A stretch of 64,000 nt of DNA from Prochlorococcus marinus XMU1408 (lineage in GTDB: Bacteria > Cyanobacteriota > Cyanobacteriia > PCC-6307 > Cyanobiaceae), in NCBI RefSeq assembly GCF_003208055.1, contig NZ_QJUE01000005.1, forward strand, positions 124,001-188,000, written 5' to 3'. The translations under genes and the position numbers were made by a program. Under the pieces are notes generated by a model. The model searched no databases and was not told the origin of the DNA. It worked only from the letters and a program-made list of their open reading frames with translations. Below are positions 1-64,000 of the stretch, one piece after another (position 1 is the first letter of the stretch; every line of letters starts with the position of its first letter).

Positions 1-46
1 CATCCATGGCACCCATATTTTTTGATCGAAAGGCAAATCAATCATT

Positions 47-544
47 TTATCCAGCCAATGTTCTCCATTCACTCACTAAATAAGGAGGGATTGGTAAATC
101 ATTTATCAATCCAGGCAAACTAAGTCTCAAAGGCCTATTTTTGTCCAACCCAGCAACCAAAGGGGTTAGATCAAATTCTGCAGCAGAATCATTCAAAAAT
201 TCAACATTAGCTTTGTTTGTCTTAGTTATATCTTTTAGAAGCCACGTCTTTCTGCCTGAGTTAACTGTTAAATCAACAGGATGATCAATCCTCAAAGAAC
301 CAGGATATCCCAATATTCTTAAAGTTAAATTGTTTGAGACTTTATTACTTGGATAAACAATAATTTGCCATGTTTGATAGTCTATATCTCGCAAGCTTTC
401 TAGACTTCTTTTAATCTCATTTTTATCAAAATTTCCATTTACTTTTGAATCTGCATAGATATTTTTTGGATTAGTAAAAAAGCAACCAAAAATAAAACAA
501 CCTGCAATTATCCAACAAAAAGTCCGACGAAATATTTCAATCAT
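47..544 (-). CDS. DUF3122-like exported protein
   Basis: A protein of about 165 residues of unknown function. The frame is open up to 577, but an ATG at 544 fits better because it overlaps the stop of the upstream gene in an ATGATTGA arrangement, suggesting translational coupling. The N-terminus (MIEIFRRTFCWIIAGCFIFG) is a hydrophobic signal or anchor segment, with a possible cleavage after residues IYA near position 31. The rest is a soluble domain with W-Q-I-I-V and L-R-I-L-G-Y-P-G motifs that recall the cyanobacterial DUF3122 family; that assignment is from memory. An ATG at 553 is the alternative start. It probably acts in the periplasm or thylakoid lumen, which is inference from the signal only. 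Confidence 0.6.
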   Translation of the reverse strand: MIEIFRRTFCWIIAGCFIFGCFFTNPKNIYADSKVNGNFDKNEIKRSLESLRDIDYQTWQIIVYPSNKVSNNLTLRILGYPGSLRIDHPVDLTVNSGRKTWLLKDITKTNKANVEFLNDSAAEFDLTPLVAGLDKNRPLRLSLPGLINDLPIPPYLVSEWRTLAG

Positions 545-812
545 TAATGTCATATTTTTCAGATTCAAGAAGGGCATCTAATGCTATTGCTGAGCGAACG
601 AGTGACTGATATTTCTTAATGATACGTTGATTACGTTCAATTATTTTAGAAGAATCATATTTTTCTGAGCGATTAGTGGGATTATTAAAAATTTGTACGC
701 CGTCGTCCATTAATTCTAAATCTTTTTGTTGGTTAATAAGAGCTATCAAAATCTCATGAAGTCTAAACCTTCTGCTTAATGACTCTTCAGTTTCATTTCT
801 TTTAAGATTCAC
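537..812 (-). CDS. Small cyanobacterial hypothetical protein
   Basis: This 91-residue protein is highly charged and has no membrane segment or signal. I do not recognise a domain. The sequence is predicted to be largely helical, with many Glu, Lys and Arg residues and a conserved-looking stretch QRIIKKYQSLVRSAIALDAL near residues 62-81. It lies directly upstream of the exported DUF3122-like gene and overlaps it by 8 bases, so the two are probably one transcript. The gene starts at an ATG at 812 and is divergent from cobL. Confidence 0.5.
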   Translation of the reverse strand: MNLKRNETEESLSRRFRLHEILIALINQQKDLELMDDGVQIFNNPTNRSEKYDSSKIIERNQRIIKKYQSLVRSAIALDALLESEKYDIND

Positions 813-910
813 AAAATTTTTAAAATAACTATTGAAGTTTTAGTTGATTTTAAGCGGAAAAATAGTAAAGCTATAAAAAAAGCAATTTTATTCGTATATT
901 TATCTCAGCT

Positions 911-2197
911 ATGCCTAATGAGTCTAAGCAGATACACGTAATAGGAATTGATACTTCAAATGCTGAGGGTCTTTTTGAATCCAAAAAAAATCAGATTTTC
1001 AAAGCTGAAATAATCGCTGGGCCACAAAGAATTTTAGATTCATTTCAAGTCTGGTTGAAAGAAAACAAAGTGAATAATTACAGAGGAAAGTTCATTTCCA
1101 CTGATCAATTAAATGATTTCATATCTGTATTAAAAGAAGAAGACAAACAAACAATTATATTTTCAGGAGGCGATCCTCTTTGGTTTGGGATTGGTAGGTT
1201 ATTAATTCAAAACTTCCCTTTATCAAAGCTTAATTTTGAGCCAGCTGCTACTTCTTTCCAACTAGCTTTTTCTAGACTTGGTAAACCTTGGCAAGACACT
1301 CAATGGATCAGTCTTCATGGAAGAGATCCTTTTTTATTTGAAAAAGCAATTAAAAAGCTTCCATCTTCTCTCATAGTATTAACTGATTCGAAAAGAGGAG
1401 GGGCTAAAGAAGTTTATAAACTACTTAATTCATTTGGACTTGAGGAAAAATATGAATTTTGGACTTTTGAAAGACTTGGATATAAAGATGAAAGGATTAA
1501 AAGAATTAATTCCACTGGTGATTTTCCCATTGATTTGGATCCATTACATCTAGTTATTCTTTTTGAAAAATCAGATCCAATAAACAAGACAACTGAATTA
1601 CCTTTATTTGGAATTAACGATTCAGTTTTTCTTCAAAATCCAGACTGCCCTGGATTGATGACAAAAAAAGAAGTTAGAGTTCAACTTCTTGCTGAACTTA
1701 ATCTTCCAAGGCGAGGAGTAATATGGGACATTGGTAGTGGCGTTGGCAGCATAGGTCTGGAAGCATTAAGGCTCTCTCCTCATCTGAAATTAGTCTCAGT
1801 TGACAAAAGGATTGGTAGTAAAAATATAATTGAAGAAAACGCAAGGAGACTTGATGTTAATCCATCTTTAATAATAGAAGATGAAGCATTAAATATATTA
1901 AAAAAGAACAAAATAAGCAATGATCTTATACATCCAGATAGAGTTATAATAGGAGGTGGAGGCTCAAGTTCACATTTAATTATAAAAGAGGTATTAAAAA
2001 AAATAAATGGTTTTTGTATTTTAATAATACCTTTAATATCATTAAAATCCATATCAAAATTAGAGTCAGTTTTAAAGCCCAAAGTTAATAGATTATCGAT
2101 CAGTCAACATCAATCATATAGAGGAGTAAGTATCGGAGATGATGTCAGATTGTCACCTTTAAATCCCGTTTTTATTTTGAAAGGTGAAATTCAATAA
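911..2197 (+). CDS. cobL: CobL, precorrin-6Y C5,15-methyltransferase (decarboxylating)
   Basis: CobL methylates precorrin-6 at C5 and C15 and decarboxylates the acetate side chain at C12 during cobalamin (here probably pseudocobalamin) synthesis. At 428 residues it is the two-domain fused form. The N-terminal CbiE-like tetrapyrrole methylase domain covers about residues 1-215 and contains SGGDPLWFGIG near residue 84. The C-terminal CbiT-like domain covers about 235-428 and has the SAM-binding motif WDIGSGVGSIGLEA near residue 270 and GGGGSSSHLI near residue 345. It starts at an ATG after a long AT-rich leader. It ends 4 bases before the convergent nadK stop. cobD, another gene of the pathway, lies far away at about 48.7 kb. 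Confidence 0.93.
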   Translation: MPNESKQIHVIGIDTSNAEGLFESKKNQIFKAEIIAGPQRILDSFQVWLKENKVNNYRGKFISTDQLNDFISVLKEEDKQTIIFSGGDPLWFGIGRLLIQNFPLSKLNFEPAATSFQLAFSRLGKPWQDTQWISLHGRDPFLFEKAIKKLPSSLIVLTDSKRGGAKEVYKLLNSFGLEEKYEFWTFERLGYKDERIKRINSTGDFPIDLDPLHLVILFEKSDPINKTTELPLFGINDSVFLQNPDCPGLMTKKEVRVQLLAELNLPRRGVIWDIGSGVGSIGLEALRLSPHLKLVSVDKRIGSKNIIEENARRLDVNPSLIIEDEALNILKKNKISNDLIHPDRVIIGGGGSSSHLIIKEVLKKINGFCILIIPLISLKSISKLESVLKPKVNRLSISQHQSYRGVSIGDDVRLSPLNPVFILKGEIQ

Positions 2198-2201
2198 TTT
2201 T

Positions 2202-3110
2202 TTATCTTTTATCAGGTTTTGCAACGTGTGGTAGGCCCCAACCCAATTTATTTCTGAGAACTTGAAAGAACTCATGATCTGAAAGTCGGATAAATTTGAC
2301 TGGATGATCACTTTTTCTAATTAACACCCGGTCCTCTGGCCACACATAACAACCTGCACTACCATCAACAACCATCATCAATCTTTCAGGGGTAGCGGGA
2401 AAAACTGTTACTGGTTCTTCATTACTAAACACAAGAGCTCTTGATGCAAGTGAATGTGGAGATATTGGAGTGAGCTGCAGAACTGGACAATCAGGCGTGA
2501 TCACTGGCCCTCCAGCACTCAGTGAATAAGCAGTTGAACCTGTAGGAGTAGAAAGTATGACACCATCCGCAGAAATATCCACAGGAGCATGCCGACCAAC
2601 AGAAATTTCAAAATGACACATGCTTGTCATAGGCTCTCTGTGTAATGCCATTTCATTAAGACAAAGAGCTTCCCACCGACATTGATCTCCTCTCATAACA
2701 CTTACAACTAAGCTTGTTCTTTCCTCGATGTCCCATTGTCTTGCAACTAGATGTTGGAAAATTTTATCTATATCTGTAAGGTAAGCCTCAGCTAAGAAGC
2801 CTAAATGTCCAGTGTTAATGGTAAGAATTGGTATGCCAATTGGTGCCGTTTGTCTCGCTGCAGACAAAACAGTCCCATCTCCTCCTAAGACAACAGCAAG
2901 CAAAATTGAAGAATCAAAACCATCTGGAATACAAGAGTTGTATCCTTGAGAACTCATATATTGGTCAGGATTGGTAAAACCTAATAAACCACCTGAGCTA
3001 CTAACTCTTACGACTTCAAAACCAGAATCTTCTAGCTTTTTTTGAAAAGTTTTTGCTGTCTTAACAGCAAGCTCTTTCCCGTCATTAACGATCAGTCCTA
3101 CACGGGGCAC
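2202..3110 (-). CDS. nadK: NAD kinase
   Basis: NAD kinase phosphorylates NAD to NADP in the cytoplasm. The 302-residue length is normal for the family. The diagnostic [14 protein letters not shown] motif is near residue 75, followed by [10 protein letters not shown], and the substrate-binding segment [16 protein letters not shown] is near residue 187, all intact. The start is a GTG at 3110 (reading [11 protein letters not shown]); an out-of-frame ATG lies just upstream. It is on the same strand as pheS with a gap of about 95 bases, and convergent with cobL. Confidence 0.95.
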
Positions 3111-3205
3111 CGATCATACTTCACAAACTATTTATCAATATTAGCAATTAAATCTGAATAATTTTATTTAATACAATTAAAAATTAATTCAAAAAATATT
3201 TAACT

Positions 3206-4213
3206 TTAAAACTGTTCTAAGAATCTTAAATCACTCGTATATAACTTTCTAATGTCATCAACTCCATGACGTACCATACAAAATCTTTCAACACCAAGAC
3301 CAGCTGCAAATCCACTATATTTTTCTGGGTCAATCCCCAATTCCTCAAGAACAGCTGGATCTACCATTCCGCAACCCATAACCTCTAACCATTTTCCACG
3401 CCATTGAACATCAACTTCTGCTGATGGTTCAGTGAATGGGAAATAACTAGCTCTGAAACGAATGGGCAGGTCTCCAAAAAACGCTTTTAGAAATGCCATT
3501 ACTGTTCCCCTTAGATGGCTAAAGTCAAGCCGTTCATCTATTGCTAATACCTCTATTTGATGGAACACCGGCGAATGAGTAGCATCAACTGCATCTCTTC
3601 GATAAACCCGGCCAGGAGAAACAATTCTTACAGGTGGTTTCTTGTCCTCAAGACAACGGATCTGAACAGGAGAAGTATGAGTTCTCAAAAGATATTCACC
3701 TCCTAAATAAAAAGTATCTTGCATATCTCTTGCAGGATGATCAGGCGGAATATTTAGTGCCTCAAAGTTGTAGTAATCATTTTCTATCTCAGGTCCTTCA
3801 GAGACTTGATACCCTAAGCCCAAGAACAGATCAATTATTTGCTCGGTAGTTGTTACCAAGGGGTGTCGATGTCCTTGAGGCACACCAAAAGGAGAAGCTG
3901 TAACGTCTATAGTTTCATTAATTAATATCTGATTTAATACTTGAGTTTTCAAGTATTCAAGTTTTTCTTTTATTAATTCTTGTAATTGAGTTTTTAAAAC
4001 GTTCGCTCTTTGGCCGATCAAAGGTCTCTCTTCATTGGAAAGATTTTTCATCTCTCCCAATAGAAGTGACAGTTTTCCCTTTTTTCCAAGAAAACCTAAC
4101 CTTAATTTCTCTATTGTTTCAGAATCTTCAGCAGCAGCAATCTCTTTTGCAGCCTCACTTTCTAATATCTCAAGCTCTTTAATGAGCTGTTTTAGGGATA
4201 ATGTTGAACTCAA
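3206..4213 (-). CDS. pheS: Phenylalanine-tRNA ligase alpha subunit
   Basis: The alpha subunit of the alpha2-beta2 phenylalanyl-tRNA synthetase carries the class II catalytic core. At 335 residues it has the usual length. The N-terminal coiled-coil arm occupies about residues 1-90. The core includes [13 protein letters not shown] (motif 2 region) near residue 212 and [17 protein letters not shown] (motif 3) near residues 302-318. The start codon is TTG at 4213; no in-frame ATG is available nearby. pheT is not in this window, so the subunits are encoded apart. It is divergent from surE. Confidence 0.96.
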
Positions 4214-4281
4214 TGCATTCCTATCTCAAAAACTAGTTTAATCGTCAATCAGTCCCAGTTCTAAAAAACAACTGCTAAAAA

Positions 4282-5070
4282 ATGAAACCATTGAGAATTT
4301 TAATTAGTAATGATGATGGAGTTTTTGCTGAAGGAATAAGAACATTAGCTTCATCAGCAGCAAATAGAGGACATGAAGTTAATGTCGTCTGTCCAGATCA
4401 GGAAAGATCCGCAACTGGACATGGTTTAACTTTACATTCACCAATAAGAGCTGAAAGAGCAGACGAATTATTTGGAGAAGGTATTAAGGCGTGGGGTTGT
4501 AGTGGGACACCTGCCGATTGTGTAAAACTAGCCCTTAATGAACTTCTTGATCAAAAGCCAGATTTAATTCTTTCTGGAATCAACCATGGACCTAATCTTG
4601 GTACTGATATTTTTTGCTCAGGGACTGTAGCTGCTGCTCTTGAAGGTACTTTGGATGGGATCCCCTCTATTGCTGTAAGCATTGCAAGTTTTCAATGGAA
4701 AAGTTTTAATTTTGCAGGAAAACTAGCCTTAGATCTCGCAGAAAAAGCAATCGAACAAAGTTGGCCTAAAAATTTATTACTAAATCTAAATATCCCTCCT
4801 TGTGATGAAACAAAAATGGGGGCTTTAGTTTGGACCAGACTTTCAATCAGGCAATACGAGGAACAATTTATTCGTCGAATAGATCCAAGAGGTAACACTT
4901 ATTTTTGGATGGCTGGGGAAGCTGTAAAAGATCTTCAATCAGCTGGTGAAGGACCCAAAGGATGGCCAAGTGATGTATCTCAAATAGCTTTATGCTCTCC
5001 TTCTTTAACTCCTATTCAACCTGATCTTTTTTGGAGAGGAAATCTAGATGATTTGCCAAAACTAATATAA
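4282..5070 (+). CDS. surE: SurE 5'/3'-nucleotidase
   Basis: SurE is a metal-dependent survival nucleotidase that removes phosphate from nucleoside monophosphates and some other phosphate esters. The signature [14 protein letters not shown] is at residues 5-18, giving the metal-binding Asp-Asp pair, and [21 protein letters not shown] near residue 98 supplies the remaining metal ligands. Length 262 is typical. The gene is divergent from pheS with a gap of about 68 bases and converges with the DUF3611 gene, its stop lying 3 bases away, with a small hairpin across the junction. Confidence 0.95.
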
Positions 5071-5081
5071 AAGTTAGTTTT
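5058..5081. terminator. Weak bidirectional terminator hairpin at the surE/DUF3611 junction
   Basis: An 8-bp inverted repeat AAAACTAA / TTAGTTTT with an 8-base loop spans the two convergent stop codons and ends in a T run on the plus strand. The stem is AT-rich and therefore weak; the position between convergent genes is the main support. Confidence 0.4.
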
Positions 5082-5637
5082 TCCTATAAATTCGTTGTAA
5101 TAACCACAAAGAAAAAATCAAACCAATTAAGTGCGCGAATAAAACTTGTGTATTACTTAATACGGAAAGCATTTCTAACGAAGTAATTGGATAATTTTCC
5201 ATTGCTCTCATTCCTGCACCTATCGATATCCCAGGGGCTTGCATTGAAGCCTGAACAAACAAAGCGCCCGCCAAGGATTGATAACCTACCGATGAAAAAA
5301 CCAAACCGACTAAATCTACTATCAAGCCTCTTTTAAGTAATCGACTAGTCTCTCCTCTACTTGGACGGGCCTCACTACCTAAGGCTCTCGCAGTTTTTAC
5401 AATCAGCCAGCCTTGCCAAAGGCTAAATAGCAATAAAATAAATGACAATGTCGTGAGAGACAAACCTGGACCAAGCCCCAATGCTCTCTCAGAATTTCTA
5501 GCTAAACTACTTCCAACATTGTTGAACAACAAAACGCCCACTACTACTACACCCAAAATTGTTTGAATCCAAAACCGAATCCAACCAATTCTTCTCATTC
5601 CTAAAGAAAGTAATTGAAAGTCGCGTTGATCTGCCAT
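5074..5637 (-). CDS. DUF3611 family membrane protein
   Basis: A multi-pass membrane protein of about 188 residues with four hydrophobic segments (roughly residues 15-38, 55-78, 110-140 and 160-180). I assign it from memory to DUF3611, a cyanobacterial and plastid family of unknown function. The open frame extends to 5679, but ATG at 5637 (MADQRDFQLL) is the natural start because residues before it would overlap the divergent ribF and look like a chance extension. The segment SIGAGMRAMENYPITSLEML resembles a conserved lumenal or cytosolic loop. Exact function and membrane (thylakoid or plasma) are unknown. Confidence 0.7.
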   Translation of the reverse strand: MADQRDFQLLSLGMRRIGWIRFWIQTILGVVVVGVLLFNNVGSSLARNSERALGLGPGLSLTTLSFILLLFSLWQGWLIVKTARALGSEARPSRGETSRLLKRGLIVDLVGLVFSSVGYQSLAGALFVQASMQAPGISIGAGMRAMENYPITSLEMLSVLSNTQVLFAHLIGLIFSLWLLQRIYRKN

Positions 5638-5664
5638 CACGATGAATAAGGCGATAACCCAAAC

Positions 5665-6618
5665 TTGCCATCTAAGCACAAAAATTGCACGTTTATCTTG
5701 ATCCCTCTCTGTGCTCCTGAAAATGCAAAGCTCCCTACTGCACTGGCTTTAGGTAGTTTCGACGGCCTTCACTTGGGTCATAAAAAAGTAATAAAAGCTA
5801 TCTTAAAAGAGCCAATTGGTGTGCCAACAGTTGTAAGTTTTTGGCCTCACCCACGCGAAGTTCTCTTCGGTGAATCAAGACTAAGATTAGACTTACCTTC
5901 TGAAAAAACCTTTCTACTCAAGCCACTTGGAATAGAACAATTAGTTTTAGTTCCATTTAATAAAATTCTTGCATCTAAAAGTGCTGAAACATTTGTAGAT
6001 GAAATCCTAGTAAAAACCCTTCATGCTAAACACATAGCAGTTGGAGAGAATTTCAGGTTTGGTCGTAATAGGGAAGGTGATATTTCTACTCTGAAGAATA
6101 TTGGAGCAACACTAGGCATAAAAGTTTCTGTTGTTCCTATTCTCGAGGACGAACATGGTCGACTAAGTAGTAGCAGAATACGGAAAGCACTTTCTGATGG
6201 GGATTTAAAACATGCAAAATATCTTTTGAATCGTCCTTATACCTTTAGAGGGATTGTAGAGAGAGGTAAAGGGTTAGGCAAAAAGATTGGATGGCCAACA
6301 GCAAATTTAAAAATAGATGGAAGAAAATTCCTTCCATCATTTGGTGTCTATGCAGCCTGGGCTTCCATAGCAAATAAAAAAGAACGTTACGCTGCCGTTA
6401 TGAATCTTGGCCCTCAGCCCACAATTGATCCAAACTCATCTTCTGCCGTAGAAGTACATTTATTATCCAAAGAAATCAATCTGCTAAAAAAAGAATTAAT
6501 TATTGAACCAATCCAAAGGATAAGAGCTCAACAAAAGTTTGAAAGCGTAGAAGCATTGAGCAAACAAATAAACTTAGACGCACAATTAGCAAAAAATATT
6601 TTAGCTACCTACGTTTAA
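5665..6618 (+). CDS. ribF: Bifunctional riboflavin kinase / FAD synthetase
   Basis: RibF phosphorylates riboflavin to FMN and then adenylylates FMN to FAD. The N-terminal nucleotidyltransferase domain shows LGSFDGLHLGHKKV near residues 30-43 and the SSSRIRKAL motif near 172. The C-terminal riboflavin kinase domain begins near residue 190 with TFRGIVERGKGLGKKIGWPTANL. Length is up to 317, normal. No ATG precedes the conserved core: the frame opens with TTG at 5665 and another TTG at 5698 is possible, so the start is uncertain. It is divergent from the DUF3611 gene. Confidence 0.94.
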   Translation: MPSKHKNCTFILIPLCAPENAKLPTALALGSFDGLHLGHKKVIKAILKEPIGVPTVVSFWPHPREVLFGESRLRLDLPSEKTFLLKPLGIEQLVLVPFNKILASKSAETFVDEILVKTLHAKHIAVGENFRFGRNREGDISTLKNIGATLGIKVSVVPILEDEHGRLSSSRIRKALSDGDLKHAKYLLNRPYTFRGIVERGKGLGKKIGWPTANLKIDGRKFLPSFGVYAAWASIANKKERYAAVMNLGPQPTIDPNSSSAVEVHLLSKEINLLKKELIIEPIQRIRAQQKFESVEALSKQINLDAQLAKNILATYV

Positions 6619-6620
6619 AT

Positions 6621-6713
6621 TCAAGTAATTGTGGGATAAGCGTTAGATAACCCCCACACAACAAACAAACCTATGCCCCCTAACAAAAAGACACCCCAAA
6701 TAAGCACATTCAT
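6621..6713 (-). CDS. 30-residue single-membrane-span peptide
   Basis: A short open frame starts at ATG 6713 and ends at TGA 6621. It encodes a 30-residue peptide with one long hydrophobic segment (VLIWGVFLLGGIGLFVVWGL, residues 3-22) and a short polar C-terminus. The size and shape are like the low-molecular-weight subunits of photosystems, cytochrome b6f or NDH-1, but I cannot match it to PsbX, PsbY, PetL, PetN, PsaM or Psb30 as I remember them. It fills the gap between ribF and thiE on the opposite strand and is too short for most gene finders. Confidence 0.5.
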   Translation of the reverse strand: MNVLIWGVFLLGGIGLFVVWGLSNAYPTIT

Positions 6714-6775
6714 ATTGTTTTCAGAATCATTTTCCACAATAAAATTGAAAAACATATTATCTAATAAAGGATGAC

Positions 6776-7822
6776 ATGAAATCAATGCCTGTCACCCCTC
6801 CTTCTGATAATCGTATTGCTCAATTAATAGACGCAAACCTTGATCGAGCAAGAGAAGGCCTACGAGTGATGGAAGATTGGTGCAGGTTTGGGCTCAAGAG
6901 AAAAGATTTTTCTATCCAAATCAAAGATTGGAGACATCAATTAAGTGCGCATCACCATATCATTTATCGAAAAGCAAGGCTTACATCCCGTGACCCTGCT
7001 ATGGGCGTTTCACATCCTTTACAAAAGAACAGATTAACTCCAGAAGCAATATTTATTGCGAATTCGTCCAGAGTTCAAGAAGCATTAAGAGTAATAGAAG
7101 AATTTACTCGGATAACAGATCCAAAGCTTTCTGAAGTGGCTTCAAAAATCAGATACGAATCTTATGAGTTCGAAATCAAAGTACTAGATACAAAAGAAGA
7201 AATAGTCAGGAGAAAAATCCTAAAAGATTGCTCCCTATATCTATTAACATCAAATAAAAAAAACCTCAAAGAAATTGTTCTTCAAGCCTTAGATGCTGGT
7301 ATAAAGATTGTTCAATATAGAGAAAAATTTTTAAATGATATTGAAAAAATAAATCAAGCTAAAGAATTAGCCTCTCTATGTAAAAAATACAATTCTCTTT
7401 TCATCGTCAATGATCGTGTAGATATCGCCCTTGCTGTTGAAGCCGATGGCATTCATCTAGGGCAAGAAGATATTCCAACTAAAATTGCTAGAGAGCTTTT
7501 AGGGCCTGAAAAAATTATTGGAATAAGTACACATTGCATTGAAGATATAAAGAATGCCGAAAAAGAAAACTGTGATTATATTGGTATAGGACCTATCTTC
7601 CCCTCTGAAACAAAAAAGAAACTTCATCCAATTGGAATTGACTACCTAAGAAAGGGATTAAATGAAACTCTCCTACCGGCATTTGCTATTGGTGGAATAA
7701 ATAGCTCAAATATCAATAAATTAAATCAGATCAAGAAGCTACGTATTGCCGTTTCAGATGCAATTATCAATTCAAATGACCCCTTTTCAAAAACTGAAGA
7801 GCTTTTCAAGTTATTAAAATGA
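6776..7822 (+). CDS. thiE: Thiamine-phosphate synthase with N-terminal extra domain
   Basis: ThiE condenses HMP-pyrophosphate with thiazole phosphate to give thiamine phosphate. The C-terminal half (about residues 148-348) is the TIM-barrel enzyme, showing IVQYREK near 178, FIVNDRVDIALAVEADGIHL near 209-228, GISTH near 249 and IGIGPIFPSETKKK near 266. The first 130 residues are an additional domain (RIAQLIDANLDRAREGLRVM) typical of cyanobacterial ThiE and, as I recall, related to the ThiD2 family. The start could be ATG 6776 or the ATG at 6785. It overlaps thiS by four bases (ATGA), so the two are translationally coupled. Confidence 0.92.
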   Translation: MKSMPVTPPSDNRIAQLIDANLDRAREGLRVMEDWCRFGLKRKDFSIQIKDWRHQLSAHHHIIYRKARLTSRDPAMGVSHPLQKNRLTPEAIFIANSSRVQEALRVIEEFTRITDPKLSEVASKIRYESYEFEIKVLDTKEEIVRRKILKDCSLYLLTSNKKNLKEIVLQALDAGIKIVQYREKFLNDIEKINQAKELASLCKKYNSLFIVNDRVDIALAVEADGIHLGQEDIPTKIARELLGPEKIIGISTHCIEDIKNAEKENCDYIGIGPIFPSETKKKLHPIGIDYLRKGLNETLLPAFAIGGINSSNINKLNQIKKLRIAVSDAIINSNDPFSKTEELFKLLK

Positions 7823-8046
7823 AATTAAAAATCAACGGTGAAATTAAAAGCATTAACAATTCAGATAAAGATTTTTTCCTGGAGGATTTAATTAAATACT
7901 TAGGTTATCAACCCCAATTGGTCGTAGTTGAGTTAAATGGTGCCATCATTAACTCGCATAAATGGATCAATACAAAAATAAAAGATGGAGATTGCCTAGA
8001 GGTTGTGACAATAGTTGGTGGAGGTTCCTACAGTGAACTCAATTAA
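7819..8046 (+). CDS. thiS: ThiS sulfur carrier protein
   Basis: ThiS is the ubiquitin-like sulfur carrier for thiazole synthesis; its C-terminal glycine is adenylylated and thiocarboxylated. The 75-residue protein has the beta-grasp pattern with VVVELNGAII (residues 36-45) and a final region ending in GDCLEVVTIVGGG. Unusually six more residues (SYSELN) follow the glycine triplet, whereas the active form needs a terminal Gly-Gly. ATG 7819 overlaps the thiE stop. The extension must be removed, or ThiS here uses a different exposed glycine. Confidence 0.88.
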   Translation: MKLKINGEIKSINNSDKDFFLEDLIKYLGYQPQLVVVELNGAIINSHKWINTKIKDGDCLEVVTIVGGGSYSELN

Positions 8047-8055
8047 GATAAGTAA

Positions 8056-9021
8056 GTGGCCTATTTTACTAGCTTCAATTTGATTAAAAGAACAAGAATT
8101 TTCTCCTTTCTTGGTGTTTTAGCAATAATCTTATCTTTTTTATTTCTGAATCCCAACTTAGCAAACGCTGCTAGTGGAGGGCGAATAGGTGGGGGGAGTT
8201 TTCAGGCTCCCTCTTCACCACGAAGACAAAATTACGGAGGCTATGGAAATAATAATTTTCGAGGTTATGGTGGTGGCTACAGAGGAGGTGGGATAGGTTT
8301 CCCTTTCTTATTGCCAATATTTGGGTTTGGTGGTGGTGGAATTTTTGGGTTTTTAATACTTATGTCAATCGTTGGCGTGATTGTTAATTCATTTAAAAAC
8401 TCTTCAGGTTTTTCCAACTCAACGAATACATCAATAGTTTCGCAATCTGCGATTCCATCCAAAGTTTCTTTAATACAATTTCAGATTGGTTTACTTGCAA
8501 GTGCAAAAGAAATTCAAATAAAGCTTAGAGAACTTGCTTCCTCTTCAAACACCTCAACTTCATCAGGCCTTCAAAGAGTCCTTCAAGACACAACACTTTC
8601 CTTACTAAGAAAGCCTGAATTATGGGTCTATTCAAATATAGAGTCAGGCTCTGTTCCATTTGCCTCCGCAGAATCAACATTTAATCGGATATCAATTACT
8701 GAAAGAAGCAAATTAAAAGCAGAACTCACATCAAACTATTCAGGTCAAATTTCTACATCAACAAATAATGAATCCAAGCCTGGAGATTCTGATTCGACAA
8801 ATGAATACATCGCGATAACGATTCTACTAGCAACTAAAAAGGATTTAAAACTCAAAAACTCAGCAAACAACGAAATCATTACAGAAGCATTGAGACTCTT
8901 AGGATCGATATCATCAAATGACTTAATCGCTTTAGAAGTTATATGGCAACCCGACGGAGAGGGAGAGACGCTGAAAGAAGAAGAGTTAATAATTCAGTAC
9001 CCAAATCTTAAACATTTATAA
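8056..9021 (+). CDS. DUF1517 family membrane protein
   Basis: A 321-residue protein of the DUF1517 family, found in cyanobacteria and plastids, with no defined reaction. The N-terminus carries a signal-like hydrophobic segment (residues 15-38 ending LANAASGG), then a Gly/Tyr/Arg-rich low-complexity stretch (about 40-85), a second membrane segment IFGFLILMSIVGVIVNSF near 95-112, and a C-terminal domain of about 190 residues that holds the conserved family core (LIQFQIGLLASAKEIQIKLR, then LRKPELW). The start is GTG at 8056, 9 bases after thiS. The C-terminal domain is predicted to be soluble. Confidence 0.85.
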   Translation: MAYFTSFNLIKRTRIFSFLGVLAIILSFLFLNPNLANAASGGRIGGGSFQAPSSPRRQNYGGYGNNNFRGYGGGYRGGGIGFPFLLPIFGFGGGGIFGFLILMSIVGVIVNSFKNSSGFSNSTNTSIVSQSAIPSKVSLIQFQIGLLASAKEIQIKLRELASSSNTSTSSGLQRVLQDTTLSLLRKPELWVYSNIESGSVPFASAESTFNRISITERSKLKAELTSNYSGQISTSTNNESKPGDSDSTNEYIAITILLATKKDLKLKNSANNEIITEALRLLGSISSNDLIALEVIWQPDGEGETLKEEELIIQYPNLKHL

Positions 9022-9147
9022 AGTCAGTACCCAAAATAACCAAAAACCTGATTTCTTTATATTTTTTTCATCTTATTTACGTAAACAACAAACAATTTTT
9101 ACCTAAATAACAGTTAGGATTCCCTCACAGATTTATTTTTAACAGAA

Positions 9148-9315
9148 GTGTCGGCTTCTTCACAACCAGAACCCCGCTCAATGAAATGGGAAAGCTCGGG
9201 AGAGCTTGCTCAAAGAGATTTATCAGAGCTTGTCAATCGTCTTCTAGATGTTGAATCAAGTAATAATAGTGATGAGCTAACAAGACTTAGTAGCAAATAT
9301 GACGAAGAATCTTAA
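9148..9315 (+). CDS. Small acidic hypothetical protein
   Basis: A 55-residue open frame begins at GTG 9148; an internal ATG at 9181 would give 44 residues. The product is acidic, without membrane segments, with a helical-looking stretch QRDLSELVNRLLDVESS and a DELTRLSSKYDEE C-terminus. I do not recognise a family. The codon pattern looks coding (A/T at third positions, few rare codons), and a second small gene follows on the same strand. Confidence 0.5.
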   Translation: MSASSQPEPRSMKWESSGELAQRDLSELVNRLLDVESSNNSDELTRLSSKYDEES

Positions 9316-9380
9316 GACTTTTAATTCTCCCTTGCGCTCCTTAATTTAATAGCTCAATTTAAGGCAAAGTAATAGGTTTA

Positions 9381-9518
9381 ATGAGAAGAAAGACTATTCA
9401 ATGGATAAATACCCCAGTTCTTACTGAAGCAATATTTCGTTATGAGAAAGGACTACTTCCTAACTCAATGAAATTATGGTTAGAACAGGTCCTAGAAATA
9501 AAATCGAAAAAAGATTAG
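9381..9518 (+). CDS. Small basic hypothetical protein
   Basis: ATG 9381 opens a 45-residue frame ending TAG at 9518, overlapping the end of the convergent larB by four bases. The protein is basic at both ends and contains IQWINTPVLTEAIFRYEKGL and LPNSMKLWLEQVLEIKSKKD. No membrane segment and no family known to me. The Trp and Phe content and regular codon use argue for a real gene. Confidence 0.5.
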   Translation: MRRKTIQWINTPVLTEAIFRYEKGLLPNSMKLWLEQVLEIKSKKD

Positions 9519-10162
9519 GCTAATAAAATCCTCATAGCAGCCATTGCGGCACCGTAACCATTATCAATATTCACCACCAATAGTCCTGGAGCACAACTTG
9601 CAAGCATCCCTTCCAAAGCAGTTTTCCCACCGCCACTAACCCCATATCCCACTGAAACAGGAAGTCCAATAATTGGCTGAGGAATTAATCCAGCGAGTAC
9701 TGTAGGTAAAGCTCCCTCCATTCCAGCACAAGCAATAACTACTTTTGCTGATTTAATTTCTTCCAGTCTATTTAGCAACCTGTGAAGTCCTGCCACTCCA
9801 ATATCAATCAATAATTTAGTTTTTATTCCATGCAAATTCAAGGCTATTTCTGCTTCTGATGCCACTGCTATATCACTTGTACCTCCAGTCAAAATAATTA
9901 CCTCTTCCTCAGAAGAAGTAAATTCCTTAAATACTCCCATAGTTAAACAACCAGATATTTCATGAAATTCTGCAGAAGGAAATTCAACTAAAAGTTTTTC
10001 TCCTTTTTCTTTGGAAAGTCTAGTCACCAAAGCAGTTTCAGACTCATATTGATATTGTTTCAATATTTCAGAAATTTGTTCAATTGTTTTATGCTCCCCC
10101 CATATGGCCTCAATCACACCGAGTCGCCTTCGCCTCTGAAAGTCAATATTTGATTGATTCAT
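9515..10162 (-). CDS. larB: LarB-like nickel-pincer cofactor carboxylase
   Basis: LarB carboxylates and hydrolyses nicotinic acid adenine dinucleotide in synthesis of the nickel-pincer nucleotide; its C-terminal domain is related to AIR carboxylase PurE. Features are the N-terminal helical part with RRRRLGVIEAIWGEHKT (residues 11-27), IILTGGTSDIAVASEAEIAL near 88, VVIACAGMEGALPTVLAGLI near 140 and PVSVGYGVSGGGKTAL near 168. Length 215 is near usual. The partner genes larC and larE are not here. It starts 2 bases after the upstream gene's stop, at the end of the era operon. A general PurE-like enzyme is the alternative. Confidence 0.85.
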   Translation of the reverse strand: MNQSNIDFQRRRRLGVIEAIWGEHKTIEQISEILKQYQYESETALVTRLSKEKGEKLLVEFPSAEFHEISGCLTMGVFKEFTSSEEEVIILTGGTSDIAVASEAEIALNLHGIKTKLLIDIGVAGLHRLLNRLEEIKSAKVVIACAGMEGALPTVLAGLIPQPIIGLPVSVGYGVSGGGKTALEGMLASCAPGLLVVNIDNGYGAAMAAMRILLA

Positions 10163-10164
10163 TT

Positions 10165-10620
10165 TTACTCTGGATTTAATTCCCCTTCAAAAATCAATGG
10201 AAAAGGATTTCCACTAGTTTCACCTGTTTCCTTTCTGGCAATCTTTTCGAAATCCTGCTGTACAAGATTTATTTCTGTCTGAGAGATGTTTTTCCAAACG
10301 GCTCTTGACTCCCAACCAATTAATAAGGTTGCTTCCTCAACTTTAGGATCCCAAAAAAGTTGGCGTCCTAAAAAACCGTCTTGTTTCAATAACCATGGCT
10401 CCCAACTTCCTTTTTCTGCTTTTAACCAAGCATTTTTAAATTTTTTTGGGACATCAAGCTTAAGGTGCTCAACAATAGATTCTTTTGGGAAATTCAATTT
10501 CGATAAAGACTCAGCTTGAATATTTTTAACGTTCCCAAAAATGATAGAAAGAAAAATCACATTAAGAAAAAGGAACCTAAATGTTTTTCCTATAAAATCT
10601 TCACTTCTACTATTTTTCAT
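10165..10620 (-). CDS. TIGR03792-like protein
   Basis: A 151-residue protein with an N-terminal hydrophobic signal ([18 protein letters not shown], residues 13-30) and a compact domain containing [39 protein letters not shown] and [15 protein letters not shown]. The pattern resembles the antibiotic-biosynthesis-monooxygenase-like fold of the cyanobacterial family TIGR03792, as I recall it. Function unknown. Its ATG overlaps the end of trmD-ispF by 11 bases and its stop lies 2 bases before larB, so it is embedded in one operon. Confidence 0.65.
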
Positions 10621-11833
10621 TTTTTTTCATCAAAACAACTGCATGACAAGATATCCCTTCCTCTCTTCCCTCGGCACCTAATTTCTCATTTGTAGTTGCT
10701 TTAACTCCTACATCATCAACATTAACTCCTATTTTTTTAGATAGTTTCTCCTTCATCAAGTCAATATAAGGTTTTAATTTAGGCCTTTCAGCAACAATAA
10801 CAGAATCAATATTTTGAATTTGCCAACCTTTCTTCTCAATTAATTCAATGACCTGTTCAAGAAGAATCAAACTATCTGCATTTTTCCATTTAGGGTCATC
10901 TGGAGGAAAATACTTTCCAATATCCCCCAAGGATAATGCCCCTAATATGGCATCCATAATTGCATGAGTAAGAACATCTGCATCACTATGTCCATCAAGA
11001 CCTAAACCCTCAGGATGATTTAACTTGACTCCACCAAGTATTAAAGGTCGACCAGGAACTAATCGATGCATGTCATAACCGTTGCCTATTCGTAAGCTCA
11101 ATTCAGTTTTCAATAATGAACTTCTCTTTTCAGATGATAATTGGTTGAGCTTCCAAAGTTCGAACAAATCTGGTCTACGAGACTGTGTTCTGATTTCTCT
11201 TTGCTTCTGCCTCCATTCTTTAATTAATTTATGGTTACCACTCAGAAGGACATCAGGAACTTTCATGCCTTTGAATTCTGAGGGTCGTGTGTATTGGGGA
11301 TGTTCTAAGAGAAATTCATTATGACTTTCCTCTTCTAATGATTCGGCACTGCCTAAAGTTCCAGGCAATATACGAACTACTCCATTAATAACAGTTATTG
11401 CAGGAATTTCCCCACCCGTAAGAACAAAGTCTCCAATTGAAATCTCTTCATCAGCTAAAGACCTAATCCTCTCATCAAATCCCTCATAGCTACCACATAT
11501 CAAAATGAGTTGATCTTCTTTTGACCATCTAGAAAAATCAGATTGAGATATTTTTCTACCTTGTGGAGTCATCAAAAGTATCTTTTTTTTATTGAGTTTT
11601 GGAATTTGATCAATTACCGAAAAATAAGGTTCAGGCTTTAAGACCATTCCAGCTCCTCCGCCATAAGGTTCATCGTCAACTTTTCGATAATTATCTATTA
11701 CATGGTCACGAGGATTGTATATATGAATTGATGCAATCTTCTCCTCAAAAGCCTTTTTTATAAGTCCATGGTTAAAAAAGTTTTTAAATGCTTCTGGGAA
11801 AAGGCTTACCACATCAAACCTCAATTTACTCAT
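10610..11833 (-). CDS. trmD-ispF: Fused TrmD-IspF: tRNA m1G37 methyltransferase and MECDP synthase
   Basis: One uninterrupted frame of 407 residues joins two enzymes. Residues 1-235 are TrmD, which methylates G37 of t[17 protein letters not shown] at 6-19, [12 protein letters not shown] near 60, and the SAM trefoil knot [20 protein letters not shown] near 132-151. Residues 246-402 are IspF, the MEP-pathway cyclase that forms MEc[14 protein letters not shown] (metal Asp and His), [25 protein letters not shown] and the C-terminal [13 protein letters not shown]. No stop separates the two; a TTG near the junction could allow separate IspF initiation. It follows era by 5 bases. Confidence 0.93.
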
Positions 11834-11838
11834 ATGAA

Positions 11839-12780
11839 TTAGCTCCCTTCATAACCAAACTCATTAAGCCGAGAAGATTTACTTCTCCAGTCAGGAACAA
11901 CTTTAACAAACAATTCTAAATAGACATTCCCATTAATTAAAGTTTGAATTTGCAGTCTCGATTCCTGGCCAATTTTCTTCAACATACTCCCTCCTTTACC
12001 AATTAAAATTCCTTTCTGACTTTTTTTCTCAACACAAATAGTTGCAAGGATTCCTGTTGTGGAATTCTCTTTAGATCTTTTTTTCGAAGGTATATCTTCT
12101 ATTTTATCAATAGAGACTGCAACACTATGCGGAACCTCTTCGCGTGTATTTATTAAAACTTGTTCTCTTATAAATTCAGCCATCAAAAACTTCTCAGGAT
12201 GGTCACAAGTCATATGACTTGGATACAACTGAGGACCAAAAGGTAGTTTTTCTTCTATTTGATTAATCAATTCATCACATCCTTCTCCTGTAAGAGCGCT
12301 ACAACAAACAACTGGCCAATTTTTACCCTCAAAAAAATCTAAATATTCCTTCTTTCGTTCTTTAAATTGACTCAACGTAACAAGATCATATTTATTCAAT
12401 GCAATAATTACAGGTATTTGTAAATTTCTAATCAAATTCAAAATAAATGCATCACCTCTACCTGGAGAATAATTTGCTTCAAAAATAACTAAAACTGCAT
12501 CCACCTCTCCAATAGATCTTTTGGCGCTCTGAACAAGTCTTTCTCCTAATAAATGATGGGGTTTATGAATACCAGGAGTATCTACAAAAATAATTTGGGA
12601 CTTTTTATTAGTAAGTATTACTTTTAATCTATTTCTAGTAGTTTGAGCAATAGGAGATGTAATTGCTATTTTTTCACCAATAAATTTGTTTATTAAAGTT
12701 GATTTACCAACGTTGGGTCTACCTATTAATGCAATAAATCCTGACTTAAAACCCTCTTGATTTAAATCGCCCAAAGACAT
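11839..12780 (-). CDS. era: Era GTPase
   Basis: Era is an essential GTPase that binds 16S rRNA and helps 30S assembly. The 313-residue protein has G1 [12 protein letters not shown] near residue 20, G3 [10 protein letters not shown] near 67, G4 NKYD near 130, and a C-terminal KH domain with [15 protein letters not shown] near residue 258. The TTRN switch segment is present. It is the first gene of the minus-strand run era, trmD-ispF, TIGR03792, larB, with gaps of 5 bases or overlaps, and is divergent from the gene at 12835. Confidence 0.97.
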
Positions 12781-12834
12781 TTTTTTCTCTACGATTGATT
12801 ATCTATAGCCTTACTCTAAAAGAGCAATAAAACC

Positions 12835-13347
12835 ATGAATGAACAGAAACCAACTTTTAAAGAGGCTATGCAAGCATCACTGCTTTGGTGCAAAAGCTGG
12901 GAAAATGATGAAATAAGTGATGAAGTTATTTCTGATCGAATAGGTGAGCTTATAAAAACGGTGGAGGGGGCAAGAGGTTTTTTTGCAGTAAGTTTCTCAA
13001 TAGATTGTCCTTTAATGGATAGGTTTCCTGATGCATTAATTTTTCAATTAAGAAGTTCTGGAGAAATTGTTGTTGACATAACAGTAAAAAATCTTGCTAT
13101 GAGCTCAGCGATGATAATTACACATAAAAAGAATAATGATCCGCAGGAAATGCAATCAGAAAGAATAAAAATTCGGTGTATTGAATTACTTAAACTATTA
13201 AATTCAAATCAAGTAAAAAAACGATTAGATGTTTTACTTGAAGCAACAAAAGGGAATGGAGAAGACTTGAGATTTCTTGATAGATGGGGTTTTGACGATG
13301 AACAAATCAAGGCAATATCAGAAAGTATTTATGAAGTTGCAACATAA
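12835..13347 (+). CDS. Conserved hypothetical protein (170 aa)
   Basis: A soluble 170-residue protein that I do not recognise by name, though its style is that of picocyanobacterial conserved hypotheticals. There is no signal or membrane segment. The N-terminal part (FKEAMQASLLWCKSWENDEI, EVISDRIGELIKTVEGARGF) is helical; a central beta-rich part (FFAVSFSIDCPLMDRFPDAL) is followed by a helical end with the phrase FLDRWGFDDEQIKAISESIY. The gene stands alone between era and the terminator at 13339, whose stem includes its stop codon. Confidence 0.6.
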   Translation: MNEQKPTFKEAMQASLLWCKSWENDEISDEVISDRIGELIKTVEGARGFFAVSFSIDCPLMDRFPDALIFQLRSSGEIVVDITVKNLAMSSAMIITHKKNNDPQEMQSERIKIRCIELLKLLNSNQVKKRLDVLLEATKGNGEDLRFLDRWGFDDEQIKAISESIYEVAT

Positions 13348-13380
13348 AAAAAGAGCCTTATGGCTCTTTTTTTATGTTGC
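13339..13380. terminator. Strong bidirectional terminator
   Basis: A perfect 19-bp inverted repeat (core AAAAAAAGAGCC, loop TTAT, GGCTCTTTTTTT) lies between two convergent genes. The A/T tails on both sides give an intrinsic terminator in each direction, and the left arm contains the stop codon (TAA 13345-13347) of the upstream gene. Confidence 0.9.
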
Positions 13381-13393
13381 ATTTAATTTATTC

Positions 13394-14131
13394 TTAATCT
13401 CTTCTTCCACCACCCTGAAGGGCAATAATAAGACGAAGGACAAAAACAAAAAGGTTTATATATGTAAGGTACATCCCCAATGCTCCCGCTAAATATTGTT
13501 CATCGTTATATCTTCTTGGCATTGTATAGAAATCTACAAATGACATAGCAACAAAAAGTACTGTTCCAAAGCCAGCAATCATTAATTCAAATCCACTGCC
13601 ACCAAACATCCCTGGAGCAAATAAACCACCAATAAACTGGAAAAGCATTGCAATAATTAGACCAAGCAATCCAAGCCCAACTGCGCCTTGCAAAGCTTGA
13701 CCGACGTTATCACTCATTTTCCTTCCTACAGAAGAAGCAATTACGAATGTGATCCCAGTAGCGAAAACAGCTGTTCCTATTGCTCCCATTCCTGCTACTT
13801 GAATTGCTAATCCAACAATCCCACTTAAAGTAAATCCTGTTAATAAGCTAAATCCTGTCAAGAGTGGAAGCGCTTTAGAGTTATTTGCATTGTTGGCAGC
13901 GCTGCTTGCCATGAAAAATAGAACTATCTCGGCAATAAATGCGGCTATAAATAGCGGACCAAATAAAGGATTGTTAGTTGCTTGTAAAGATAGTCCACCC
14001 AAAACACCTAATCCAGTTAAAGCCATTCCTCCGCCTACATAAGGCAAGGCTTTATTTACTACATTTGGGCCAATAAGTGCACTTGATTGTGCTTCGCGAA
14101 TTGCTTGTTGAAAATTGCTGTTTGCTGGCAT
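13394..14131 (-). CDS. Bax inhibitor-1 (BI-1/YccA) family membrane protein
   Basis: A 245-residue polytopic membrane protein with about seven hydrophobic segments starting near residue 30 (YVGGGMALTGLGVLGGLSL). The order of segments and the motif SFVDFYTMPRRYNDEQYLAG followed by ALGMYLTYINLFVFVLRL fit the BI-1/YccA/TMBIM family, whose members conduct or sense calcium and protect against stress; the bacterial role is unclear. Start ATG 14131 is followed by a soluble N-terminus of about 27 residues. It ends near the shared terminator and is followed upstream by the phoH transcript. Confidence 0.88.
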   Translation of the reverse strand: MPANSNFQQAIREAQSSALIGPNVVNKALPYVGGGMALTGLGVLGGLSLQATNNPLFGPLFIAAFIAEIVLFFMASSAANNANNSKALPLLTGFSLLTGFTLSGIVGLAIQVAGMGAIGTAVFATGITFVIASSVGRKMSDNVGQALQGAVGLGLLGLIIAMLFQFIGGLFAPGMFGGSGFELMIAGFGTVLFVAMSFVDFYTMPRRYNDEQYLAGALGMYLTYINLFVFVLRLIIALQGGGRRD

Positions 14132-14206
14132 AACGCACCAGATAATTATTAATACTTATTTTGACACAAAAAAAATAAGTCTTCACGAATGTGAATGCGG
14201 ATCACC

Positions 14207-15184
14207 CTATCGTCTTTGTCTGTCTAGTTCTGCATAAGCATCAACAACACTTTGAACAAGAGGATGTCTTACTACATCTGCCGATGTGAGTCTGCAAACT
14301 GAAATCCCATCAACCTTTTCGAGTAAATCTGCTGCTTCAATAAGTCCACTCATCTGTCCAAATGGAAGGTCTACTTGTGTTACATCTCCTGTTACTACCA
14401 TCCGTGACCTCTCACCTAATCTTGTAAGAACCATTCTCATTTGAGCTGGGGTTGTATTTTGAGCTTCATCAAGTATCACAAAAGATTCTTCAAGAGTCCT
14501 TCCTCGCATATAAGCCAAAGGAGCGACTTCGATTACGTTTTTTTCAATTAGTAAATTAGTTTTTTCTTGTCCAAGTAACGAATGGAGTGAGTCATATAAA
14601 GGTCTCAAATAAGGATCTACCTTTTGCTGGAGATCTCCTGGTAAAAAGCCCAATCTTTCTCCAGCTTCAACAGCAGGTCTAGTCAAAACAATTTTCTCAA
14701 TTTTTCTATCTGTGAGCATTCGCACAGCCAATACAGTTGCTAAAAATGTCTTACCTGTGCCAGCTGGTCCTAAAGCAAAAGTAAGGTCATTTTTTTCCAT
14801 TGCTTCTACATAGATTTTTTGTCTAATTGTTCTGGGTCTTAAAAGATTTCCTCTTTGACTTCTTGCTAAAACTTTATTTGTTGATGAAGCATGATCATTT
14901 TTCTTTCCAATATCCAAAGCTCCAGCCGCTGCATGTAAATCGACCGGTGACACAATTTGTCCATCCTGCCAAATTGGTCTAACTAACTCAACTATTGCTG
15001 CAGCTCTCTCGAGTTGATAAGAAGTTCCTTTTATTTCAAGTTGCAATCCCCTCAAAGCAAAAGAAGCACCAGTAAGACTTTCCAATCTGTGAAGTGTTGA
15101 CTGACCAGTTCCAGACAATGCAGTAGCCGCATCGGAATCAGGTAGATCTATACAAAAGCGACCTTCAGTGGTTGCTTCAGACAT
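14207..15184 (-). CDS. PhoH-like ATPase
   Basis: PhoH-like proteins are ATPases linked to RNA metabolism and ribosome maturation. The 325-residue protein has an N-terminal KH-like region, Walker A GPAGTGKTFLATVLA near residue 135, and Walker B SFVILDEAQN near 233, followed by the sensor segment MVVTGDVTQVDLP. The C-terminal segment YAELDRQRR is basic. It begins 38 bases after the stop of rpsP and is transcribed in the same direction, giving a ffh-rpsP-phoH order. Confidence 0.93.
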   Translation of the reverse strand: MSEATTEGRFCIDLPDSDAATALSGTGQSTLHRLESLTGASFALRGLQLEIKGTSYQLERAAAIVELVRPIWQDGQIVSPVDLHAAAGALDIGKKNDHASSTNKVLARSQRGNLLRPRTIRQKIYVEAMEKNDLTFALGPAGTGKTFLATVLAVRMLTDRKIEKIVLTRPAVEAGERLGFLPGDLQQKVDPYLRPLYDSLHSLLGQEKTNLLIEKNVIEVAPLAYMRGRTLEESFVILDEAQNTTPAQMRMVLTRLGERSRMVVTGDVTQVDLPFGQMSGLIEAADLLEKVDGISVCRLTSADVVRHPLVQSVVDAYAELDRQRR

Positions 15185-15222
15185 AAATTTTCTTGAGGTT
15201 TTTAATATTCATCTAAAACTTC

Positions 15223-15555
15223 TTATTCAGAAGTTTCTGATGCAGGAGCATCTTTTTTCTTTGCAGATCTCTCTCTTTCTTGTTTTTTCTTACCTAATAC
15301 CTCAGCTGGCCGAACTTTTTTTTCTAGAAGGCCTCCTTTTTCCAATAAAGTTCTTACTGCGTCTGTCGGCTGTGCACCCTGCCCTAGTCGAATTCTCAAT
15401 GCCTCTGTATCTAATCTGGTTTCTTTGGTTCTTGGATTGTAAAAGCCTAATTCTTGTAGAGGGCGACCATCACGCCTTGATGTGCTGTTACAGGCAACTA
15501 GACGAAAACTGGATTCACGCTTTTTACCAAACCGCTTTAGGCGGAGCTTGATCAT
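15223..15555 (-). CDS. rpsP: 30S ribosomal protein S16
   Basis: S16 is a small-subunit assembly protein. The N-terminus [20 protein letters not shown] and the region [20 protein letters not shown] are diagnostic. At 110 residues it is longer than the minimal family because of a charged C-terminal tail ([19 protein letters not shown]), common in cyanobacteria. It lies between ffh (gap 86 bases) and phoH on the minus strand. Confidence 0.97.
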
Positions 15556-15641
15556 CTTCGATTTATATGTAAGTGGATTGAACTCTAAGGTTCTTCACTT
15601 TAATAATACTCTACAGATGTTTGATTTAGCCTTTGTGATCT

Positions 15642-17093
15642 CTAAAGATCACCAAAACCTTTCTTTTTTTTAAATGGGCGTTGTCTTCTCGGAGCCGAAC
15701 CAGGTCCTCCTCTTCCTCTCCTTGACTGATTATTTGTATTAGCGCCGATTGAAGAAGGCATGCCAGGGAGGCCTCCATCCATTCCAGGTAACCCCCCTCC
15801 TGTAGACATCTGCTTCATCAAGCCTCTCATCCTTTGAAAATCAGCAAGAACCTTATCAACATCTGCTGGCTGATGACCACTTCCACTTGCAACTCTGCGT
15901 CGTCTTGATGGTTGTGCTGCCAATAATTCAGGCTTAATCCTTTCATCTGCTGTCATTGAGCCAATCATTGCTTCAATTTTTTTAAGCTGATCTTCTCCAC
16001 TTTTAATCATTCCATCATCAATTTTATTCATCCCAGGAATCATTTTTAACAATCCCCCCAACGAGCCCATTCGCTTAATCATCCTCATCTGCTTTACGAA
16101 ATCAGAGAAATCAAAAGTTGCTTCTTGAAGCTTCTTTTGCATTATTTCTGCATCAGCAATTTCAACTTCTTTCTGTGCTTTTTCAACAAGAGTTAAAACA
16201 TCACCCATACCCAAAATTCTGCTTGCCATCCTCTCCGGATAAAAAGGTTGCAATGCTTCAACCTTTTCTCCGGTACCAATAAATTTAATTGGTTTTCCAC
16301 TAATTTTCCTAATTGAAAGCGCAGCCCCACCTCTTGAATCTCCATCTAGCTTTGTAAGAACAGCCCCTGTTATTCCTACTTTTTCATGAAAACTTCTCGT
16401 AATATCTGCGGCCTCTTGGCCAATCATTGAATCAACTACTAACAAAACTTCATCAGGTTGAACGGCTTCTTTAATGCGAACCATCTCTCCCATCATTTCG
16501 GTATCAATTTGAAGTCGACCAGCAGTATCTACAAGAACAGTGTCAAATCCTTCTTCTCTAGCCTTTTCCAAACCTTTTCTAGCAATCTCCTCTGGCTTCA
16601 ACTTGGAACTTAAATTAAAAACTTCTACATCAATTTGGTTACCTAGAGTTACTAATTGATCAATAGCGGCTGGTCGATATGTATCAGCAGCAACCAATAA
16701 TGGCTTTTGACTTTTTTCTTTAAGAAGCAGTCCAAGCTTTGCAGTGGCTGTAGTTTTTCCTGCCCCTTGAAGCCCAGCCATCAAAATAACTGTTGGCTTT
16801 TTCTCTGAATTCGCCAAGGGATCATTCTCTCCTCCCATCACATTCACAAGTTGCTCATGAACTACTTGAATAAATTTCTGCCCAGGGTTTATACCTCTTA
16901 CAACTTCTGTACCAATAGCTTTGACTCTTACTTCTTCAATAAACTCTTTTACTACAGACAAACTAACATCTGCTTCTAATAGAGCTCGTCTAACTTGTTT
17001 AAGTGCTTCATCTACATTTTCCTCTGAAATTTTAGCCTCACCTTTGAATGCTTTTACAGCATCTTCAAATTGATTAGTTAGTTCCTCAAACAT
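15642..17093 (-). CDS. ffh: Signal recognition particle GTPase Ffh
   Basis: Ffh binds the SRP RNA and delivers nascent membrane proteins to FtsY. The 483-residue protein has the N domain, the G domain with GLQGAGKTTATAKLG near residue 108, DTAGRLQID near 189, TKLDGDSRGGAALS near 246, and the methionine-rich M domain (about 325-440: KQMRMIKRMGSLGGLLKMI). The tail is rich in Gly, Arg and Lys. Its RNA partner is encoded in this window at 42889-42985. The gene precedes rpsP on the same strand. Confidence 0.97.
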   Translation of the reverse strand: MFEELTNQFEDAVKAFKGEAKISEENVDEALKQVRRALLEADVSLSVVKEFIEEVRVKAIGTEVVRGINPGQKFIQVVHEQLVNVMGGENDPLANSEKKPTVILMAGLQGAGKTTATAKLGLLLKEKSQKPLLVAADTYRPAAIDQLVTLGNQIDVEVFNLSSKLKPEEIARKGLEKAREEGFDTVLVDTAGRLQIDTEMMGEMVRIKEAVQPDEVLLVVDSMIGQEAADITRSFHEKVGITGAVLTKLDGDSRGGAALSIRKISGKPIKFIGTGEKVEALQPFYPERMASRILGMGDVLTLVEKAQKEVEIADAEIMQKKLQEATFDFSDFVKQMRMIKRMGSLGGLLKMIPGMNKIDDGMIKSGEDQLKKIEAMIGSMTADERIKPELLAAQPSRRRRVASGSGHQPADVDKVLADFQRMRGLMKQMSTGGGLPGMDGGLPGMPSSIGANTNNQSRRGRGGPGSAPRRQRPFKKKKGFGDL

Positions 17094-17131
17094 TTTTTTA
17101 GGGCTAAAGAATTAATTTAAAAAATTATTTT

Positions 17132-19186
17132 TTAATTACTACTAATATAATCAACGACTTGCCAAATATTTTTATTTTTTCCTAAAATATATTTTACTTT
17201 CAATGAGGGTATGACGGTTTCAGATAGAATCTCACCTGAAGAACTAATTCTCTTATCTTGATAGTTTAATTCAACATCTGCTGCGATTCTTTTATCTGCT
17301 CTTTGAACAATATTTATTGAAGTTATTCTTGCATCAATAATTTGCCTTTGACCCAATAAACTGTCTTTCTTTCTTTGATCAATAACTCTATTGAACAAAG
17401 AAGGTCTTGCAACGGAAATAAGAGTTTTACTTTCTAAACCACTCAAAATATTTGCTTTTCCCTTTAACCAAGATTCAATAAGAGATTGAATTTCTTTATC
17501 TGATGGTGAAGACGATTTGAGAGGAATTATTTTATTTGTGTCTAATGTTTCTTTATTGTTTGATATTTTACTTGAATTATTAACTTTGGTTTTAATATTT
17601 TCAGACTTCAAAGCTTCCGGCTTAGAAATAATATTAAGATTATTGTTTTGAGACGGTTTTCTCTGCGTAAGTATTCCTAAACTTGTTCCAATAACAAATA
17701 AACCAATAAATGCAGCAAAACTAGTATAAATTGGTCGTTTTAATATAAAAGATTTAAAATCTAATTTTTGTATAGTTTCAAATGCTAAATAATATTTTTT
17801 TATTACCATTTTGACTAAGTCAGATTTTAAGAAAGCTTCTTGGCTTTTTAATCTTGCATTTAAAGATTTTTCTTTATAGATTTCATCCAAAGAGCCACCT
17901 GGTATTGGTAAATCGGCTTTTGCCTCACGGATATTGGATGAGTTGGTCTCTATTTGTTGTTCAGGTCCTAAAGAAGATAAGAATGAAAAGCCAGCTTTTG
18001 CAATACCTAATGCCCCCTTTGTTTCCAACTGCTCTACATATTCTTGTACTTCTTTATTTGCGAACCAATCGTCAAGATTTACATTTTGTGTTTCAACATC
18101 CCTAAAGCCCACTAAAACATCTTTTTTCAACCAATTCCGACAGTAGTCACAAAGAGCCCCCAAAGCCTCTCCAGGATAGTTATTTAACCAGTCTTTTAAT
18201 TTATCGTCTGAACTGCTTCTAAAACGAGCCTCAGCTTGTTTAACATCCCCAAGCAAGAGATCTAAGCAACCAATCAATGGCATAGCATCAAAACCATTAA
18301 TATTGATATTTCGAAGATATTTTCGTGCCTCTTGTAAGAGCTCTGGATCCCTATAAGAGAATCCAGAAGCAATCAAGGCAAAAGCAGCAAGAAATCCTGC
18401 ATCTTCCGAACCCCTTCTGTACCAATTAATGTAAAGTTTTGATTGTTCTTTTGCAGATAAAAATTTTCTTATTTGAAGAAAAAATAGCTCAAAATCATTT
18501 TGATTTAACCCGCCTATTTTTTCTGAATTCTTTTTACCTTCCAGTCCGCCTCTTTTATTAACAAAGTCCTCCAAAAGCCTTATGCCTTCTTGATGAGATT
18601 TCTCATCTTCTTTATCTCTACTCAATAAATCAAGGATTCTGTATGGAAGTAAATTCTCCAAATCGGATTCAAGAGTTTTTCTCTCTTCAACAAGCTTTCC
18701 CATCCTCTGCAATAGTTGAATACCTTCCTGAAGCAACTCAGCCCCTGAGGCATATCTTCTGCGAGCCTGCTCGTCAATGGATGCATCTCTGCAAGATAAT
18801 GCTGCAACTAAAGTTAAATCAGACTCTCTGCCACTACCCAAAGCAGGGGCTTGAGGAGGTTGTAATGCTTTTTTTGCAAGCTTAAAAGCTTGGAGAGAAG
18901 CATTTGATTCCCAAAGAAGAAGTAAACCTGCGACTTCTCGATTTGAAGACAAATCAAGCCCTGAAGAACCTTCAAGAAGAGCAAGTTCGTAAGATTGTCT
19001 TTGGGTGGGATTTGATAGAAGATCAGCAGAAAGTCTTAATAACTCAGATCTCTGAGCCAAAACTTCATATGTAAATCCTTGCTTGGGAGGACGATCTAGT
19101 CTTAGCTGAAAAGCCCTTAGGACTTCTTCAGCATTTGCAGAAGGGCTAACCCCCAATAAGCGAAAATGATCAATAGGTAATTCCAA
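17132..19186 (-). CDS. ftn2: Ftn2/ZipN (ARC6-like) cell division protein
   Basis: This is the cyanobacterial homologue of plant ARC6, which tethers FtsZ to the membrane at mid-cell. Residues 1-70 form a degenerate J-like domain (DHFRLLGVSPSANAEEVLRA); the HPD tripeptide of true DnaJ proteins is missing (DRPPKQG is in its place). A helical middle part (about 75-400) is followed by a poorly conserved linker, one membrane segment near residues 491-512 (FAAFIGLFVIGTSLGIL), a Ser/Asn/Lys-rich spacer, and a C-terminal IMS/ARC6 domain (about 555-684, IQSLIESWLKGKANIL). Length 684 is normal for the family. ftsQ and ftsZ lie at 41-43 kb. Confidence 0.9.
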   Translation of the reverse strand: MELPIDHFRLLGVSPSANAEEVLRAFQLRLDRPPKQGFTYEVLAQRSELLRLSADLLSNPTQRQSYELALLEGSSGLDLSSNREVAGLLLLWESNASLQAFKLAKKALQPPQAPALGSGRESDLTLVAALSCRDASIDEQARRRYASGAELLQEGIQLLQRMGKLVEERKTLESDLENLLPYRILDLLSRDKEDEKSHQEGIRLLEDFVNKRGGLEGKKNSEKIGGLNQNDFELFFLQIRKFLSAKEQSKLYINWYRRGSEDAGFLAAFALIASGFSYRDPELLQEARKYLRNININGFDAMPLIGCLDLLLGDVKQAEARFRSSSDDKLKDWLNNYPGEALGALCDYCRNWLKKDVLVGFRDVETQNVNLDDWFANKEVQEYVEQLETKGALGIAKAGFSFLSSLGPEQQIETNSSNIREAKADLPIPGGSLDEIYKEKSLNARLKSQEAFLKSDLVKMVIKKYYLAFETIQKLDFKSFILKRPIYTSFAAFIGLFVIGTSLGILTQRKPSQNNNLNIISKPEALKSENIKTKVNNSSKISNNKETLDTNKIIPLKSSSPSDKEIQSLIESWLKGKANILSGLESKTLISVARPSLFNRVIDQRKKDSLLGQRQIIDARITSINIVQRADKRIAADVELNYQDKRISSSGEILSETVIPSLKVKYILGKNKNIWQVVDYISSN

Positions 19187-19281
19187 TCGCTACTAGGTAA
19201 TCAGAAAAAAGCTCTAGGCATCGTAAGGGGTTTTAACCATTTTGCATCCATTGACGCTTAAAGTCTAAAAAGGATTGATAC

Positions 19282-20376
19282 GTGAATATGAACAAAGTCA
19301 TGTCTCCCAACCCAAACCAAACCAGCCAAGACCCTATCCAGCACAGGGAACACGCCGATAGACTAAGCAATCTTGGTCATTCCAAACCAGCTGAAATCAA
19401 CAGAGAAATTGGTTTAAATCTTTTCAAAGATATGACTTTGGGAAGAAGATTTGAAGATAAATGCGCTGAAATGTATTACAGAGGAAAAATGTTTGGGTTT
19501 GTTCATCTTTACAACGGGCAAGAAGCAATAAGTACAGGAGTTATTGGAGCAATGCAACGAAAGCATGACTGGTTTTGTAGTACATACAGAGATCATGTTC
19601 ATGCTTTGAGTGCTGGCGTCCCAGCGAAAGAGGTAATGAGCGAGTTGTTTGGGAAAGAAACTGGATGTAGTAAAGGAAGAGGCGGATCTATGCATCTATT
19701 TTCAAAAGAACATCATCTACTAGGAGGCTATGCATTTATTGGTGAAGGTATTCCAGTCGCTCTAGGAGCCGCTTTCAGCAGCAAATACAAGAGAGAGGCT
19801 CTTAATCAAGATAGTGATGCTGTAACTGCAGCTTTTTTTGGTGATGGTACTTGCAATATTGGACAATTTTATGAATGTTTAAACATGGCTCAATTATGGA
19901 AATTGCCAATCATATTTGTAGTAGAAAATAATAAATGGGCAATCGGGATGGCTCATGACAGGGCTACTAGTGAAACAGAAATATGGAGGAAAGCTTCTGC
20001 CTTTGGTATGCCAGGAGAAGAAGTTGATGGTATGGATGTTTTAGCCGTAAGAGGTGCGACTCAAAGAGCCTTAGAGAGGGCAAGATCTGGAGAGGGACCT
20101 ACTTTAATAGAATGTCTTACTTATAGGTTCAGAGGACATTCGCTAGCTGATCCAGATGAACTTAGATCTGAAAAAGAAAAAGAATTTTGGGCCAAAAAAG
20201 ATCCAATAAAAAAGCTAAAAATTGATTTAACTAGTTCTGGTTTAGCCTCTGAAGAAGAATTAAAAAATATTGAAAAAGAAATTGATTTAGAAGTTAATAA
20301 TGCTGTTGACTTTGCTTTAAAAGCACCAGAGCCTGATCCCAATGAACTAACAAAATATATCTGGGCAGAAAACTAA
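19282..20376 (+). CDS. pdhA: Pyruvate dehydrogenase E1 alpha subunit
   Basis: E1-alpha performs thiamine diphosphate-dependent decarboxylation of pyruvate with the E1-beta subunit. The 364-residue protein shows [19 protein letters not shown] near 53, [15 protein letters not shown] near 98, the TPP motif [17 protein letters not shown] near 190-206 with the final Asn at [10 protein letters not shown], and [15 protein letters not shown] near 283. Start could be ATG 19282 or a few codons later (19288, 19300). It lies alone on the plus strand; lpdA, the E3 gene, is at 28.4 kb. The first 35 residues are polar and variable. Confidence 0.95.
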
Positions 20377-20388
20377 ATTTATAAATTT

Positions 20389-21330
20389 TCAAATTCCACT
20401 TGGTAGTTTTCTAGTGAGGTTTCTCAATTTCCTCAAAGCTTTTAGTTCTACTTGTCTAACCCTCTCACGTGAAACTTGTAACAGTCTTCCAATCTCTGCA
20501 AGAGTATGTCTTTCATTACCTTCTAATCCGAATAGAAGTCTAATCACATGCTGTTCTTGTTCGCTTAAATGACTTAACCACCTTCCAAGTTGTTCTTGAT
20601 GAATTTTTTGTTCAACTTTATCAAGTGGTTCTTCTCCAGAACCATCTGCTATTAAATCTCCTAGGAAGCTACGGCCTTCATCGCCATTAACTGGAGCATC
20701 AAGACTACTTGTAGTAAGAGCTTGTCTCAAAATAGAATCAAGTTCTTCCACCTCTATTTCCATCGCCTCAGCTATTTCAAGGCGGCTAGGCATTGCTCCA
20801 AGTTTATGAGCCAAATCTAAACTGATTTTTCTAATAGTCGCTAATCTCTCACTAAGGTGAACTGGTAGTCGAATTGTTCTTGACTGACAAGCAATAGCTC
20901 TAGTCATACTTTGTCTAATCCACCAAAAAGCATAAGTAGAAAATTTATAACCACGTGTAGGGTCAAATTTTTCTACAGCTCTTTCCAAGCCAAGGGAGCC
21001 TTCCTGAACTAAATCTAGTAGTTCTAGACCTTTACCTTGATATTTTTTAGCAACGCTAACTACAAGTCGAAGATTAGCTTTCATCATTCTTTCTTTTGCT
21101 CTTCTTCCTATTCGAATCAATCTTCTTTGATGAGAATTAAAGTCTTTGCTCTGGTCTTTTATTTGCCCATCTTCGGTGAGAGCCATCATCGTTTGAACCT
21201 GATTACCAAGCTCAATTTCTTCGGCAGGCGTTAATAGAGGAACCCTCCCAATAGAGGAAAGATACCAACTAATTGGATCACTACTGCGTCTTTTTTGTGA
21301 TTCAGCAGGTTTGGGTGCAGATGAAACCAT
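20389..21330 (-). CDS. RNA polymerase sigma factor, group 2 sigma-70 type
   Basis: A sigma-70 family protein of about 313 residues from ATG 21330 (frame open to 21384). Region 1.2 is DPISWYLSSIGRVPLLTPAEE; region 2 has MKANLRLVVSVAKKYQGKGL, LDLVQEGSLGLERAVEKFDP and YKFSTYAFWWIRQSMTRAI; region 3 and region 4.2 (HTLAEIGRLLQVSRERVRQV) are complete. It lacks the long region 1.1 of the principal sigma, so it is a group 2 or accessory factor; which cyanobacterial Sig group is not decidable by eye. It is convergent with pdhA. Confidence 0.92.
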   Translation of the reverse strand: MVSSAPKPAESQKRRSSDPISWYLSSIGRVPLLTPAEEIELGNQVQTMMALTEDGQIKDQSKDFNSHQRRLIRIGRRAKERMMKANLRLVVSVAKKYQGKGLELLDLVQEGSLGLERAVEKFDPTRGYKFSTYAFWWIRQSMTRAIACQSRTIRLPVHLSERLATIRKISLDLAHKLGAMPSRLEIAEAMEIEVEELDSILRQALTTSSLDAPVNGDEGRSFLGDLIADGSGEEPLDKVEQKIHQEQLGRWLSHLSEQEQHVIRLLFGLEGNERHTLAEIGRLLQVSRERVRQVELKALRKLRNLTRKLPSGI

Positions 21331-21488
21331 TGTTTCTTGACCCCGTACTTCAAAGTGATAAGACTTTCCTACAGAAATTGTCAAACTGGCCTGGGTTTCA
21401 AGAAGCCTTCAGATTTTGTTGACGATTAGTTAACAAATGACACCAAATCCACCCTTAAATGCCTTGAAAATGGTTGTTTCAAAACATT

Positions 21489-23036
21489 TCAAGTGCTTTC
21501 CTTTTTCATTAATTCACTAAGAAAAGTGCAAATAGTGCTTGCCGTGCTGCCTTTTATGCAAAAAGCTCCTGCATATGCATGCATCAAAGCTGATGCAGCA
21601 AGCAAACTTGAATCCAATTTTTTATCACATGCGAGGCCAGAAGCACCCATTCCTGAAACAAACCCAGCCAAAACATCACCAAGGCCAGTTCTTGCAACAC
21701 ATGAATTCACTTGTCCTATTTGCCAGGTTTTACCTCCTGGATCAGAAATAACACTATGAGCAGACTTCAATAAGACAGAAGAACTGCAAATTTTTGCAGC
21801 TTCAATTCCAGCCTTCAATGGATTCGAGCAATCAATTGAAGGAAATAGCCTTTTAAATTCTTCTAGATGAGGTGTAAGCCAGGTAGGACCTTTTCTATCA
21901 TTTAGCCATTCCCAACCTTTCGAAGTTATCGACAGCCTATTGATTGCATCAGCATCAAGAACAAGGAGGCCTTTGAAATCCTGCAAGTAAGAACCAAAAC
22001 AATCTTTTTCTTCTGCAGTCCCTAATCCAGGTCCAAGCAAAATCGAGTCAAACCTATTCAAGTCAACTTCATTTAAAACTTTGGAAAAATCTGAAGAACC
22101 ATTCTGAAAAGTATTTAGATCTCCAAGCAATAAAACTTCAGGGTGAGAACTCCAAAGATTAGATGAGACTGAATGAGGCAAAAAAGCGCTAACACTCCCT
22201 GTTCCACTTGCTAAAGCGCCATTCAAAGCAAGGGATGCTGCCCCTCTATATTTCTCGCTTCCAGCAATCACCAGAACTCTTCCTCTCTGATATTTACTTT
22301 TACTTCTACTTGGCCTAGGCCAAACGAAAGTAGATAAATCTGAAAACGAAATCCTTAGAGGCTGGGTTTCAGGAAGATCAACCAAAATCTTATTTGGGAT
22401 CCCGATATCTACTCTCTCCAAATCGCCTACAAAATCAATAGCTGAATCTTGAATCAACCCAGTCTTAAAGAGGCCTAAAGATAGTGTAAAAGAAGTTTTA
22501 AACGATGTATTTGATAACGTATTTCCATTATCTGAGTCTAATCCTGCGGGGACATCAATACTAATTAATTTATCAGGACTAGTTTTCTTCTTCGTATTCA
22601 ATAAATAAACTATTTCATCAGAAAAAATTCTTGATTGACCTAATCCAAATAATGCCTCAATCCATAATGAATTAGAATTCGGATCAGGTTTATGCTTCAG
22701 GTTTTCAATACCTATTCGAATTGCATAGTCGAAATGTTTTTGTGTTAATTCTTTTTTCAATGGGAATGGACACCAAATAGAGATATCAACGCCTGCCATA
22801 TAAAGTTCTCTTGCAACAACAAGTCCATCGCCTCCGTTGTGCCCTGGCCCTACTAATACAATTGCACCATTTTCAATCAATCTTTGCCTGTCTAATATCC
22901 ATGTAGAAATACCAATCCCTACCTTTTCCATAAGAGCTTCAACAGGCATACCCATAGAAAACATTTCTTTTTCTATGATTTGCATCTGCTCAGAAGAAAC
23001 CATCAAATGTTCAGAATCAGATTGAGGCCAATTCAA
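21489..23036 (-). CDS. nnrD: Bifunctional NAD(P)H-hydrate epimerase / dehydratase
   Basis: This enzyme repairs hydrated NAD(P)H: the N-terminal YjeF_N domain epimerises NAD(P)HX and the C-terminal ribokinase-like domain dehydrates the S form. The N domain shows VLVGPGHNGGDGLVVARELY and IDVPAGLDSDNGN; the C domain shows GRVLVIAGSEKYRGAASLAL, LGPGLGTAEEKD and RTGLGDVLAGFVSGMGASG near the C-terminus. The frame is open to 23177, but residues before a TTG at 23036 (MNWPQSDSEHL) look non-coding and would run into mnmA; the first ATG within the core is at 23003. I chose TTG 23036. Confidence 0.9.
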   Translation of the reverse strand: MNWPQSDSEHLMVSSEQMQIIEKEMFSMGMPVEALMEKVGIGISTWILDRQRLIENGAIVLVGPGHNGGDGLVVARELYMAGVDISIWCPFPLKKELTQKHFDYAIRIGIENLKHKPDPNSNSLWIEALFGLGQSRIFSDEIVYLLNTKKKTSPDKLISIDVPAGLDSDNGNTLSNTSFKTSFTLSLGLFKTGLIQDSAIDFVGDLERVDIGIPNKILVDLPETQPLRISFSDLSTFVWPRPSRSKSKYQRGRVLVIAGSEKYRGAASLALNGALASGTGSVSAFLPHSVSSNLWSSHPEVLLLGDLNTFQNGSSDFSKVLNEVDLNRFDSILLGPGLGTAEEKDCFGSYLQDFKGLLVLDADAINRLSITSKGWEWLNDRKGPTWLTPHLEEFKRLFPSIDCSNPLKAGIEAAKICSSSVLLKSAHSVISDPGGKTWQIGQVNSCVARTGLGDVLAGFVSGMGASGLACDKKLDSSLLAASALMHAYAGAFCIKGSTASTICTFLSELMKKEST

Positions 23037-23080
23037 AATCAAAAAGCAACCAAACCCACTATGAATAGAAGCTACTATTA

Positions 23081-24295
23081 ATGCCCATGAATGTGGAAAC
23101 AAGAGAAACAAAAAAAGTTTTAAATCATTTGACTTCAGAAAAAACAGTCGCGAAAACATTAAAAAGACTGCAAGCATTTTCTGGAAATCATTCGGTTGTA
23201 GTGGGGCTTTCCGGAGGTGTAGATAGCTCCTTAACTGCTGCTCTTCTTTGTGAAGCTGGTTGGGACGTAGTGGGATTAACTTTGTGGCTAATGAAAGGAA
23301 AAGGATCTTGCTGCTCAGATGGATTAATTGATGCAGCAGGGATATGTGATCAACTTGGAATTAAGCATCACATAGTCGATTCAAAAGAAATTTTTCAAAA
23401 AGAAATAATCAATAACGTCGTAAAAGGATATGAAGAAGGAATTACTCCTTTGCCCTGCTCACGCTGCAATAAATCAGTCAAATTCTCAGAAATGCTGAAA
23501 TGGGTTAAAGAAAATAAAAATGTCGAAAAGATTGCTACTGGGCATTACGCAAGAATTAGATATTCAAATGAATCTTTCGACAGAAATGATCTTCCGAGTG
23601 ATGGAATTAAAAGACATAAGCTTTTAAGAGGTAAAGATCTCAACAAAGATCAAAGCTATTTTTTATATGATCTCCCTCAAGAAATCTTAGGAAAAACAAT
23701 TTTTCCTCTTGGAGAATTAACTAAAGAGATAACACGAATCGAAGCTTTTAAACATTCATTAAAAACTGCCGAAAAGCCAGAAAGTCAAGACCTATGTCTT
23801 GCTGAACATTACGGATCAATGAATGCATTTATTGATAAGTATTTACCCCAAAAGCGAGGAGAAGTTGTTCTTAAAAATGGTCAAGTTATAGGTTCCCATA
23901 ATGGAATACAGCATTTCACGATAGGACAACGAAAGGGATTAGGTATTGCTTGGGAAGTGCCTTTACATGTTGTTGAACTTGATGCCTCTTCAAACAGAGT
24001 AATTGTTGCTCCAAGAGAAGATTCTGGCAAGTCAGAATGTATTGTAAAAGATATAAATTGGGTATCAATTGAAGCACCTAAAGAACCAATTGAAGTTGAG
24101 GTACAAATTAGATATAGAAGTAAAGCAGTGCAAGCAAAGTTAATACCAATTATTGATAATCCTAAAGAAAATTATTGTTATAAATGTCATATTCATTTTG
24201 AAGAAGATCAATTTTCAATTACTCCTGGACAAGCAGCAGTATTTTACAAGGGTGATTATGTATTAGGAGGAGGACTAATTTCGAAGGAGTATTAA
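23081..24295 (+). CDS. mnmA: tRNA-specific 2-thiouridylase MnmA
   Basis: MnmA forms 2-thiouridine at tRNA wobble position 34. The PP-loop [18 protein letters not shown] is near residue 36-53, with [11 protein letters not shown] (first catalytic Cys region) near residue 126, ATGHYARI near 152 and [20 protein letters not shown] near 189-208. Length is 404, slightly long due to an N-terminal extension of about 30 residues. Start ATG at 23081 or 23087. It is divergent from nnrD and converges with lnt, their stops 2 bases apart. Confidence 0.95.
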
Positions 24296-24297
24296 TA

Positions 24298-25770
24298 TTA
24301 ACTGTACTTACGTAATCGCAAAACACCTATTAAACTTATAAGAATAACTGCAATCAAAGGCAAATCAGAGATAAATGTATATATTGTTTTCTTTCCATTT
24401 AATTCAAGATCAACGAGGTGAACAAGTTCTTTATTTGGTTTAAGAAGGGTATCAATTCTTCCATTACTTTTAATCAAAGATGTTGGTCCGGTATTGGAGA
24501 CAGCTATCAAATTTTTTGATGTTTCTATACTCCTTAATTGAGCAATAGATAAAAATTGTCTCTGCAAAGAAATAGGATAGGGATCTAAATTTGCAATCAC
24601 TAAAATCCATTTAGCTCCCTGATTTACTGCTTTAGCTATAGCTTTCCCATTACTCAATTCATAACAAATAGCACCTGCAAAAGAGGGGCCCTCCCAATCA
24701 AGAAGTCTTGATGTATTCCCACTTTCAATTCCACCTACTGCAGAAAGTCCATTTTTCAAAAAGTTAGGCAATGGAGGAATCCATTCGCCCAGGGGGACTA
24801 ATCTAGATTTGTCCAATACATCCGAAAAAGACTCTTCACCTGGATTAAAAATTAATAGTGAGCTTCGTAGAGAACCATTTATTTTCCTGAAACCTCCAGA
24901 GAGAAATTTAATAGGAAAATCTCGGATCTTTGATCTATCCAGAGGCAACGTTCCCTCTGGAGCAATTAAAAAAGATGCATTCATTTCAATAGCATCAGTT
25001 AAGGCTCTATTGACTTTTGAGGGCAAAGCACTTATTTCTTTCTGACTAAATTTTTGTCTTATTGGAATATTTGTTTGCCACATCGCAACCTTTTCTGCCG
25101 AATCAATTGGAGAATCCAGTAACAAGATAAATCCAATTAAATGAGCCAACGAGAAATAAGCAAGGCCAAGAATAATCAATTTCTTGATTTTTTTTCTAGC
25201 TTGAAATGCAATTGAAAGTTGCCAAATCCACCATCCAGCTAAAAGATGGATAGAGGCCAAGCCTCCCGCGCCTATCCATTTTGCTAATCCAGCCAAATAT
25301 CTATCTTGTGGTAATAAACTTGGCCCCACTCCCATCCAAAACAAAGGTCCTCTAGAAAGTAGCTCTTCAGAAAGCCCCCATATTGTTGACAATAAGACTG
25401 CATAAATAAACTTATTTTCTAATTTAGAAAACTGCAGTCTTCCAGGAGCAAAAAAGCCACTCAAAGCTGACCAAATAAAAACCAGAACTCCTCCAAAGAC
25501 TCCACAAAAAAGCCATATAAAAATGGTAATAGGTAAGCTTAAATTTGAGCTTATCCCTACCCAACTGATTGGATGCAAAGAAAGCAACCACTTATGACTC
25601 CATAAAATAGCCGTCGCACCCCAACAAAAGCCTCCCCATGGATTTTTACTAGCAGGCCAAAGTAAAGATATTCCCAAAAGCATGTATATATAATTGCCTT
25701 CACTAAGGGAGATTCCTGCTAGAGCTCCACCAGCAAAAGCTTTAATAAAAAGAGAATAGATATTATTCAT
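24298..25770 (-). CDS. lnt: Apolipoprotein N-acyltransferase
   Basis: Lnt adds the third acyl chain to the N-terminal cysteine of lipoproteins. The N-terminal half has about six hydrophobic segments. The C-terminal CN-hydrolase domain (about residues 220-450) has the catalytic Glu in [11 protein letters not shown] near 268, Lys in [15 protein letters not shown] near 323 and Cys in [15 protein letters not shown] near 367. A final membrane segment ends at residue 487. Length 490 is usual. It is convergent with mnmA and divergent from the FKBP gene. Confidence 0.9.
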
Positions 25771-25842
25771 AAATCCAATTTAATAAAAATACACCGACAA
25801 AATTCATACTCTCTGGTTAGTTATCTTTTAAATAGATGTAAT

Positions 25843-26487
25843 TTGGGTACTAATCTGCAAGAATATTTCCGATTACTTAATATTGCTGTGAGAGAAATCT
25901 TAATTAGCTTTTCTGTTTGCCTTAGCTGCTTGATTATTGCAGTGATCAGCCAAATCATCTCACCAACTCCAACGAATGCCTCACAAATTGACCAACCAAT
26001 CCAGGCGGAAATAAGGCAATCCACAAAAACCAGCGAGTCTGTCACTAATCCATTTGAATTAGATCCTGAAGATCCAAATCCATCACTTTTTACTATGGCC
26101 TCAGATAAAACCAATACAAGCAACGCTCCTCTCGGAGGAGCTGAGATAGGAGCATCTCAAGTAACTTCAAGTGGTCTAAAAATCACTGAATTAGTCTTAG
26201 GAGATGGTCAAGAAGCCACCCCAGGAACAAGTGTCTCAGTAAATTACAAGGGTACTCTTGATGATGGGAAAGAATTTGACAGCAGTTATGGAAGAGGTCC
26301 TTTTGAATTTTCTTTAGGAGCAGGGATGGTAATAAAGGGTTGGGATGAGGGAGTTGCAGGGATGAAAGTTGGAGGTAAAAGGAAATTAGTTATCCCTCCA
26401 GAATTGGGGTATGGCAGCAGAGGGATAGGTCCAATCCCCCCTAATTCAGTTTTAACTTTTGAAGTGGAATTATTGAGTGTTAAGTGA
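25843..26487 (+). CDS. FKBP-type peptidyl-prolyl isomerase, exported
   Basis: An FKBP-type proline isomerase. The C-terminal domain (about residues 105-214) has [40 protein letters not shown] and [20 protein letters not shown], the standard active-site segments. The N-terminus has a hydrophobic segment [20 protein letters not shown] near 19-38 that acts as signal or anchor, so the domain lies in the periplasm or thylakoid lumen. The first start is TTG at 25843; GTG at 25888 is an alternative. The linker (residues 45-100) is Ser/Thr/Pro-rich. Confidence 0.9.
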
Positions 26488-26523
26488 ATTTCTTAAATTA
26501 TTCAGAAAGCTCTAGAAAAAATT

Positions 26524-26547
26524 ATGGCGTTTGTTGACAAACGCCAT
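26524..26547. repeat. Inverted repeat upstream of sodN
   Basis: A perfect 11-bp inverted repeat ATGGCGTTTGT-TG-ACAAACGCCAT lies 37 bases after the FKBP stop and 36 bases before the sodN start. On the plus strand it is not followed by a T run; on the minus strand it is. It may be a terminator hairpin, an operator, or an mRNA leader stem for sodN. It is GC-rich compared with its surroundings. Confidence 0.55.
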
Positions 26548-26582
26548 TAATGTAAAAAAAAATGTTCACAAATTATTTTCAG

Positions 26583-27053
26583 ATGTTGAGCGAAACACTT
26601 ACATCAATCTTTAACAAGCTTCCAGCAAAATCTGTTCACGCTCACTGTGACGGACCTTGCGGTGTATATGACCCTGCTTCTGCAAGAGTTGCCGCAGAGG
26701 CAGTTTTGTCTATGACAAAAAAACTTATTGCTCTAGCTCCAGCTGGTAACGATCAAGCTTCCATTTCAGCCTATAACAACACTTTTTCTCGTTTCGTTGC
26801 AATTAAAGAAGAAGAATCACAAAAGGCCAAAAAAGAACTTCTAATTCTCTGGACTGACTACTTCAAGCCTGAACACTTAGCTACATATCCAGATCTTCAT
26901 GACACTTTTTGGAAAGCAGCAAAGCTTTGTAGTGCATGCAAGGTAAATATTGATCAAACCAAGGCAGAAGAATTATTAGCAGCTGTACAAAAAATTCACT
27001 CGATGTTTTGGTCTTCAAAAGGTAGAAGTGATAGCTGGGTTACCGCAAGCTGA
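26583..27053 (+). CDS. sodN: Nickel-containing superoxide dismutase
   Basis: SodN dismutates superoxide with a nickel ion held by the N-terminal hook. From ATG 26583 the product is 156 residues: a propeptide of 20 residues (MLSETLTSIFNKLPAKSVHA) and then HCDGPCGVYDP, whose His1, Cys2 and Cys6 bind nickel after cleavage. The frame extends to 26562, but residues before the ATG at 26583 look like leader. The stop overlaps the start of the maturation peptidase gene by 26 bases. Choice of Ni-SOD fits marine Prochlorococcus, which generally lack Fe/Mn-SOD. Confidence 0.96.
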   Translation: MLSETLTSIFNKLPAKSVHAHCDGPCGVYDPASARVAAEAVLSMTKKLIALAPAGNDQASISAYNNTFSRFVAIKEEESQKAKKELLILWTDYFKPEHLATYPDLHDTFWKAAKLCSACKVNIDQTKAEELLAAVQKIHSMFWSSKGRSDSWVTAS

Positions 27054-27405
27054 TAAAAGTCTTTTCCACAAGCCAGACTTATTTACTTTATTTACTTTAA
27101 TAATCGGTTACCGACAACATTTACGTGTTGTCGGTACTTCTATGGAAAGAACTCTTAAAGAGGGAGATTTAGTTATATATAAAAAGTTAAACCCAAAAAA
27201 TATTGGCTTAGAGATTGGCGATATCGTCGTTGCCTCTCATCCAAACAGAAAAAACAAGTTAATAATTAAAAGAATTCATAGGATTTATCAAAATAAATTT
27301 GATTTAAGGGGAGACAACACATTTTCAAGCACTGATAGTAGAGAATTAGGTTTAATTGAATTAGATTTAATCATTGGGAAAGTAGACAAAATTTTCCCTA
27401 AATAG
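27028..27405 (+). CDS. sodX: Nickel-type SOD maturation peptidase SodX
   Basis: SodX is a signal-peptidase-I-like enzyme that removes the SodN propeptide. The catalytic Ser is in VVGTSMERTLKEGDLVIYKK near residues 34-53 and the Lys lies in KNKLIIKRIHR near 77; RGDNTFSSTDSREL is the third family box. It is 125 residues long and has only a weak hydrophobic N-terminal stretch. The start is GTG at 27028, overlapping sodN, which ties the two proteins in translation. The usual S-M-x-P signature carries Glu instead of a residue near the Pro position. Confidence 0.88.
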   Translation: MIAGLPQADKSLFHKPDLFTLFTLIIGYRQHLRVVGTSMERTLKEGDLVIYKKLNPKNIGLEIGDIVVASHPNRKNKLIIKRIHRIYQNKFDLRGDNTFSSTDSRELGLIELDLIIGKVDKIFPK

Positions 27406-27438
27406 ATTTAAGAGATTAATATAGATCTTTTCCTTAAT

Positions 27439-28326
27439 CTATAACTTTCCAATTAACTTTTTAACTCCACCTAATATATCTTCCTGTGACATAAGAGATT
27501 CACCAACCAAAACAGCATCAGCCCCATAACTCTTTACTAAATCCAAATCCTCACGAGTAAATAAACCTGACTCGCTTACCAAAGTAATAGAATTTTCTTT
27601 AATTTGGTTAGCATAATTCTTAGCCAATTTCTTTGTAACTTCAAGATCGGTTTTAAAACTCTTTAAATTTCTATTATTAATACCTATTAAATTAAATAAA
27701 TTAATATTTAGTACCCTTTCAAGTTCTTCTGAGTTATGAACCTCTACTAATATCGTCAGTCCCAAATGTTCAGCGACCTTAGATAAGTACTTTAAATCAG
27801 AATCAGTCAGGATTGCAGCTATTAAAAGTGCAGCATCAGCTCCAGCAGCTCTTGCTTGGTAAAGCTGATAGGGATAAAGAATAAAATCCTTACAGAGGAT
27901 TGGGATTGCGATTTCTTTTCTAACTTCAACTAATACATCAAAACCACCTTGAAAAAATTTTTTATCTGTTAAGACTGATATACAGTTAGCACCTCCATCT
28001 TGATACATTTTACCTATTGTTCTCGCGTCAAAGTCCTCCCTTATTATCCCTCTACTTGGACTAGCTTTTTTTATTTCTGAGATTAGTGCTGGTTTTGAAT
28101 TACTATTTCTTAATGCGTCTATAAAATTTTTTGTTTTGGGTAAATCCTTGATCTTTTTCTTTAAATCTTCAAGCGAAACTTTTTTTCTTGCAATCTCAAC
28201 TTCTAAATGTTTTTCCCAAACAATTTCCTCCAAAATATTTTTAGGTTTTGAATCTGGATGAGGTATTGCATACTCTAAATTAGCTACTTTTATACTTGGG
28301 TTAGGAGGTCTTCTTCTGATTTTCAT
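27439..28326 (-). CDS. trpC: Indole-3-glycerol phosphate synthase
   Basis: TrpC cyclises CdRP to indole-3-glycerol phosphate in tryptophan synthesis. The TIM barrel shows [20 protein letters not shown] near residues 79-98, [12 protein letters not shown] near 120, [20 protein letters not shown] near 145, [16 protein letters not shown] near 214 and [13 protein letters not shown] near 247. At 295 residues it has an N-terminal extension of about 30 residues seen in cyanobacteria. It is the last gene of the run SpoU-lpdA-trpC. Confidence 0.96.
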
Positions 28327-28368
28327 AATTTAAATAAGTGATGATCTATAAAAATAAAATTTGATTTA

Positions 28369-29811
28369 CTACTTCTTGATTTGTAAAGCAGCCTGTTTAT
28401 AAGCAACCTCCACAACTTCGCTTAACGTTGGATGCGTATGAACTTCTTTTGCTAAGTCATTGACTAGTTGCCTTCTAGAAATTGCATTAGAAACCTCTTG
28501 TATAAGATCAGCCGCATGTAATCCATAGATATGAGCCCCAAGGACCTCTCCCGTCTGTTTATTAAAAATCAACTTCATAATTCCATCACTTTCTAATTCA
28601 GCCAAAGCCTTAGAGTTTGCTTTAAAATAACTTCTAACAATTCCAAGTTCAAAGCCTTCGTTTTTCGCTATATCTTTTGCTTCTTCTTCCGAAAGTCCAA
28701 CGGAACTTATCTCAGGATGAGTAAAAGTCGCTGCAGGAATACTTCTGTAATCAATTTCTATTGCTTTTCCTAAAATATTTTCTACAGCAATACTCCCTTG
28801 AGCTGCAGCAGTATGAGCCAACATCAACTTACCCGTAACATCTCCGACTGCCCAAAGATTAGAAATTGGTTTTTCATTTACCAATACTCTCATCTGATCA
28901 TCAATTGGAATAAAACCTCTCGTCGTTTCAACTCCAACGGATTGTAGATTTAGATTTTTAGTCGACGGTACTCGGCCTGTTGCGACCAGAACAGCATCAA
29001 CTTGTAACTCCTCAATCACTTCTCGAGTCTTTGCATCTGTAAGCTCGACCTCGACTGGACAACCTGGTTTGACTTTAGTAGCGAATACTCCAGCTCGAGT
29101 TTCAATATCTCTTTTATCAATTAGGTTTCTTGAAGCAATTTTTGTGATATCAGGATCAAAAGTAGGCATTACTTTATCAAGAGCTTCAATCATGGTTACT
29201 TCACAACCTAAAGCTGTATAAATATCAGCGAATTCCAAGCCTATATAGCCACTACCAATTATGGCAATCCATCTTGGCAACCACTCTAAATTAATAGCCT
29301 CATCACTTGTGAAAACAGTTCGTCCATCAATTTCAATTCCAGGCGGTACAAAAGGATCTGAGCCTGTAGCCAAGATAATATCTCTGGTAGAGAAGATTCT
29401 GTCAACTCCATTTGTTTCTCTTAAGCCGACCTTTTGATTGCCTTCTAAACGCCCTTCTCCTCTAAGTATCTCAACTCCCGATCTTTCCAATGTTTTGGTT
29501 AGATTTTTTCGAATTGTCTCAACTAAGTTTTTTGCATGTTCGGCAATTTTTTTACGTTCAAATCTAACTGGAGCGGAATGTATACCAAATTCAGCAAGAT
29601 GAGGAACATTTGCAAGCTCACGAACTTTACCACTGGCTGCTAGTAATGCTTTAGAGGGGACACAGCCTCTGTTGACACAGGTCCCACCCATATCTCTTGA
29701 TTCGATAATCGCCACTTTCAAGCCAGCCTCTGCTGCATGTTTAGCAGCATCAAAACCTCCATATCCTGCTCCAACAACAATTAAGTCAAAGTCAAAAGAA
29801 ATTTCACTCAC
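28369..29811 (-). CDS. lpdA: Dihydrolipoamide dehydrogenase
   Basis: The flavoprotein E3 reoxidises dihydrolipoamide of pyruvate dehydrogenase and probably of the glycine cleavage system. The 480-residue protein has the FAD motif VVGAGYGGFDAAKHAAE near 12, the redox disulfide GGTCVNRGCVPSKALL near 42-57, the NAD motif IIGSGYIGLEFADIYTALG near 185 and the C-terminal His-Glu pair region EVHTHPTLSEVVEVAY. It overlaps the SpoU gene by 4 bases and precedes trpC by 42 bases. Confidence 0.96.
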   Translation of the reverse strand: MSEISFDFDLIVVGAGYGGFDAAKHAAEAGLKVAIIESRDMGGTCVNRGCVPSKALLAASGKVRELANVPHLAEFGIHSAPVRFERKKIAEHAKNLVETIRKNLTKTLERSGVEILRGEGRLEGNQKVGLRETNGVDRIFSTRDIILATGSDPFVPPGIEIDGRTVFTSDEAINLEWLPRWIAIIGSGYIGLEFADIYTALGCEVTMIEALDKVMPTFDPDITKIASRNLIDKRDIETRAGVFATKVKPGCPVEVELTDAKTREVIEELQVDAVLVATGRVPSTKNLNLQSVGVETTRGFIPIDDQMRVLVNEKPISNLWAVGDVTGKLMLAHTAAAQGSIAVENILGKAIEIDYRSIPAATFTHPEISSVGLSEEEAKDIAKNEGFELGIVRSYFKANSKALAELESDGIMKLIFNKQTGEVLGAHIYGLHAADLIQEVSNAISRRQLVNDLAKEVHTHPTLSEVVEVAYKQAALQIKK

Positions 29812-30671
29812 GGTTTTTTTTGGATACCCTTAACCATTTTTACTCTTTGTCGCTCCAACAAGAGAGGAACTGCAGCAGATGCCACATTTAGTGAATCAAC
29901 TAATGAGCTATGAGGCAACGTAACAAAGTCTGAACAACAGGCTTCGATTGAAGAATGAACACCTGAGCCTTCATTCCCAAGAACCAATACAGTAGGGAGA
30001 TCCCAGTCTAATTCCCAATAAGGTTTCACTTTCTTATCAGTAATTTTATTCGGCGAAATTGTTCCTACTACTTGGTAATTATCATTAATTGCAATATTGA
30101 GTTTTGAAACAAGAATTTCAGTACTTGAAGAAGATGAATTTCCAATCCGTTCAAAAGGTAAATGAAGAACTGAGCCAGCTGAAGATCTTAAAACCTTTTG
30201 ATTTAGGGGATCTGCTCCAGAAGCTAACCAAATAACTTCATATTCAGCAGCAAGGGCCGATCGGAATAAATTTCCCAAATTGCCAGGATCTTGAATCCTA
30301 TCTAAAGCTAAAATGTGTTTTGGGGCTTTTACCGGTTTTGGCAACCCTGACATTGTGAATATCGATGCGACACCATCAGGCGTCACTGTTGACAAAGATG
30401 CTTCTAAAACATTTGTGGTTACTAGGGTTAATAAAGATTTTGAAGCTATTTTTTTTAAAACTTCCTCATGCTCATCACACCATTTAGGAGTTGCAATAAC
30501 TTCTTTTGGCAAAAAATTTGTTTTCAAAGCCTCTTCTAACAAATGAGACCCCTCAAGCAAAAGAGAAGAATGCTCTTCACGTCCACTTTTTTTCAACAGA
30601 CCCCTTAATTTTCTAACCAAAGGGTTCCTTCTACTTGAAATCAATGGCGAAAAAGAATTCTTAATTTTCAA
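29808..30671 (-). CDS. SpoU-family RNA 2'-O-methyltransferase
   Basis: A SPOUT-class RNA ribose methyltransferase. Residues 1-100 are the L30e-like RNA-binding part (SPLISSRRNPLVRKLRGLL, LLLEGSHLLEEALKTN). The catalytic knot shows LALDRIQDPGNLGNLFRSAL near 124-143, TVLVLGNEGSGVH near 229 and LPHSSLVDSLNVASAAVPLL near 251-270. It is 287 residues long. The substrate, rRNA or tRNA, cannot be told by eye. It heads the SpoU-lpdA-trpC unit and is divergent from murA. Confidence 0.9.
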   Translation of the reverse strand: MKIKNSFSPLISSRRNPLVRKLRGLLKKSGREEHSSLLLEGSHLLEEALKTNFLPKEVIATPKWCDEHEEVLKKIASKSLLTLVTTNVLEASLSTVTPDGVASIFTMSGLPKPVKAPKHILALDRIQDPGNLGNLFRSALAAEYEVIWLASGADPLNQKVLRSSAGSVLHLPFERIGNSSSSSTEILVSKLNIAINDNYQVVGTISPNKITDKKVKPYWELDWDLPTVLVLGNEGSGVHSSIEACCSDFVTLPHSSLVDSLNVASAAVPLLLERQRVKMVKGIQKKP

Positions 30672-30754
30672 ACCTCAAATTATTTAATTTCTGAAAGATA
30701 AGAGATGTTTCTTGCCTTGAAATAAACACTGATATTTTCTTTGATCAAAAAAAC

Positions 30755-30886
30755 ATGTACAAATCTTATTCAAACTTTAAACATTATCAAGATTTAATTG
30801 GAACCCATCAATTTTCAATAAGGGTGACTGGACTATTTTTAATCCACTTGGCATTATGGCTTGGTAAGCAGTGCGCTCCAATATGA
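30755..30886 (+). CDS. 43-residue ORF overlapping the murA start
   Basis: ATG 30755 opens a 43-residue frame that ends TGA 30884-30886, sharing ATGA with the murA start at 30883. The product has a polar N-terminal half and a hydrophobic C-terminal segment ([20 protein letters not shown]). The four-base overlap suggests translational coupling, but there is no strong ribosome binding site and no family known to me, so it may be a chance ORF in the leader. Confidence 0.3.
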
Positions 30887-32259
30887 GTAGTGTGGCGACA
30901 ATTAAAAGGAAAGTTATTCCGCCACATCTGGAGGTGAAAGGAGGGCATCAACTTAGTGGGGTTTTGAAAGTTAGTGGAGCAAAAAATTCTTCTTTAGTTT
31001 TAATGGCAGCAGCTCTTCTGACAAAAGAAACACTCCTCATTAAAAATGTCCCGAAACTGACTGATATTGAGGTTTTATCAGAAATTCTTCTTAATCTAGG
31101 AGCAAAGTTAACTAAGAGGAATAATTCTATTGAGATTAATTCTAGGTGCATTCATAATGCTGAGTTACCTTATCAACTAGTTCATAGTTTAAGAGCTAGT
31201 TTTTTCTGTATTGGCCCTTTACTTGCAAGGCTTGGAGAAGCAAAAATTCCTTTACCAGGCGGTTGTAATATTGGAGCAAGACCTGTTGATGAACACATCA
31301 ATGGTCTAAAAGCTCTAGGCGCAGAAGTAGTTATTAATAATGAGGTTGTGAGCGCTCAAGTTTCAACCAAAAATAAAAGATTACATGGTGCGAATATCAC
31401 TCTTAAATATCCAAGTGTTGGAGCTACAGAAACTATTTTGATGGCTTCTTGCTTAGCTATGGGCAAAACAACCATATCGAATGCCGCTAGAGAGCCAGAG
31501 ATTCAGGATCTGGCAAAAATGCTTAATTCAATGGGAGCAAAAGTTTCTGGAGCTGGAACACAAAGAATTACAATCAAAGGCGTTAAAACCTTAAGAGGGA
31601 CTTCTCATTCGGTAATCCCTGACAGAATAGAAGCTGGGACTTTTCTTATAGCATCAGCCATAACACGTTCGCCCTTGATTGTAGGACCTCTAGTACCAAA
31701 CCATTTGAGCGCTGTTATTTTAAAACTTCAAGAATGTGGCTGTTCTATCTCTCATCATGGCAATCATTATTTAAAAATTATTCCAAGAGAAATTTCAGGA
31801 GTTGATATAACTACAAGTCCATTTCCTGGCTTTCCAACTGATCTTCAAGCTCCCTTTATGTCATTGATGGCCACAGCTAAGGGTTCAAGCAAAATCAAAG
31901 AAAAAGTTTTTGAAAAGAGGATGCAACATGTTAATGAGCTAATCAAGATGGGGGCCTGTATTTCTCTAGAACAAAATACTGCTCACATAAAAGGAGTCAA
32001 AGAATTAATCGGTTCAAATGTAAAAGGAGGAGATTTACGTTCTTCTGCTGCCATTATTCTTGCTTGTATCTCGGCCAAAGGAAATAGTATTTTCACAGGT
32101 CTTGATCACTTAGATAGAGGGTATGAAAAATTAGAAGAAAAATTAAGTAATGCCGGTTCTATAATTTCTAGAAAATTTGATCAAAAAACATCTCAAATTT
32201 CTTTTTCTAACAAAAAATTTACTGAAGACAATATTGATACTCAAAAAAATGCAGCTTAG
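30883..32259 (+). CDS. murA: UDP-N-acetylglucosamine 1-carboxyvinyltransferase
   Basis: MurA transfers enolpyruvate from PEP to UDP-GlcNAc, the first committed step of peptidoglycan synthesis. The 458-residue protein has [20 protein letters not shown] near residues 23-42, [20 protein letters not shown] near 101, and [20 protein letters not shown] near 123-142; this last segment carries Asn-Ile-Gly-Ala at the place where Cys of E. coli MurA (CxIGxR) stands as GGCNIGARP, so the reactive Cys is present. The start is ATG 30883 (the frame continues to GTG 30871). A tRNA-Leu follows. Confidence 0.96.
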
Positions 32260-32299
32260 TTTCATATTTTTGCTAGTTTTGACATAAAATAAACCTACT

Positions 32300-32381
32300 G
32301 GGAGCGTGGTGGAATTGGTAGACGCACCGCACTCAAAATGCGGCACCTTCGGGTTTGTCGGTTCAAGTCCGACCGCTCCCA
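32300..32381 (+). tRNA. tRNA-Leu(CAA)
   Basis: Acceptor arms GGGAGCG and CGCTCCC pair perfectly. The anticodon loop CTCAAAA (32332-32338) gives anticodon CAA at 32334-32336, decoding UUG. The extended variable arm (CACCTTCGGGTTTG) is the class II type expected for leucine. The T loop GGTTCAAGTCC is intact. CCA is not encoded. It lies between murA and argD. Confidence 0.97.
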
Positions 32382-32389
32382 CTTCATTG

Positions 32390-33571
32390 ATGAAAACTTA
32401 CCAACGTTTTCCCTTAGACCTAGTAAAAGGTAAAGGGTGTTGGGTGTGGGATGAGAAAGGTGAAAAATATCTTGATGCTGTAGCAGGCATCGCAACTTGT
32501 TCTCTGGGACACAGTAATAGAGCATTAATCAAATCCTTATCTAAGCAATTAAGGAAACTTCAACATGTCTCCAATCTTTACCAAATTCCGGAACAAGAAG
32601 AACTGGCTCAATGGTTAACTTCCAACAGTTTTGCCAAGAGTGCATTTTTCTGCAATAGCGGTGCCGAAGCAAACGAAGCTGCTATTAAATTGGCAAGAAA
32701 ATATGGTCATATCAAACGTAACATCGATAATCCAATCATTCTTTGCTCAAAAGAAAGCTTTCACGGAAGAACTCTCGCAGCTGTAAGTGCGACAGGACAA
32801 CCGAAATACCATAATGGCTTCGAGCCTATGGTTGATGGATTTAAGTTTTTTTCATATAACGACAATGAATCTTTTAAGAATCTATTTGATGGTTTAGAAA
32901 AAACAGGTCCCAAAATCGCCGCTGTGTTAATTGAACCAATACAAGGAGAGGGAGGAATAAATGTTGGGGAAAAATCATTTTTTCAACTTATTAAAGCTAA
33001 ATGTACAGAAAACAATGTTTTATTGATGTTTGATGAAGTCCAAACAGGGATGGGAAGAACAGGTACTCTTTGGGGATATGAGCAATTAGGGATTGAACCT
33101 GATGTCTTCACATTAGCCAAAGGACTTGGAGGAGGTCATGCAATCGGAGCACTATTAGTTAATCAGCTAGCTGATGTTTTTCAGCCTGGTGACCATGCCA
33201 GCACTTTTGGAGGAAATCCTTTTGCTTGTAGAGCAGCTCTAACCGTTGGAAGAGAAATACAAAAAAGAAAACTCCTCATTAAAATTACCGAGAGAGGTAT
33301 TCAATTAAAAGAAGGATTAATTAATCTTTCACTTAAATATTCTGATATATTTTTTTCTACAAGAGGCATCGGTCTTATTCAAGGTCTCGTTTTGAAAGAC
33401 AATAAAAAAATAACATCTCTTGATATTGTCAAATCGGCCTTGGAAGAGAAATTACTTTTAGTCTCAGCTGGTGCAAAAGTATTAAGAATAGTACCCCCTT
33501 TAATCATTACAAAAAAAGAAATCAACGAACTTTTATCAAGATTAGATAAATGTCTAATGAAACTTTCATAA
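32390..33571 (+). CDS. argD: Acetylornithine aminotransferase
   Basis: ArgD transaminates N-acetylglutamate semialdehyde to N-acetylornithine in arginine synthesis. The 393-residue PLP enzyme begins at ATG 32390, just after the tRNA; the open frame into the tRNA is an artefact. Motifs include AFFCNSGAEANEAAIKLARKY, GRTLAAVSATGQPKY, LLMFDEVQTGMGRTG with the PLP-binding Asp, and the Lys of TLAKGLGGGHAIGALLV that forms the Schiff base. It overlaps folC by 22 bases. Confidence 0.96.
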   Translation: MKTYQRFPLDLVKGKGCWVWDEKGEKYLDAVAGIATCSLGHSNRALIKSLSKQLRKLQHVSNLYQIPEQEELAQWLTSNSFAKSAFFCNSGAEANEAAIKLARKYGHIKRNIDNPIILCSKESFHGRTLAAVSATGQPKYHNGFEPMVDGFKFFSYNDNESFKNLFDGLEKTGPKIAAVLIEPIQGEGGINVGEKSFFQLIKAKCTENNVLLMFDEVQTGMGRTGTLWGYEQLGIEPDVFTLAKGLGGGHAIGALLVNQLADVFQPGDHASTFGGNPFACRAALTVGREIQKRKLLIKITERGIQLKEGLINLSLKYSDIFFSTRGIGLIQGLVLKDNKKITSLDIVKSALEEKLLLVSAGAKVLRIVPPLIITKKEINELLSRLDKCLMKLS

Positions 33572-34797
33572 AAAAATCTAATTTCACTTTTGAAAGTAAA
33601 AACACAGAATATAAAGATATGAATCTAGGAATAGATCGTATGTCACAGGCTATTAGTGCCATGGGTGATCCATGCAAAAAAATACCTGCTATTCACATAG
33701 CAGGTACGAATGGGAAAGGATCTATTGCTGCTTTTATAAATAGTGTTCTAAGTATAGTAGATATAAAAACTGGAGTAACTACTTCTCCTCATTTGGTTGA
33801 TTGGGTCGAAAGAATCTGTATCAATAAGACCCCCATATCAAAAAAAGAATTTAAATCATTAAGTCTCGCCCTCAGTCCAATTTTAACCAAATATGATTTG
33901 ACTCCTTTTGAATCGATTGTTGCAATAGCACTAAAATATTTCACATTAAAGGAAGTTAAGCTTCTCATACTGGAGGTAGGTCTTGGAGGGAGACTTGATG
34001 CAACAACCGCTCACAAACATAGACCTATCATTGCGTTTGGAGCTATTGGTCTTGATCATTGTGAATACTTAGGTAAAAGTCTAAAAAAAATAGCTATTGA
34101 AAAAGCAGCTGTAATAACCCCTAAAAGTACGGTTATTACAGCTGCGCAGCACAATATTGTAAAACAAGTTTTCAAGGAGACTGCTATTAAACAACAAGCA
34201 AAAATACATTGGGTTGATCCACTTCCTTCAGACTGGGAACTTGGTCTATCAGGAATAATACAAAAAGAAAATGCTGCCGTAGCTAAAGGTGTGATTGAAT
34301 CATTAGAGAATATTGGTTGGAAAATTTCTCAGGAGCAAATTAAAGAAGGCTTATCTGTTGCAAAATGGCCTGGAAGACTTCAATACATAAAGTGGAAAGG
34401 AATGCCAATAATTGTTGATGGTGCCCATAATCCACATGCAGCCAAACAATTATCAATTGAAAGAGAGACATGGTCTGACCAAGAAAGTGGCATTACTTGG
34501 ATACTAGGGATCCAAAAACAAAAAGATATGATAAACATTTTACATAATCTGATAAGAGAAAAAGACATTGCTTGGATAGTTCCTGTCCCAGGTCAACAAA
34601 GCTGGTCTACAGATCAGATTTTAAGTTTTTGCCCTGAATATAAAAGTCAGCTTAAAGAAGCATTGAGTGCAGAAGCAGTTTTATCAATAATTAGAAAACG
34701 AAAGAAATGGCCTTCTCCTCCACCCATCATTACAGGATCACTATATTTAATAGGTGATCTTTTTCAAAGGCAAGCTTTAAAAAATCAAGTTGTTTAA
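33550..34797 (+). CDS. folC: Folylpolyglutamate / dihydrofolate synthase
   Basis: FolC adds glutamate to dihydropteroate or folate. The 415-residue Mur-ligase-like protein has the P-loop HIAGTNGKGSIAAFINSVL near residues 49-67, TSPHLVDWVERICIN near 79, LEVGLGGRLDATTAHKHRP near 141 and IVDGAHNPHAAKQLS near 295. It starts at ATG 33550 inside argD (22-base overlap), suggesting joint expression; the first in-frame ATG after the overlap is at 33619. Confidence 0.94.
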   Translation: MSNETFIKKSNFTFESKNTEYKDMNLGIDRMSQAISAMGDPCKKIPAIHIAGTNGKGSIAAFINSVLSIVDIKTGVTTSPHLVDWVERICINKTPISKKEFKSLSLALSPILTKYDLTPFESIVAIALKYFTLKEVKLLILEVGLGGRLDATTAHKHRPIIAFGAIGLDHCEYLGKSLKKIAIEKAAVITPKSTVITAAQHNIVKQVFKETAIKQQAKIHWVDPLPSDWELGLSGIIQKENAAVAKGVIESLENIGWKISQEQIKEGLSVAKWPGRLQYIKWKGMPIIVDGAHNPHAAKQLSIERETWSDQESGITWILGIQKQKDMINILHNLIREKDIAWIVPVPGQQSWSTDQILSFCPEYKSQLKEALSAEAVLSIIRKRKKWPSPPPIITGSLYLIGDLFQRQALKNQVV

Positions 34798-34813
34798 AAA
34801 TAGAGTATGTGAA

Positions 34814-36166
34814 TTAATTGTCTTTTATTTTCCACCCTTTGAGTTTCCCGGGATTAAGAATTCCTTTTGGGTCAAAGTTACTCTTCGCTTGAACTTGGTC
34901 TGAATCAATCACACCAAGCCCCCCATCTTCAACAGTGATTGTATGCGGATTAAAAATCACTGCACCAAGTTCTTTACATTGAAGAATTAAGCGATTCATA
35001 GCTTCTTCACCCTGCCATTTAACAATAGGGAGTGATGCTAATCTTTGTACTCCATTCTGACGAACACATTCCAAATGCCATAAAAGATTCGGTCCCCAAT
35101 CGGATTTCAATTTCCTCATCATTTCCGACTCAGGCTGAGGAAGAAGCATTTGTAGATATGTCCACTCAGGATCTATTCCGCGCATATGTAAAGTTGTATG
35201 GTTCCATGAAAGCTCTCTTAGGCCAGTTCCGGCCTTAAGATTTTCTGGACCTAAATCATTAAAACCTGCACCAACTGATCTAGAAAGTCGTTCAATTGTA
35301 CTAACACCATCCGGCGAAACCAAAAGTAAAATTCTATGTTTGCCTGATGGTTTACCAGACCAATGAGGAAGACAACTAACGATTTCTTTATCTAATAAAG
35401 TTCCCAAATAAAGCTCTAATGCAGCACAATTAAACTTAATTAAAAGATCAATAGCCTGATCCCAATCCAAACAGTCGACAACTATTTGTTGCCATTTAAC
35501 ATACGCAGCAGTTGTTAGAGTCAAAGCAGTAATAATTCCATTAGTTCCATAAGCATGATTTAAAGCTTCAGAATTTTTTGCATCCAATTCAAGCTTTCTT
35601 GGTGAATCCTCGGTCGTTACAATTTCTAATGCTTGCAAATGCCCAGGATCTCTGAGGAATCCCCAACGAACGGATCCTATGCCACCTGAGCCTCCAGCAA
35701 CAAAACCACCAACCGAAGCACTTCTCCATGTACTTGGAAGCAAGCGCAACTGACGACCATGTTCAATCAACTCATCATTAATCTCTCTTAGTAAACAACC
35801 AGATTCAACTGTGATTTCACCTGATTTGGGATCGAAATGTCTAATCTTCCGGAGACCAGACATAATCATGACAACTCCACCTTTTAGAGGAACACACTGT
35901 CCATAATTCCCTGTTCCAGAACCTCTTAAAGTTAAAGGGGTTGAATACTTATTACAAATTTGAGCCACAATAACAATTGCATCTACCGACAGTGGTCGAA
36001 CGACAATATCAGCCAAGCAATCTTTTAATTCACTAATTAATATCGGCGAATAATCAAAGAAATCTTTAGAGAACCTTTGTAAATCACTATTTTTTTGATA
36101 GATCTCTAAATCAGAAATTAACTGTAGTTCACTTAAGAGCAAAGCTACTTTCTCTTTATTGCTCAT
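34814..36166 (-). CDS. FAD-binding oxidase/dehydrogenase (PCMH/GlcD-like)
   Basis: A 450-residue FAD-linked oxidase of the PCMH family. The FAD-binding P-loop region reads PLTLRGSGTGNYGQCVPLKG near 76-95, with GLRKIRHFDPKSGEITVESG near 104 and SVGGFVAGGSGGIGSVRWG near 149-167. The C-terminal part resembles GlcD of glycolate dehydrogenase only loosely (VEDGGLGVIDSDQVQAK, FDPKGILNPGKLKGW). The substrate is not known to me. Its ATG overlaps the stop of the upstream amidohydrolase by four bases, so the two likely serve one pathway. Confidence 0.82.
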   Translation of the reverse strand: MSNKEKVALLLSELQLISDLEIYQKNSDLQRFSKDFFDYSPILISELKDCLADIVVRPLSVDAIVIVAQICNKYSTPLTLRGSGTGNYGQCVPLKGGVVMIMSGLRKIRHFDPKSGEITVESGCLLREINDELIEHGRQLRLLPSTWRSASVGGFVAGGSGGIGSVRWGFLRDPGHLQALEIVTTEDSPRKLELDAKNSEALNHAYGTNGIITALTLTTAAYVKWQQIVVDCLDWDQAIDLLIKFNCAALELYLGTLLDKEIVSCLPHWSGKPSGKHRILLLVSPDGVSTIERLSRSVGAGFNDLGPENLKAGTGLRELSWNHTTLHMRGIDPEWTYLQMLLPQPESEMMRKLKSDWGPNLLWHLECVRQNGVQRLASLPIVKWQGEEAMNRLILQCKELGAVIFNPHTITVEDGGLGVIDSDQVQAKSNFDPKGILNPGKLKGWKIKDN

Positions 36167-37485
36167 AACTCAGAATTGCTAAATTTTGAGTTATTATTTT
36201 TAGGTAATTCATTCAAGAATTCACCATTAACTACTACTCTTCTTTTAGATCTTTCAGACAAAGTTTTTACCCAACTATTTGAATCTAACAAAATAAAATC
36301 AGCTGGACTTCCCTTTTCCAAAATCCCATCCCATTGAAGACTAAGTATATGCGCTGCAGAGGTAGTGAAAGGTGAAAGGCCCAATCTATCCCAAGGAGAC
36401 AAATGAGCTATTGGCATTGAAAAGGCCATTAAGTTTATAGGATCAAAATTAGATAAAGGAAACCATGCATCATTTACATTGTCTCCTCCTACAGATACAA
36501 CAACCCCAGCCTTTTGAAGTTGAAATATTGGGGCTAGAGGACGTTTAGTTAAAGTGGATCGTTTTTCCCTGCCAAGTAGCCAAGAGTTAGTAAGTGGTAA
36601 AGCAACAACTTTTAATTTATTTTTAGCCATTTCTTTTGCCAAACATGAAATAGCTTTTTTTCTTAATAAGCCCATACTGCTCAAATGACTACAAGTTATT
36701 GATATCTCATTTTTAACTTGACCCAAGACCTCAAGAAGTAATTTCAAGCCAGCAGCCGGGCAAGACTGAGACTCATCAATATGAAGATCAATATCACACT
36801 TAAGTCTATTTGCGAGTTGCACTAGATGTAATAAGGATTGATAAGTCTTCCTCTTATTTAAAGGAGGAGCTATAACTCCTCCTAAGAGATCTCCATTGAA
36901 AGCAATTTTTTGAGCTAAAAGCTCACCTTTGTAAGTTTGCCAAAAATCTAATGGAACCAAAGCGACAAACTGTAAGAAAATTTTCTCTCGCCATTTTGTT
37001 CTAACTTTTTCTAATATCTCCCAATCTCTCATTGCATTTTTTCCAAAGCTATCAATATGAGATCTAATTGCTCTAATACCATTAGTCAAAGCTAAATTTA
37101 GGGACGTCTCAACGCTAAAAAGTAATTCATCTTCAGACCTCAATCCGTATTCACTTAGATTCGATGCTAAGGCTTCTTGGTAGCTACCCTTCAAATTAGA
37201 GGAACGTGACCAAGAGAATGCTTTATCTATATGTGCATGAGGTTCCACAAATCTTGGTAGAAGCATTTCCTTTGGAACTTTAGAAATATCTTTTAAGCCC
37301 TTAATTGAAATAATTTTTCCATCCCTCCATTCAACTTGAATAGGGGACAATCCTTCTTTATCAGTTGAGGTTCCTAATACATCCAATCCATTACCAATCA
37401 AACATCTTGGAACAAGAACATCTATGCACCCAGACTTTGGAGGGCTTGCAATCAATTCAACATTTTTTGCGAAATTCACTTTCAA
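36163..37485 (-). CDS. Cytosine-deaminase-like amidohydrolase
   Basis: A 440-residue amidohydrolase-superfamily enzyme resembling CodA. Metal and substrate motifs are PRFVEPHAHIDKAFSWS near 95-111 (His-x-His), CDIDLHIDESQSCPA near 236, ITCSHLSSMG near 262 and VVSVGGDNVNDAWFPLSNF near 331; E. coli CodA has comparable boxes at the same places. It starts at ATG 37485 and overlaps the FAD oxidase gene by 4 bases. The substrate may be a nitrogen heterocycle; that is inference. A terminal polar tail (NNNSKFSNSEL) is unusual. Confidence 0.8.
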   Translation of the reverse strand: MKVNFAKNVELIASPPKSGCIDVLVPRCLIGNGLDVLGTSTDKEGLSPIQVEWRDGKIISIKGLKDISKVPKEMLLPRFVEPHAHIDKAFSWSRSSNLKGSYQEALASNLSEYGLRSEDELLFSVETSLNLALTNGIRAIRSHIDSFGKNAMRDWEILEKVRTKWREKIFLQFVALVPLDFWQTYKGELLAQKIAFNGDLLGGVIAPPLNKRKTYQSLLHLVQLANRLKCDIDLHIDESQSCPAAGLKLLLEVLGQVKNEISITCSHLSSMGLLRKKAISCLAKEMAKNKLKVVALPLTNSWLLGREKRSTLTKRPLAPIFQLQKAGVVVSVGGDNVNDAWFPLSNFDPINLMAFSMPIAHLSPWDRLGLSPFTTSAAHILSLQWDGILEKGSPADFILLDSNSWVKTLSERSKRRVVVNGEFLNELPKNNNSKFSNSEL

Positions 37486-37684
37486 ATAGATTTCAATCCC
37501 GGGCTTTTATAAATCGGGGTACTTATTCCACAGTAACTTCATTACCTGTCAATTGCGTTGTGATCAAGATATAAAAATTGATAATTTTAATTCGTACTAT
37601 CTAGAATAATTTCAAGCGAATTTGTTTACCAAAATCATTTTGGAATCTCAAAATGACAAATCATTGGTAGATTAAAAGCACAAG

Positions 37685-37757
37685 GCGGGCGTCGCCAAGT
37701 GGTTAAGGCAGCGGCTTGTGGCGCCGCTATTCGGGGGTTCGAATCCCCTCGCTCGCC
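37685..37757 (+). tRNA. tRNA-His(GTG)
   Basis: Acceptor GCGGGCG pairs with CGCTCGC with one G-U pair, and an extra G is encoded at 37684 in the G-minus-1 position opposite C37757, characteristic of histidine tRNA. The anticodon loop TTGTGGC (37716-37722) gives GTG. T arm GGGGGTTCGAATCCCC is standard. CCA is not encoded. miaB follows. Confidence 0.97.
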
Positions 37758-37821
37758 CTTGAACAACTCTTTAAGGAATGTATCTAAAAAATCTTTTTTT
37801 CAAGAAAAAAATACATCAGCG

Positions 37822-39213
37822 ATGACAACATCAATAGTCCCTACTAAACAGATCACATCTATTAGAACTAACAGAGGAAGCTATTGGATTACCACTTTTG
37901 GCTGCCAAATGAATAAAGCAGATTCAGAACGGATGTCTGGGATATTACAAAAAATGGGATATCAACTTGCAGAAGAGGAACTAAAAGCGGATTTAATTCT
38001 TTACAACACTTGTACTATTCGTGATAATGCTGAGCAAAAAGTTTATAGCTATTTAGGAAGGCAAGCTAGAAGAAAGAAATTAGATCCTCATTTAAAAATC
38101 ATCATTGCAGGCTGCTTAGCCCAACAAGAGGGTGAAACCCTATTAAGAAGAGTTCCTGAGATAGATCTTGTCATGGGTCCTCAGCATGCCAATCGACTAG
38201 AGACACTACTTAATCAAGTTGATAATGGACACCAAGTTTTGGCCACGGATGAACAGCACATTTACGAAGACATAACAACAGCAAGAAGAGAGAGTGATAT
38301 CTGCGCTTGGGTCAACATTATCTATGGATGTAATGAGCGATGCACATATTGCGTAGTCCCTTCTGTCAGGGGCAAAGAACAATCGAGGACACCTCAAGCA
38401 ATTAAAAATGAAATAGAAAAATTAGCACGAATTGGCTATAAAGAGATAACTCTTTTAGGGCAAAATATCGATGCTTATGGCAGAGACTTTAAGGCTTATG
38501 AATATAATCAATCTGGCCAATTAACACTTTCCTATTTATTAGAATATATTCATGACATAGAGGGAATTGAGCGTATTAGATTTGCTACGAGTCATCCTAG
38601 ATATTTCACCAAAGAATTAATAAATGTATGCGCAAAACTCCCTAAAGTTTGTGAACACTTTCATATTCCATTTCAAAGCGGGAGTAATCAAATCCTCAAA
38701 AAAATGGCTAGAGGTTATACTATTGAAAGCTATAAAGAAATTATAAATTATATTAAAAAATTAATGCCTGAAGCATCTATCACCTCTGATGCTATTGTAG
38801 CTTTCCCTGGTGAAACAAAAGATCAATTTCAAGAGACATTATCTATAATTAAGGATATTAAATTTGATCTTGTTAATACTGCAGCGTACTCACCAAGACC
38901 AAATACGCCAGCAGCTTTATGGCCTAATCAATTGTCAGAAGAAATTAAAATAGAGAGACTTAAAGAAATAAATAATTTAGTAGAAAAGACTGCAAAAGAA
39001 AGAAACTTTAGATACAAATATTCATCACAGGAAATACTCATTGAAAACATCAATTCTAAAAATAATTCCCAATTAATGGGCAGGACTAGAACGAATAGAC
39101 TAACCTTCTTTCCAAGGTCCTCCAACAATGGCAAGTCATATAAACCTGGTGAAAAAGTTAATATAAAAATAAATGAAATACGACCATTTTCTTTGACTGG
39201 TGAAGTGATATAG
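37822..39213 (+). CDS. miaB: tRNA-2-methylthio-N6-dimethylallyladenosine synthase MiaB
   Basis: MiaB adds the methylthio group to isopentenyladenosine 37 in tRNAs reading UNN codons. The 463-residue radical-SAM protein has [17 protein letters not shown] (first iron-sulfur cluster Cys) near residues 23-39, further Cys at [12 protein letters not shown] and AGCLAQQEG, the radical-SAM [11 protein letters not shown] near 172, and a C-terminal TRAM domain. ATG 37822 is the start; the frame running back into the tRNA-His is an artefact. It precedes ddl by 50 bases. Confidence 0.95.
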
Positions 39214-39263
39214 AATGTTAATCATTTTCAATCAATTCTCAAAGTATTTAAAATTAACTAAAT

Positions 39264-40322
39264 ATGTCGAATAAAAAACTAACTATAGGTCTTGTATTTG
39301 GTGGGAATTCTAGTGAACATGAAGTGTCTATCAAATCCGCGAAGACTATTTACCATGCCTTATTACATTCTTATAATAATCAGCATTTTATTGTAAATCC
39401 AATTTACATAGACAAGCATGGATTTTGGTTAGATTCAAAATACTCAAAATCAATACTTGAACAAAATATATCGATTTCGACTTATAAAGGTAATAAAGAC
39501 TTAAGAAATAATTTAATAAATCTACCGAAAGAAAGTGATAAAATTGATGTATGGTTCCCTGTATTACATGGGCCTAATGGGGAAGATGGAGTTATTCAAG
39601 GTTTATTCAAATTAACAGGAAAGCCTTTTGTTGGGTCAGGAATTCTTGGCTCGTCTTTAGGAATGGATAAAATAGCAATGAAATCTATTTTTAAATCTTT
39701 TAATATTCCTCAAGCTCCATATATTTTTTTAAGTAAAGAAGATTTATTAAATAATTTCTTCATGAAGTCAATCTTTGAAAAAACTGAGAAAATTATAAAC
39801 TATCCTTGTTTTGTAAAGCCCGCCAACTTAGGTTCATCTATTGGAATCAATAAAGCTTATTCAAAGGAAGAACTTATTGCTGGAATCGAATTCGCATCTA
39901 ACTTTGATGAAAGAATAATTATAGAAAAAAACATAGCGGGAAGAGAACTTGAATGTGGAGTATTAGGGAAATCAACTATGAGAGCATCAGTTGTTGGTGA
40001 AGTTAAATTTCAAACTGATTGGTACACGTATGAATCAAAATATAATAATAATCTAAGCAGCACAATTATCCCCGCTGACTTGAAGTTAGATATATCCAAA
40101 GAAATACAAAAATTAGCTATCGAAGCATGTAAGGCTATTAATGCATTTGGTTTAGCAAGAGTAGATTTCTTTTATCAAGAAAATGCACAACAGATTTACA
40201 TAAATGAAGTTAATACCTTGCCTGGTTTTACAAATAAAAGTATGTATCCAATGTTGTGGGAGGCTTCTGGGTTAAAACTAGAAAAACTTGTTGCTAGTCT
40301 CATAGAAACAGCTAGAGAATAA
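39264..40322 (+). CDS. ddl: D-alanine--D-alanine ligase
   Basis: Ddl joins two D-Ala for peptidoglycan. The ATP-grasp protein (352 residues) has LVFGGNSSEHEVSIKSAKTI near 10-29, VWFPVLHGPNGEDGVIQGLF near 92-111, KPANLGSSIGINKAYSKEEL near 189, and IYINEVNTLPGFTNKSMYPM near 312-331 with the magnesium-binding Asn. It is AT-rich even for this region. It leads the run ddl-hypothetical-ftsQ-ftsZ. Confidence 0.96.
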   Translation: MSNKKLTIGLVFGGNSSEHEVSIKSAKTIYHALLHSYNNQHFIVNPIYIDKHGFWLDSKYSKSILEQNISISTYKGNKDLRNNLINLPKESDKIDVWFPVLHGPNGEDGVIQGLFKLTGKPFVGSGILGSSLGMDKIAMKSIFKSFNIPQAPYIFLSKEDLLNNFFMKSIFEKTEKIINYPCFVKPANLGSSIGINKAYSKEELIAGIEFASNFDERIIIEKNIAGRELECGVLGKSTMRASVVGEVKFQTDWYTYESKYNNNLSSTIIPADLKLDISKEIQKLAIEACKAINAFGLARVDFFYQENAQQIYINEVNTLPGFTNKSMYPMLWEASGLKLEKLVASLIETARE

Positions 40323-40358
40323 ATTAACCATGGACTTATTAGATCTATTTCTCAAAAA

Positions 40359-40769
40359 ATGATTCACGGTCTCCTTTGGTTGCCATTACTAATGGCTTTT
40401 ATTCTTATTGCTGCTCTCGGGTGGCTTGAGAGAAGGCGACAAAACCTTTATTTGATTTGGGCCAAAGGGTCAGAGCTAGCCAAACTTGATGGAACAGGCG
40501 CTGCTAGATTAAAAGATGGCTTTTTATGCTGGAGCAGCTTCGAAGCTGGAAATTTCAAAGAGGAAGAGACATTCGAAGTAAAAAAATTAGAAATGGTTGA
40601 GCTGATGGCTCTCAGTTCAGGAGAAGCACCTCTAACAAAAGAATCGGAAGGGCGATGCAGGCTCAGGCTTGTTGGCTCAGGTAGAGAAATTGATGTGCCT
40701 TTTTCAGATGCTGAACGTGCTCGTCAATGGATGGATCAACTAATGTCCAAAGCAAGATGCGACCTTTGA
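40359..40769 (+). CDS. Membrane-anchored hypothetical between ddl and ftsQ
   Basis: A 136-residue protein with one N-terminal membrane segment (LLWLPLLMAFILIAALGWLE, residues 5-24) and a soluble domain of about 110 residues rich in Arg and Glu, with GSGREIDVPFSDAERARQWM near 108-127. No domain is recognised. Its position in the ddl-ftsQ-ftsZ unit, with the ftsQ ATG 13 bases before its stop, suggests a role in envelope or division, but that is context only. A similar gene may be present at this site in other picocyanobacteria. Confidence 0.65.
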   Translation: MIHGLLWLPLLMAFILIAALGWLERRRQNLYLIWAKGSELAKLDGTGAARLKDGFLCWSSFEAGNFKEEETFEVKKLEMVELMALSSGEAPLTKESEGRCRLRLVGSGREIDVPFSDAERARQWMDQLMSKARCDL

Positions 40770-41587
40770 AATCAAATACAAGAAAAACCAAAAAATTAAA
40801 TAAAAACAAAAAGATATCAATTAAAAAAGACTCAAATATTTTTAAAAATAAGAAATTTTTCATTGAATTATGGCAGTTCATTTTTTTTTCATATACTTCA
40901 ATTATTCTTATCTTTATATTTACGAACCAGGCTTGGAGACCTATAAGTTTTGAACAAACTAAAATAACAGGCCTATCTGGAATAACAAAAAATCATATAA
41001 AAGAAACCATTAGTAATTTTTATCCAAAAAATTTGTTGGAATTAAATCCAAAAGAAATTGAATCATATTTAATAAAAAAGCTTCCAATTAAAAATGTTTC
41101 AATAAGCCGTAAGTTCTTTCCACCTGAAATTCATCTAAACTTTATTGAAAGAGAGCCAATTGCTTTTGCTAGTAGATTCATTGCAAAGGAGATTGAGAAA
41201 GGGATGATAGATATTGAAGGAACTTGGATACCACTTCAATTTATAAGTAAGACAAAAAAAAATAAAATAAAAATATCAATAGATAATTGGAATCAAAATA
41301 AAAAGAATGACATCCTTCTAATACTTAAGAATAGGTTTATCCTTAAAAGTCCTCTTCAAGAAATCAAAATAAGTCCTCTTCAAGAAATCAGTATAAAGAC
41401 AGAGCACTTCAATTCAGTTCTTCTAGGTTCCGATACTGATCGCTTAATCGAGCAAATTAATAAACTCAACCAGCTACAAAAATCATTACCAAATCTTTTA
41501 ATCAACACAAAAGTAAAAATTGTGGACCTTAAAGATCCAGGCAAACCAGAATTAAAAATCGAAAAAATACTTAATAGTGAGAAGTAA
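40757..41587 (+). CDS. ftsQ: Cell division protein FtsQ
   Basis: FtsQ links the early and late divisome. The 276-residue product from ATG 40757 has a strongly basic N-terminus, a single membrane segment near residues 40-60 (LWQFIFFSYTSIILIFIFTN), a POTRA domain (about 70-140, ITGLSGITKNHIKETISNFY then IKNVSISRKFFPPEIHLNFI) and a poorly conserved C-terminal domain. The start at 40727 would overlap the upstream gene further. A 24-base tandem duplication is present (41348-41395), repeating SPLQEIKI as SPLQEISI. Confidence 0.88.
   Translation: MRPLKSNTRKTKKLNKNKKISIKKDSNIFKNKKFFIELWQFIFFSYTSIILIFIFTNQAWRPISFEQTKITGLSGITKNHIKETISNFYPKNLLELNPKEIESYLIKKLPIKNVSISRKFFPPEIHLNFIEREPIAFASRFIAKEIEKGMIDIEGTWIPLQFISKTKKNKIKISIDNWNQNKKNDILLILKNRFILKSPLQEIKISPLQEISIKTEHFNSVLLGSDTDRLIEQINKLNQLQKSLPNLLINTKVKIVDLKDPGKPELKIEKILNSEK
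41348..41395 (+). repeat. 24-bp tandem duplication in ftsQ
   Basis: Two adjacent copies (41348-41371 and 41372-41395) of AGTCCTCTTCAAGAAATCA followed by AAATA or GTATA keep the reading frame and add eight residues. They differ at only two or three bases near the end of the unit, so the duplication is recent or kept by selection. Confidence 0.85.
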
Positions 41588-41744
41588 AAGCCTTGCTATG
41601 ACATGATTCTCTTCAAACTTTCAAGGAACTGATGGCAATCCTGAGATATTTATACAAATTAATTTGTTAATCAATTTGAACCAATAAACCAACAGAATCC
41701 ATTAATGATGTTCATAATGCCAAAAACGAGTTCTAATCCTGAAT

Positions 41745-42854
41745 ATGGTGATGGGAATTGGAAACAAATCTAGTTTCAACATGGATGAAGGAATCCTCCC
41801 CAGTCAATCTGCACGTATTGAGGTAATCGGTGTTGGTGGTGGTGGAAGTAATGCCGTCAACCGAATGATCAATAGTGATCTTGATGGAGTTACATATCGA
41901 GTGTTAAATACAGACGCTCAAGCCCTTATCCAATCATCTGCTACTCATAGAGTTCAATTAGGTCAAAGCTTAACTAGAGGGCTGGGCGCAGGCGGCAATC
42001 CAAGTATTGGACAAAAGGCAGCAGAGGAATCTAGAACTGATCTCCAGCAAGCCCTGGAGGGGGTTGACCTAGTATTTATTGCCGCTGGCATGGGAGGTGG
42101 CACTGGAACAGGAGCAGCCCCAGTTGTTGCTCAGGTCGCAAAAGAAAGTGGTGCCTTGACAGTAGGAATAGTTACAAAGCCTTTTAGTTTTGAAGGTAAA
42201 CGTCGTTTAAGGCAAGCTGACGAAGGTATTGCCAGGCTTGCAGAAAATGTAGATACGTTGATTGTCATTCCAAACGACAGACTAAAGGACGTAATTTCCG
42301 GAGCACCTTTACAAGAAGCCTTTAGAAGCGCAGATGATGTTCTAATGAAAGGAGTACAAGGAATAAGCGATATAATTACATGTCCAGGATTAGTGAATGT
42401 AGATTTTGCTGATGTTAGATCTGTTATGACAGAAGCTGGAACTGCACTTCTAGGGATCGGCTTAGGTTCAGGAAGATCAAGGGCTTTAGAAGCAGCTCAG
42501 GCTGCAATTAATAGTCCACTTTTAGAAGCAGCTAGAATTGATGGTGCTAAAGGATGCGTAATAAATATAACTGGAGGAAAAGATATGACACTCGAAGATA
42601 TGACATCTGCCTCAGAGGTTATTTCAGACGTTGTTGATCCAGAAGCAAATATCATCGTAGGTACAGTTGTTGATGAAAAACTTGAGGGTGAGATTCAAGT
42701 AACAGTTATTGCAACTGGATTTGACAGTAATCAAATTTATTCAAATGAGAGAAATAGGGCAAGACTTTCCCCTCAATCTCTTTACGAACAATCTGACTCA
42801 AAGGAATCAGGTGCATCGATACCTGAGTTTCTACGTATAAGACAAAACCGTTAA
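41745..42854 (+). CDS. ftsZ: Cell division protein FtsZ
   Basis: FtsZ is the tubulin-like GTPase of the division ring. Length 369. The GTP-binding motif [14 protein letters not shown] is near residue 116, with AGMGGGTG just before, [16 protein letters not shown] near 28 and [20 protein letters not shown] near 306; the conserved C-terminal tail is [12 protein letters not shown]. Starts are ATG at 41745 or 41751, and another ATG at 41781. It is separated from ftsQ by 157 bases, probably with its own promoter. An antisense-strand SRP RNA gene follows. Confidence 0.97.
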
Positions 42855-42888
42855 TATGGTTTAATTTAATCAACCTAATTGATTTATA

Positions 42889-42985
42889 GGTGACCCGGAG
42901 TCCACGCCTGCTTTGAGCATCCCATATGGCTGCTACCTTCCGGTCCTGACCAGTTTTAGGCGTCACAGCCGCATGGGGCCGAGTC
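42889..42985 (-). ncRNA. ffs: Signal recognition particle RNA (4.5S type)
   Basis: On the minus strand the sequence contains GGTCAGGACCGGAAGGTAGC, the conserved domain IV loop bound by Ffh. The ends pair: GACTCGG at 42985-42979 with CCGGGTC at 42898-42892, forming the long hairpin. About 97 bases long. It lies between ftsZ and panB, antisense to both. It is one of the few non-protein genes here; the protein partner is ffh at 15.6 kb. Confidence 0.95.
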
Positions 42986-43027
42986 AATAATATTCTAGCA
43001 ATACTTAACCACGTTATTAAGAATTAA

Positions 43028-43801
43028 ATGCAAACCACAGAATTGGTTCGTTTTAAAGAATCAGGTAAACAGATAACTGTACTAACTGCATGGGATGCGA
43101 TTTCATCCTCAATAGTCGAAGCCTCAGGAGCTGATGTTGTTCTCGTAGGAGATTCACTTGGAATGGTTGTTTTGGGCCACAAAACAACTCTTCCTGTAAC
43201 ACTTGATCAAATGCTTCATCACACAAAAGCTGTTTGCAGAGGTTTTTGTAACCCTCTCGCGAAACAACCATTGGTAGTTTGTGATCTCCCTTTCCTAAGT
43301 TATCAATGTGGAGAAGACAAGGCTGTAGAAGCGGCAGGAACTCTCCTGAAAAATTCCTGTGCTTCAGCCGTTAAGCTTGAAGGAGCGGAGCCTGAGACTT
43401 TATTAGTAATTCAAAGACTTATAAGAACGGGAATCCCTGTAATGGGTCATCTTGGCTTAACACCGCAATCAGTTCATCAACTTGGGTATAAATCTCAAGC
43501 AACCAATAAAGATAGTCAAGATAAAATTCTTAAAGACTCCGAAATGCTTCAAGAATCTGGGTGTTTTGCTTTAGTTGTGGAACATATTCCAGGAAAAATA
43601 GCCAGTAGATTAAAAAAACTTTTATCCATTCCCGTAATTGGCATTGGAGCGGGGAATGATTGCGATGGGCAGGTAAGAGTTACAGCGGATATTCTTGGCC
43701 TCTCAATTGAACAGCCTCCTTTTGCAAAGCCTTTACTTGCAGGACGAGAACTTTGCATTGACGCTCTAAAAAATTGGATTGAATCGATTAATCCAAAGTG
43801 A
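43028..43801 (+). CDS. panB: 3-methyl-2-oxobutanoate hydroxymethyltransferase
   Basis: PanB makes ketopantoate from 2-ketoisovalerate and methylene-tetrahydrofolate, the first step of pantothenate synthesis. Length 257. Motifs are [20 protein letters not shown] near 18-37, [13 protein letters not shown] near 39-51, VKLEGAE near 117 and [17 protein letters not shown] near 200 (the catalytic Glu replaced region has Gly-Ala-Gly-Asn). It starts at ATG 43028 and its stop overlaps the convergent hemW stop by 14 bases. Confidence 0.95.
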
Positions 43802-45017
43802 GAGAATCCCACCATAAAAACATCTGAATCAAAATCTGATTGCTAATCTGCATTCCTTTAGGGTCACTCAAGCAATACCTTCCATTTTTTTTTAATAAAT
43901 AACCTTCCGTCAAAAAAGTTATCCAATATTTCTCCAATAATCTTAAGTTTTTTTCGCATTCCTTTTGGGTCCATCCAACACTTTTTGCAAGTTCCTCAAA
44001 ATGAACACCTTCTCTTCTTCTGAGACCGATCATCAATAGTTCATCCAATGGCATTCGACTTGATTCCTCATTAAACAAAGTTTTTTCTAATAGTTGACTT
44101 TCTTGTTTCTCAACCCATTTTTTATAACTAACGATTGTTCGGGGTCTAGAAAATCTCTTTCCCCAAGGAGAACTTGTTGCTCCCATACCAAATCCCCACC
44201 ATCCAGAGCCAGCCCAATACATACGATTATGGCGAGATGCATGGCCAGGTAAAGAATAACTTGAGATCTCGTATCGAGAAAAACCTCTGCTTTTAAGATA
44301 TTTATTAGTTTCCAAATCTATTTTTTGAGCTAAGGATTCATTTGGTATTTTCAAAAGTCCTTTTTTATGTCTTCTACCAAAAACTGTCTCTGGCTCGATA
44401 GTTAAATCATAAATTGATAAATGAGGTGCTTCAGTTTGAACTGCTTGTTCCAACTCACAAAGCCATTTTGTCAAATTTAAACCTGGAAGATTTTGAATCA
44501 AATCTAGGCTCCAGCTTCTTAACATTCCCTCTTTAAATAAATTATTTAGCCAATTGCAAGCCTCTATTAATTGTGAACGATTATGCTTTCTACCTATTGA
44601 AGATAAGGTGGTGTCATCAAAAGCCTGGCCACCTAAACTCATTCTATTAATTCCAATTTCTAAATATCCTTTAAGTTCATTTTCTAAAAATGTTGCTGGA
44701 TCAACCTCCATAGTTATCTCCACACCATCCTGAAATCCAAATTTTCGTTTGAGTTGTTTTAATAAATCGTCCAATTCATTTTTTTTCAATAAAGAAGGTG
44801 TTCCTCCTCCCAAATAGACGGTTGAGAGAGCAGGGCCCTTTGGAGCAATAGAAATCTCTCTATGAAGTAAATCTAAATATGCGTTAATGGAAGTTATCCC
44901 TGGACTGCCTAAAGCTTCAGCGCTATCACCTAAAGGGATAATCGAAAAATCACAGTAAAAACATCTTTTATGGCAAAAAGGTATATGGACATATGCACTT
45001 CTCGGTGGAGTTACCAT
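43788..45017 (-). CDS. hemW: HemW-like radical SAM protein
   Basis: HemW is a radical-SAM heme chaperone related to the oxygen-independent coproporphyrinogen oxidase HemN. The CxxxCxxC motif is in [19 protein letters not shown] near 9-27, followed by [12 protein letters not shown] near 65 and [20 protein letters not shown] near 126-145. At 409 residues it has normal length and no extra HemN-specific Cys set. The first codon lies at 45017 (GTG or ATG nearby). It is divergent from the PIN-TRAM gene with a gap of about 108 bases. Confidence 0.9.
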
Positions 45018-45125
45018 TTGAGCTTTAGATATACAAACGCAAATAAAAGGTCATTTTTGCAATCCAAATCTTTGAAAATAAATAAAGCTTTAGTAAAAAA
45101 CGAGAAGCAAGCATAACCTGAATAT

Positions 45126-46235
45126 ATGGCAGACTTAGTTATTCTGGTTTTATTTCTTATTTCAGGGGCAATCACCGGCTGGATTGGGGTGAATTGGTTG
45201 CCTAAAGAAACTTTAGACCAAATCACTAATTTAAAAAATTTAAAAATTGCTTTATCCGGTCTAACAGCGCTTGTTGGTCTTTTAATAGCGTTTCTTTTCC
45301 AACAGTTTAGAAATCAACTAACTAAAAAAATTAGAACTATGCCCACAGATCTACTTATAAGTAGATCTGTGGGCATAGTTCTTGGACTTTTAATAGCAGC
45401 ACTTTTATTAGTACCTGTATTACTATTACCTTTACCAACTGAATTATTTTTTGTAAAGCCTATATTTGCTGTACTTAGCAACATTTTTTTTGGCGTACTT
45501 GGATATAACCTTGCTGATGTTCATGGAAGAACAGTTTTACGTCTTTTTAATCCAAATAGCACGGAATCATTATTAATGGCAGATGGAATACTTACTCCAG
45601 CCAGTGCAAAAGTTTTAGACACTAGTGTGATAATTGATGGTCGGATTCAGGCCCTACTAAGATTTGGATTAATTGAAGGACAGTTAATTGTAGCCCAGTC
45701 AGTTATGGATGAACTCCAAAAATTAGCTGATTCAAGTAACAATGAAAAAAGAGGAAAAGGACGAAGAGGTCTTAAATTATTAAACCAATTAAGAGAAAGT
45801 TATGGAAGAAGATTAGTTATAAACAGTACAAAATATGAAGGAGAGGGAGCAGATGAAATCCTTTTAAAATTAACATCGGATATTTCAGGAATATTAATTA
45901 CTGTTGATTACAACTTATCTCAGGTAGCTCAAGTACAAGAAATAAAAGTTCTGAACCTTAGTGATCTAGTTCTTGCAGTCAGGCCTGAAGTTCAACCTGG
46001 TGAAAAGTTAAATTTAAAAGTAGTTAGAGAAGGTAAAGAAAATTCACAAGGTATTGCCTATCTTGAAGATGGCACAATGGTAGTTATCGAGGAGGGTCTC
46101 CAATGGATTGGTAAAAGAATAGAAGTAGTTGTGACTGGAGCGTTACAGACACCAACAGGCCGAATGGTTTTTAGTAAGGCATCCAATGATCAGCCCCCAA
46201 ACAAATTTGAAACAACAAAAGCATCTCAAGGCTAG
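45126..46235 (+). CDS. Membrane PIN-TRAM domain protein
   Basis: A 369-residue protein with about four N-terminal membrane segments (roughly residues 1-20, 40-60, 80-105 and 110-135), a PIN nuclease domain starting VLDTSVIIDGRIQALLRFGL near 161-180 with acidic residues at TDEL and DYN, and a C-terminal TRAM domain (about 285-345). Homologues occur across cyanobacteria and firmicutes, function unclear. Codons 70-86 coincide with a perfect 50-bp palindrome (45333-45382). It sits upstream of clpR with a 38-base gap. The peptide TMPTDLLISRSVGIVLGLL it encodes matches the conserved family region as I recall it. Confidence 0.86.
   Translation: MADLVILVLFLISGAITGWIGVNWLPKETLDQITNLKNLKIALSGLTALVGLLIAFLFQQFRNQLTKKIRTMPTDLLISRSVGIVLGLLIAALLLVPVLLLPLPTELFFVKPIFAVLSNIFFGVLGYNLADVHGRTVLRLFNPNSTESLLMADGILTPASAKVLDTSVIIDGRIQALLRFGLIEGQLIVAQSVMDELQKLADSSNNEKRGKGRRGLKLLNQLRESYGRRLVINSTKYEGEGADEILLKLTSDISGILITVDYNLSQVAQVQEIKVLNLSDLVLAVRPEVQPGEKLNLKVVREGKENSQGIAYLEDGTMVVIEEGLQWIGKRIEVVVTGALQTPTGRMVFSKASNDQPPNKFETTKASQG
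45333..45382. repeat. Perfect 50-bp palindrome in a coding sequence
   Basis: Left half 45333-45357 begins AGAACTATGCCCACAGATC and the right half 45358-45382 is its exact reverse complement, 25 bp each with no spacer and no mismatch. The bases just outside (T on both sides) do not pair. It contains two AGATCT sites symmetric about the centre (CTTATAAG). The element is read in frame as Arg-Thr-Met-Pro-Thr-Asp-Leu-Leu-Ile-Ser-Arg-Ser-Val-Gly-Ile-Val-Leu in the PIN-TRAM protein, in a region that looks conserved. Confidence 0.98.
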
Positions 46236-46273
46236 ATCTAGCTAGGCTCGAATCCAAGAAGACTTAACTTCAT

Positions 46274-46948
46274 ATGACTGCATCTTCTCCGTACTATGGC
46301 GATTCAGCCGTAATGAGAACTCCACCACCTGATTTACCATCACTTCTTTTAAAAGAAAGGATAGTTTATTTAGGCTTACCTCTATTTTCTGATGATGATG
46401 CCAAAAGGCAACTGGGAATGGATGTAACTGAACTAATTATTGCTCAACTTCTTTTTCTGGAATTTGATAATGCAGAGAAACCTATTTATTTCTACATAAA
46501 CTCAACTGGAACAAGTTGGTACACAGGAGATGCCATTGGATTTGAAACAGAAGCCTTTGCAATTTGCGACACTCTTAGATATGTCAAACCTCCGGTTCAT
46601 ACAATTTGCATAGGTCAAGCAATGGGCACAGCCGCAGTAATTCTCTCAGCTGGAACAAAAGGACAAAGAGCAGCATTACCTCATGCTTCAATTGTCCTTC
46701 ATCAGCCCAGAAGTGGGGCGCAAGGCCAAGCAACTGATATTCAAATTAGAGCAAAGGAAGTCATACACAATAAGAAATCAATGTTAGAAATTCTTAGTCA
46801 AAACACTGGAAGATCAGTAGCTCAATTATCCAAAGACTCCGATAGAATGAGTTATCTCAACCCTCATGAAGCAGTTGAGTATGGGGTCATAGATCGCGTA
46901 CTTACAAGTAGAAAAGACCTGCCAAGCGAAAATGTTTTACCCAAATAA
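46274..46948 (+). CDS. clpR: ClpR, catalytically inactive ClpP paralogue
   Basis: ClpR forms a mixed ring with ClpP in cyanobacteria. The 224-residue protein has the ClpP fold but lacks the protease triad: where ClpP has [11 protein letters not shown] it has GQAMGTAAVIL (Ser replaced by Gly), and the Asp of TDRDYF is replaced by Met in SDRMSY; the His in LPHASIVLHQPRSG is kept. The N-terminal extension is TASSPYYGDSAVMRTPPPDL. It lies 38 bases after the PIN-TRAM gene and 69 bases before clpP, and the pair is probably co-transcribed. Confidence 0.93.
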   Translation: MTASSPYYGDSAVMRTPPPDLPSLLLKERIVYLGLPLFSDDDAKRQLGMDVTELIIAQLLFLEFDNAEKPIYFYINSTGTSWYTGDAIGFETEAFAICDTLRYVKPPVHTICIGQAMGTAAVILSAGTKGQRAALPHASIVLHQPRSGAQGQATDIQIRAKEVIHNKKSMLEILSQNTGRSVAQLSKDSDRMSYLNPHEAVEYGVIDRVLTSRKDLPSENVLPK

Positions 46949-47017
46949 CTAATTTAAAGTTTTTCGAAAATTTTTTTAAATCATTATTAACACCAACCTT
47001 TCAACATTTATTAAGTC

Positions 47018-47620
47018 ATGCCAATAGGTACTCCAAGCGTTCCATACCGCCTTCCAGGAAGCCAATTCGAAAGATGGGTGGATATTTACACAAGACTTGG
47101 TGCAGAGAGGATTCTATTTCTTGGTCAAGAAGTAAATGACGGCATTGCAAATAGCCTCGTAGCGCAAATGCTTTATCTTGATTCTGAAGACAGTAGTAAG
47201 CCTATCTATTTGTATATCAATAGTCCTGGTGGGTCAGTAACTGCTGGCTTAGCGATTTATGACACTATGAAATATGTAAAAAGCGACTTAGTTACCATTT
47301 GTGTTGGTTTAGCCGCCTCAATGGGTGCTTTTCTACTTTCTGCTGGAACAAAAGGCAAAAGGCTTGCACTACCTCATAGCAGAATCATGATTCACCAGCC
47401 ACTTGGTGGTACTGCTCAAAGACAGGCAAGCGATATAGAAATTGAAGCGCGTGAAATTCTGAGAATAAAAGAAATGCTAAATAAATCTATGGCAGAGATG
47501 ACTGGACAAACATATGAAAAAATAGAAAAAGATACTGATCGAGATTACTTTTTGAGCGCAGAAGAAGCCAAAAATTATGGTCTAATCGACCGAGTAATAA
47601 CTCATCCAAGTGAAAGTTGA
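47018..47620 (+). CDS. clpP: ATP-dependent Clp protease proteolytic subunit
   Basis: The active ClpP partner. At 200 residues, with [17 protein letters not shown] near residue 98 (active Ser), [20 protein letters not shown] near 120 (His) and [20 protein letters not shown] near 172 (Asp). The N-terminus [20 protein letters not shown] is the cyanobacterial ClpP3-type. Genes clpR and clpP adjacent as in other cyanobacteria, ring ClpP3/R. ATG 47018. Confidence 0.95.
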
Positions 47621-47711
47621 TTTAAAAAGTTTTGTGGGATATTTATTAAATTGTCTTGATAGAAAAAAAATATATCAATGAAAGTGGTTTCAATAGCACT
47701 CTATTTCGTAA

Positions 47712-48743
<1,032 letters not shown>

Positions 48744-48750
48744 AAACATC

Positions 48751-49755
48751 ATTAACTTAATCTTAGTTGCTATTTTTCTTGATCTTTTAATTGGTGATCC
48801 CAAAAGCTTGCCACACCCAGTCGAATTAATGGGTGTGGTTATTAATTTTCTACAAGAATTAGCTGAAAGAATAGCAAAAGATAATAAATCTAAGCTATTC
48901 ATTGGAGGTATAATAATTACATTTATAGTCACATTCTTGAGTGGAATATCTGGATGGATTATTGAAAGATTATTTTTATTCTTCAAAATAGAAAATCCTA
49001 TTATTAGTTCACTATTATTCGCTTTTGTTTTAAGTAGTTCGCTTGCTTCAAGAAGTCTTAATACAAGCATTTATGAGATTATAAATTTGATTAACCATAA
49101 AGATCTCAGATATGATCTAAATAATATAAGACAAAAGTTAAGTTTTATAGTTGGTAGGGATGTTGAGAATTTAGATGAGAATGAAATTCTTAGAGCTTCT
49201 GCAGAAACTGCAAGCGAAAATTCTGTTGATGGTATTTTCGCTCCTCTATTTTGGATGTTTTTAGGAACAATATCCTGGAAATTGAATCATTTTATGCCTG
49301 GGCCATTAGCAATGGCTTGGATCTTTAAAGCATCTAGTACTATTGATTCTATGCTGGGATATAAAGAAGGCAAACTAAAATGGCTTGGATTCACTGGAGC
49401 GAAACTAGATGACTTAATGACTTGGATTCCTTCAAGAATTGTATTAATTACGCTTCCTTTTTGCTGTATAAAAAAACAATCAATTTTTAAAACAGTAAGG
49501 CTGGCTTGGAAAGATGGGATAGTTGATTCATCCCCAAACTCAGGAATTTCTGAAGCAATATTTGCTTATTGTGCAGAGGTGAGAATGGGAGGGACTAATT
49601 ACTATAAAGGCAAGCAAAAGATAAAGCCCCTAATTGCGAAATCTTATCCAATAGCAAATATAAATTCAGTAAAAAAAATACTTAGTCTAAGTCTTAGACT
49701 TCAATTTGCTTGGATTTTAATTATTATACTAATTACAAAATTGTTAAATTTGTAA
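48751..49755 (+). CDS. cobD: CobD/CbiB adenosylcobinamide-phosphate synthase
   Basis: CobD attaches aminopropanol to adenosylcobyric acid. It is a membrane protein with about four hydrophobic segments. The first conserved block reads LVAIFLDLLIGDPKSLPHPV, which lies upstream of the first usual start (TTG 48808) and would be lost if it were used. The frame back from there shows no ATG, GTG or TTG before the ilvC stop; the best placed codon is ATT at 48751. Another core motif is ASAETASENSVDGIFAPLFW, then FKASSTIDSMLGYKEGKL and SPNSGISEAIFAYCAEVRMG. I used 48751 as a tentative start. Confidence 0.8.
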   Translation: MNLILVAIFLDLLIGDPKSLPHPVELMGVVINFLQELAERIAKDNKSKLFIGGIIITFIVTFLSGISGWIIERLFLFFKIENPIISSLLFAFVLSSSLASRSLNTSIYEIINLINHKDLRYDLNNIRQKLSFIVGRDVENLDENEILRASAETASENSVDGIFAPLFWMFLGTISWKLNHFMPGPLAMAWIFKASSTIDSMLGYKEGKLKWLGFTGAKLDDLMTWIPSRIVLITLPFCCIKKQSIFKTVRLAWKDGIVDSSPNSGISEAIFAYCAEVRMGGTNYYKGKQKIKPLIAKSYPIANINSVKKILSLSLRLQFAWILIIILITKLLNL

Positions 49756-49757
49756 AC

Positions 49758-50510
49758 TCAAAAGGCACCTCTATCCATTGGAAAGAGTAAAACACCTAAT
49801 GTAAGAATAATGATTTCCAAATCAAGTATAAAATTTCTATTTCTTGCATAAACCAAATCTAATTGAACCCTTTTTTTATAACTAAGATTATTTCGCCCAC
49901 TAACTTGCCATAAACCTGTCAAACCTGGTCTCACAGATATTACTTCCTCCATGAAAAGACTATATTTATTAATTTCAGCACTAACGATTGGTCTCGGTCC
50001 AACAACACTCATCTCTCCTTTGAGAACATTAAAGAATTGAGGTAATTCATCGAGACTTGACCTTCTAAGAAATCTACCTAATTTTGTTATTCTGGGATCA
50101 CGACGTAATTTAAAATCTTTTTCAAATTCCTTCCTCATAAGAGGATATTTCTCTAATAAATTTGGGAGTAATTCATCTGCATCTTTATACATTGTTCGGA
50201 ACTTAATACATCCAAATTCTCTATAGTTTCTTCCTACTCTTTTTTGAATATAAAAAATCGAACCAGGAGAACTTAACTTCACTAATATTGCAATTAAAAT
50301 AAATATTGGTGAACCTAGAGTTAAAACTAGTAAAGAAAAGACAACATCCCCTATTCTTTTTAATGATCGTCCGTAACGACTCTGATTTCTTATTATTTCT
50401 ACCGCAGGTAAAGAGGAAGGTTCTTTAGATATTACTTCAAATGGAATTGTTGTAGAACCTTTACGGAACTCAGACCATCTTAATAATGATTTTCTAGGAT
50501 TATTATGCAC
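49758..50510 (-). CDS. Sugar transferase (polyprenyl-phosphate glycosyl-1-phosphate transferase)
   Basis: An initiating sugar-phosphate transferase of the WcaJ/RfbP/WbaP type, about 250 residues. After a polar N-terminus (residues 1-50) comes the single membrane segment VVFSLLVLTLGSPIFILIAI near 63-82 and the catalytic domain with KRVGRNYREFGCIKFRTMYK near 99, RRDPRITKLGRFLRRSSLDE and LPQFFNVLKGEMSVVGPRP, then SVRPGLTGLWQVSGRNNLSY. It would transfer a sugar phosphate to undecaprenyl phosphate for surface polysaccharide. Start is GTG at 50510. It follows the glycosyltransferase gene. Confidence 0.9.
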   Translation of the reverse strand: MHNNPRKSLLRWSEFRKGSTTIPFEVISKEPSSLPAVEIIRNQSRYGRSLKRIGDVVFSLLVLTLGSPIFILIAILVKLSSPGSIFYIQKRVGRNYREFGCIKFRTMYKDADELLPNLLEKYPLMRKEFEKDFKLRRDPRITKLGRFLRRSSLDELPQFFNVLKGEMSVVGPRPIVSAEINKYSLFMEEVISVRPGLTGLWQVSGRNNLSYKKRVQLDLVYARNRNFILDLEIIILTLGVLLFPMDRGAF

Positions 50511-50577
50511 AAATTATTGAGTTAGTAAAATCAATTCTCCAATCTTTAAGCACTCTACTTAATGAGGATTTTCTTGA

Positions 50578-51795
50578 TCACGACCTAAGGTCACTAGTAG
50601 CAATGTCACAAGAATTCTTATGCTCACTCCAAACTCTATTTATGGTTTTCTCCAATTTGAATTTAAATGAATCTTGTGAAAAAGAATTAGCCCAATCTCT
50701 AATTAATCCAGAATTAAATTCTCTCCAAAGTTTTTTTTCATTAAAAAATTCAATTGCCTCAACTAAAGACTTTACAGTCTGTTCATAGAACAATAGTCCA
50801 GTTGCATCTTTATCCTGATTAAAGTTCAGGCATTTCACAGTGTCTAAAACCCCTCCCTTCCCTAAAGCAATTACAGGAGCGCCCGAAGCCATTGCCTCAA
50901 CAGGAGCAATTCCAAAGTCCTCAATACCAGCATAAACGAATGCTCGACATTGGCTCATTAAACTTTCAATCTTTTCCTTACTTTGAAAACCCAAAATTTT
51001 AACTGTTGGACCTGCAAGATCTTTTAAATATGATTTTTCAACTCCTTCGCCAACAACAACTAAAGGTAATTTAAGCCTATTAAAAGCTCTAACAAGTAAA
51101 TCAACTCTTTTATTAGGAACTAATCTACAGACACTTAAATAGAAATCTTCTCTAGGCTTGTTCCATTCAAAACGATCTACATTTACTGGTGGATGTATAA
51201 CTTCTGAGCGCCTTCTCCAATACTTCCAAATTCTCTTAGCAGTAAAATTAGAATTAGCAAGTAGGTAATCTATTCTTGAGCTACTTAATTGATCCCATTG
51301 TCTCAAAGTATGCAATTGCAATCTAATTAATGGTCCTAAACCTATTTTTCTTAAGAAAGATCGCTTCAAGTATATATTCATCTGATCCCAGGCATATCTC
51401 ACAGGCGTATGCACATAACTAATATGAAGTTGATCAGGCGAAGTCAAAACACCCTTAGCGACAAGGTGACTACTACTTATAACCAATTTGTATCCTTCTA
51501 AATTAATTTGTTCAATTGCAAAAGGCAAAAGAGGTAAATATTGTTGAACATGTGATATACCGAATGGTAGTTTTTGGATAAAGCTTGTTTTTACTTTCCT
51601 ATCAAATAACCAATTGCTTTTTAATAAACTCTCTTCATTCACTAATGAAAATATCTGTGGCTGAGATGCTTTTTCAGTTAACAACTCATCAATGATTTTA
51701 ACAACATTTTCAGCGCCACCTGTAGATCGAGAAGTAAACCATTCATGGACTAAAGCAATATTTATTGGCAGATCTAAAGGTGAATTTACGCTCAA
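50578..51795 (-). CDS. Glycosyltransferase family 4/1 protein
   Basis: A 405-residue GT-B glycosyltransferase. The N-terminal domain shows NIALVHEWFTSRSTGGAENV near 12-31 and the C-terminal domain RLVPNKRVDLLVRAFNRLKL near 227, VVVGEGVEKSYLKDL, and the donor-site motif GIEDFGIAPVEAMASGAPVI near 293-312 with the conserved Glu residues. The start is TTG at 51795. It and the sugar transferase form a two-gene unit for lipopolysaccharide or capsule synthesis. The linkage and sugars are unknown. Confidence 0.88.
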   Translation of the reverse strand: MSVNSPLDLPINIALVHEWFTSRSTGGAENVVKIIDELLTEKASQPQIFSLVNEESLLKSNWLFDRKVKTSFIQKLPFGISHVQQYLPLLPFAIEQINLEGYKLVISSSHLVAKGVLTSPDQLHISYVHTPVRYAWDQMNIYLKRSFLRKIGLGPLIRLQLHTLRQWDQLSSSRIDYLLANSNFTAKRIWKYWRRRSEVIHPPVNVDRFEWNKPREDFYLSVCRLVPNKRVDLLVRAFNRLKLPLVVVGEGVEKSYLKDLAGPTVKILGFQSKEKIESLMSQCRAFVYAGIEDFGIAPVEAMASGAPVIALGKGGVLDTVKCLNFNQDKDATGLLFYEQTVKSLVEAIEFFNEKKLWREFNSGLIRDWANSFSQDSFKFKLEKTINRVWSEHKNSCDIATSDLRS

Positions 51796-51929
51796 AGTAA
51801 AAACCTTAAATCATAAAAATTATTTTTATTTTATTACAAGTTAGATAATATGACAACCGACAATTAAAGTTTAACTTCCAAAAACCAAATTGTTCCTCAT
51901 TAGACTCTTTAAATCATCAAATAAATTCT

Positions 51930-52382
51930 CTAAAAAGATATAGCTGTTTGATCTAAATATGTAATCAAAGGATCATATAAATTGTGGAATAAACTACCAG
52001 TAAAAGAGAAAAGATATGCTAAACCACTTAATAAGCCAAGGAAAATAAAATATCTAACATAGCCATTTCTTCTTTTTAACTTAATAACTGAAAAAATCAT
52101 AATAAACAAGAAAAGTAAACCTATTAATTCTGAAAAAAGCAACGATGACTTATCAACCACTAATTCAAAATTGCTTACAAAAAGCAACTCGTTTCCTGAT
52201 ATATTATTTTTAAATAATATCAAGTTAATTATTTCAGAAAAAATAAGACTAGCAATAAGAAAATACGAAACTGGCTTTGTAAGCCTATTCATTGTTTTTC
52301 CAAAGCTCAATAAAAGAACTGCTATAGAAAGAGAAGCAATTATTGGAATCCCAGGAATCAACCAAGTAAGATTTAATAGCAT
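51930..52382 (-). CDS. Stand-alone NdhF/NuoL N-terminal-like membrane protein
   Basis: A membrane protein of about 150 residues with four to five hydrophobic segments. Its text strongly recalls the first 150 residues of NdhF of NDH-1: TWLIPGIPIIASLSIAVLLL, SFGKTMNRLTKPVSYFLIAS, a Val-Asp-x-Ser-Leu-Leu-Phe region and NGYVRYFIFLGLLSG. The proton-channel domain that follows in NdhF (over 400 more residues) is absent. It may be an NdhF fragment kept as a separate small protein. Start ATG 52382 (the TTG at 52391 would overlap the upstream stop). Resemblance is from memory. Confidence 0.6.
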   Translation of the reverse strand: MLLNLTWLIPGIPIIASLSIAVLLLSFGKTMNRLTKPVSYFLIASLIFSEIINLILFKNNISGNELLFVSNFELVVDKSSLLFSELIGLLFLFIMIFSVIKLKRRNGYVRYFIFLGLLSGLAYLFSFTGSLFHNLYDPLITYLDQTAISF

Positions 52383-52387
52383 GATTT

Positions 52388-52501
52388 TCAAATAAACTTC
52401 CTTGCATGAGCAAACTTAAGTTCTTTGATCAATTCTAGAAGGCCAAGAATAATAAGAACAATAGAAACTAATGAAAAGATAATTAGAAAAGCATTATTCA
52501 T
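52388..52501 (-). CDS. 37-residue single-span membrane peptide
   Basis: ATG 52501 to TGA 52388 gives a 37-residue peptide with one hydrophobic segment (FLIIFSLVSIVLIILGLLEL, residues 5-24) and a basic tail (LKFAHARKFI). It lies directly upstream of the NdhF-like gene, the two being separated by 5 bases if that gene starts at 52382, so they may be co-translated. No family recognised; could be a small subunit or a chance ORF. Confidence 0.4.
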   Translation of the reverse strand: MNNAFLIIFSLVSIVLIILGLLELIKELKFAHARKFI

Positions 52502-52678
52502 TATTTGAAAACGTATAATATTTTTCTAGCAAAGAAGTGTTCCTTAAACAAGCTATTAATTAATAGTAAAACAAAACTTAATAAGAAAAAGATATATTTT
52601 AAATATATCAAAACTTTTTCTTTATTTTCAAATTAACCGCATAAATAGCTAATATAGATTTTAAGATTTGATTTAAGT

Positions 52679-52834
52679 ATGAAAGTTTACATATTATTAT
52701 TCTCATTGATTATTTTTTTTTCAATTTTAGGTTTTCTTATAAATAAAGCTGAAGTTTACTCACTTTCGAAAAAGTCTAGGAGAATGATAAAATCTAGAAA
52801 AAAGAGGCATTGGAACAAAGTTTTAAAAAAATAG
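52679..52834 (+). CDS. 51-residue membrane peptide with basic tail
   Basis: ATG 52679 opens a 51-residue frame with an N-terminal hydrophobic segment (YILLFSLIIFFSILGFLI, residues 4-21) followed by a strongly basic tail (KKSRRMIKSRKKRHWNKVLK). It ends at TAG 52834, 35 bases before the likely Hli start, and is in the same direction. The sequence type, short span plus arginine-rich tail, is found in many small cyanobacterial proteins. No family recognised. Confidence 0.4.
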   Translation: MKVYILLFSLIIFFSILGFLINKAEVYSLSKKSRRMIKSRKKRHWNKVLKK

Positions 52835-52869
52835 CTTATAATTTTATTGTATATATGTTTTTAATCCAA

Positions 52870-53163
52870 ATGTCTGACATTGATTCAGAAATCAATAATC
52901 AAAATATAAATTCAGAGACAGGTAATATGAAAGAAATCGAACCCGTAAATGATCCTAAACAAAATGATCAAAGTCCAAACCTGAGTTCATATCCTAAATG
53001 GATTAACAATAAAGGCGAAGAAGTAAAACAAGTTTTTGGTTTTAATGAAAATGCTGAACTGGTTAATGCCAGAGTTGCTATGATTGGTTTTATAATGCTT
53101 ATACTTACTGAACTAGCTTTTGCTGGAGAACCAGCAACTCAGAAAATTTTTGGGATTAGCTAG
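52870..53163 (+). CDS. hli: High-light-inducible (Hli/CAB-like) protein
   Basis: Hli proteins are one-helix relatives of plant light-harvesting proteins that bind chlorophyll and carotenoid and protect newly made photosystem components. The core is FGFNENAELVNARVAMIGFI near residues 58-77, with the Glu, Asn and Arg ligands of the ExxNxRxAMIGF box, then MLILTELAFAGEPATQ. The first 45 residues are an acidic, Asn-rich extension that is longer than in most Hli. Start ATG 52870; TTG 52810 and ATG 52927 are alternatives. 98 residues. Confidence 0.9.
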   Translation: MSDIDSEINNQNINSETGNMKEIEPVNDPKQNDQSPNLSSYPKWINNKGEEVKQVFGFNENAELVNARVAMIGFIMLILTELAFAGEPATQKIFGIS

Positions 53164-53214
53164 TATAGATATCATTATCTAATATCCGAAAATTAACTTA
53201 ATCACTTACATTCC

Positions 53215-53427
53215 ATGAGTAAAAAAACATTAGTTGGTATTTCGTATGTATCCGCTTGGATAATTATTTGGGGAACAATTGGTTCCCTAATTGATTTTTA
53301 TTTCCTTCAAAATACATATCTTCCAGGCTCCTTAGGGCAATTTCTAACTTTTATAATTACAGCTATCATCTCATTAATAGTGGCTATATATATATTTCCC
53401 ATAATAAATAAGAAATTTGTAAGTTAA
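53215..53427 (+). CDS. Two-span small membrane protein
   Basis: A 70-residue protein with two hydrophobic segments (ISYVSAWIIIWGTIGSLIDF near 9-28 and FLTFIITAIISLIVAIYIFP near 43-62) and a short loop with NTYLPGSLGQ. It ends in KKFVS. Its stop overlaps the convergent neighbour's stop by 4 bases. No domain recognised; the conserved look of the loop suggests a real gene. It is in the same orientation as the Hli gene, 51 bases downstream. Confidence 0.5.
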   Translation: MSKKTLVGISYVSAWIIIWGTIGSLIDFYFLQNTYLPGSLGQFLTFIITAIISLIVAIYIFPIINKKFVS

Positions 53428-53666
53428 TAACGGTAACGTTTAATAACTTCTGAAGGTTGCTCATTAATCCCTTTCCTATATAAGAGCCATTGGTTTGTTT
53501 CAAGATCATGGTCACAACCAAGATCCTCTAATTCGACAGATTTCAACCTCATTTCATAATGGCATTGCTGATCAGCCTCAAAGGCTGACTTATAGCCAGT
53601 AAATAAGTAGAAAAATCCAAAAACTAGTGCTATTAAAGATATAAGCGCAATAGTTAACTTCATCAA
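53424..53666 (-). CDS. Secreted or anchored 80-residue hypothetical
   Basis: The protein has an N-terminal hydrophobic segment (TIALISLIALVFGFFYLFTG, residues 4-23) and a soluble domain with two cysteines (QQCHYEMRLKSVELEDLGCD, residues 34-53) that may pair in the periplasm or lumen, followed by NQWLLYRKGINEQPSEVIKR. The ATGATG start lets either Met 1 (53666) or Met 2 be used. I do not recognise a family. Confidence 0.55.
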   Translation of the reverse strand: MMKLTIALISLIALVFGFFYLFTGYKSAFEADQQCHYEMRLKSVELEDLGCDHDLETNQWLLYRKGINEQPSEVIKRYRY

Positions 53667-53718
53667 CTAAAAATAAATTATTGATTGTATTAACTATGAT
53701 AATAGAAAAAATAAAGAT

Positions 53719-53901
53719 TTATAATTTTTTTTCTGTTTCTAAAGGTATTTCGCATTCAGTTAAATCTTGATCATTCAAACGATCTAATATACGTACCATA
53801 TCTATAGAGGAAAGCTCACCATTAGCCCCCCATTTAAGAGTTGTCTTTCTTTGTTGTGGTATTTTTATTGTTTTTTTAGCATCATTTTTCTTTTGTACCA
53901 T
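53719..53901 (-). CDS. Small basic hypothetical protein
   Basis: A short soluble protein of about 60 residues from ATG 53901 (frame open to 53928). It is lysine-rich at the N-terminus (VQKKNDAKKTIKIPQQRKTT) and has a helix-like second half (SSIDMVRILDRLNDQDLTEC) ending in an acidic tail. Not recognised. It could bind nucleic acid, but nothing in the sequence proves this. Confidence 0.45.
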   Translation of the reverse strand: MVQKKNDAKKTIKIPQQRKTTLKWGANGELSSIDMVRILDRLNDQDLTECEIPLETEKKL

Positions 53902-54068
53902 TTCTACTAACTGCCTGTTTAAAAACATTAGAGTATTGGACTCGAATAAAAAAATCCTATAAAATTTTCTTATTCATTCTTTACTTTTATTTTCTCTTTA
54001 GTAGTATTTTCCTATTTTAAAAAGTTAAAATTTCATCTATTTGATTTAAAATCTAGGATTTCTTACCA

Positions 54069-54344
54069 TTAACCACGACCAAAATTGTAAATAAAGTCTT
54101 GAAACGAAGGGCTATAAAAGTAAATAAGTACACTGATAACTAATACAACATTCAAACCAATTACTATTGAACCTATAATAACTCTTTGACGTTTACCAGG
54201 AACTTTATATTTCAAGCCAGCTGGCAGATTGACTAATACATCTGGATCTTGAGAGCTTGATTTCTTAAATTTATTTCCTTTGACCTTGTCAGTCTTAATT
54301 GCCTTATCATTAGTTTTTTTGGAATTAGAAGCTTTAGAGCCCAT
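54069..54344 (-). CDS. Single-span small membrane protein with lysine-rich N-terminus
   Basis: A 91-residue protein with a lysine- and serine-rich N-terminal 45 residues, then VNLPAGLKYKVPGKRQRVII and one membrane segment (GSIVIGLNVVLVISVLIYFY near 58-77), ending FQDFIYNFGRG. The pattern is that of a membrane-anchored protein with a cytoplasmic basic head. No domain known. It is one of several small membrane proteins clustered between 51.9 and 54.8 kb. Confidence 0.5.
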   Translation of the reverse strand: MGSKASNSKKTNDKAIKTDKVKGNKFKKSSSQDPDVLVNLPAGLKYKVPGKRQRVIIGSIVIGLNVVLVISVLIYFYSPSFQDFIYNFGRG

Positions 54345-54490
54345 GTTCTTAGTTAGAATAAATTCTTTAAATTTGTTGTTCTAAGCTTACTTATATAAAT
54401 CAAATAAAACCTATTTTGTTCTAGTTTTTCACATTATTTTCTTTACTGAAACAAAAGTCAAAATGCATGTTCTCAATTTATCGGTAACCT

Positions 54491-54817
54491 CTAGCAATAT
54501 TTCTTCACAGCCTGAATAATATCTTTAGTATCATTTATTTTAAAATTAGAATTAATGATCATTATTAAATTAGCTTCCAAACCAAGTAATCTAGTTTGAC
54601 AAGAAAACTTTTTATTCATTGCTGCATATTTTTGATAGTTATTTATTTTAATTAATGCTTCATTACAAGATTCAATATCTCTATGACAACTCCTTACTAG
54701 CATATCAATTACCAGATAATCAATTGATTCAAAAGCACTTAGGGGCTTAAAAGGTAAAAATAAATATATTAGAAAAATGAATAAAAATTTTATTTTTTTC
54801 AAGGAATAAATATTCAC
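54491..54817 (-). CDS. Secreted small cysteine-containing protein
   Basis: The 108-residue protein has a clear signal peptide (KIKFLFIFLIYLFLPFKPLS, residues 8-27, with SAF as a likely cleavage site) and a mature part containing four cysteines (SCHRDIESCNEALIKINNYQ, then KFSCQTRLLGLEANLIMIIN and a terminal KKYC), which could form two disulfides outside the cytoplasm. No family recognised. Confidence 0.5.
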   Translation of the reverse strand: MNIYSLKKIKFLFIFLIYLFLPFKPLSAFESIDYLVIDMLVRSCHRDIESCNEALIKINNYQKYAAMNKKFSCQTRLLGLEANLIMIINSNFKINDTKDIIQAVKKYC

Positions 54818-54931
54818 AGAATAATCCCCATTAAAACAAATTAATAATTTTTTGTATTTTTAAGAAAAAGTTTTTAGTCCAAAACAGGAGAATTTGTTCT
54901 TTATTCATACAAGGTCTAAAGATTTACAAAA

Positions 54932-54962
54932 AAAGGGACTCATATTTTAAAAGAGTCCCTTT
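54932..54962 (-). terminator. hupB: Terminator of the HU gene
   Basis: On the minus strand AAAGGGACTC, an 11-base AT loop and GAGTCCCTTT form a 10-bp stem that is followed by a run of seven T. It lies 45 bases after the stop of the HU gene, in the correct orientation. Confidence 0.88.
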
Positions 54963-55006
54963 ATATAAGAAAAATTAATTAGGAAATGTTCTTTTCAAAA
55001 AATCAA

Positions 55007-55282
55007 TTATCCCTGTACACGATCCTTAAACAATTTCCCAGCTGTAAAGGCAGGTACTCGCTTAGCTGGTATAGCAATCTTTTCTCCTGTTTTTGGGTTT
55101 AATCCTTGACGAGCGGAACGATCGCGAGGTTCAAAAGAACCAAACCCCAGAATGGAGACTTTCTTACCCTCCACTACAGAATCAATAATTGTATCTATGG
55201 CGGCATCAACTACCAGAGAGACGTCTGTTTTAGTTAGCTCTGTACGAGCTGCAACCAGGTTGACTAAATCTGCTTTGTTCAT
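55007..55282 (-). CDS. hupB: DNA-binding protein HU
   Basis: HU is the histone-like dimeric protein that bends DNA. The 91-residue sequence shows MNKADLVNLVAARTELTKTD at the start, then the signature region GFGSFEPRDRSARQGLNPKT near residue 46-65 and GEKIAIPAKRVPAFTAGKLF near 66-85. It begins at ATG 55282 and has its own terminator. A long non-coding leader of about 700 bases lies upstream. Confidence 0.97.
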   Translation of the reverse strand: MNKADLVNLVAARTELTKTDVSLVVDAAIDTIIDSVVEGKKVSILGFGSFEPRDRSARQGLNPKTGEKIAIPAKRVPAFTAGKLFKDRVQG

Positions 55283-56056
55283 TGGAAAGATTGTATGTAG
55301 CAGGGAGTAAGAGGAAGAAAACCAATTAAGGAATTAGTTTCCAAAAAACTCAATCTTGCTAATCGTATGGAGCAAATCACTTGCCTGCAACCCAAAGGGC
55401 CTGTGGCAGTGAGCTTTCTAAAAAATATGTAAGCATTTTTTCTTGATGCAAAAATCTTTTTAAGATCCCTCAAACAATCTCGCAAATAAAATACAAATTT
55501 TCCATATCCCCTAGAAAGCCAGTGAGGTCAAGCCTTTTTAAAGATGGTTTTTCTGATTTATTAGTAAAAAAAGAACTAGCTTTCGCAATTAATTATTTTT
55601 TTTGACCAAAAATTAGTCATTTTATGAAGTTTGTCTGAATTAACAAAGGTCCGAAGAACAGCACATTTATTGGTATTACAAAATAATAACCACAAGAAAA
55701 AGAAGGGCCAGAAATGCCAAATCACACGTTTTTTAGCTCAAGGACGTCCATGTTGAAGCTATTTAAATTACAAAGTACTAATGGGTTTCCTCTAACAACG
55801 TTTTAAAAAATTTAAGAGGATGACATTATTTTGACCTAAATCCAATATCTACTAGTTTGAGGCAAAAAACAAAATCAGAAATCTGATTAGATTCTCGCGA
55901 AAAAAGGATTTAGAATTAATTCAAAGCTATGGTCATTTTCCCTAATCAAAGTTTCTCTCGAAAATGCTATTTTATTTTTCATAACTTGTTAAAACAAACT
56001 AAACAACTAAGTTGGATGAAAAGTTGTCTGATTACTAATTTGAAGGATAAAAACAA
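55283..56056. other. Long intergenic region between hupB and glgX
   Basis: About 775 bases separate two divergently transcribed genes. It contains stop-rich AT-rich sequence, several T runs and one tiny ORF (55714-55806). No tRNA, rRNA or riboswitch shape was recognised. It probably holds the promoters of both genes and may hold an unknown small RNA. It is by far the longest gap in this window. Confidence 0.6.
55714..55806 (+). CDS. 30-residue putative peptide in the hupB-glgX gap
   Basis: ATG 55714 is preceded by AAGAAGGGCCAGAA, a fair ribosome binding site, and opens a 30-residue frame (MPNHTFFSSRTSMLKLFKLQ, then STNGFPLTTF) that ends TAA 55806. It is not recognised. Its short length makes it uncertain, but it is the only part of the gap with a reasonable translation signal. 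Confidence 0.25.
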   Translation: MPNHTFFSSRTSMLKLFKLQSTNGFPLTTF

Positions 56057-58114
56057 TTGAGAAAAGTAAATGTTGGTTCAGCATGGCCTTTAGGTAGCTC
56101 AGTGACTCCTGATGGAGTTAATTTCTCCATAGCAGCTCCTCATGCATCAAACGTTGAATTACTAATCTTTCAAGATGAAAATGACGATCATCCAATAGAA
56201 ATCATTTCTTTAGATCAGAAAAACAGATCTGGAGATTATTGGCACGTTGAACTTGAAGGGCTATCCGAAGGGGCCTTATATGGATATAAAATATCAAATG
56301 ACAAGAGTAACCCTTTAATGGATAATCTTGTTTTAGATCCATGTGCCAGAGCAATTACAGGCTGGAGAAAATATAAAAGAAATCAAAAAAATAATCTCTC
56401 TACAGGTTATTGTCATTTCTTAAAAGGAGTAGTAACTAATAGAGACCAATTTGATTTTAAATCTCATCCAAGGCCTAAACATAAATGGAATAAAACGATT
56501 ATCTATGAATTACATGTTGGTGGGTTTACTAAAAATCCAGATTCAAATATTAGTGATAATAAAAAAGGTACTTTTGTCGGGTTAATTGAAAAGATTCCTT
56601 ATTTAAAAAATCTTGGAATAACAAGTATTGAATTACTTCCAATATTTGCTTTTGATTCTTCTGATGCTCCAGAAGGTTTAGAAAATTATTGGGGTTATAG
56701 CCCCATTAATTGGTTCACACCTCATCAAGGTTTTGTAGATGGGTACAACCCATTAGAAGCCCGTAAACAATTCAAACAATTTGTAGAAGTTTGCCACGAT
56801 AATGGACTTGAAGTGTTGATTGATGTTGTATACAATCACACAACAGAAGGTAATCAAGATGGTCCAATTATAAGTTGGAAAAATTTTGGTCCTAAAACTT
56901 TTTACCATCAAGATGAGGAAGAAAATTATCAAGATGTAACCGGATGCGGAAATACTATTGCTGCAAATCGTCCTTTAGTTAGAAAATTAATATTAGAATC
57001 ATTACACTGTTGGGCCGTAGAACTTGGAGTTGACGGATTTCGTTTTGACTTAGGTATTGCTTTAAGCAGAGGCGAAAATCTAATCCCTTTAGATGAACCT
57101 CCCCTATTTGAAGAAATTGAGATAGATCCTAAACTTAGTGATGTAAAGTTAATTAGCGAGCCCTGGGACTGCGGAGGTCTCTATAAATTAAGTAATTTCC
57201 CAGCAAGGAAATTCAGAACATGGAATGGTCATTTTAGAGATGATATTAGAAGATTTTGGAAGAGTGAGAAAGGTACAATTTGGCAACTTAAAGATAGATT
57301 AATAGGTAATAAATCACTTTATAATAATAATCTAGCGAACATATTTAGTATTAATTTCATCACTTCTCATGATGGATTCACCTTAAAGGATCTAGTAAGT
57401 TTTAACAAAAAACATAATCTTGCGAATGGGGAAAATAATAGAGATGGAGAGAATCATAATAATAGTTTTAATTACGGAGTTGAAGGACCTACTACTAATA
57501 AACAAATAAATAATTTGAGACAGCGACAACAAAGAAATCTTCTATCATCACTCCTTTTATCTCCTGGAATCCCAATGATGTTAATGGGTGATGAAGTAGG
57601 TAGAAGCCAAGGAGGTAATAACAACACATGGTGTCAAGACAACCCACTTGGATGGATGACTTGGGATCATCAAAATTGTGATCATGACTTAAAAGATTTT
57701 GTTATTAAGCTCATATCTCTTCGAAAACAACTATCAGAGTTTTTCAGTCCTTCTTTTGTACATATTGCTCACGAAGATAATTCAAAAGAAAAAACACCTG
57801 ATTTATGGATTCAATGGCATGGAATTAAAGTTAATAAACCTGACTGGGGAGAATGGTCTCATACTCTTGGTTATAGCATCAATAAAAAGGATGAAGGCTC
57901 GGCGATATGGCTTGGATTTAATGCTTACAAAGAAACAATGGTTTTTGAGTTACCAAAACCAACTTCTCCATGGAAAAAATATATTGATACCTCTTTGTTA
58001 AAAAATAAAAATGTCTCTAAAAAACCTTTAGCTAATCAATCAAATATAAGTATGGAAAGTTACAGTCTTGTACTTTTGGTCGCAAATGAGTATTCCAAAA
58101 AAATTAAGCTATGA
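56057..58114 (+). CDS. glgX: Glycogen debranching isoamylase-type enzyme
   Basis: A GH13 alpha-amylase-superfamily enzyme that cleaves alpha-1,6 branches of glycogen. Length 685. N-terminal CBM48-like domain (GSAWPLGSSVTPDGVNFSIA, residues 7-26), then IIYELHVGGFTKNPDSNI near 152, EVLIDVVYNHTTEGNQDGP near 253, the nucleophile Asp in VDGFRFDLGIAL near 329, the acid Glu in VKLISEPWDCGGLY near 362, and FITSHDGFTLKDL near 434 with the third acidic residue. The start is TTG at 56057. It converges with the tRNA-Gly gene. Confidence 0.93.
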   Translation: MRKVNVGSAWPLGSSVTPDGVNFSIAAPHASNVELLIFQDENDDHPIEIISLDQKNRSGDYWHVELEGLSEGALYGYKISNDKSNPLMDNLVLDPCARAITGWRKYKRNQKNNLSTGYCHFLKGVVTNRDQFDFKSHPRPKHKWNKTIIYELHVGGFTKNPDSNISDNKKGTFVGLIEKIPYLKNLGITSIELLPIFAFDSSDAPEGLENYWGYSPINWFTPHQGFVDGYNPLEARKQFKQFVEVCHDNGLEVLIDVVYNHTTEGNQDGPIISWKNFGPKTFYHQDEEENYQDVTGCGNTIAANRPLVRKLILESLHCWAVELGVDGFRFDLGIALSRGENLIPLDEPPLFEEIEIDPKLSDVKLISEPWDCGGLYKLSNFPARKFRTWNGHFRDDIRRFWKSEKGTIWQLKDRLIGNKSLYNNNLANIFSINFITSHDGFTLKDLVSFNKKHNLANGENNRDGENHNNSFNYGVEGPTTNKQINNLRQRQQRNLLSSLLLSPGIPMMLMGDEVGRSQGGNNNTWCQDNPLGWMTWDHQNCDHDLKDFVIKLISLRKQLSEFFSPSFVHIAHEDNSKEKTPDLWIQWHGIKVNKPDWGEWSHTLGYSINKKDEGSAIWLGFNAYKETMVFELPKPTSPWKKYIDTSLLKNKNVSKKPLANQSNISMESYSLVLLVANEYSKKIKL

Positions 58115-58126
58115 GAACAAAATTGA

Positions 58127-58197
<71 letters not shown>

Positions 58198-58285
58198 GCT
58201 AATAAAAGAATATGTCCAGAAAACTGGATTATTCCCATTTAGCCTACATACATTATTACCTTCCGCCCCCCTCTTCTCAAAAAGA

Positions 58286-59668
58286 TTGACGAATTCCAAT
58301 AGGCTGATTAAAAAAAACCGCATAAGGCTCATGTTGTCTTATGGGTTGGGGGATTCCGGAACAGGACTTGCGTCGGCTCAATTTGGCTTTTATCTTTTCC
58401 CTTTCTTTACATGTGCTGCTGGCTTACCTCCTTGGATAGCAAGCTCTATTTTGATGATAATAAAACTGTGGGATGCAATAAATGATCCTTTAATTGGTTG
58501 GATGAGTGACCATACCCAATCCAGATGGGGGCCAAGACTACCTTGGATGATTGGGGCCTCACTTCCTTTAGGTATTTTTTTAGCCGCAATGTGGTGGATT
58601 CCAAGTGATTACACAATTAAAGAAAAAACTGCTTACTACATTTGTACATCAATTCTTTTCATGACAGCTTATACATCTGTCAATCTTCCATATGGTGCAT
58701 TGTCAACAGAACTTAGTGAAGATGAGAATGTTAGAACCAGACTGAATGCTGCAAGATTTACTGGATCAATACTAGCTTCCTTATCAGGACTAATTGTAGG
58801 GGCAATATATTTAACAAAAGGAGATGAAGGTTACTTAACAATGGGGCGAATATCTGGCACTATTGTTACGCTGATTACTTTACTTTCTACCTGGGGGTTA
58901 GCTCCATTTGCAAAGGTTGCGAGGAAGCCAATCAATAAAGTACAGCCAATCAAAAGTCAATTTAATCGTATTCTAAATAATAAAATATTTATAAAAGTTA
59001 TTTATCTTTATTTACTTCTATGGTGTGGTCTTCAATTAATGCAAACAGTTTCATTAATATATCTTCAGCAAGTCATGAATGTTCCAAGAGGAATATCGTT
59101 TTGGATTATAATTCCTTTTCAAATAAGTGCCCTATTAGGGCTACAAGTTTGGAGCTTTTATTCTAATAAATATGGAAGAATTAAAGCCTTGAAAAGAGGT
59201 GGGATAATATGGATTAGTGGTTGCTTAATTGCAATGTTATTACCTCCATTATCAAATAATTTTGCAATTAATAGTTTAAATATAGACCTCATAAAAATGT
59301 TAGTTTTATTTATAACTATCTTATTTGTTGGTTTTGGTGCATCAACTGCATATCTAATACCTTGGTCTTTATTACCAGATGCTATTGATCATGATCCAGA
59401 AAAAGCGGCTGGAATCTATACAGCCTGGATGGTTTTATGCCAAAAATTAGGGATTGCTTTAAGCGTAGGATTATTCGGATATCTTTTAACTTTTGCTGGA
59501 TTTAAAGAAGGCGCCTGTCAGGAAATTATTAATATTACTCAGCCAGATTCTGCATTAATAACTGTAAGAATTTGCATGGGTTTAATACCCTCAATCCTTG
59601 TATATTGGGGACTATTGATTATGAGAGACTGGAAAGATAGAGAAGAAACTCAACAAATAAAGGTTTGA
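58286..59668 (+). CDS. MFS sugar:cation symporter (GPH/MelB-like)
   Basis: A 12-span transporter of 460 residues in the MFS_2/GPH group. The signature region LWDAINDPLIGWMSDHTQSR near 52-71 (Asn-Asp-Pro and the loop 2-3 motif) and the middle loop between helices 6 and 7 (RKPINKVQPIKSQFN) fit. MelB relatives import sugars with Na+ or H+; the substrate here cannot be told. The start is TTG at 58286, with ATG 58334 as alternative. Its neighbour glgX suggests, but does not prove, a sugar role. Confidence 0.85.
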   Translation: MTNSNRLIKKNRIRLMLSYGLGDSGTGLASAQFGFYLFPFFTCAAGLPPWIASSILMIIKLWDAINDPLIGWMSDHTQSRWGPRLPWMIGASLPLGIFLAAMWWIPSDYTIKEKTAYYICTSILFMTAYTSVNLPYGALSTELSEDENVRTRLNAARFTGSILASLSGLIVGAIYLTKGDEGYLTMGRISGTIVTLITLLSTWGLAPFAKVARKPINKVQPIKSQFNRILNNKIFIKVIYLYLLLWCGLQLMQTVSLIYLQQVMNVPRGISFWIIIPFQISALLGLQVWSFYSNKYGRIKALKRGGIIWISGCLIAMLLPPLSNNFAINSLNIDLIKMLVLFITILFVGFGASTAYLIPWSLLPDAIDHDPEKAAGIYTAWMVLCQKLGIALSVGLFGYLLTFAGFKEGACQEIINITQPDSALITVRICMGLIPSILVYWGLLIMRDWKDREETQQIKV

Positions 59669-59671
59669 TTT

Positions 59672-60418
59672 ATGAATTCACCTAGATGGGTAAAAAGATT
59701 TGGAGCGAGTCTTTTAATAGGGGGACAAGCTATCACTTCAACAGTTAGAGGGCGAATAAACAAATCAGACTTGTTCGATCAACTAATGGAGGCAGGTCCA
59801 GGAAGTTTTTTAATAGTTTTAATTACAGGCATTGCGGCTGGAACAGTGTTTAACATTCAAGTTGCAGCAGAATTAAGTAAACAAGGCTTAGGTTCTGAAG
59901 TTGGCGGTCTTTTAGCAATTGGAATGGCTAGAGAGATAGCGCCATTACTTACTGCAACTCTTCTTACTGGCAAAGTTGCCACTGCTTATGCCGCTCAAAT
60001 AGGCACGATGAAAGTTACCGAGCAGATTGATGCCATCACAATGCTACAAACCGATCCGGTCGAATATTTAGTTGTTCCAAGAATTTGTGCAATGGTTTTA
60101 ATGGCACCTATCCAATGCTTATTCTTTTTTACTGTTGCCTTATATAGCGGTCAAATCAGTAGCACTATTCTCTATCAAATTCCACCAAGCATCTTTTGGA
60201 ATTCAGTACGAGAATGGCTGATAACATCTGATCTGCCATATATGCTTGTGAAAGCATTAGTATTTGGCCTCTTGATCGCAATTATTGCTTGTGGATGGGG
60301 TCTAACTACTAGAGGTGGACCCAAAGAAGTAGGATCCAGTACTACTGGGGCAGTAGTAATGACTTTAATAACAGTTTCTTTAGTAGATGTTTTACTCACC
60401 CAAGTTCTTTTTGGTTAA
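59672..60418 (+). CDS. MlaE-type ABC permease
   Basis: A 248-residue permease of the MlaE/Ttg2B family, the membrane subunit of lipid-trafficking ABC systems. Signature regions: LITGIAAGTVFNIQVAAELS near 51, GLLAIGMAREIAPLLTATLL near 78-97 and VATAYAAQIGTMKVTEQIDA near 102-121; further hydrophobic segments end at residue 245. It starts 3 bases after the MFS gene stop, and ends 5 bases before DUF3119. The MlaF and MlaD subunits are not in this window. Confidence 0.9.
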   Translation: MNSPRWVKRFGASLLIGGQAITSTVRGRINKSDLFDQLMEAGPGSFLIVLITGIAAGTVFNIQVAAELSKQGLGSEVGGLLAIGMAREIAPLLTATLLTGKVATAYAAQIGTMKVTEQIDAITMLQTDPVEYLVVPRICAMVLMAPIQCLFFFTVALYSGQISSTILYQIPPSIFWNSVREWLITSDLPYMLVKALVFGLLIAIIACGWGLTTRGGPKEVGSSTTGAVVMTLITVSLVDVLLTQVLFG

Positions 60419-60423
60419 AAACA

Positions 60424-60852
60424 ATGACTTCTCAAAATCCTAATGATGAAAATAGTGTGATTTTGTCGCCTTCGTATCGTTTACCCATCTTAATAATTTT
60501 AATAGGCTTATTATTTTTAATATCACCCTTCCATCCTTGGCCATCAATCTTAATTAGCAGTTTTGGTTTTTTTCTATTACTACAATCTTTTACATTAAAA
60601 TTGAAATTTACTAATGACGATTTAATAGTCATGCAATTGGGTAAAGAATTACGAAGATTTCCTTTTAAGAATTGGATAGCATGGAGAATTCTATTGCCTC
60701 AATTACCAGGTTTTCTTTACTTTAGAGAAGAAGCAAGCCCTCATCTATTGCCTATACTTTTTGATGTCAACTCATTAGAAGAACAGTTAAGGTTAAGAGT
60801 TAAAGATTTAGAAATAGAAAAAGCAGTAGAATCATCAAAATCTAAAACTTAA
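60424..60852 (+). CDS. DUF3119 family membrane protein
   Basis: A 142-residue protein with two N-terminal hydrophobic segments (LPILIILIGLLFLISPFHPW near 20-39; ILISSFGFFLLLQSFTLKL near 42-60) and a soluble C-terminal domain with GKELRRFPFKNWIAWRILLP near 73-92. The family, as I recall, is DUF3119 of cyanobacteria and plastids, function unknown. It is embedded in the unit mlaE, DUF3119, DUF3086, plsY. Confidence 0.75.
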   Translation: MTSQNPNDENSVILSPSYRLPILIILIGLLFLISPFHPWPSILISSFGFFLLLQSFTLKLKFTNDDLIVMQLGKELRRFPFKNWIAWRILLPQLPGFLYFREEASPHLLPILFDVNSLEEQLRLRVKDLEIEKAVESSKSKT

Positions 60853-60866
60853 TTGAAGTTTGAAAT

Positions 60867-61895
60867 ATGGAATCTGAAGAAACTCTATCTCTAGAAAAAC
60901 AAAATTCACAAAAGAATATTTCTTTGGAAAATTCTTCACCAGAAAAAATTCCACCTGTAATGCCTAATGAAAAACAAACTAAATCACCAACTATAAATAT
61001 TCCAGAAAACAATCAAAAACCTTCTAATGAACAGACAAATTCCCTCATTAATCTTGCTCTTAAAGATCTTCAGCTTTCACGTGAGAAATTAGAAAAAGAA
61101 TTGGAAGAACTTTCTAAAAAGAAAGAACAAATTGAAATAGAGCTTAAGAGCTCTTTTTCTGGACAATCTGATTCAATTGCTCGAAAGGTTAAGGGTTTCC
61201 AGGAATATTTAACTGGAGCCTTGCAAGACCTAGCTCAATCTGCGGAGCAACTAGAGCTTGTTGTACCACCAGTAATAGTTAAGCCATCTCCTCTTGACGA
61301 AACTAAAAGAACAGAGTCTTCCAAAGAGCAAGAGTATGTACCGGCAGTTTCTGATACTTTCAAACCTGATGAGAATTTAATAAGAAGGTGTTTTAATCAA
61401 TTTCTTGAACAACCCGATTTCTATGCAGAGCCATGGAAACTCAGAAGAAGTCTTGAATCTAATGATATCGAAATGCTTGAAGATTGGTTCTTCAGTATGG
61501 GAGGTAGAGGTGCTCAACCAAGTAGAGGTAATAGATCAAAAAACGCTTTAATTGCAGCAAGTATAATTGCGATATTAGGCGAGATATATGGCGATCAATT
61601 TCAGACTTTAGTTTTAGCTAGTCAGCCAGAGCGTCTTGGGGAGTGGAGAAGATGTCTCCAGGATGCCTTAGGCCTTAACCGGGAGGATTTTGGACCTAAC
61701 AGCGGGATAGTACTTTTCGAAAGATCTGATGGACTAGTTGAGAGAGCAGATCGTTTAGAAGAAAGAGGAGAGTTGCCTTTTATAATCATTGATGCCGCTG
61801 AAATAAATGTAGAAATTCCAATTCTTCAATTTCCCATATGGCTTGCTTTTGCAGGGAGTCCCAATGAGATTTTTGAAGAAGATGAATTACTATAA
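60867..61895 (+). CDS. DUF3086 family protein
   Basis: A 342-residue soluble protein. Residues 1-60 are low-complexity and Asn/Glu/Lys-rich, 65-105 form a coiled coil (LKDLQLSREKLEKELEELSK), and the C-terminal 170 residues are the conserved DUF3086 domain (FLEQPDFYAEPWKLRRSLES, GGRGAQPSRGNRSKNALIAA, GEWRRCLQDALGLNREDFGP). Function unknown. It has no membrane segment. It lies 14 bases after DUF3119 and 17 bases before plsY. Confidence 0.85.
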   Translation: MESEETLSLEKQNSQKNISLENSSPEKIPPVMPNEKQTKSPTINIPENNQKPSNEQTNSLINLALKDLQLSREKLEKELEELSKKKEQIEIELKSSFSGQSDSIARKVKGFQEYLTGALQDLAQSAEQLELVVPPVIVKPSPLDETKRTESSKEQEYVPAVSDTFKPDENLIRRCFNQFLEQPDFYAEPWKLRRSLESNDIEMLEDWFFSMGGRGAQPSRGNRSKNALIAASIIAILGEIYGDQFQTLVLASQPERLGEWRRCLQDALGLNREDFGPNSGIVLFERSDGLVERADRLEERGELPFIIIDAAEINVEIPILQFPIWLAFAGSPNEIFEEDELL

Positions 61896-61912
61896 AAATT
61901 GCAATTGATTTT

Positions 61913-62512
61913 ATGTTGAATTTATTATTTCTATTAATAGGATATTTATTTGGATCTTTTCCTAGCGGTTATTTAGCAGGAAAATTTATTAAAGGAATTG
62001 ATATTCGAACATTAGGATCTGGATCTACAGGAGCAACAAATGTATTAAGGCATATTGGAAAACGTGCAGCAATAGCGGTATTTCTAATAGACGTTTTCAA
62101 AGGATTTCTTTCTATTTTTTTAGCAAAATTTTTCCTCCTAAATGATTCATGGCAAATAGCTATAGGGCTATCAACTTTAATTGGTCACATTTGGCCTATT
62201 TGGCTCAATTGGAAGGGTGGTAAAGCCGTAGCGACAGGTTTAGGAATTTTTCTTGGAATTTCATGGCAAGTTGGACTTGCAACTTTAGGTGTCTTTATAT
62301 TAATGATTACTTTTTTTAGAATAGTTTCATTAGCAAGTGTTAGTGCATCTTTAGCTCTACCTCTAATTATGTTTATAAGCTTTAAAAATACAAGTATATC
62401 TCTTCCATTTTTAGTAATTTCATTATTAGCTATGACTTTAGTAATTTGGAGACATAGAGAAAATATAATTAGACTAATTAAAGGTCAAGAGCCAAAAATC
62501 GGACAAAGATAA
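61913..62512 (+). CDS. plsY: Glycerol-3-phosphate acyltransferase PlsY
   Basis: PlsY acylates glycerol-3-phosphate from acyl-phosphate, the first step of phospholipid synthesis. The 199-residue membrane protein shows YLFGSFPSGYLAGKFIKGID near 11-30, TLGSGSTGATNVLRHIGKR near 33-51, and GHIWPIWLNWKGGKAVATGL near 97-116, which form the three catalytic motifs. Ends with an Arg/Lys-rich tail. It is the last gene of the plus-strand unit and converges with pyrF, stops 4 bases apart. Confidence 0.95.
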   Translation: MLNLLFLLIGYLFGSFPSGYLAGKFIKGIDIRTLGSGSTGATNVLRHIGKRAAIAVFLIDVFKGFLSIFLAKFFLLNDSWQIAIGLSTLIGHIWPIWLNWKGGKAVATGLGIFLGISWQVGLATLGVFILMITFFRIVSLASVSASLALPLIMFISFKNTSISLPFLVISLLAMTLVIWRHRENIIRLIKGQEPKIGQR

Positions 62513-62516
62513 AAAT

Positions 62517-63242
62517 TCAAACAATAACTTTTTCGCAAAAACTTTTGAACATATAAGCTGGATCATGTGATTGAGTAATTGCTCTACCTATCACCAATCG
62601 TGATGCTCCCATCTTAATAGCTTCAGAGGCATCAGACACCCTTGATTGATCGTTAAAATCTGAGCCTAATGCTCGAATCCCAGGAGTTACCAACTCAAAA
62701 GTTTCAGGGCAAATTTTTCGTAGAGATTGAACTTCTCTTGGGCTGCAAACACATCCCCCTAATCCAGAATTCAATGCAATCTCTGACAGATGCCTCACAC
62801 GTTGATTTATTGAGTGATCAATCAATAGATCACTAATAAAACTTTCTTGAGTCCAACTAGTTAAAATTGTTATTCCCAAAAGTGTGGGTGGCGTTAAATT
62901 AACTTTTGCAGCACCTTCATTTGCAGCTTCATTAGCCATCTTTAAAGCCTTAGTGCCTGCGCAAGTATGCAAAGAAATTAATTGAGCGCCAGTTTGTGCT
63001 GCTGCAAAACATGCCCTTTCAACTGTTGTAGGAATATCATGAAATTTAAGATCTAAAAATATTTTTTTCCCCTTATCCCTTAATATTGACAAGACATCTG
63101 GTCCTTCACTAACAAACAACTCGAGTCCAACTTTAACCCACATAATTTCAGGAATTTTTTCCAGTAGATTGAGAACATTATTCTTGTTCATTCCATCTAA
63201 AGCAACAATTATTTTTTCACTTGGGTTTTCAAGATTTTTCAT
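62517..63242 (-). CDS. pyrF: Orotidine 5'-phosphate decarboxylase
   Basis: PyrF decarboxylates OMP to UMP. Length 241. The catalytic segment FLDLKFHDIPTTVERACFAA near 59-78 carries the Lys-Asp pair, VALDGMNKNNVLNLLEKI begins the barrel, and LVTPGIRALGSDFNDQSRV and GASRLVIGRAITQSHDP near the end complete the site. It lies 9 bases after tyrS, on the same strand. Confidence 0.96.
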   Translation of the reverse strand: MKNLENPSEKIIVALDGMNKNNVLNLLEKIPEIMWVKVGLELFVSEGPDVLSILRDKGKKIFLDLKFHDIPTTVERACFAAAQTGAQLISLHTCAGTKALKMANEAANEGAAKVNLTPPTLLGITILTSWTQESFISDLLIDHSINQRVRHLSEIALNSGLGGCVCSPREVQSLRKICPETFELVTPGIRALGSDFNDQSRVSDASEAIKMGASRLVIGRAITQSHDPAYMFKSFCEKVIV

Positions 63243-63251
63243 AGGAATCTA

Positions 63252-64000
63252 TCAATTTGAAACACGAAGAAATTTTTTCTTTCCTACTTGCAATATTTTT
63301 CCTATGAGATCATCTGGTGTATCAAACTGTAAATTAGGATCCAAAATTTTTTCCCCATCAATTCTTACTCCTCCTCCAAGAATTTGTCTTCTTGCTTCAC
63401 TGCTACTTGAACACATTTCCATCTTACTAAATAAATAAAATGCTTTAGCTGGAAAATTTACATTAGAAATTGAAGCTTCTGGTATTTCCTCAAGAGAATC
63501 TTGAGTACCTAAAACTAAGTTTTCAGAATTAAATTGAGCTTTTTTTGCAGCTTCAATTCCTTTAAAATTAGATGTTATTTTTAAAGCCATGAATTTTTGA
63601 ACCTCTCTTGGATTTGAACTTAACTCTTTTAAGTTTTCATTAGTTAGTAAATTTAAATAACTAAAAACTAAATTATCTGGAACCTTTTCTAATTTTGAAT
63701 ACATAGATAATGAGTCTTCATTTATTCCTACAATATTGTCTAAGCTTTTACTCATTTTTTGTGTCCCATCTAAGCCAACTAAAATAGGTAATAGCATTCC
63801 AAATTGAGGTTTCTGCCCAAAAGCTCTTTGAAGATCTCGTCCCATAGCAATATTAAATTTTTGATCTGTACCACCAATTTCCAAATCAGAATTTATTGCA
63901 ACTGAATCATATCCTTGAAGAAGTGGATAAAGAAATTCATGCAGAGATATAGGAGTGCCAGATTTATATCGATTACTAAAATCTTCTTTAGCCAGCATTT
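63252..64000 (-). CDS. tyrS: Tyrosine-tRNA ligase, C-terminal part (gene runs off the window)
   Basis: Only the end of tyrS is present; the N-terminal part with the HIGH motif lies past 64000. Visible are the nucleotide-binding segment [20 protein letters not shown] near residue 41-60 of the visible part, the KMSKS loop in [20 protein letters not shown], and the C-terminal S4 RNA-binding domain with [20 protein letters not shown]. An internal Met at 63998 is not the true start. Confidence 0.93.

Follow-up and report, generated by a model that had tools for sequence, protein, structure and literature searches.

A Selected, Prochlorococcus-Specific NdhF1 Head and Its Possible Role on NDH-1

Introduction

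Prochlorococcus is the sea's most abundant photosynthetic cell and has the smallest genomes among free-living phototrophs, in which a dead duplicate would be unexpected. NDH-1 carries both cyclic electron flow and respiration. In the window (the whole 64,000-nucleotide stretch of P. marinus XMU1408 analysed here, part of a 377-kb contig in a 1.80-Mb genome), a short protein resembling the beginning of NdhF is encoded next to an even shorter reading frame, and an earlier note, made from the sequence alone, read it either as an assembly or regulatory factor of NDH-1 or as a decayed duplicate that kept its expression. What does a free NdhF head do in such a genome, and is it still a working gene?

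Homology and Predicted Fold of the Head

The NdhF1-head coding sequence lies at 51930..52382 on the minus strand (ATG at 52382, stop at 51930-51932) and encodes 150 aa, while with an alternative upstream TTG start the open reading frame has 153 codons. The layout is TM1, a stromal loop, TM2, a beta-hairpin, TM3, a loop, TM4 and a short C-terminal helix. The TM1-TM2 loop carries the motif SFGKTMNRLTKPV (52269..52307, minus strand; family form SFNRTMNRLTKPV), and the TM3-TM4 loop carries R..GYVRY (52050..52073, minus strand), which is nearly invariant in the head family.

The head is homologous to approximately residues 1-132 of NdhF1. The NdhF1 of the same genome (a 681-aa frame) matches it in tblastn over residues 6-122 with E = 1.2e-9, the NCBIfam PRK07376/NdhF1 model matches it with E = 8e-10, and a PDB sequence search returned T. 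elongatus NdhF (6hum_F, E = 1.1e-4). All 30 aligned family members match the NdhF1 model (best 6.7e-30); Pfam PF00662 alone gives the head 16.6 bits, under the cut-off of 24.5. The AlphaFold2 model (input of 30 family members, mean pLDDT 89) predicts four long helices, the second and third of them separated by a hairpin, followed by a short helix at the C-terminus, and when it was used as a Foldseek query the top seven matches were all T. elongatus NDH-1L NdhF chains, with TM-scores of about 0.70-0.76 (by query length), while VIA-align against 6hum_F gave a best Z of 17.4 over 150 residues. The N-terminal resemblance to NdhF proposed in the earlier note is thus borne out by sequence, profile and predicted structure alike, with a significant match in the profile search, and its remark that the frame ends before the proton channel is confirmed, as the frame stops after TM4 in the source genome and near the same point genus-wide. 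A weak third match in the same genome (C2:721202-721519, E = 0.048, with internal stops) was judged to be due to chance.

NdhF1 is the distal antiporter-like subunit of NDH-1L (NuoL/ND5 family), and the head shares with it the order of TM1-4, the hairpin, the loop motifs and the predicted N-terminal fold. Unlike NdhF1, the head is a separate gene of Prochlorococcus only, and it has neither the second half-channel nor the TMH5 Glu, the TMH12 charged residue or the long C-terminal helix. It is already known from bilaterian ND2, which has no TM1-3, that the TM1-3 module is separable from the antiporter-like channel core; ND2 lost this module, whereas the head is the module alone as its own gene.

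Occurrence in Prochlorococcus

Among 41 sampled genomes of the source strain's genus, the head is present in every one that is at least 90% complete (17/17), and of the 151 genomes surveyed across the family, 28 high-quality ones contain a second NdhF-like match that is short and are read as Prochlorococcus, a reading that leans on NdhF1 position and on the scan of named genomes. Large Synechococcus/Cyanobium-type genomes showed the full NdhF1 only, with one fragmented exception (G087), and of the 80 loci retained from the named collection, 79 belong to Prochlorococcus. The head is therefore Prochlorococcus-specific and present across the main lineages of the genus, G087 aside. The 80th locus, a 5.6-kb contig assigned to a Pelagibacteraceae MAG (NYVZ01000003.1), encodes a Prochlorococcus-type head and is probably a binning error. 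Carriage by phages was dropped as an idea, since the viral contigs searched gave no match.

No description of a stand-alone NdhF head was found in the titles and abstracts searched, with incomplete coverage that included few subscription papers, which agrees with the earlier note's comment that it knew of no described system of this type.

Origin of the Head and Loss of the Pump

The 150-aa head-family profile matches NdhF1 proteins at 1e-22 to 1e-39 and NdhF3/F4 weakly or not at all, and in the trees the heads form one clade beside NdhF1, apart from NdhF3/F4 (100/95*, 100/98*), although, because of long branches, these trees do not decide whether the heads branch from within Prochlorococcus NdhF1. 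An origin from NdhF3/F4 is ruled out by the profile scores together with the tree. A frameshifted or split full-length NdhF was likewise rejected, because neither the window nor any of the loci read has a TM5-16 piece after the head, and also because a full NdhF1 sits elsewhere in the genome.

The heads come in two lengths. In the MIT9313-like clade (including G071) the head has 301 aa, with 52% identity to NdhF1 and 87-89% identity within the clade, other forms of about 290-302 aa occur in scattered lineages (L030, L192, L193, L237 and L242), and in the remaining lineages the head has about 140-157 aa (TM1-4). The key proton axis of such subunits consists of the TMH5-TMH7 Glu-Lys pair plus TMH8 and TMH12 residues (PMC10396290). 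In all seven long forms aligned (alignment A6), the TMH5 Glu of the NdhF1 sequence FWELVG is replaced by L, V or F; L030 has V there. The 150-aa forms end before TM5 and so have no TMH5 Glu-TMH7 Lys pair. From ORF lengths and alignments, the heads are without the two half-channels (TM4-8, TM9-13) and the long lateral helix. Since the Glu is lost in the long forms and channel parts are absent, the heads are taken to be pump-dead.

Long and short forms are interspersed on the tree, where parsimony requires 2-3 switches in length, and this suggests repeated shortening to TM1-4, with a number of events that is unsure because of long branches. A duplicate of ndhF1 thus first became a form of about 300 aa, without the second half-channel and without the TMH5 Glu, and most lineages then shortened this form further to TM1-TM4 (about 150 aa), probably more than once.

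In the family-wide survey, NdhF1 is the only full-length NdhF type in genomes with a head, and nearly all Synechococcus-type genomes sampled (G044 being an exception) carry 1-2 further NdhF-type genes. NdhF3 and NdhF4, which belong to the NDH-1MS variants for CO2 uptake, are NdhF paralogues in picocyanobacteria as the head is, but they are of full length (about 620-660 aa), form a separate clade (100/100*) and were not found in head-carrying genomes. Prochlorococcus seems to have acquired the head at its base, where NdhF3/F4 also seem to have been lost. To hypothesize, a device that varies NDH-1 composition could replace the lost variants if the head were a competitive placeholder, filling the NdhF1 site or an assembly intermediate and so limiting the complexes with a distal pump. 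A predicted fold equal to the NdhF1 N-terminus, in forms that are all pump-dead, would suit such a role; however, the heads keep the elements of NdhF-NdhD contact (the hairpin and the long C-terminal helix) only in degenerate form or not at all, and we regard the placeholder as quite unlikely.

Selection on the Head

The head is kept by purifying selection. Its median dN/dS is 0.18 over 274 pairs from the source strain's genus and 0.19 over 187 pairs from another group, read as high-light; the MIT9313-like clade gives 0.21-0.27. Of the eleven positions that do not vary in 30/30 family members, six (T, N, R, L, K and P) belong to the TM1-TM2 loop.

The head is therefore not a decaying duplicate. 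The loss of the channel and the variable length could be expected of a decayed gene with retained expression, and in L031 (G116:C11), one single-cell-type genome, a stop, which may be a sequencing error or a real loss, shortens the frame to about 120 aa. Against decay stand the dN/dS of about 0.2, the invariant motif, the presence of the head in all high-quality Prochlorococcus genomes sampled, and the search for stop-codon decay in sister strains, in which nearly all genomes had no internal stops; the usual signs of a pseudogene are not seen, neither a dN/dS close to 1 nor stops or frameshifts among relatives. The low dN/dS foreseen for relatives in the earlier note was thus found, and its decayed duplicate is extremely improbable as the present state of the head, while an origin from a duplicate that lost its pump stands. 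Taken as an evolutionary description, a head that is NdhF1-derived, Prochlorococcus-specific, pump-dead and selected is strongly supported.

Genomic Context

A promoter-like site, TTGAAA-18-TATATT (52602..52631, minus strand), a consensus match only, lies upstream of the small frame that precedes the head. The divergent neighbour at 52870..53163 (plus strand) is a high-light-inducible-like gene, which many low-light lineages keep in linkage with the head; it is context and not part of the head unit. The low-light order is HU, several small ORFs, the high-light-inducible-like gene, the small frame with the head, glycosyltransferase genes, a cobD-like gene and ilvC, and in the group read as high-light the head is at a different location. 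In the window, the small ORFs between the high-light-inducible-like gene and HU (53215-54817) encode 70, 80, 69, 91 and 108 aa, and this run keeps its order in many low-light lineages.

In the loci read, no NDH-1 gene adjoins the head, and its commonest low-light neighbour is the high-light-inducible-like gene. Both facts favour a head that works outside NDH-1, as a docking or scaffold protein of another thylakoid complex (e.g., photosystem I or the Pcb antenna), and so does the poor conservation in heads of the hairpin that touches the neighbouring complex I subunit. This alternative is nevertheless unlikely in our view, because the best-kept stretch of the head is a loop that is conserved in Synechococcus NdhF1 and fades in Prochlorococcus NdhF1.

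The Reciprocal TM1-TM2 Loop Pattern

In the NuoL-type topology the TM1-TM2 loop is stromal, and TM1-3 lie outside both half-channels. The loop motif SFNRT[IV]NRL[RK]KP is fully intact in 14/18 Synechococcus NdhF1 proteins, with few exceptions, and the same motif (SFNRTxNRLxKP) is intact in 6/19 from Prochlorococcus, where drifted loops read SFNDLFNRSRKPV in the source genome and SINKKINNSREIV in G017. We scored retention over the 217 NdhF1 columns conserved in Synechococcus, in twelve-residue windows of residues 1-300. Prochlorococcus NdhF1 retains 96% of these columns on average and is lowest in the windows starting at residues 27-31 (0.77-0.79), and the window starting at 28 has the top retention for heads, 0.81, where Prochlorococcus NdhF1 has 0.77. 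Synechococcus NdhF1 and the heads both keep Thr32, Arg35 and Leu36 without exception (100%), whereas Prochlorococcus NdhF1 keeps Thr32 in 42% and Arg35 and Leu36 in 68%. The TM2-TM3 hairpin is the least-conserved part of the head, though it is a subunit-contact element in complex I.

This reciprocal pattern, which is the new element of this study, looks like a division of labour after duplication, although the drift of the NdhF1 loop tracks phylogeny and may reflect few independent events. Reciprocal conservation of the loop points to an original partner shared by the head and NdhF1. In the MIT9313-like clade and some other lineages the NdhF1 loop is intact and the head is present too, and therefore the hand-over is incomplete there.

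Proposed Role of the Head

Based on the loop pattern, the head probably took over the role of the stromal TM1-TM2 loop of NdhF1 (SFNRTxNRLxKP), a role we infer to be docking or assembly on NDH-1; once this role had moved to the head, the loop of NdhF1 itself would be free to drift. The head would then serve NDH-1L as an accessory subunit or as an assembly or docking factor. The earlier suggestion of an assembly or regulatory factor of NDH-1 is plausible and gains indirect support from the loop hand-over, and we lean slightly towards a head that serves NDH-1 in docking, assembly or regulation. The best explanation of the locus as a whole is an NdhF1 paralogue, now an accessory or docking factor of NDH-1L, with a coupling leader ORF upstream, to which we give a probability of roughly 0.55. 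If true, Prochlorococcus has relocated one function of a core complex I subunit to a separate gene. A head gene that is genus-wide implies an NDH-1-related function not yet described, and the reciprocal loop pattern makes the role of the antiporter-like TM1-3 module, apart from the channel, directly testable.

The Upstream 37-Codon Frame

Directly upstream of the head and on the same strand, as the earlier note described, lies the 37-aa, single-span frame pep37 (52388..52501, minus strand), whose stop is 5 nt before the ATG of the head. In other lineages the stop often overlaps the start of the head (TAATG), and several deep lineages have an ORF of 36-37 codons immediately upstream of the head, with the consensus MD.ILP...G....LA..GLREL.KEL....K. 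pep37 is real, ancestral and coupled to the head.

The amino acid sequence of pep37 behaves differently from that of the head. In the source strain's genus its pooled pN/pS is 1.17 versus 0.25 for the head, with values of 0.29-0.69 in a subset that includes the window's own sub-clade. The open frame is kept in 15/16 drifting copies, against 3-6 expected under a simple neutral simulation (the strains being not independent), from which we infer that translation of pep37, rather than its product, is conserved in most strains of the genus. No match to pep37 was found in three genomes read as high-light (G017, G067 and G095), and in G071 it is frameshifted (L214, upstream of the 301-aa ORF), being intact in the relatives L213 and L215.

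Most strains of the genus keep the frame open but let the sequence drift, so pep37 is not a required partner. The "small partner" of the earlier note is therefore sustained as far as ancestry and coupling go, but not as a conserved product, given the drift in most strains and the missing matches in the high-light-like genomes searched. A two-component membrane complex with pep37 and head as obligate partners would agree with the ancestral adjacency and the coupled or overlapping stop and start in several deep lineages, and with the constraint in the window's own sub-clade, but the head stays where pep37 drifts, is frameshifted or is unmatched, which makes such a complex very doubtful. Instead, pep37 may act as a translational leader: in the source strain's genus it would mainly couple translation to the head, and some lineages may additionally use its helix for packing against the head or an adjacent helix of NDH-1. 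The full proposal, in which the NdhF1 docking loop was transferred to a pump-dead head as a genus-wide new NDH-1 component and the upstream ORF is a sequence-indifferent leader in most strains, is offered tentatively, at somewhat less than an even chance.

The single-span NDH-1L subunits NdhP and NdhQ both touch NdhD and NdhF in cryo-EM structures (PMC6992706, PMC7021789). pep37 resembles them in size and in its single helix, but a link in sequence was not found: pep37 profiles and single sequences, which are very short, gave no NDH chain at E<=10 in the PDB, only chance matches. Membership of a Pfam family was discarded, as there was no match. Low-light genomes also encode relatives of pep37 at other sites, in small ORFs that stand alone (L150-L167, e.g., L150, L157, L158 and L160), with the consensus ME.ILPLA.G....LAL.GIRELLKE.
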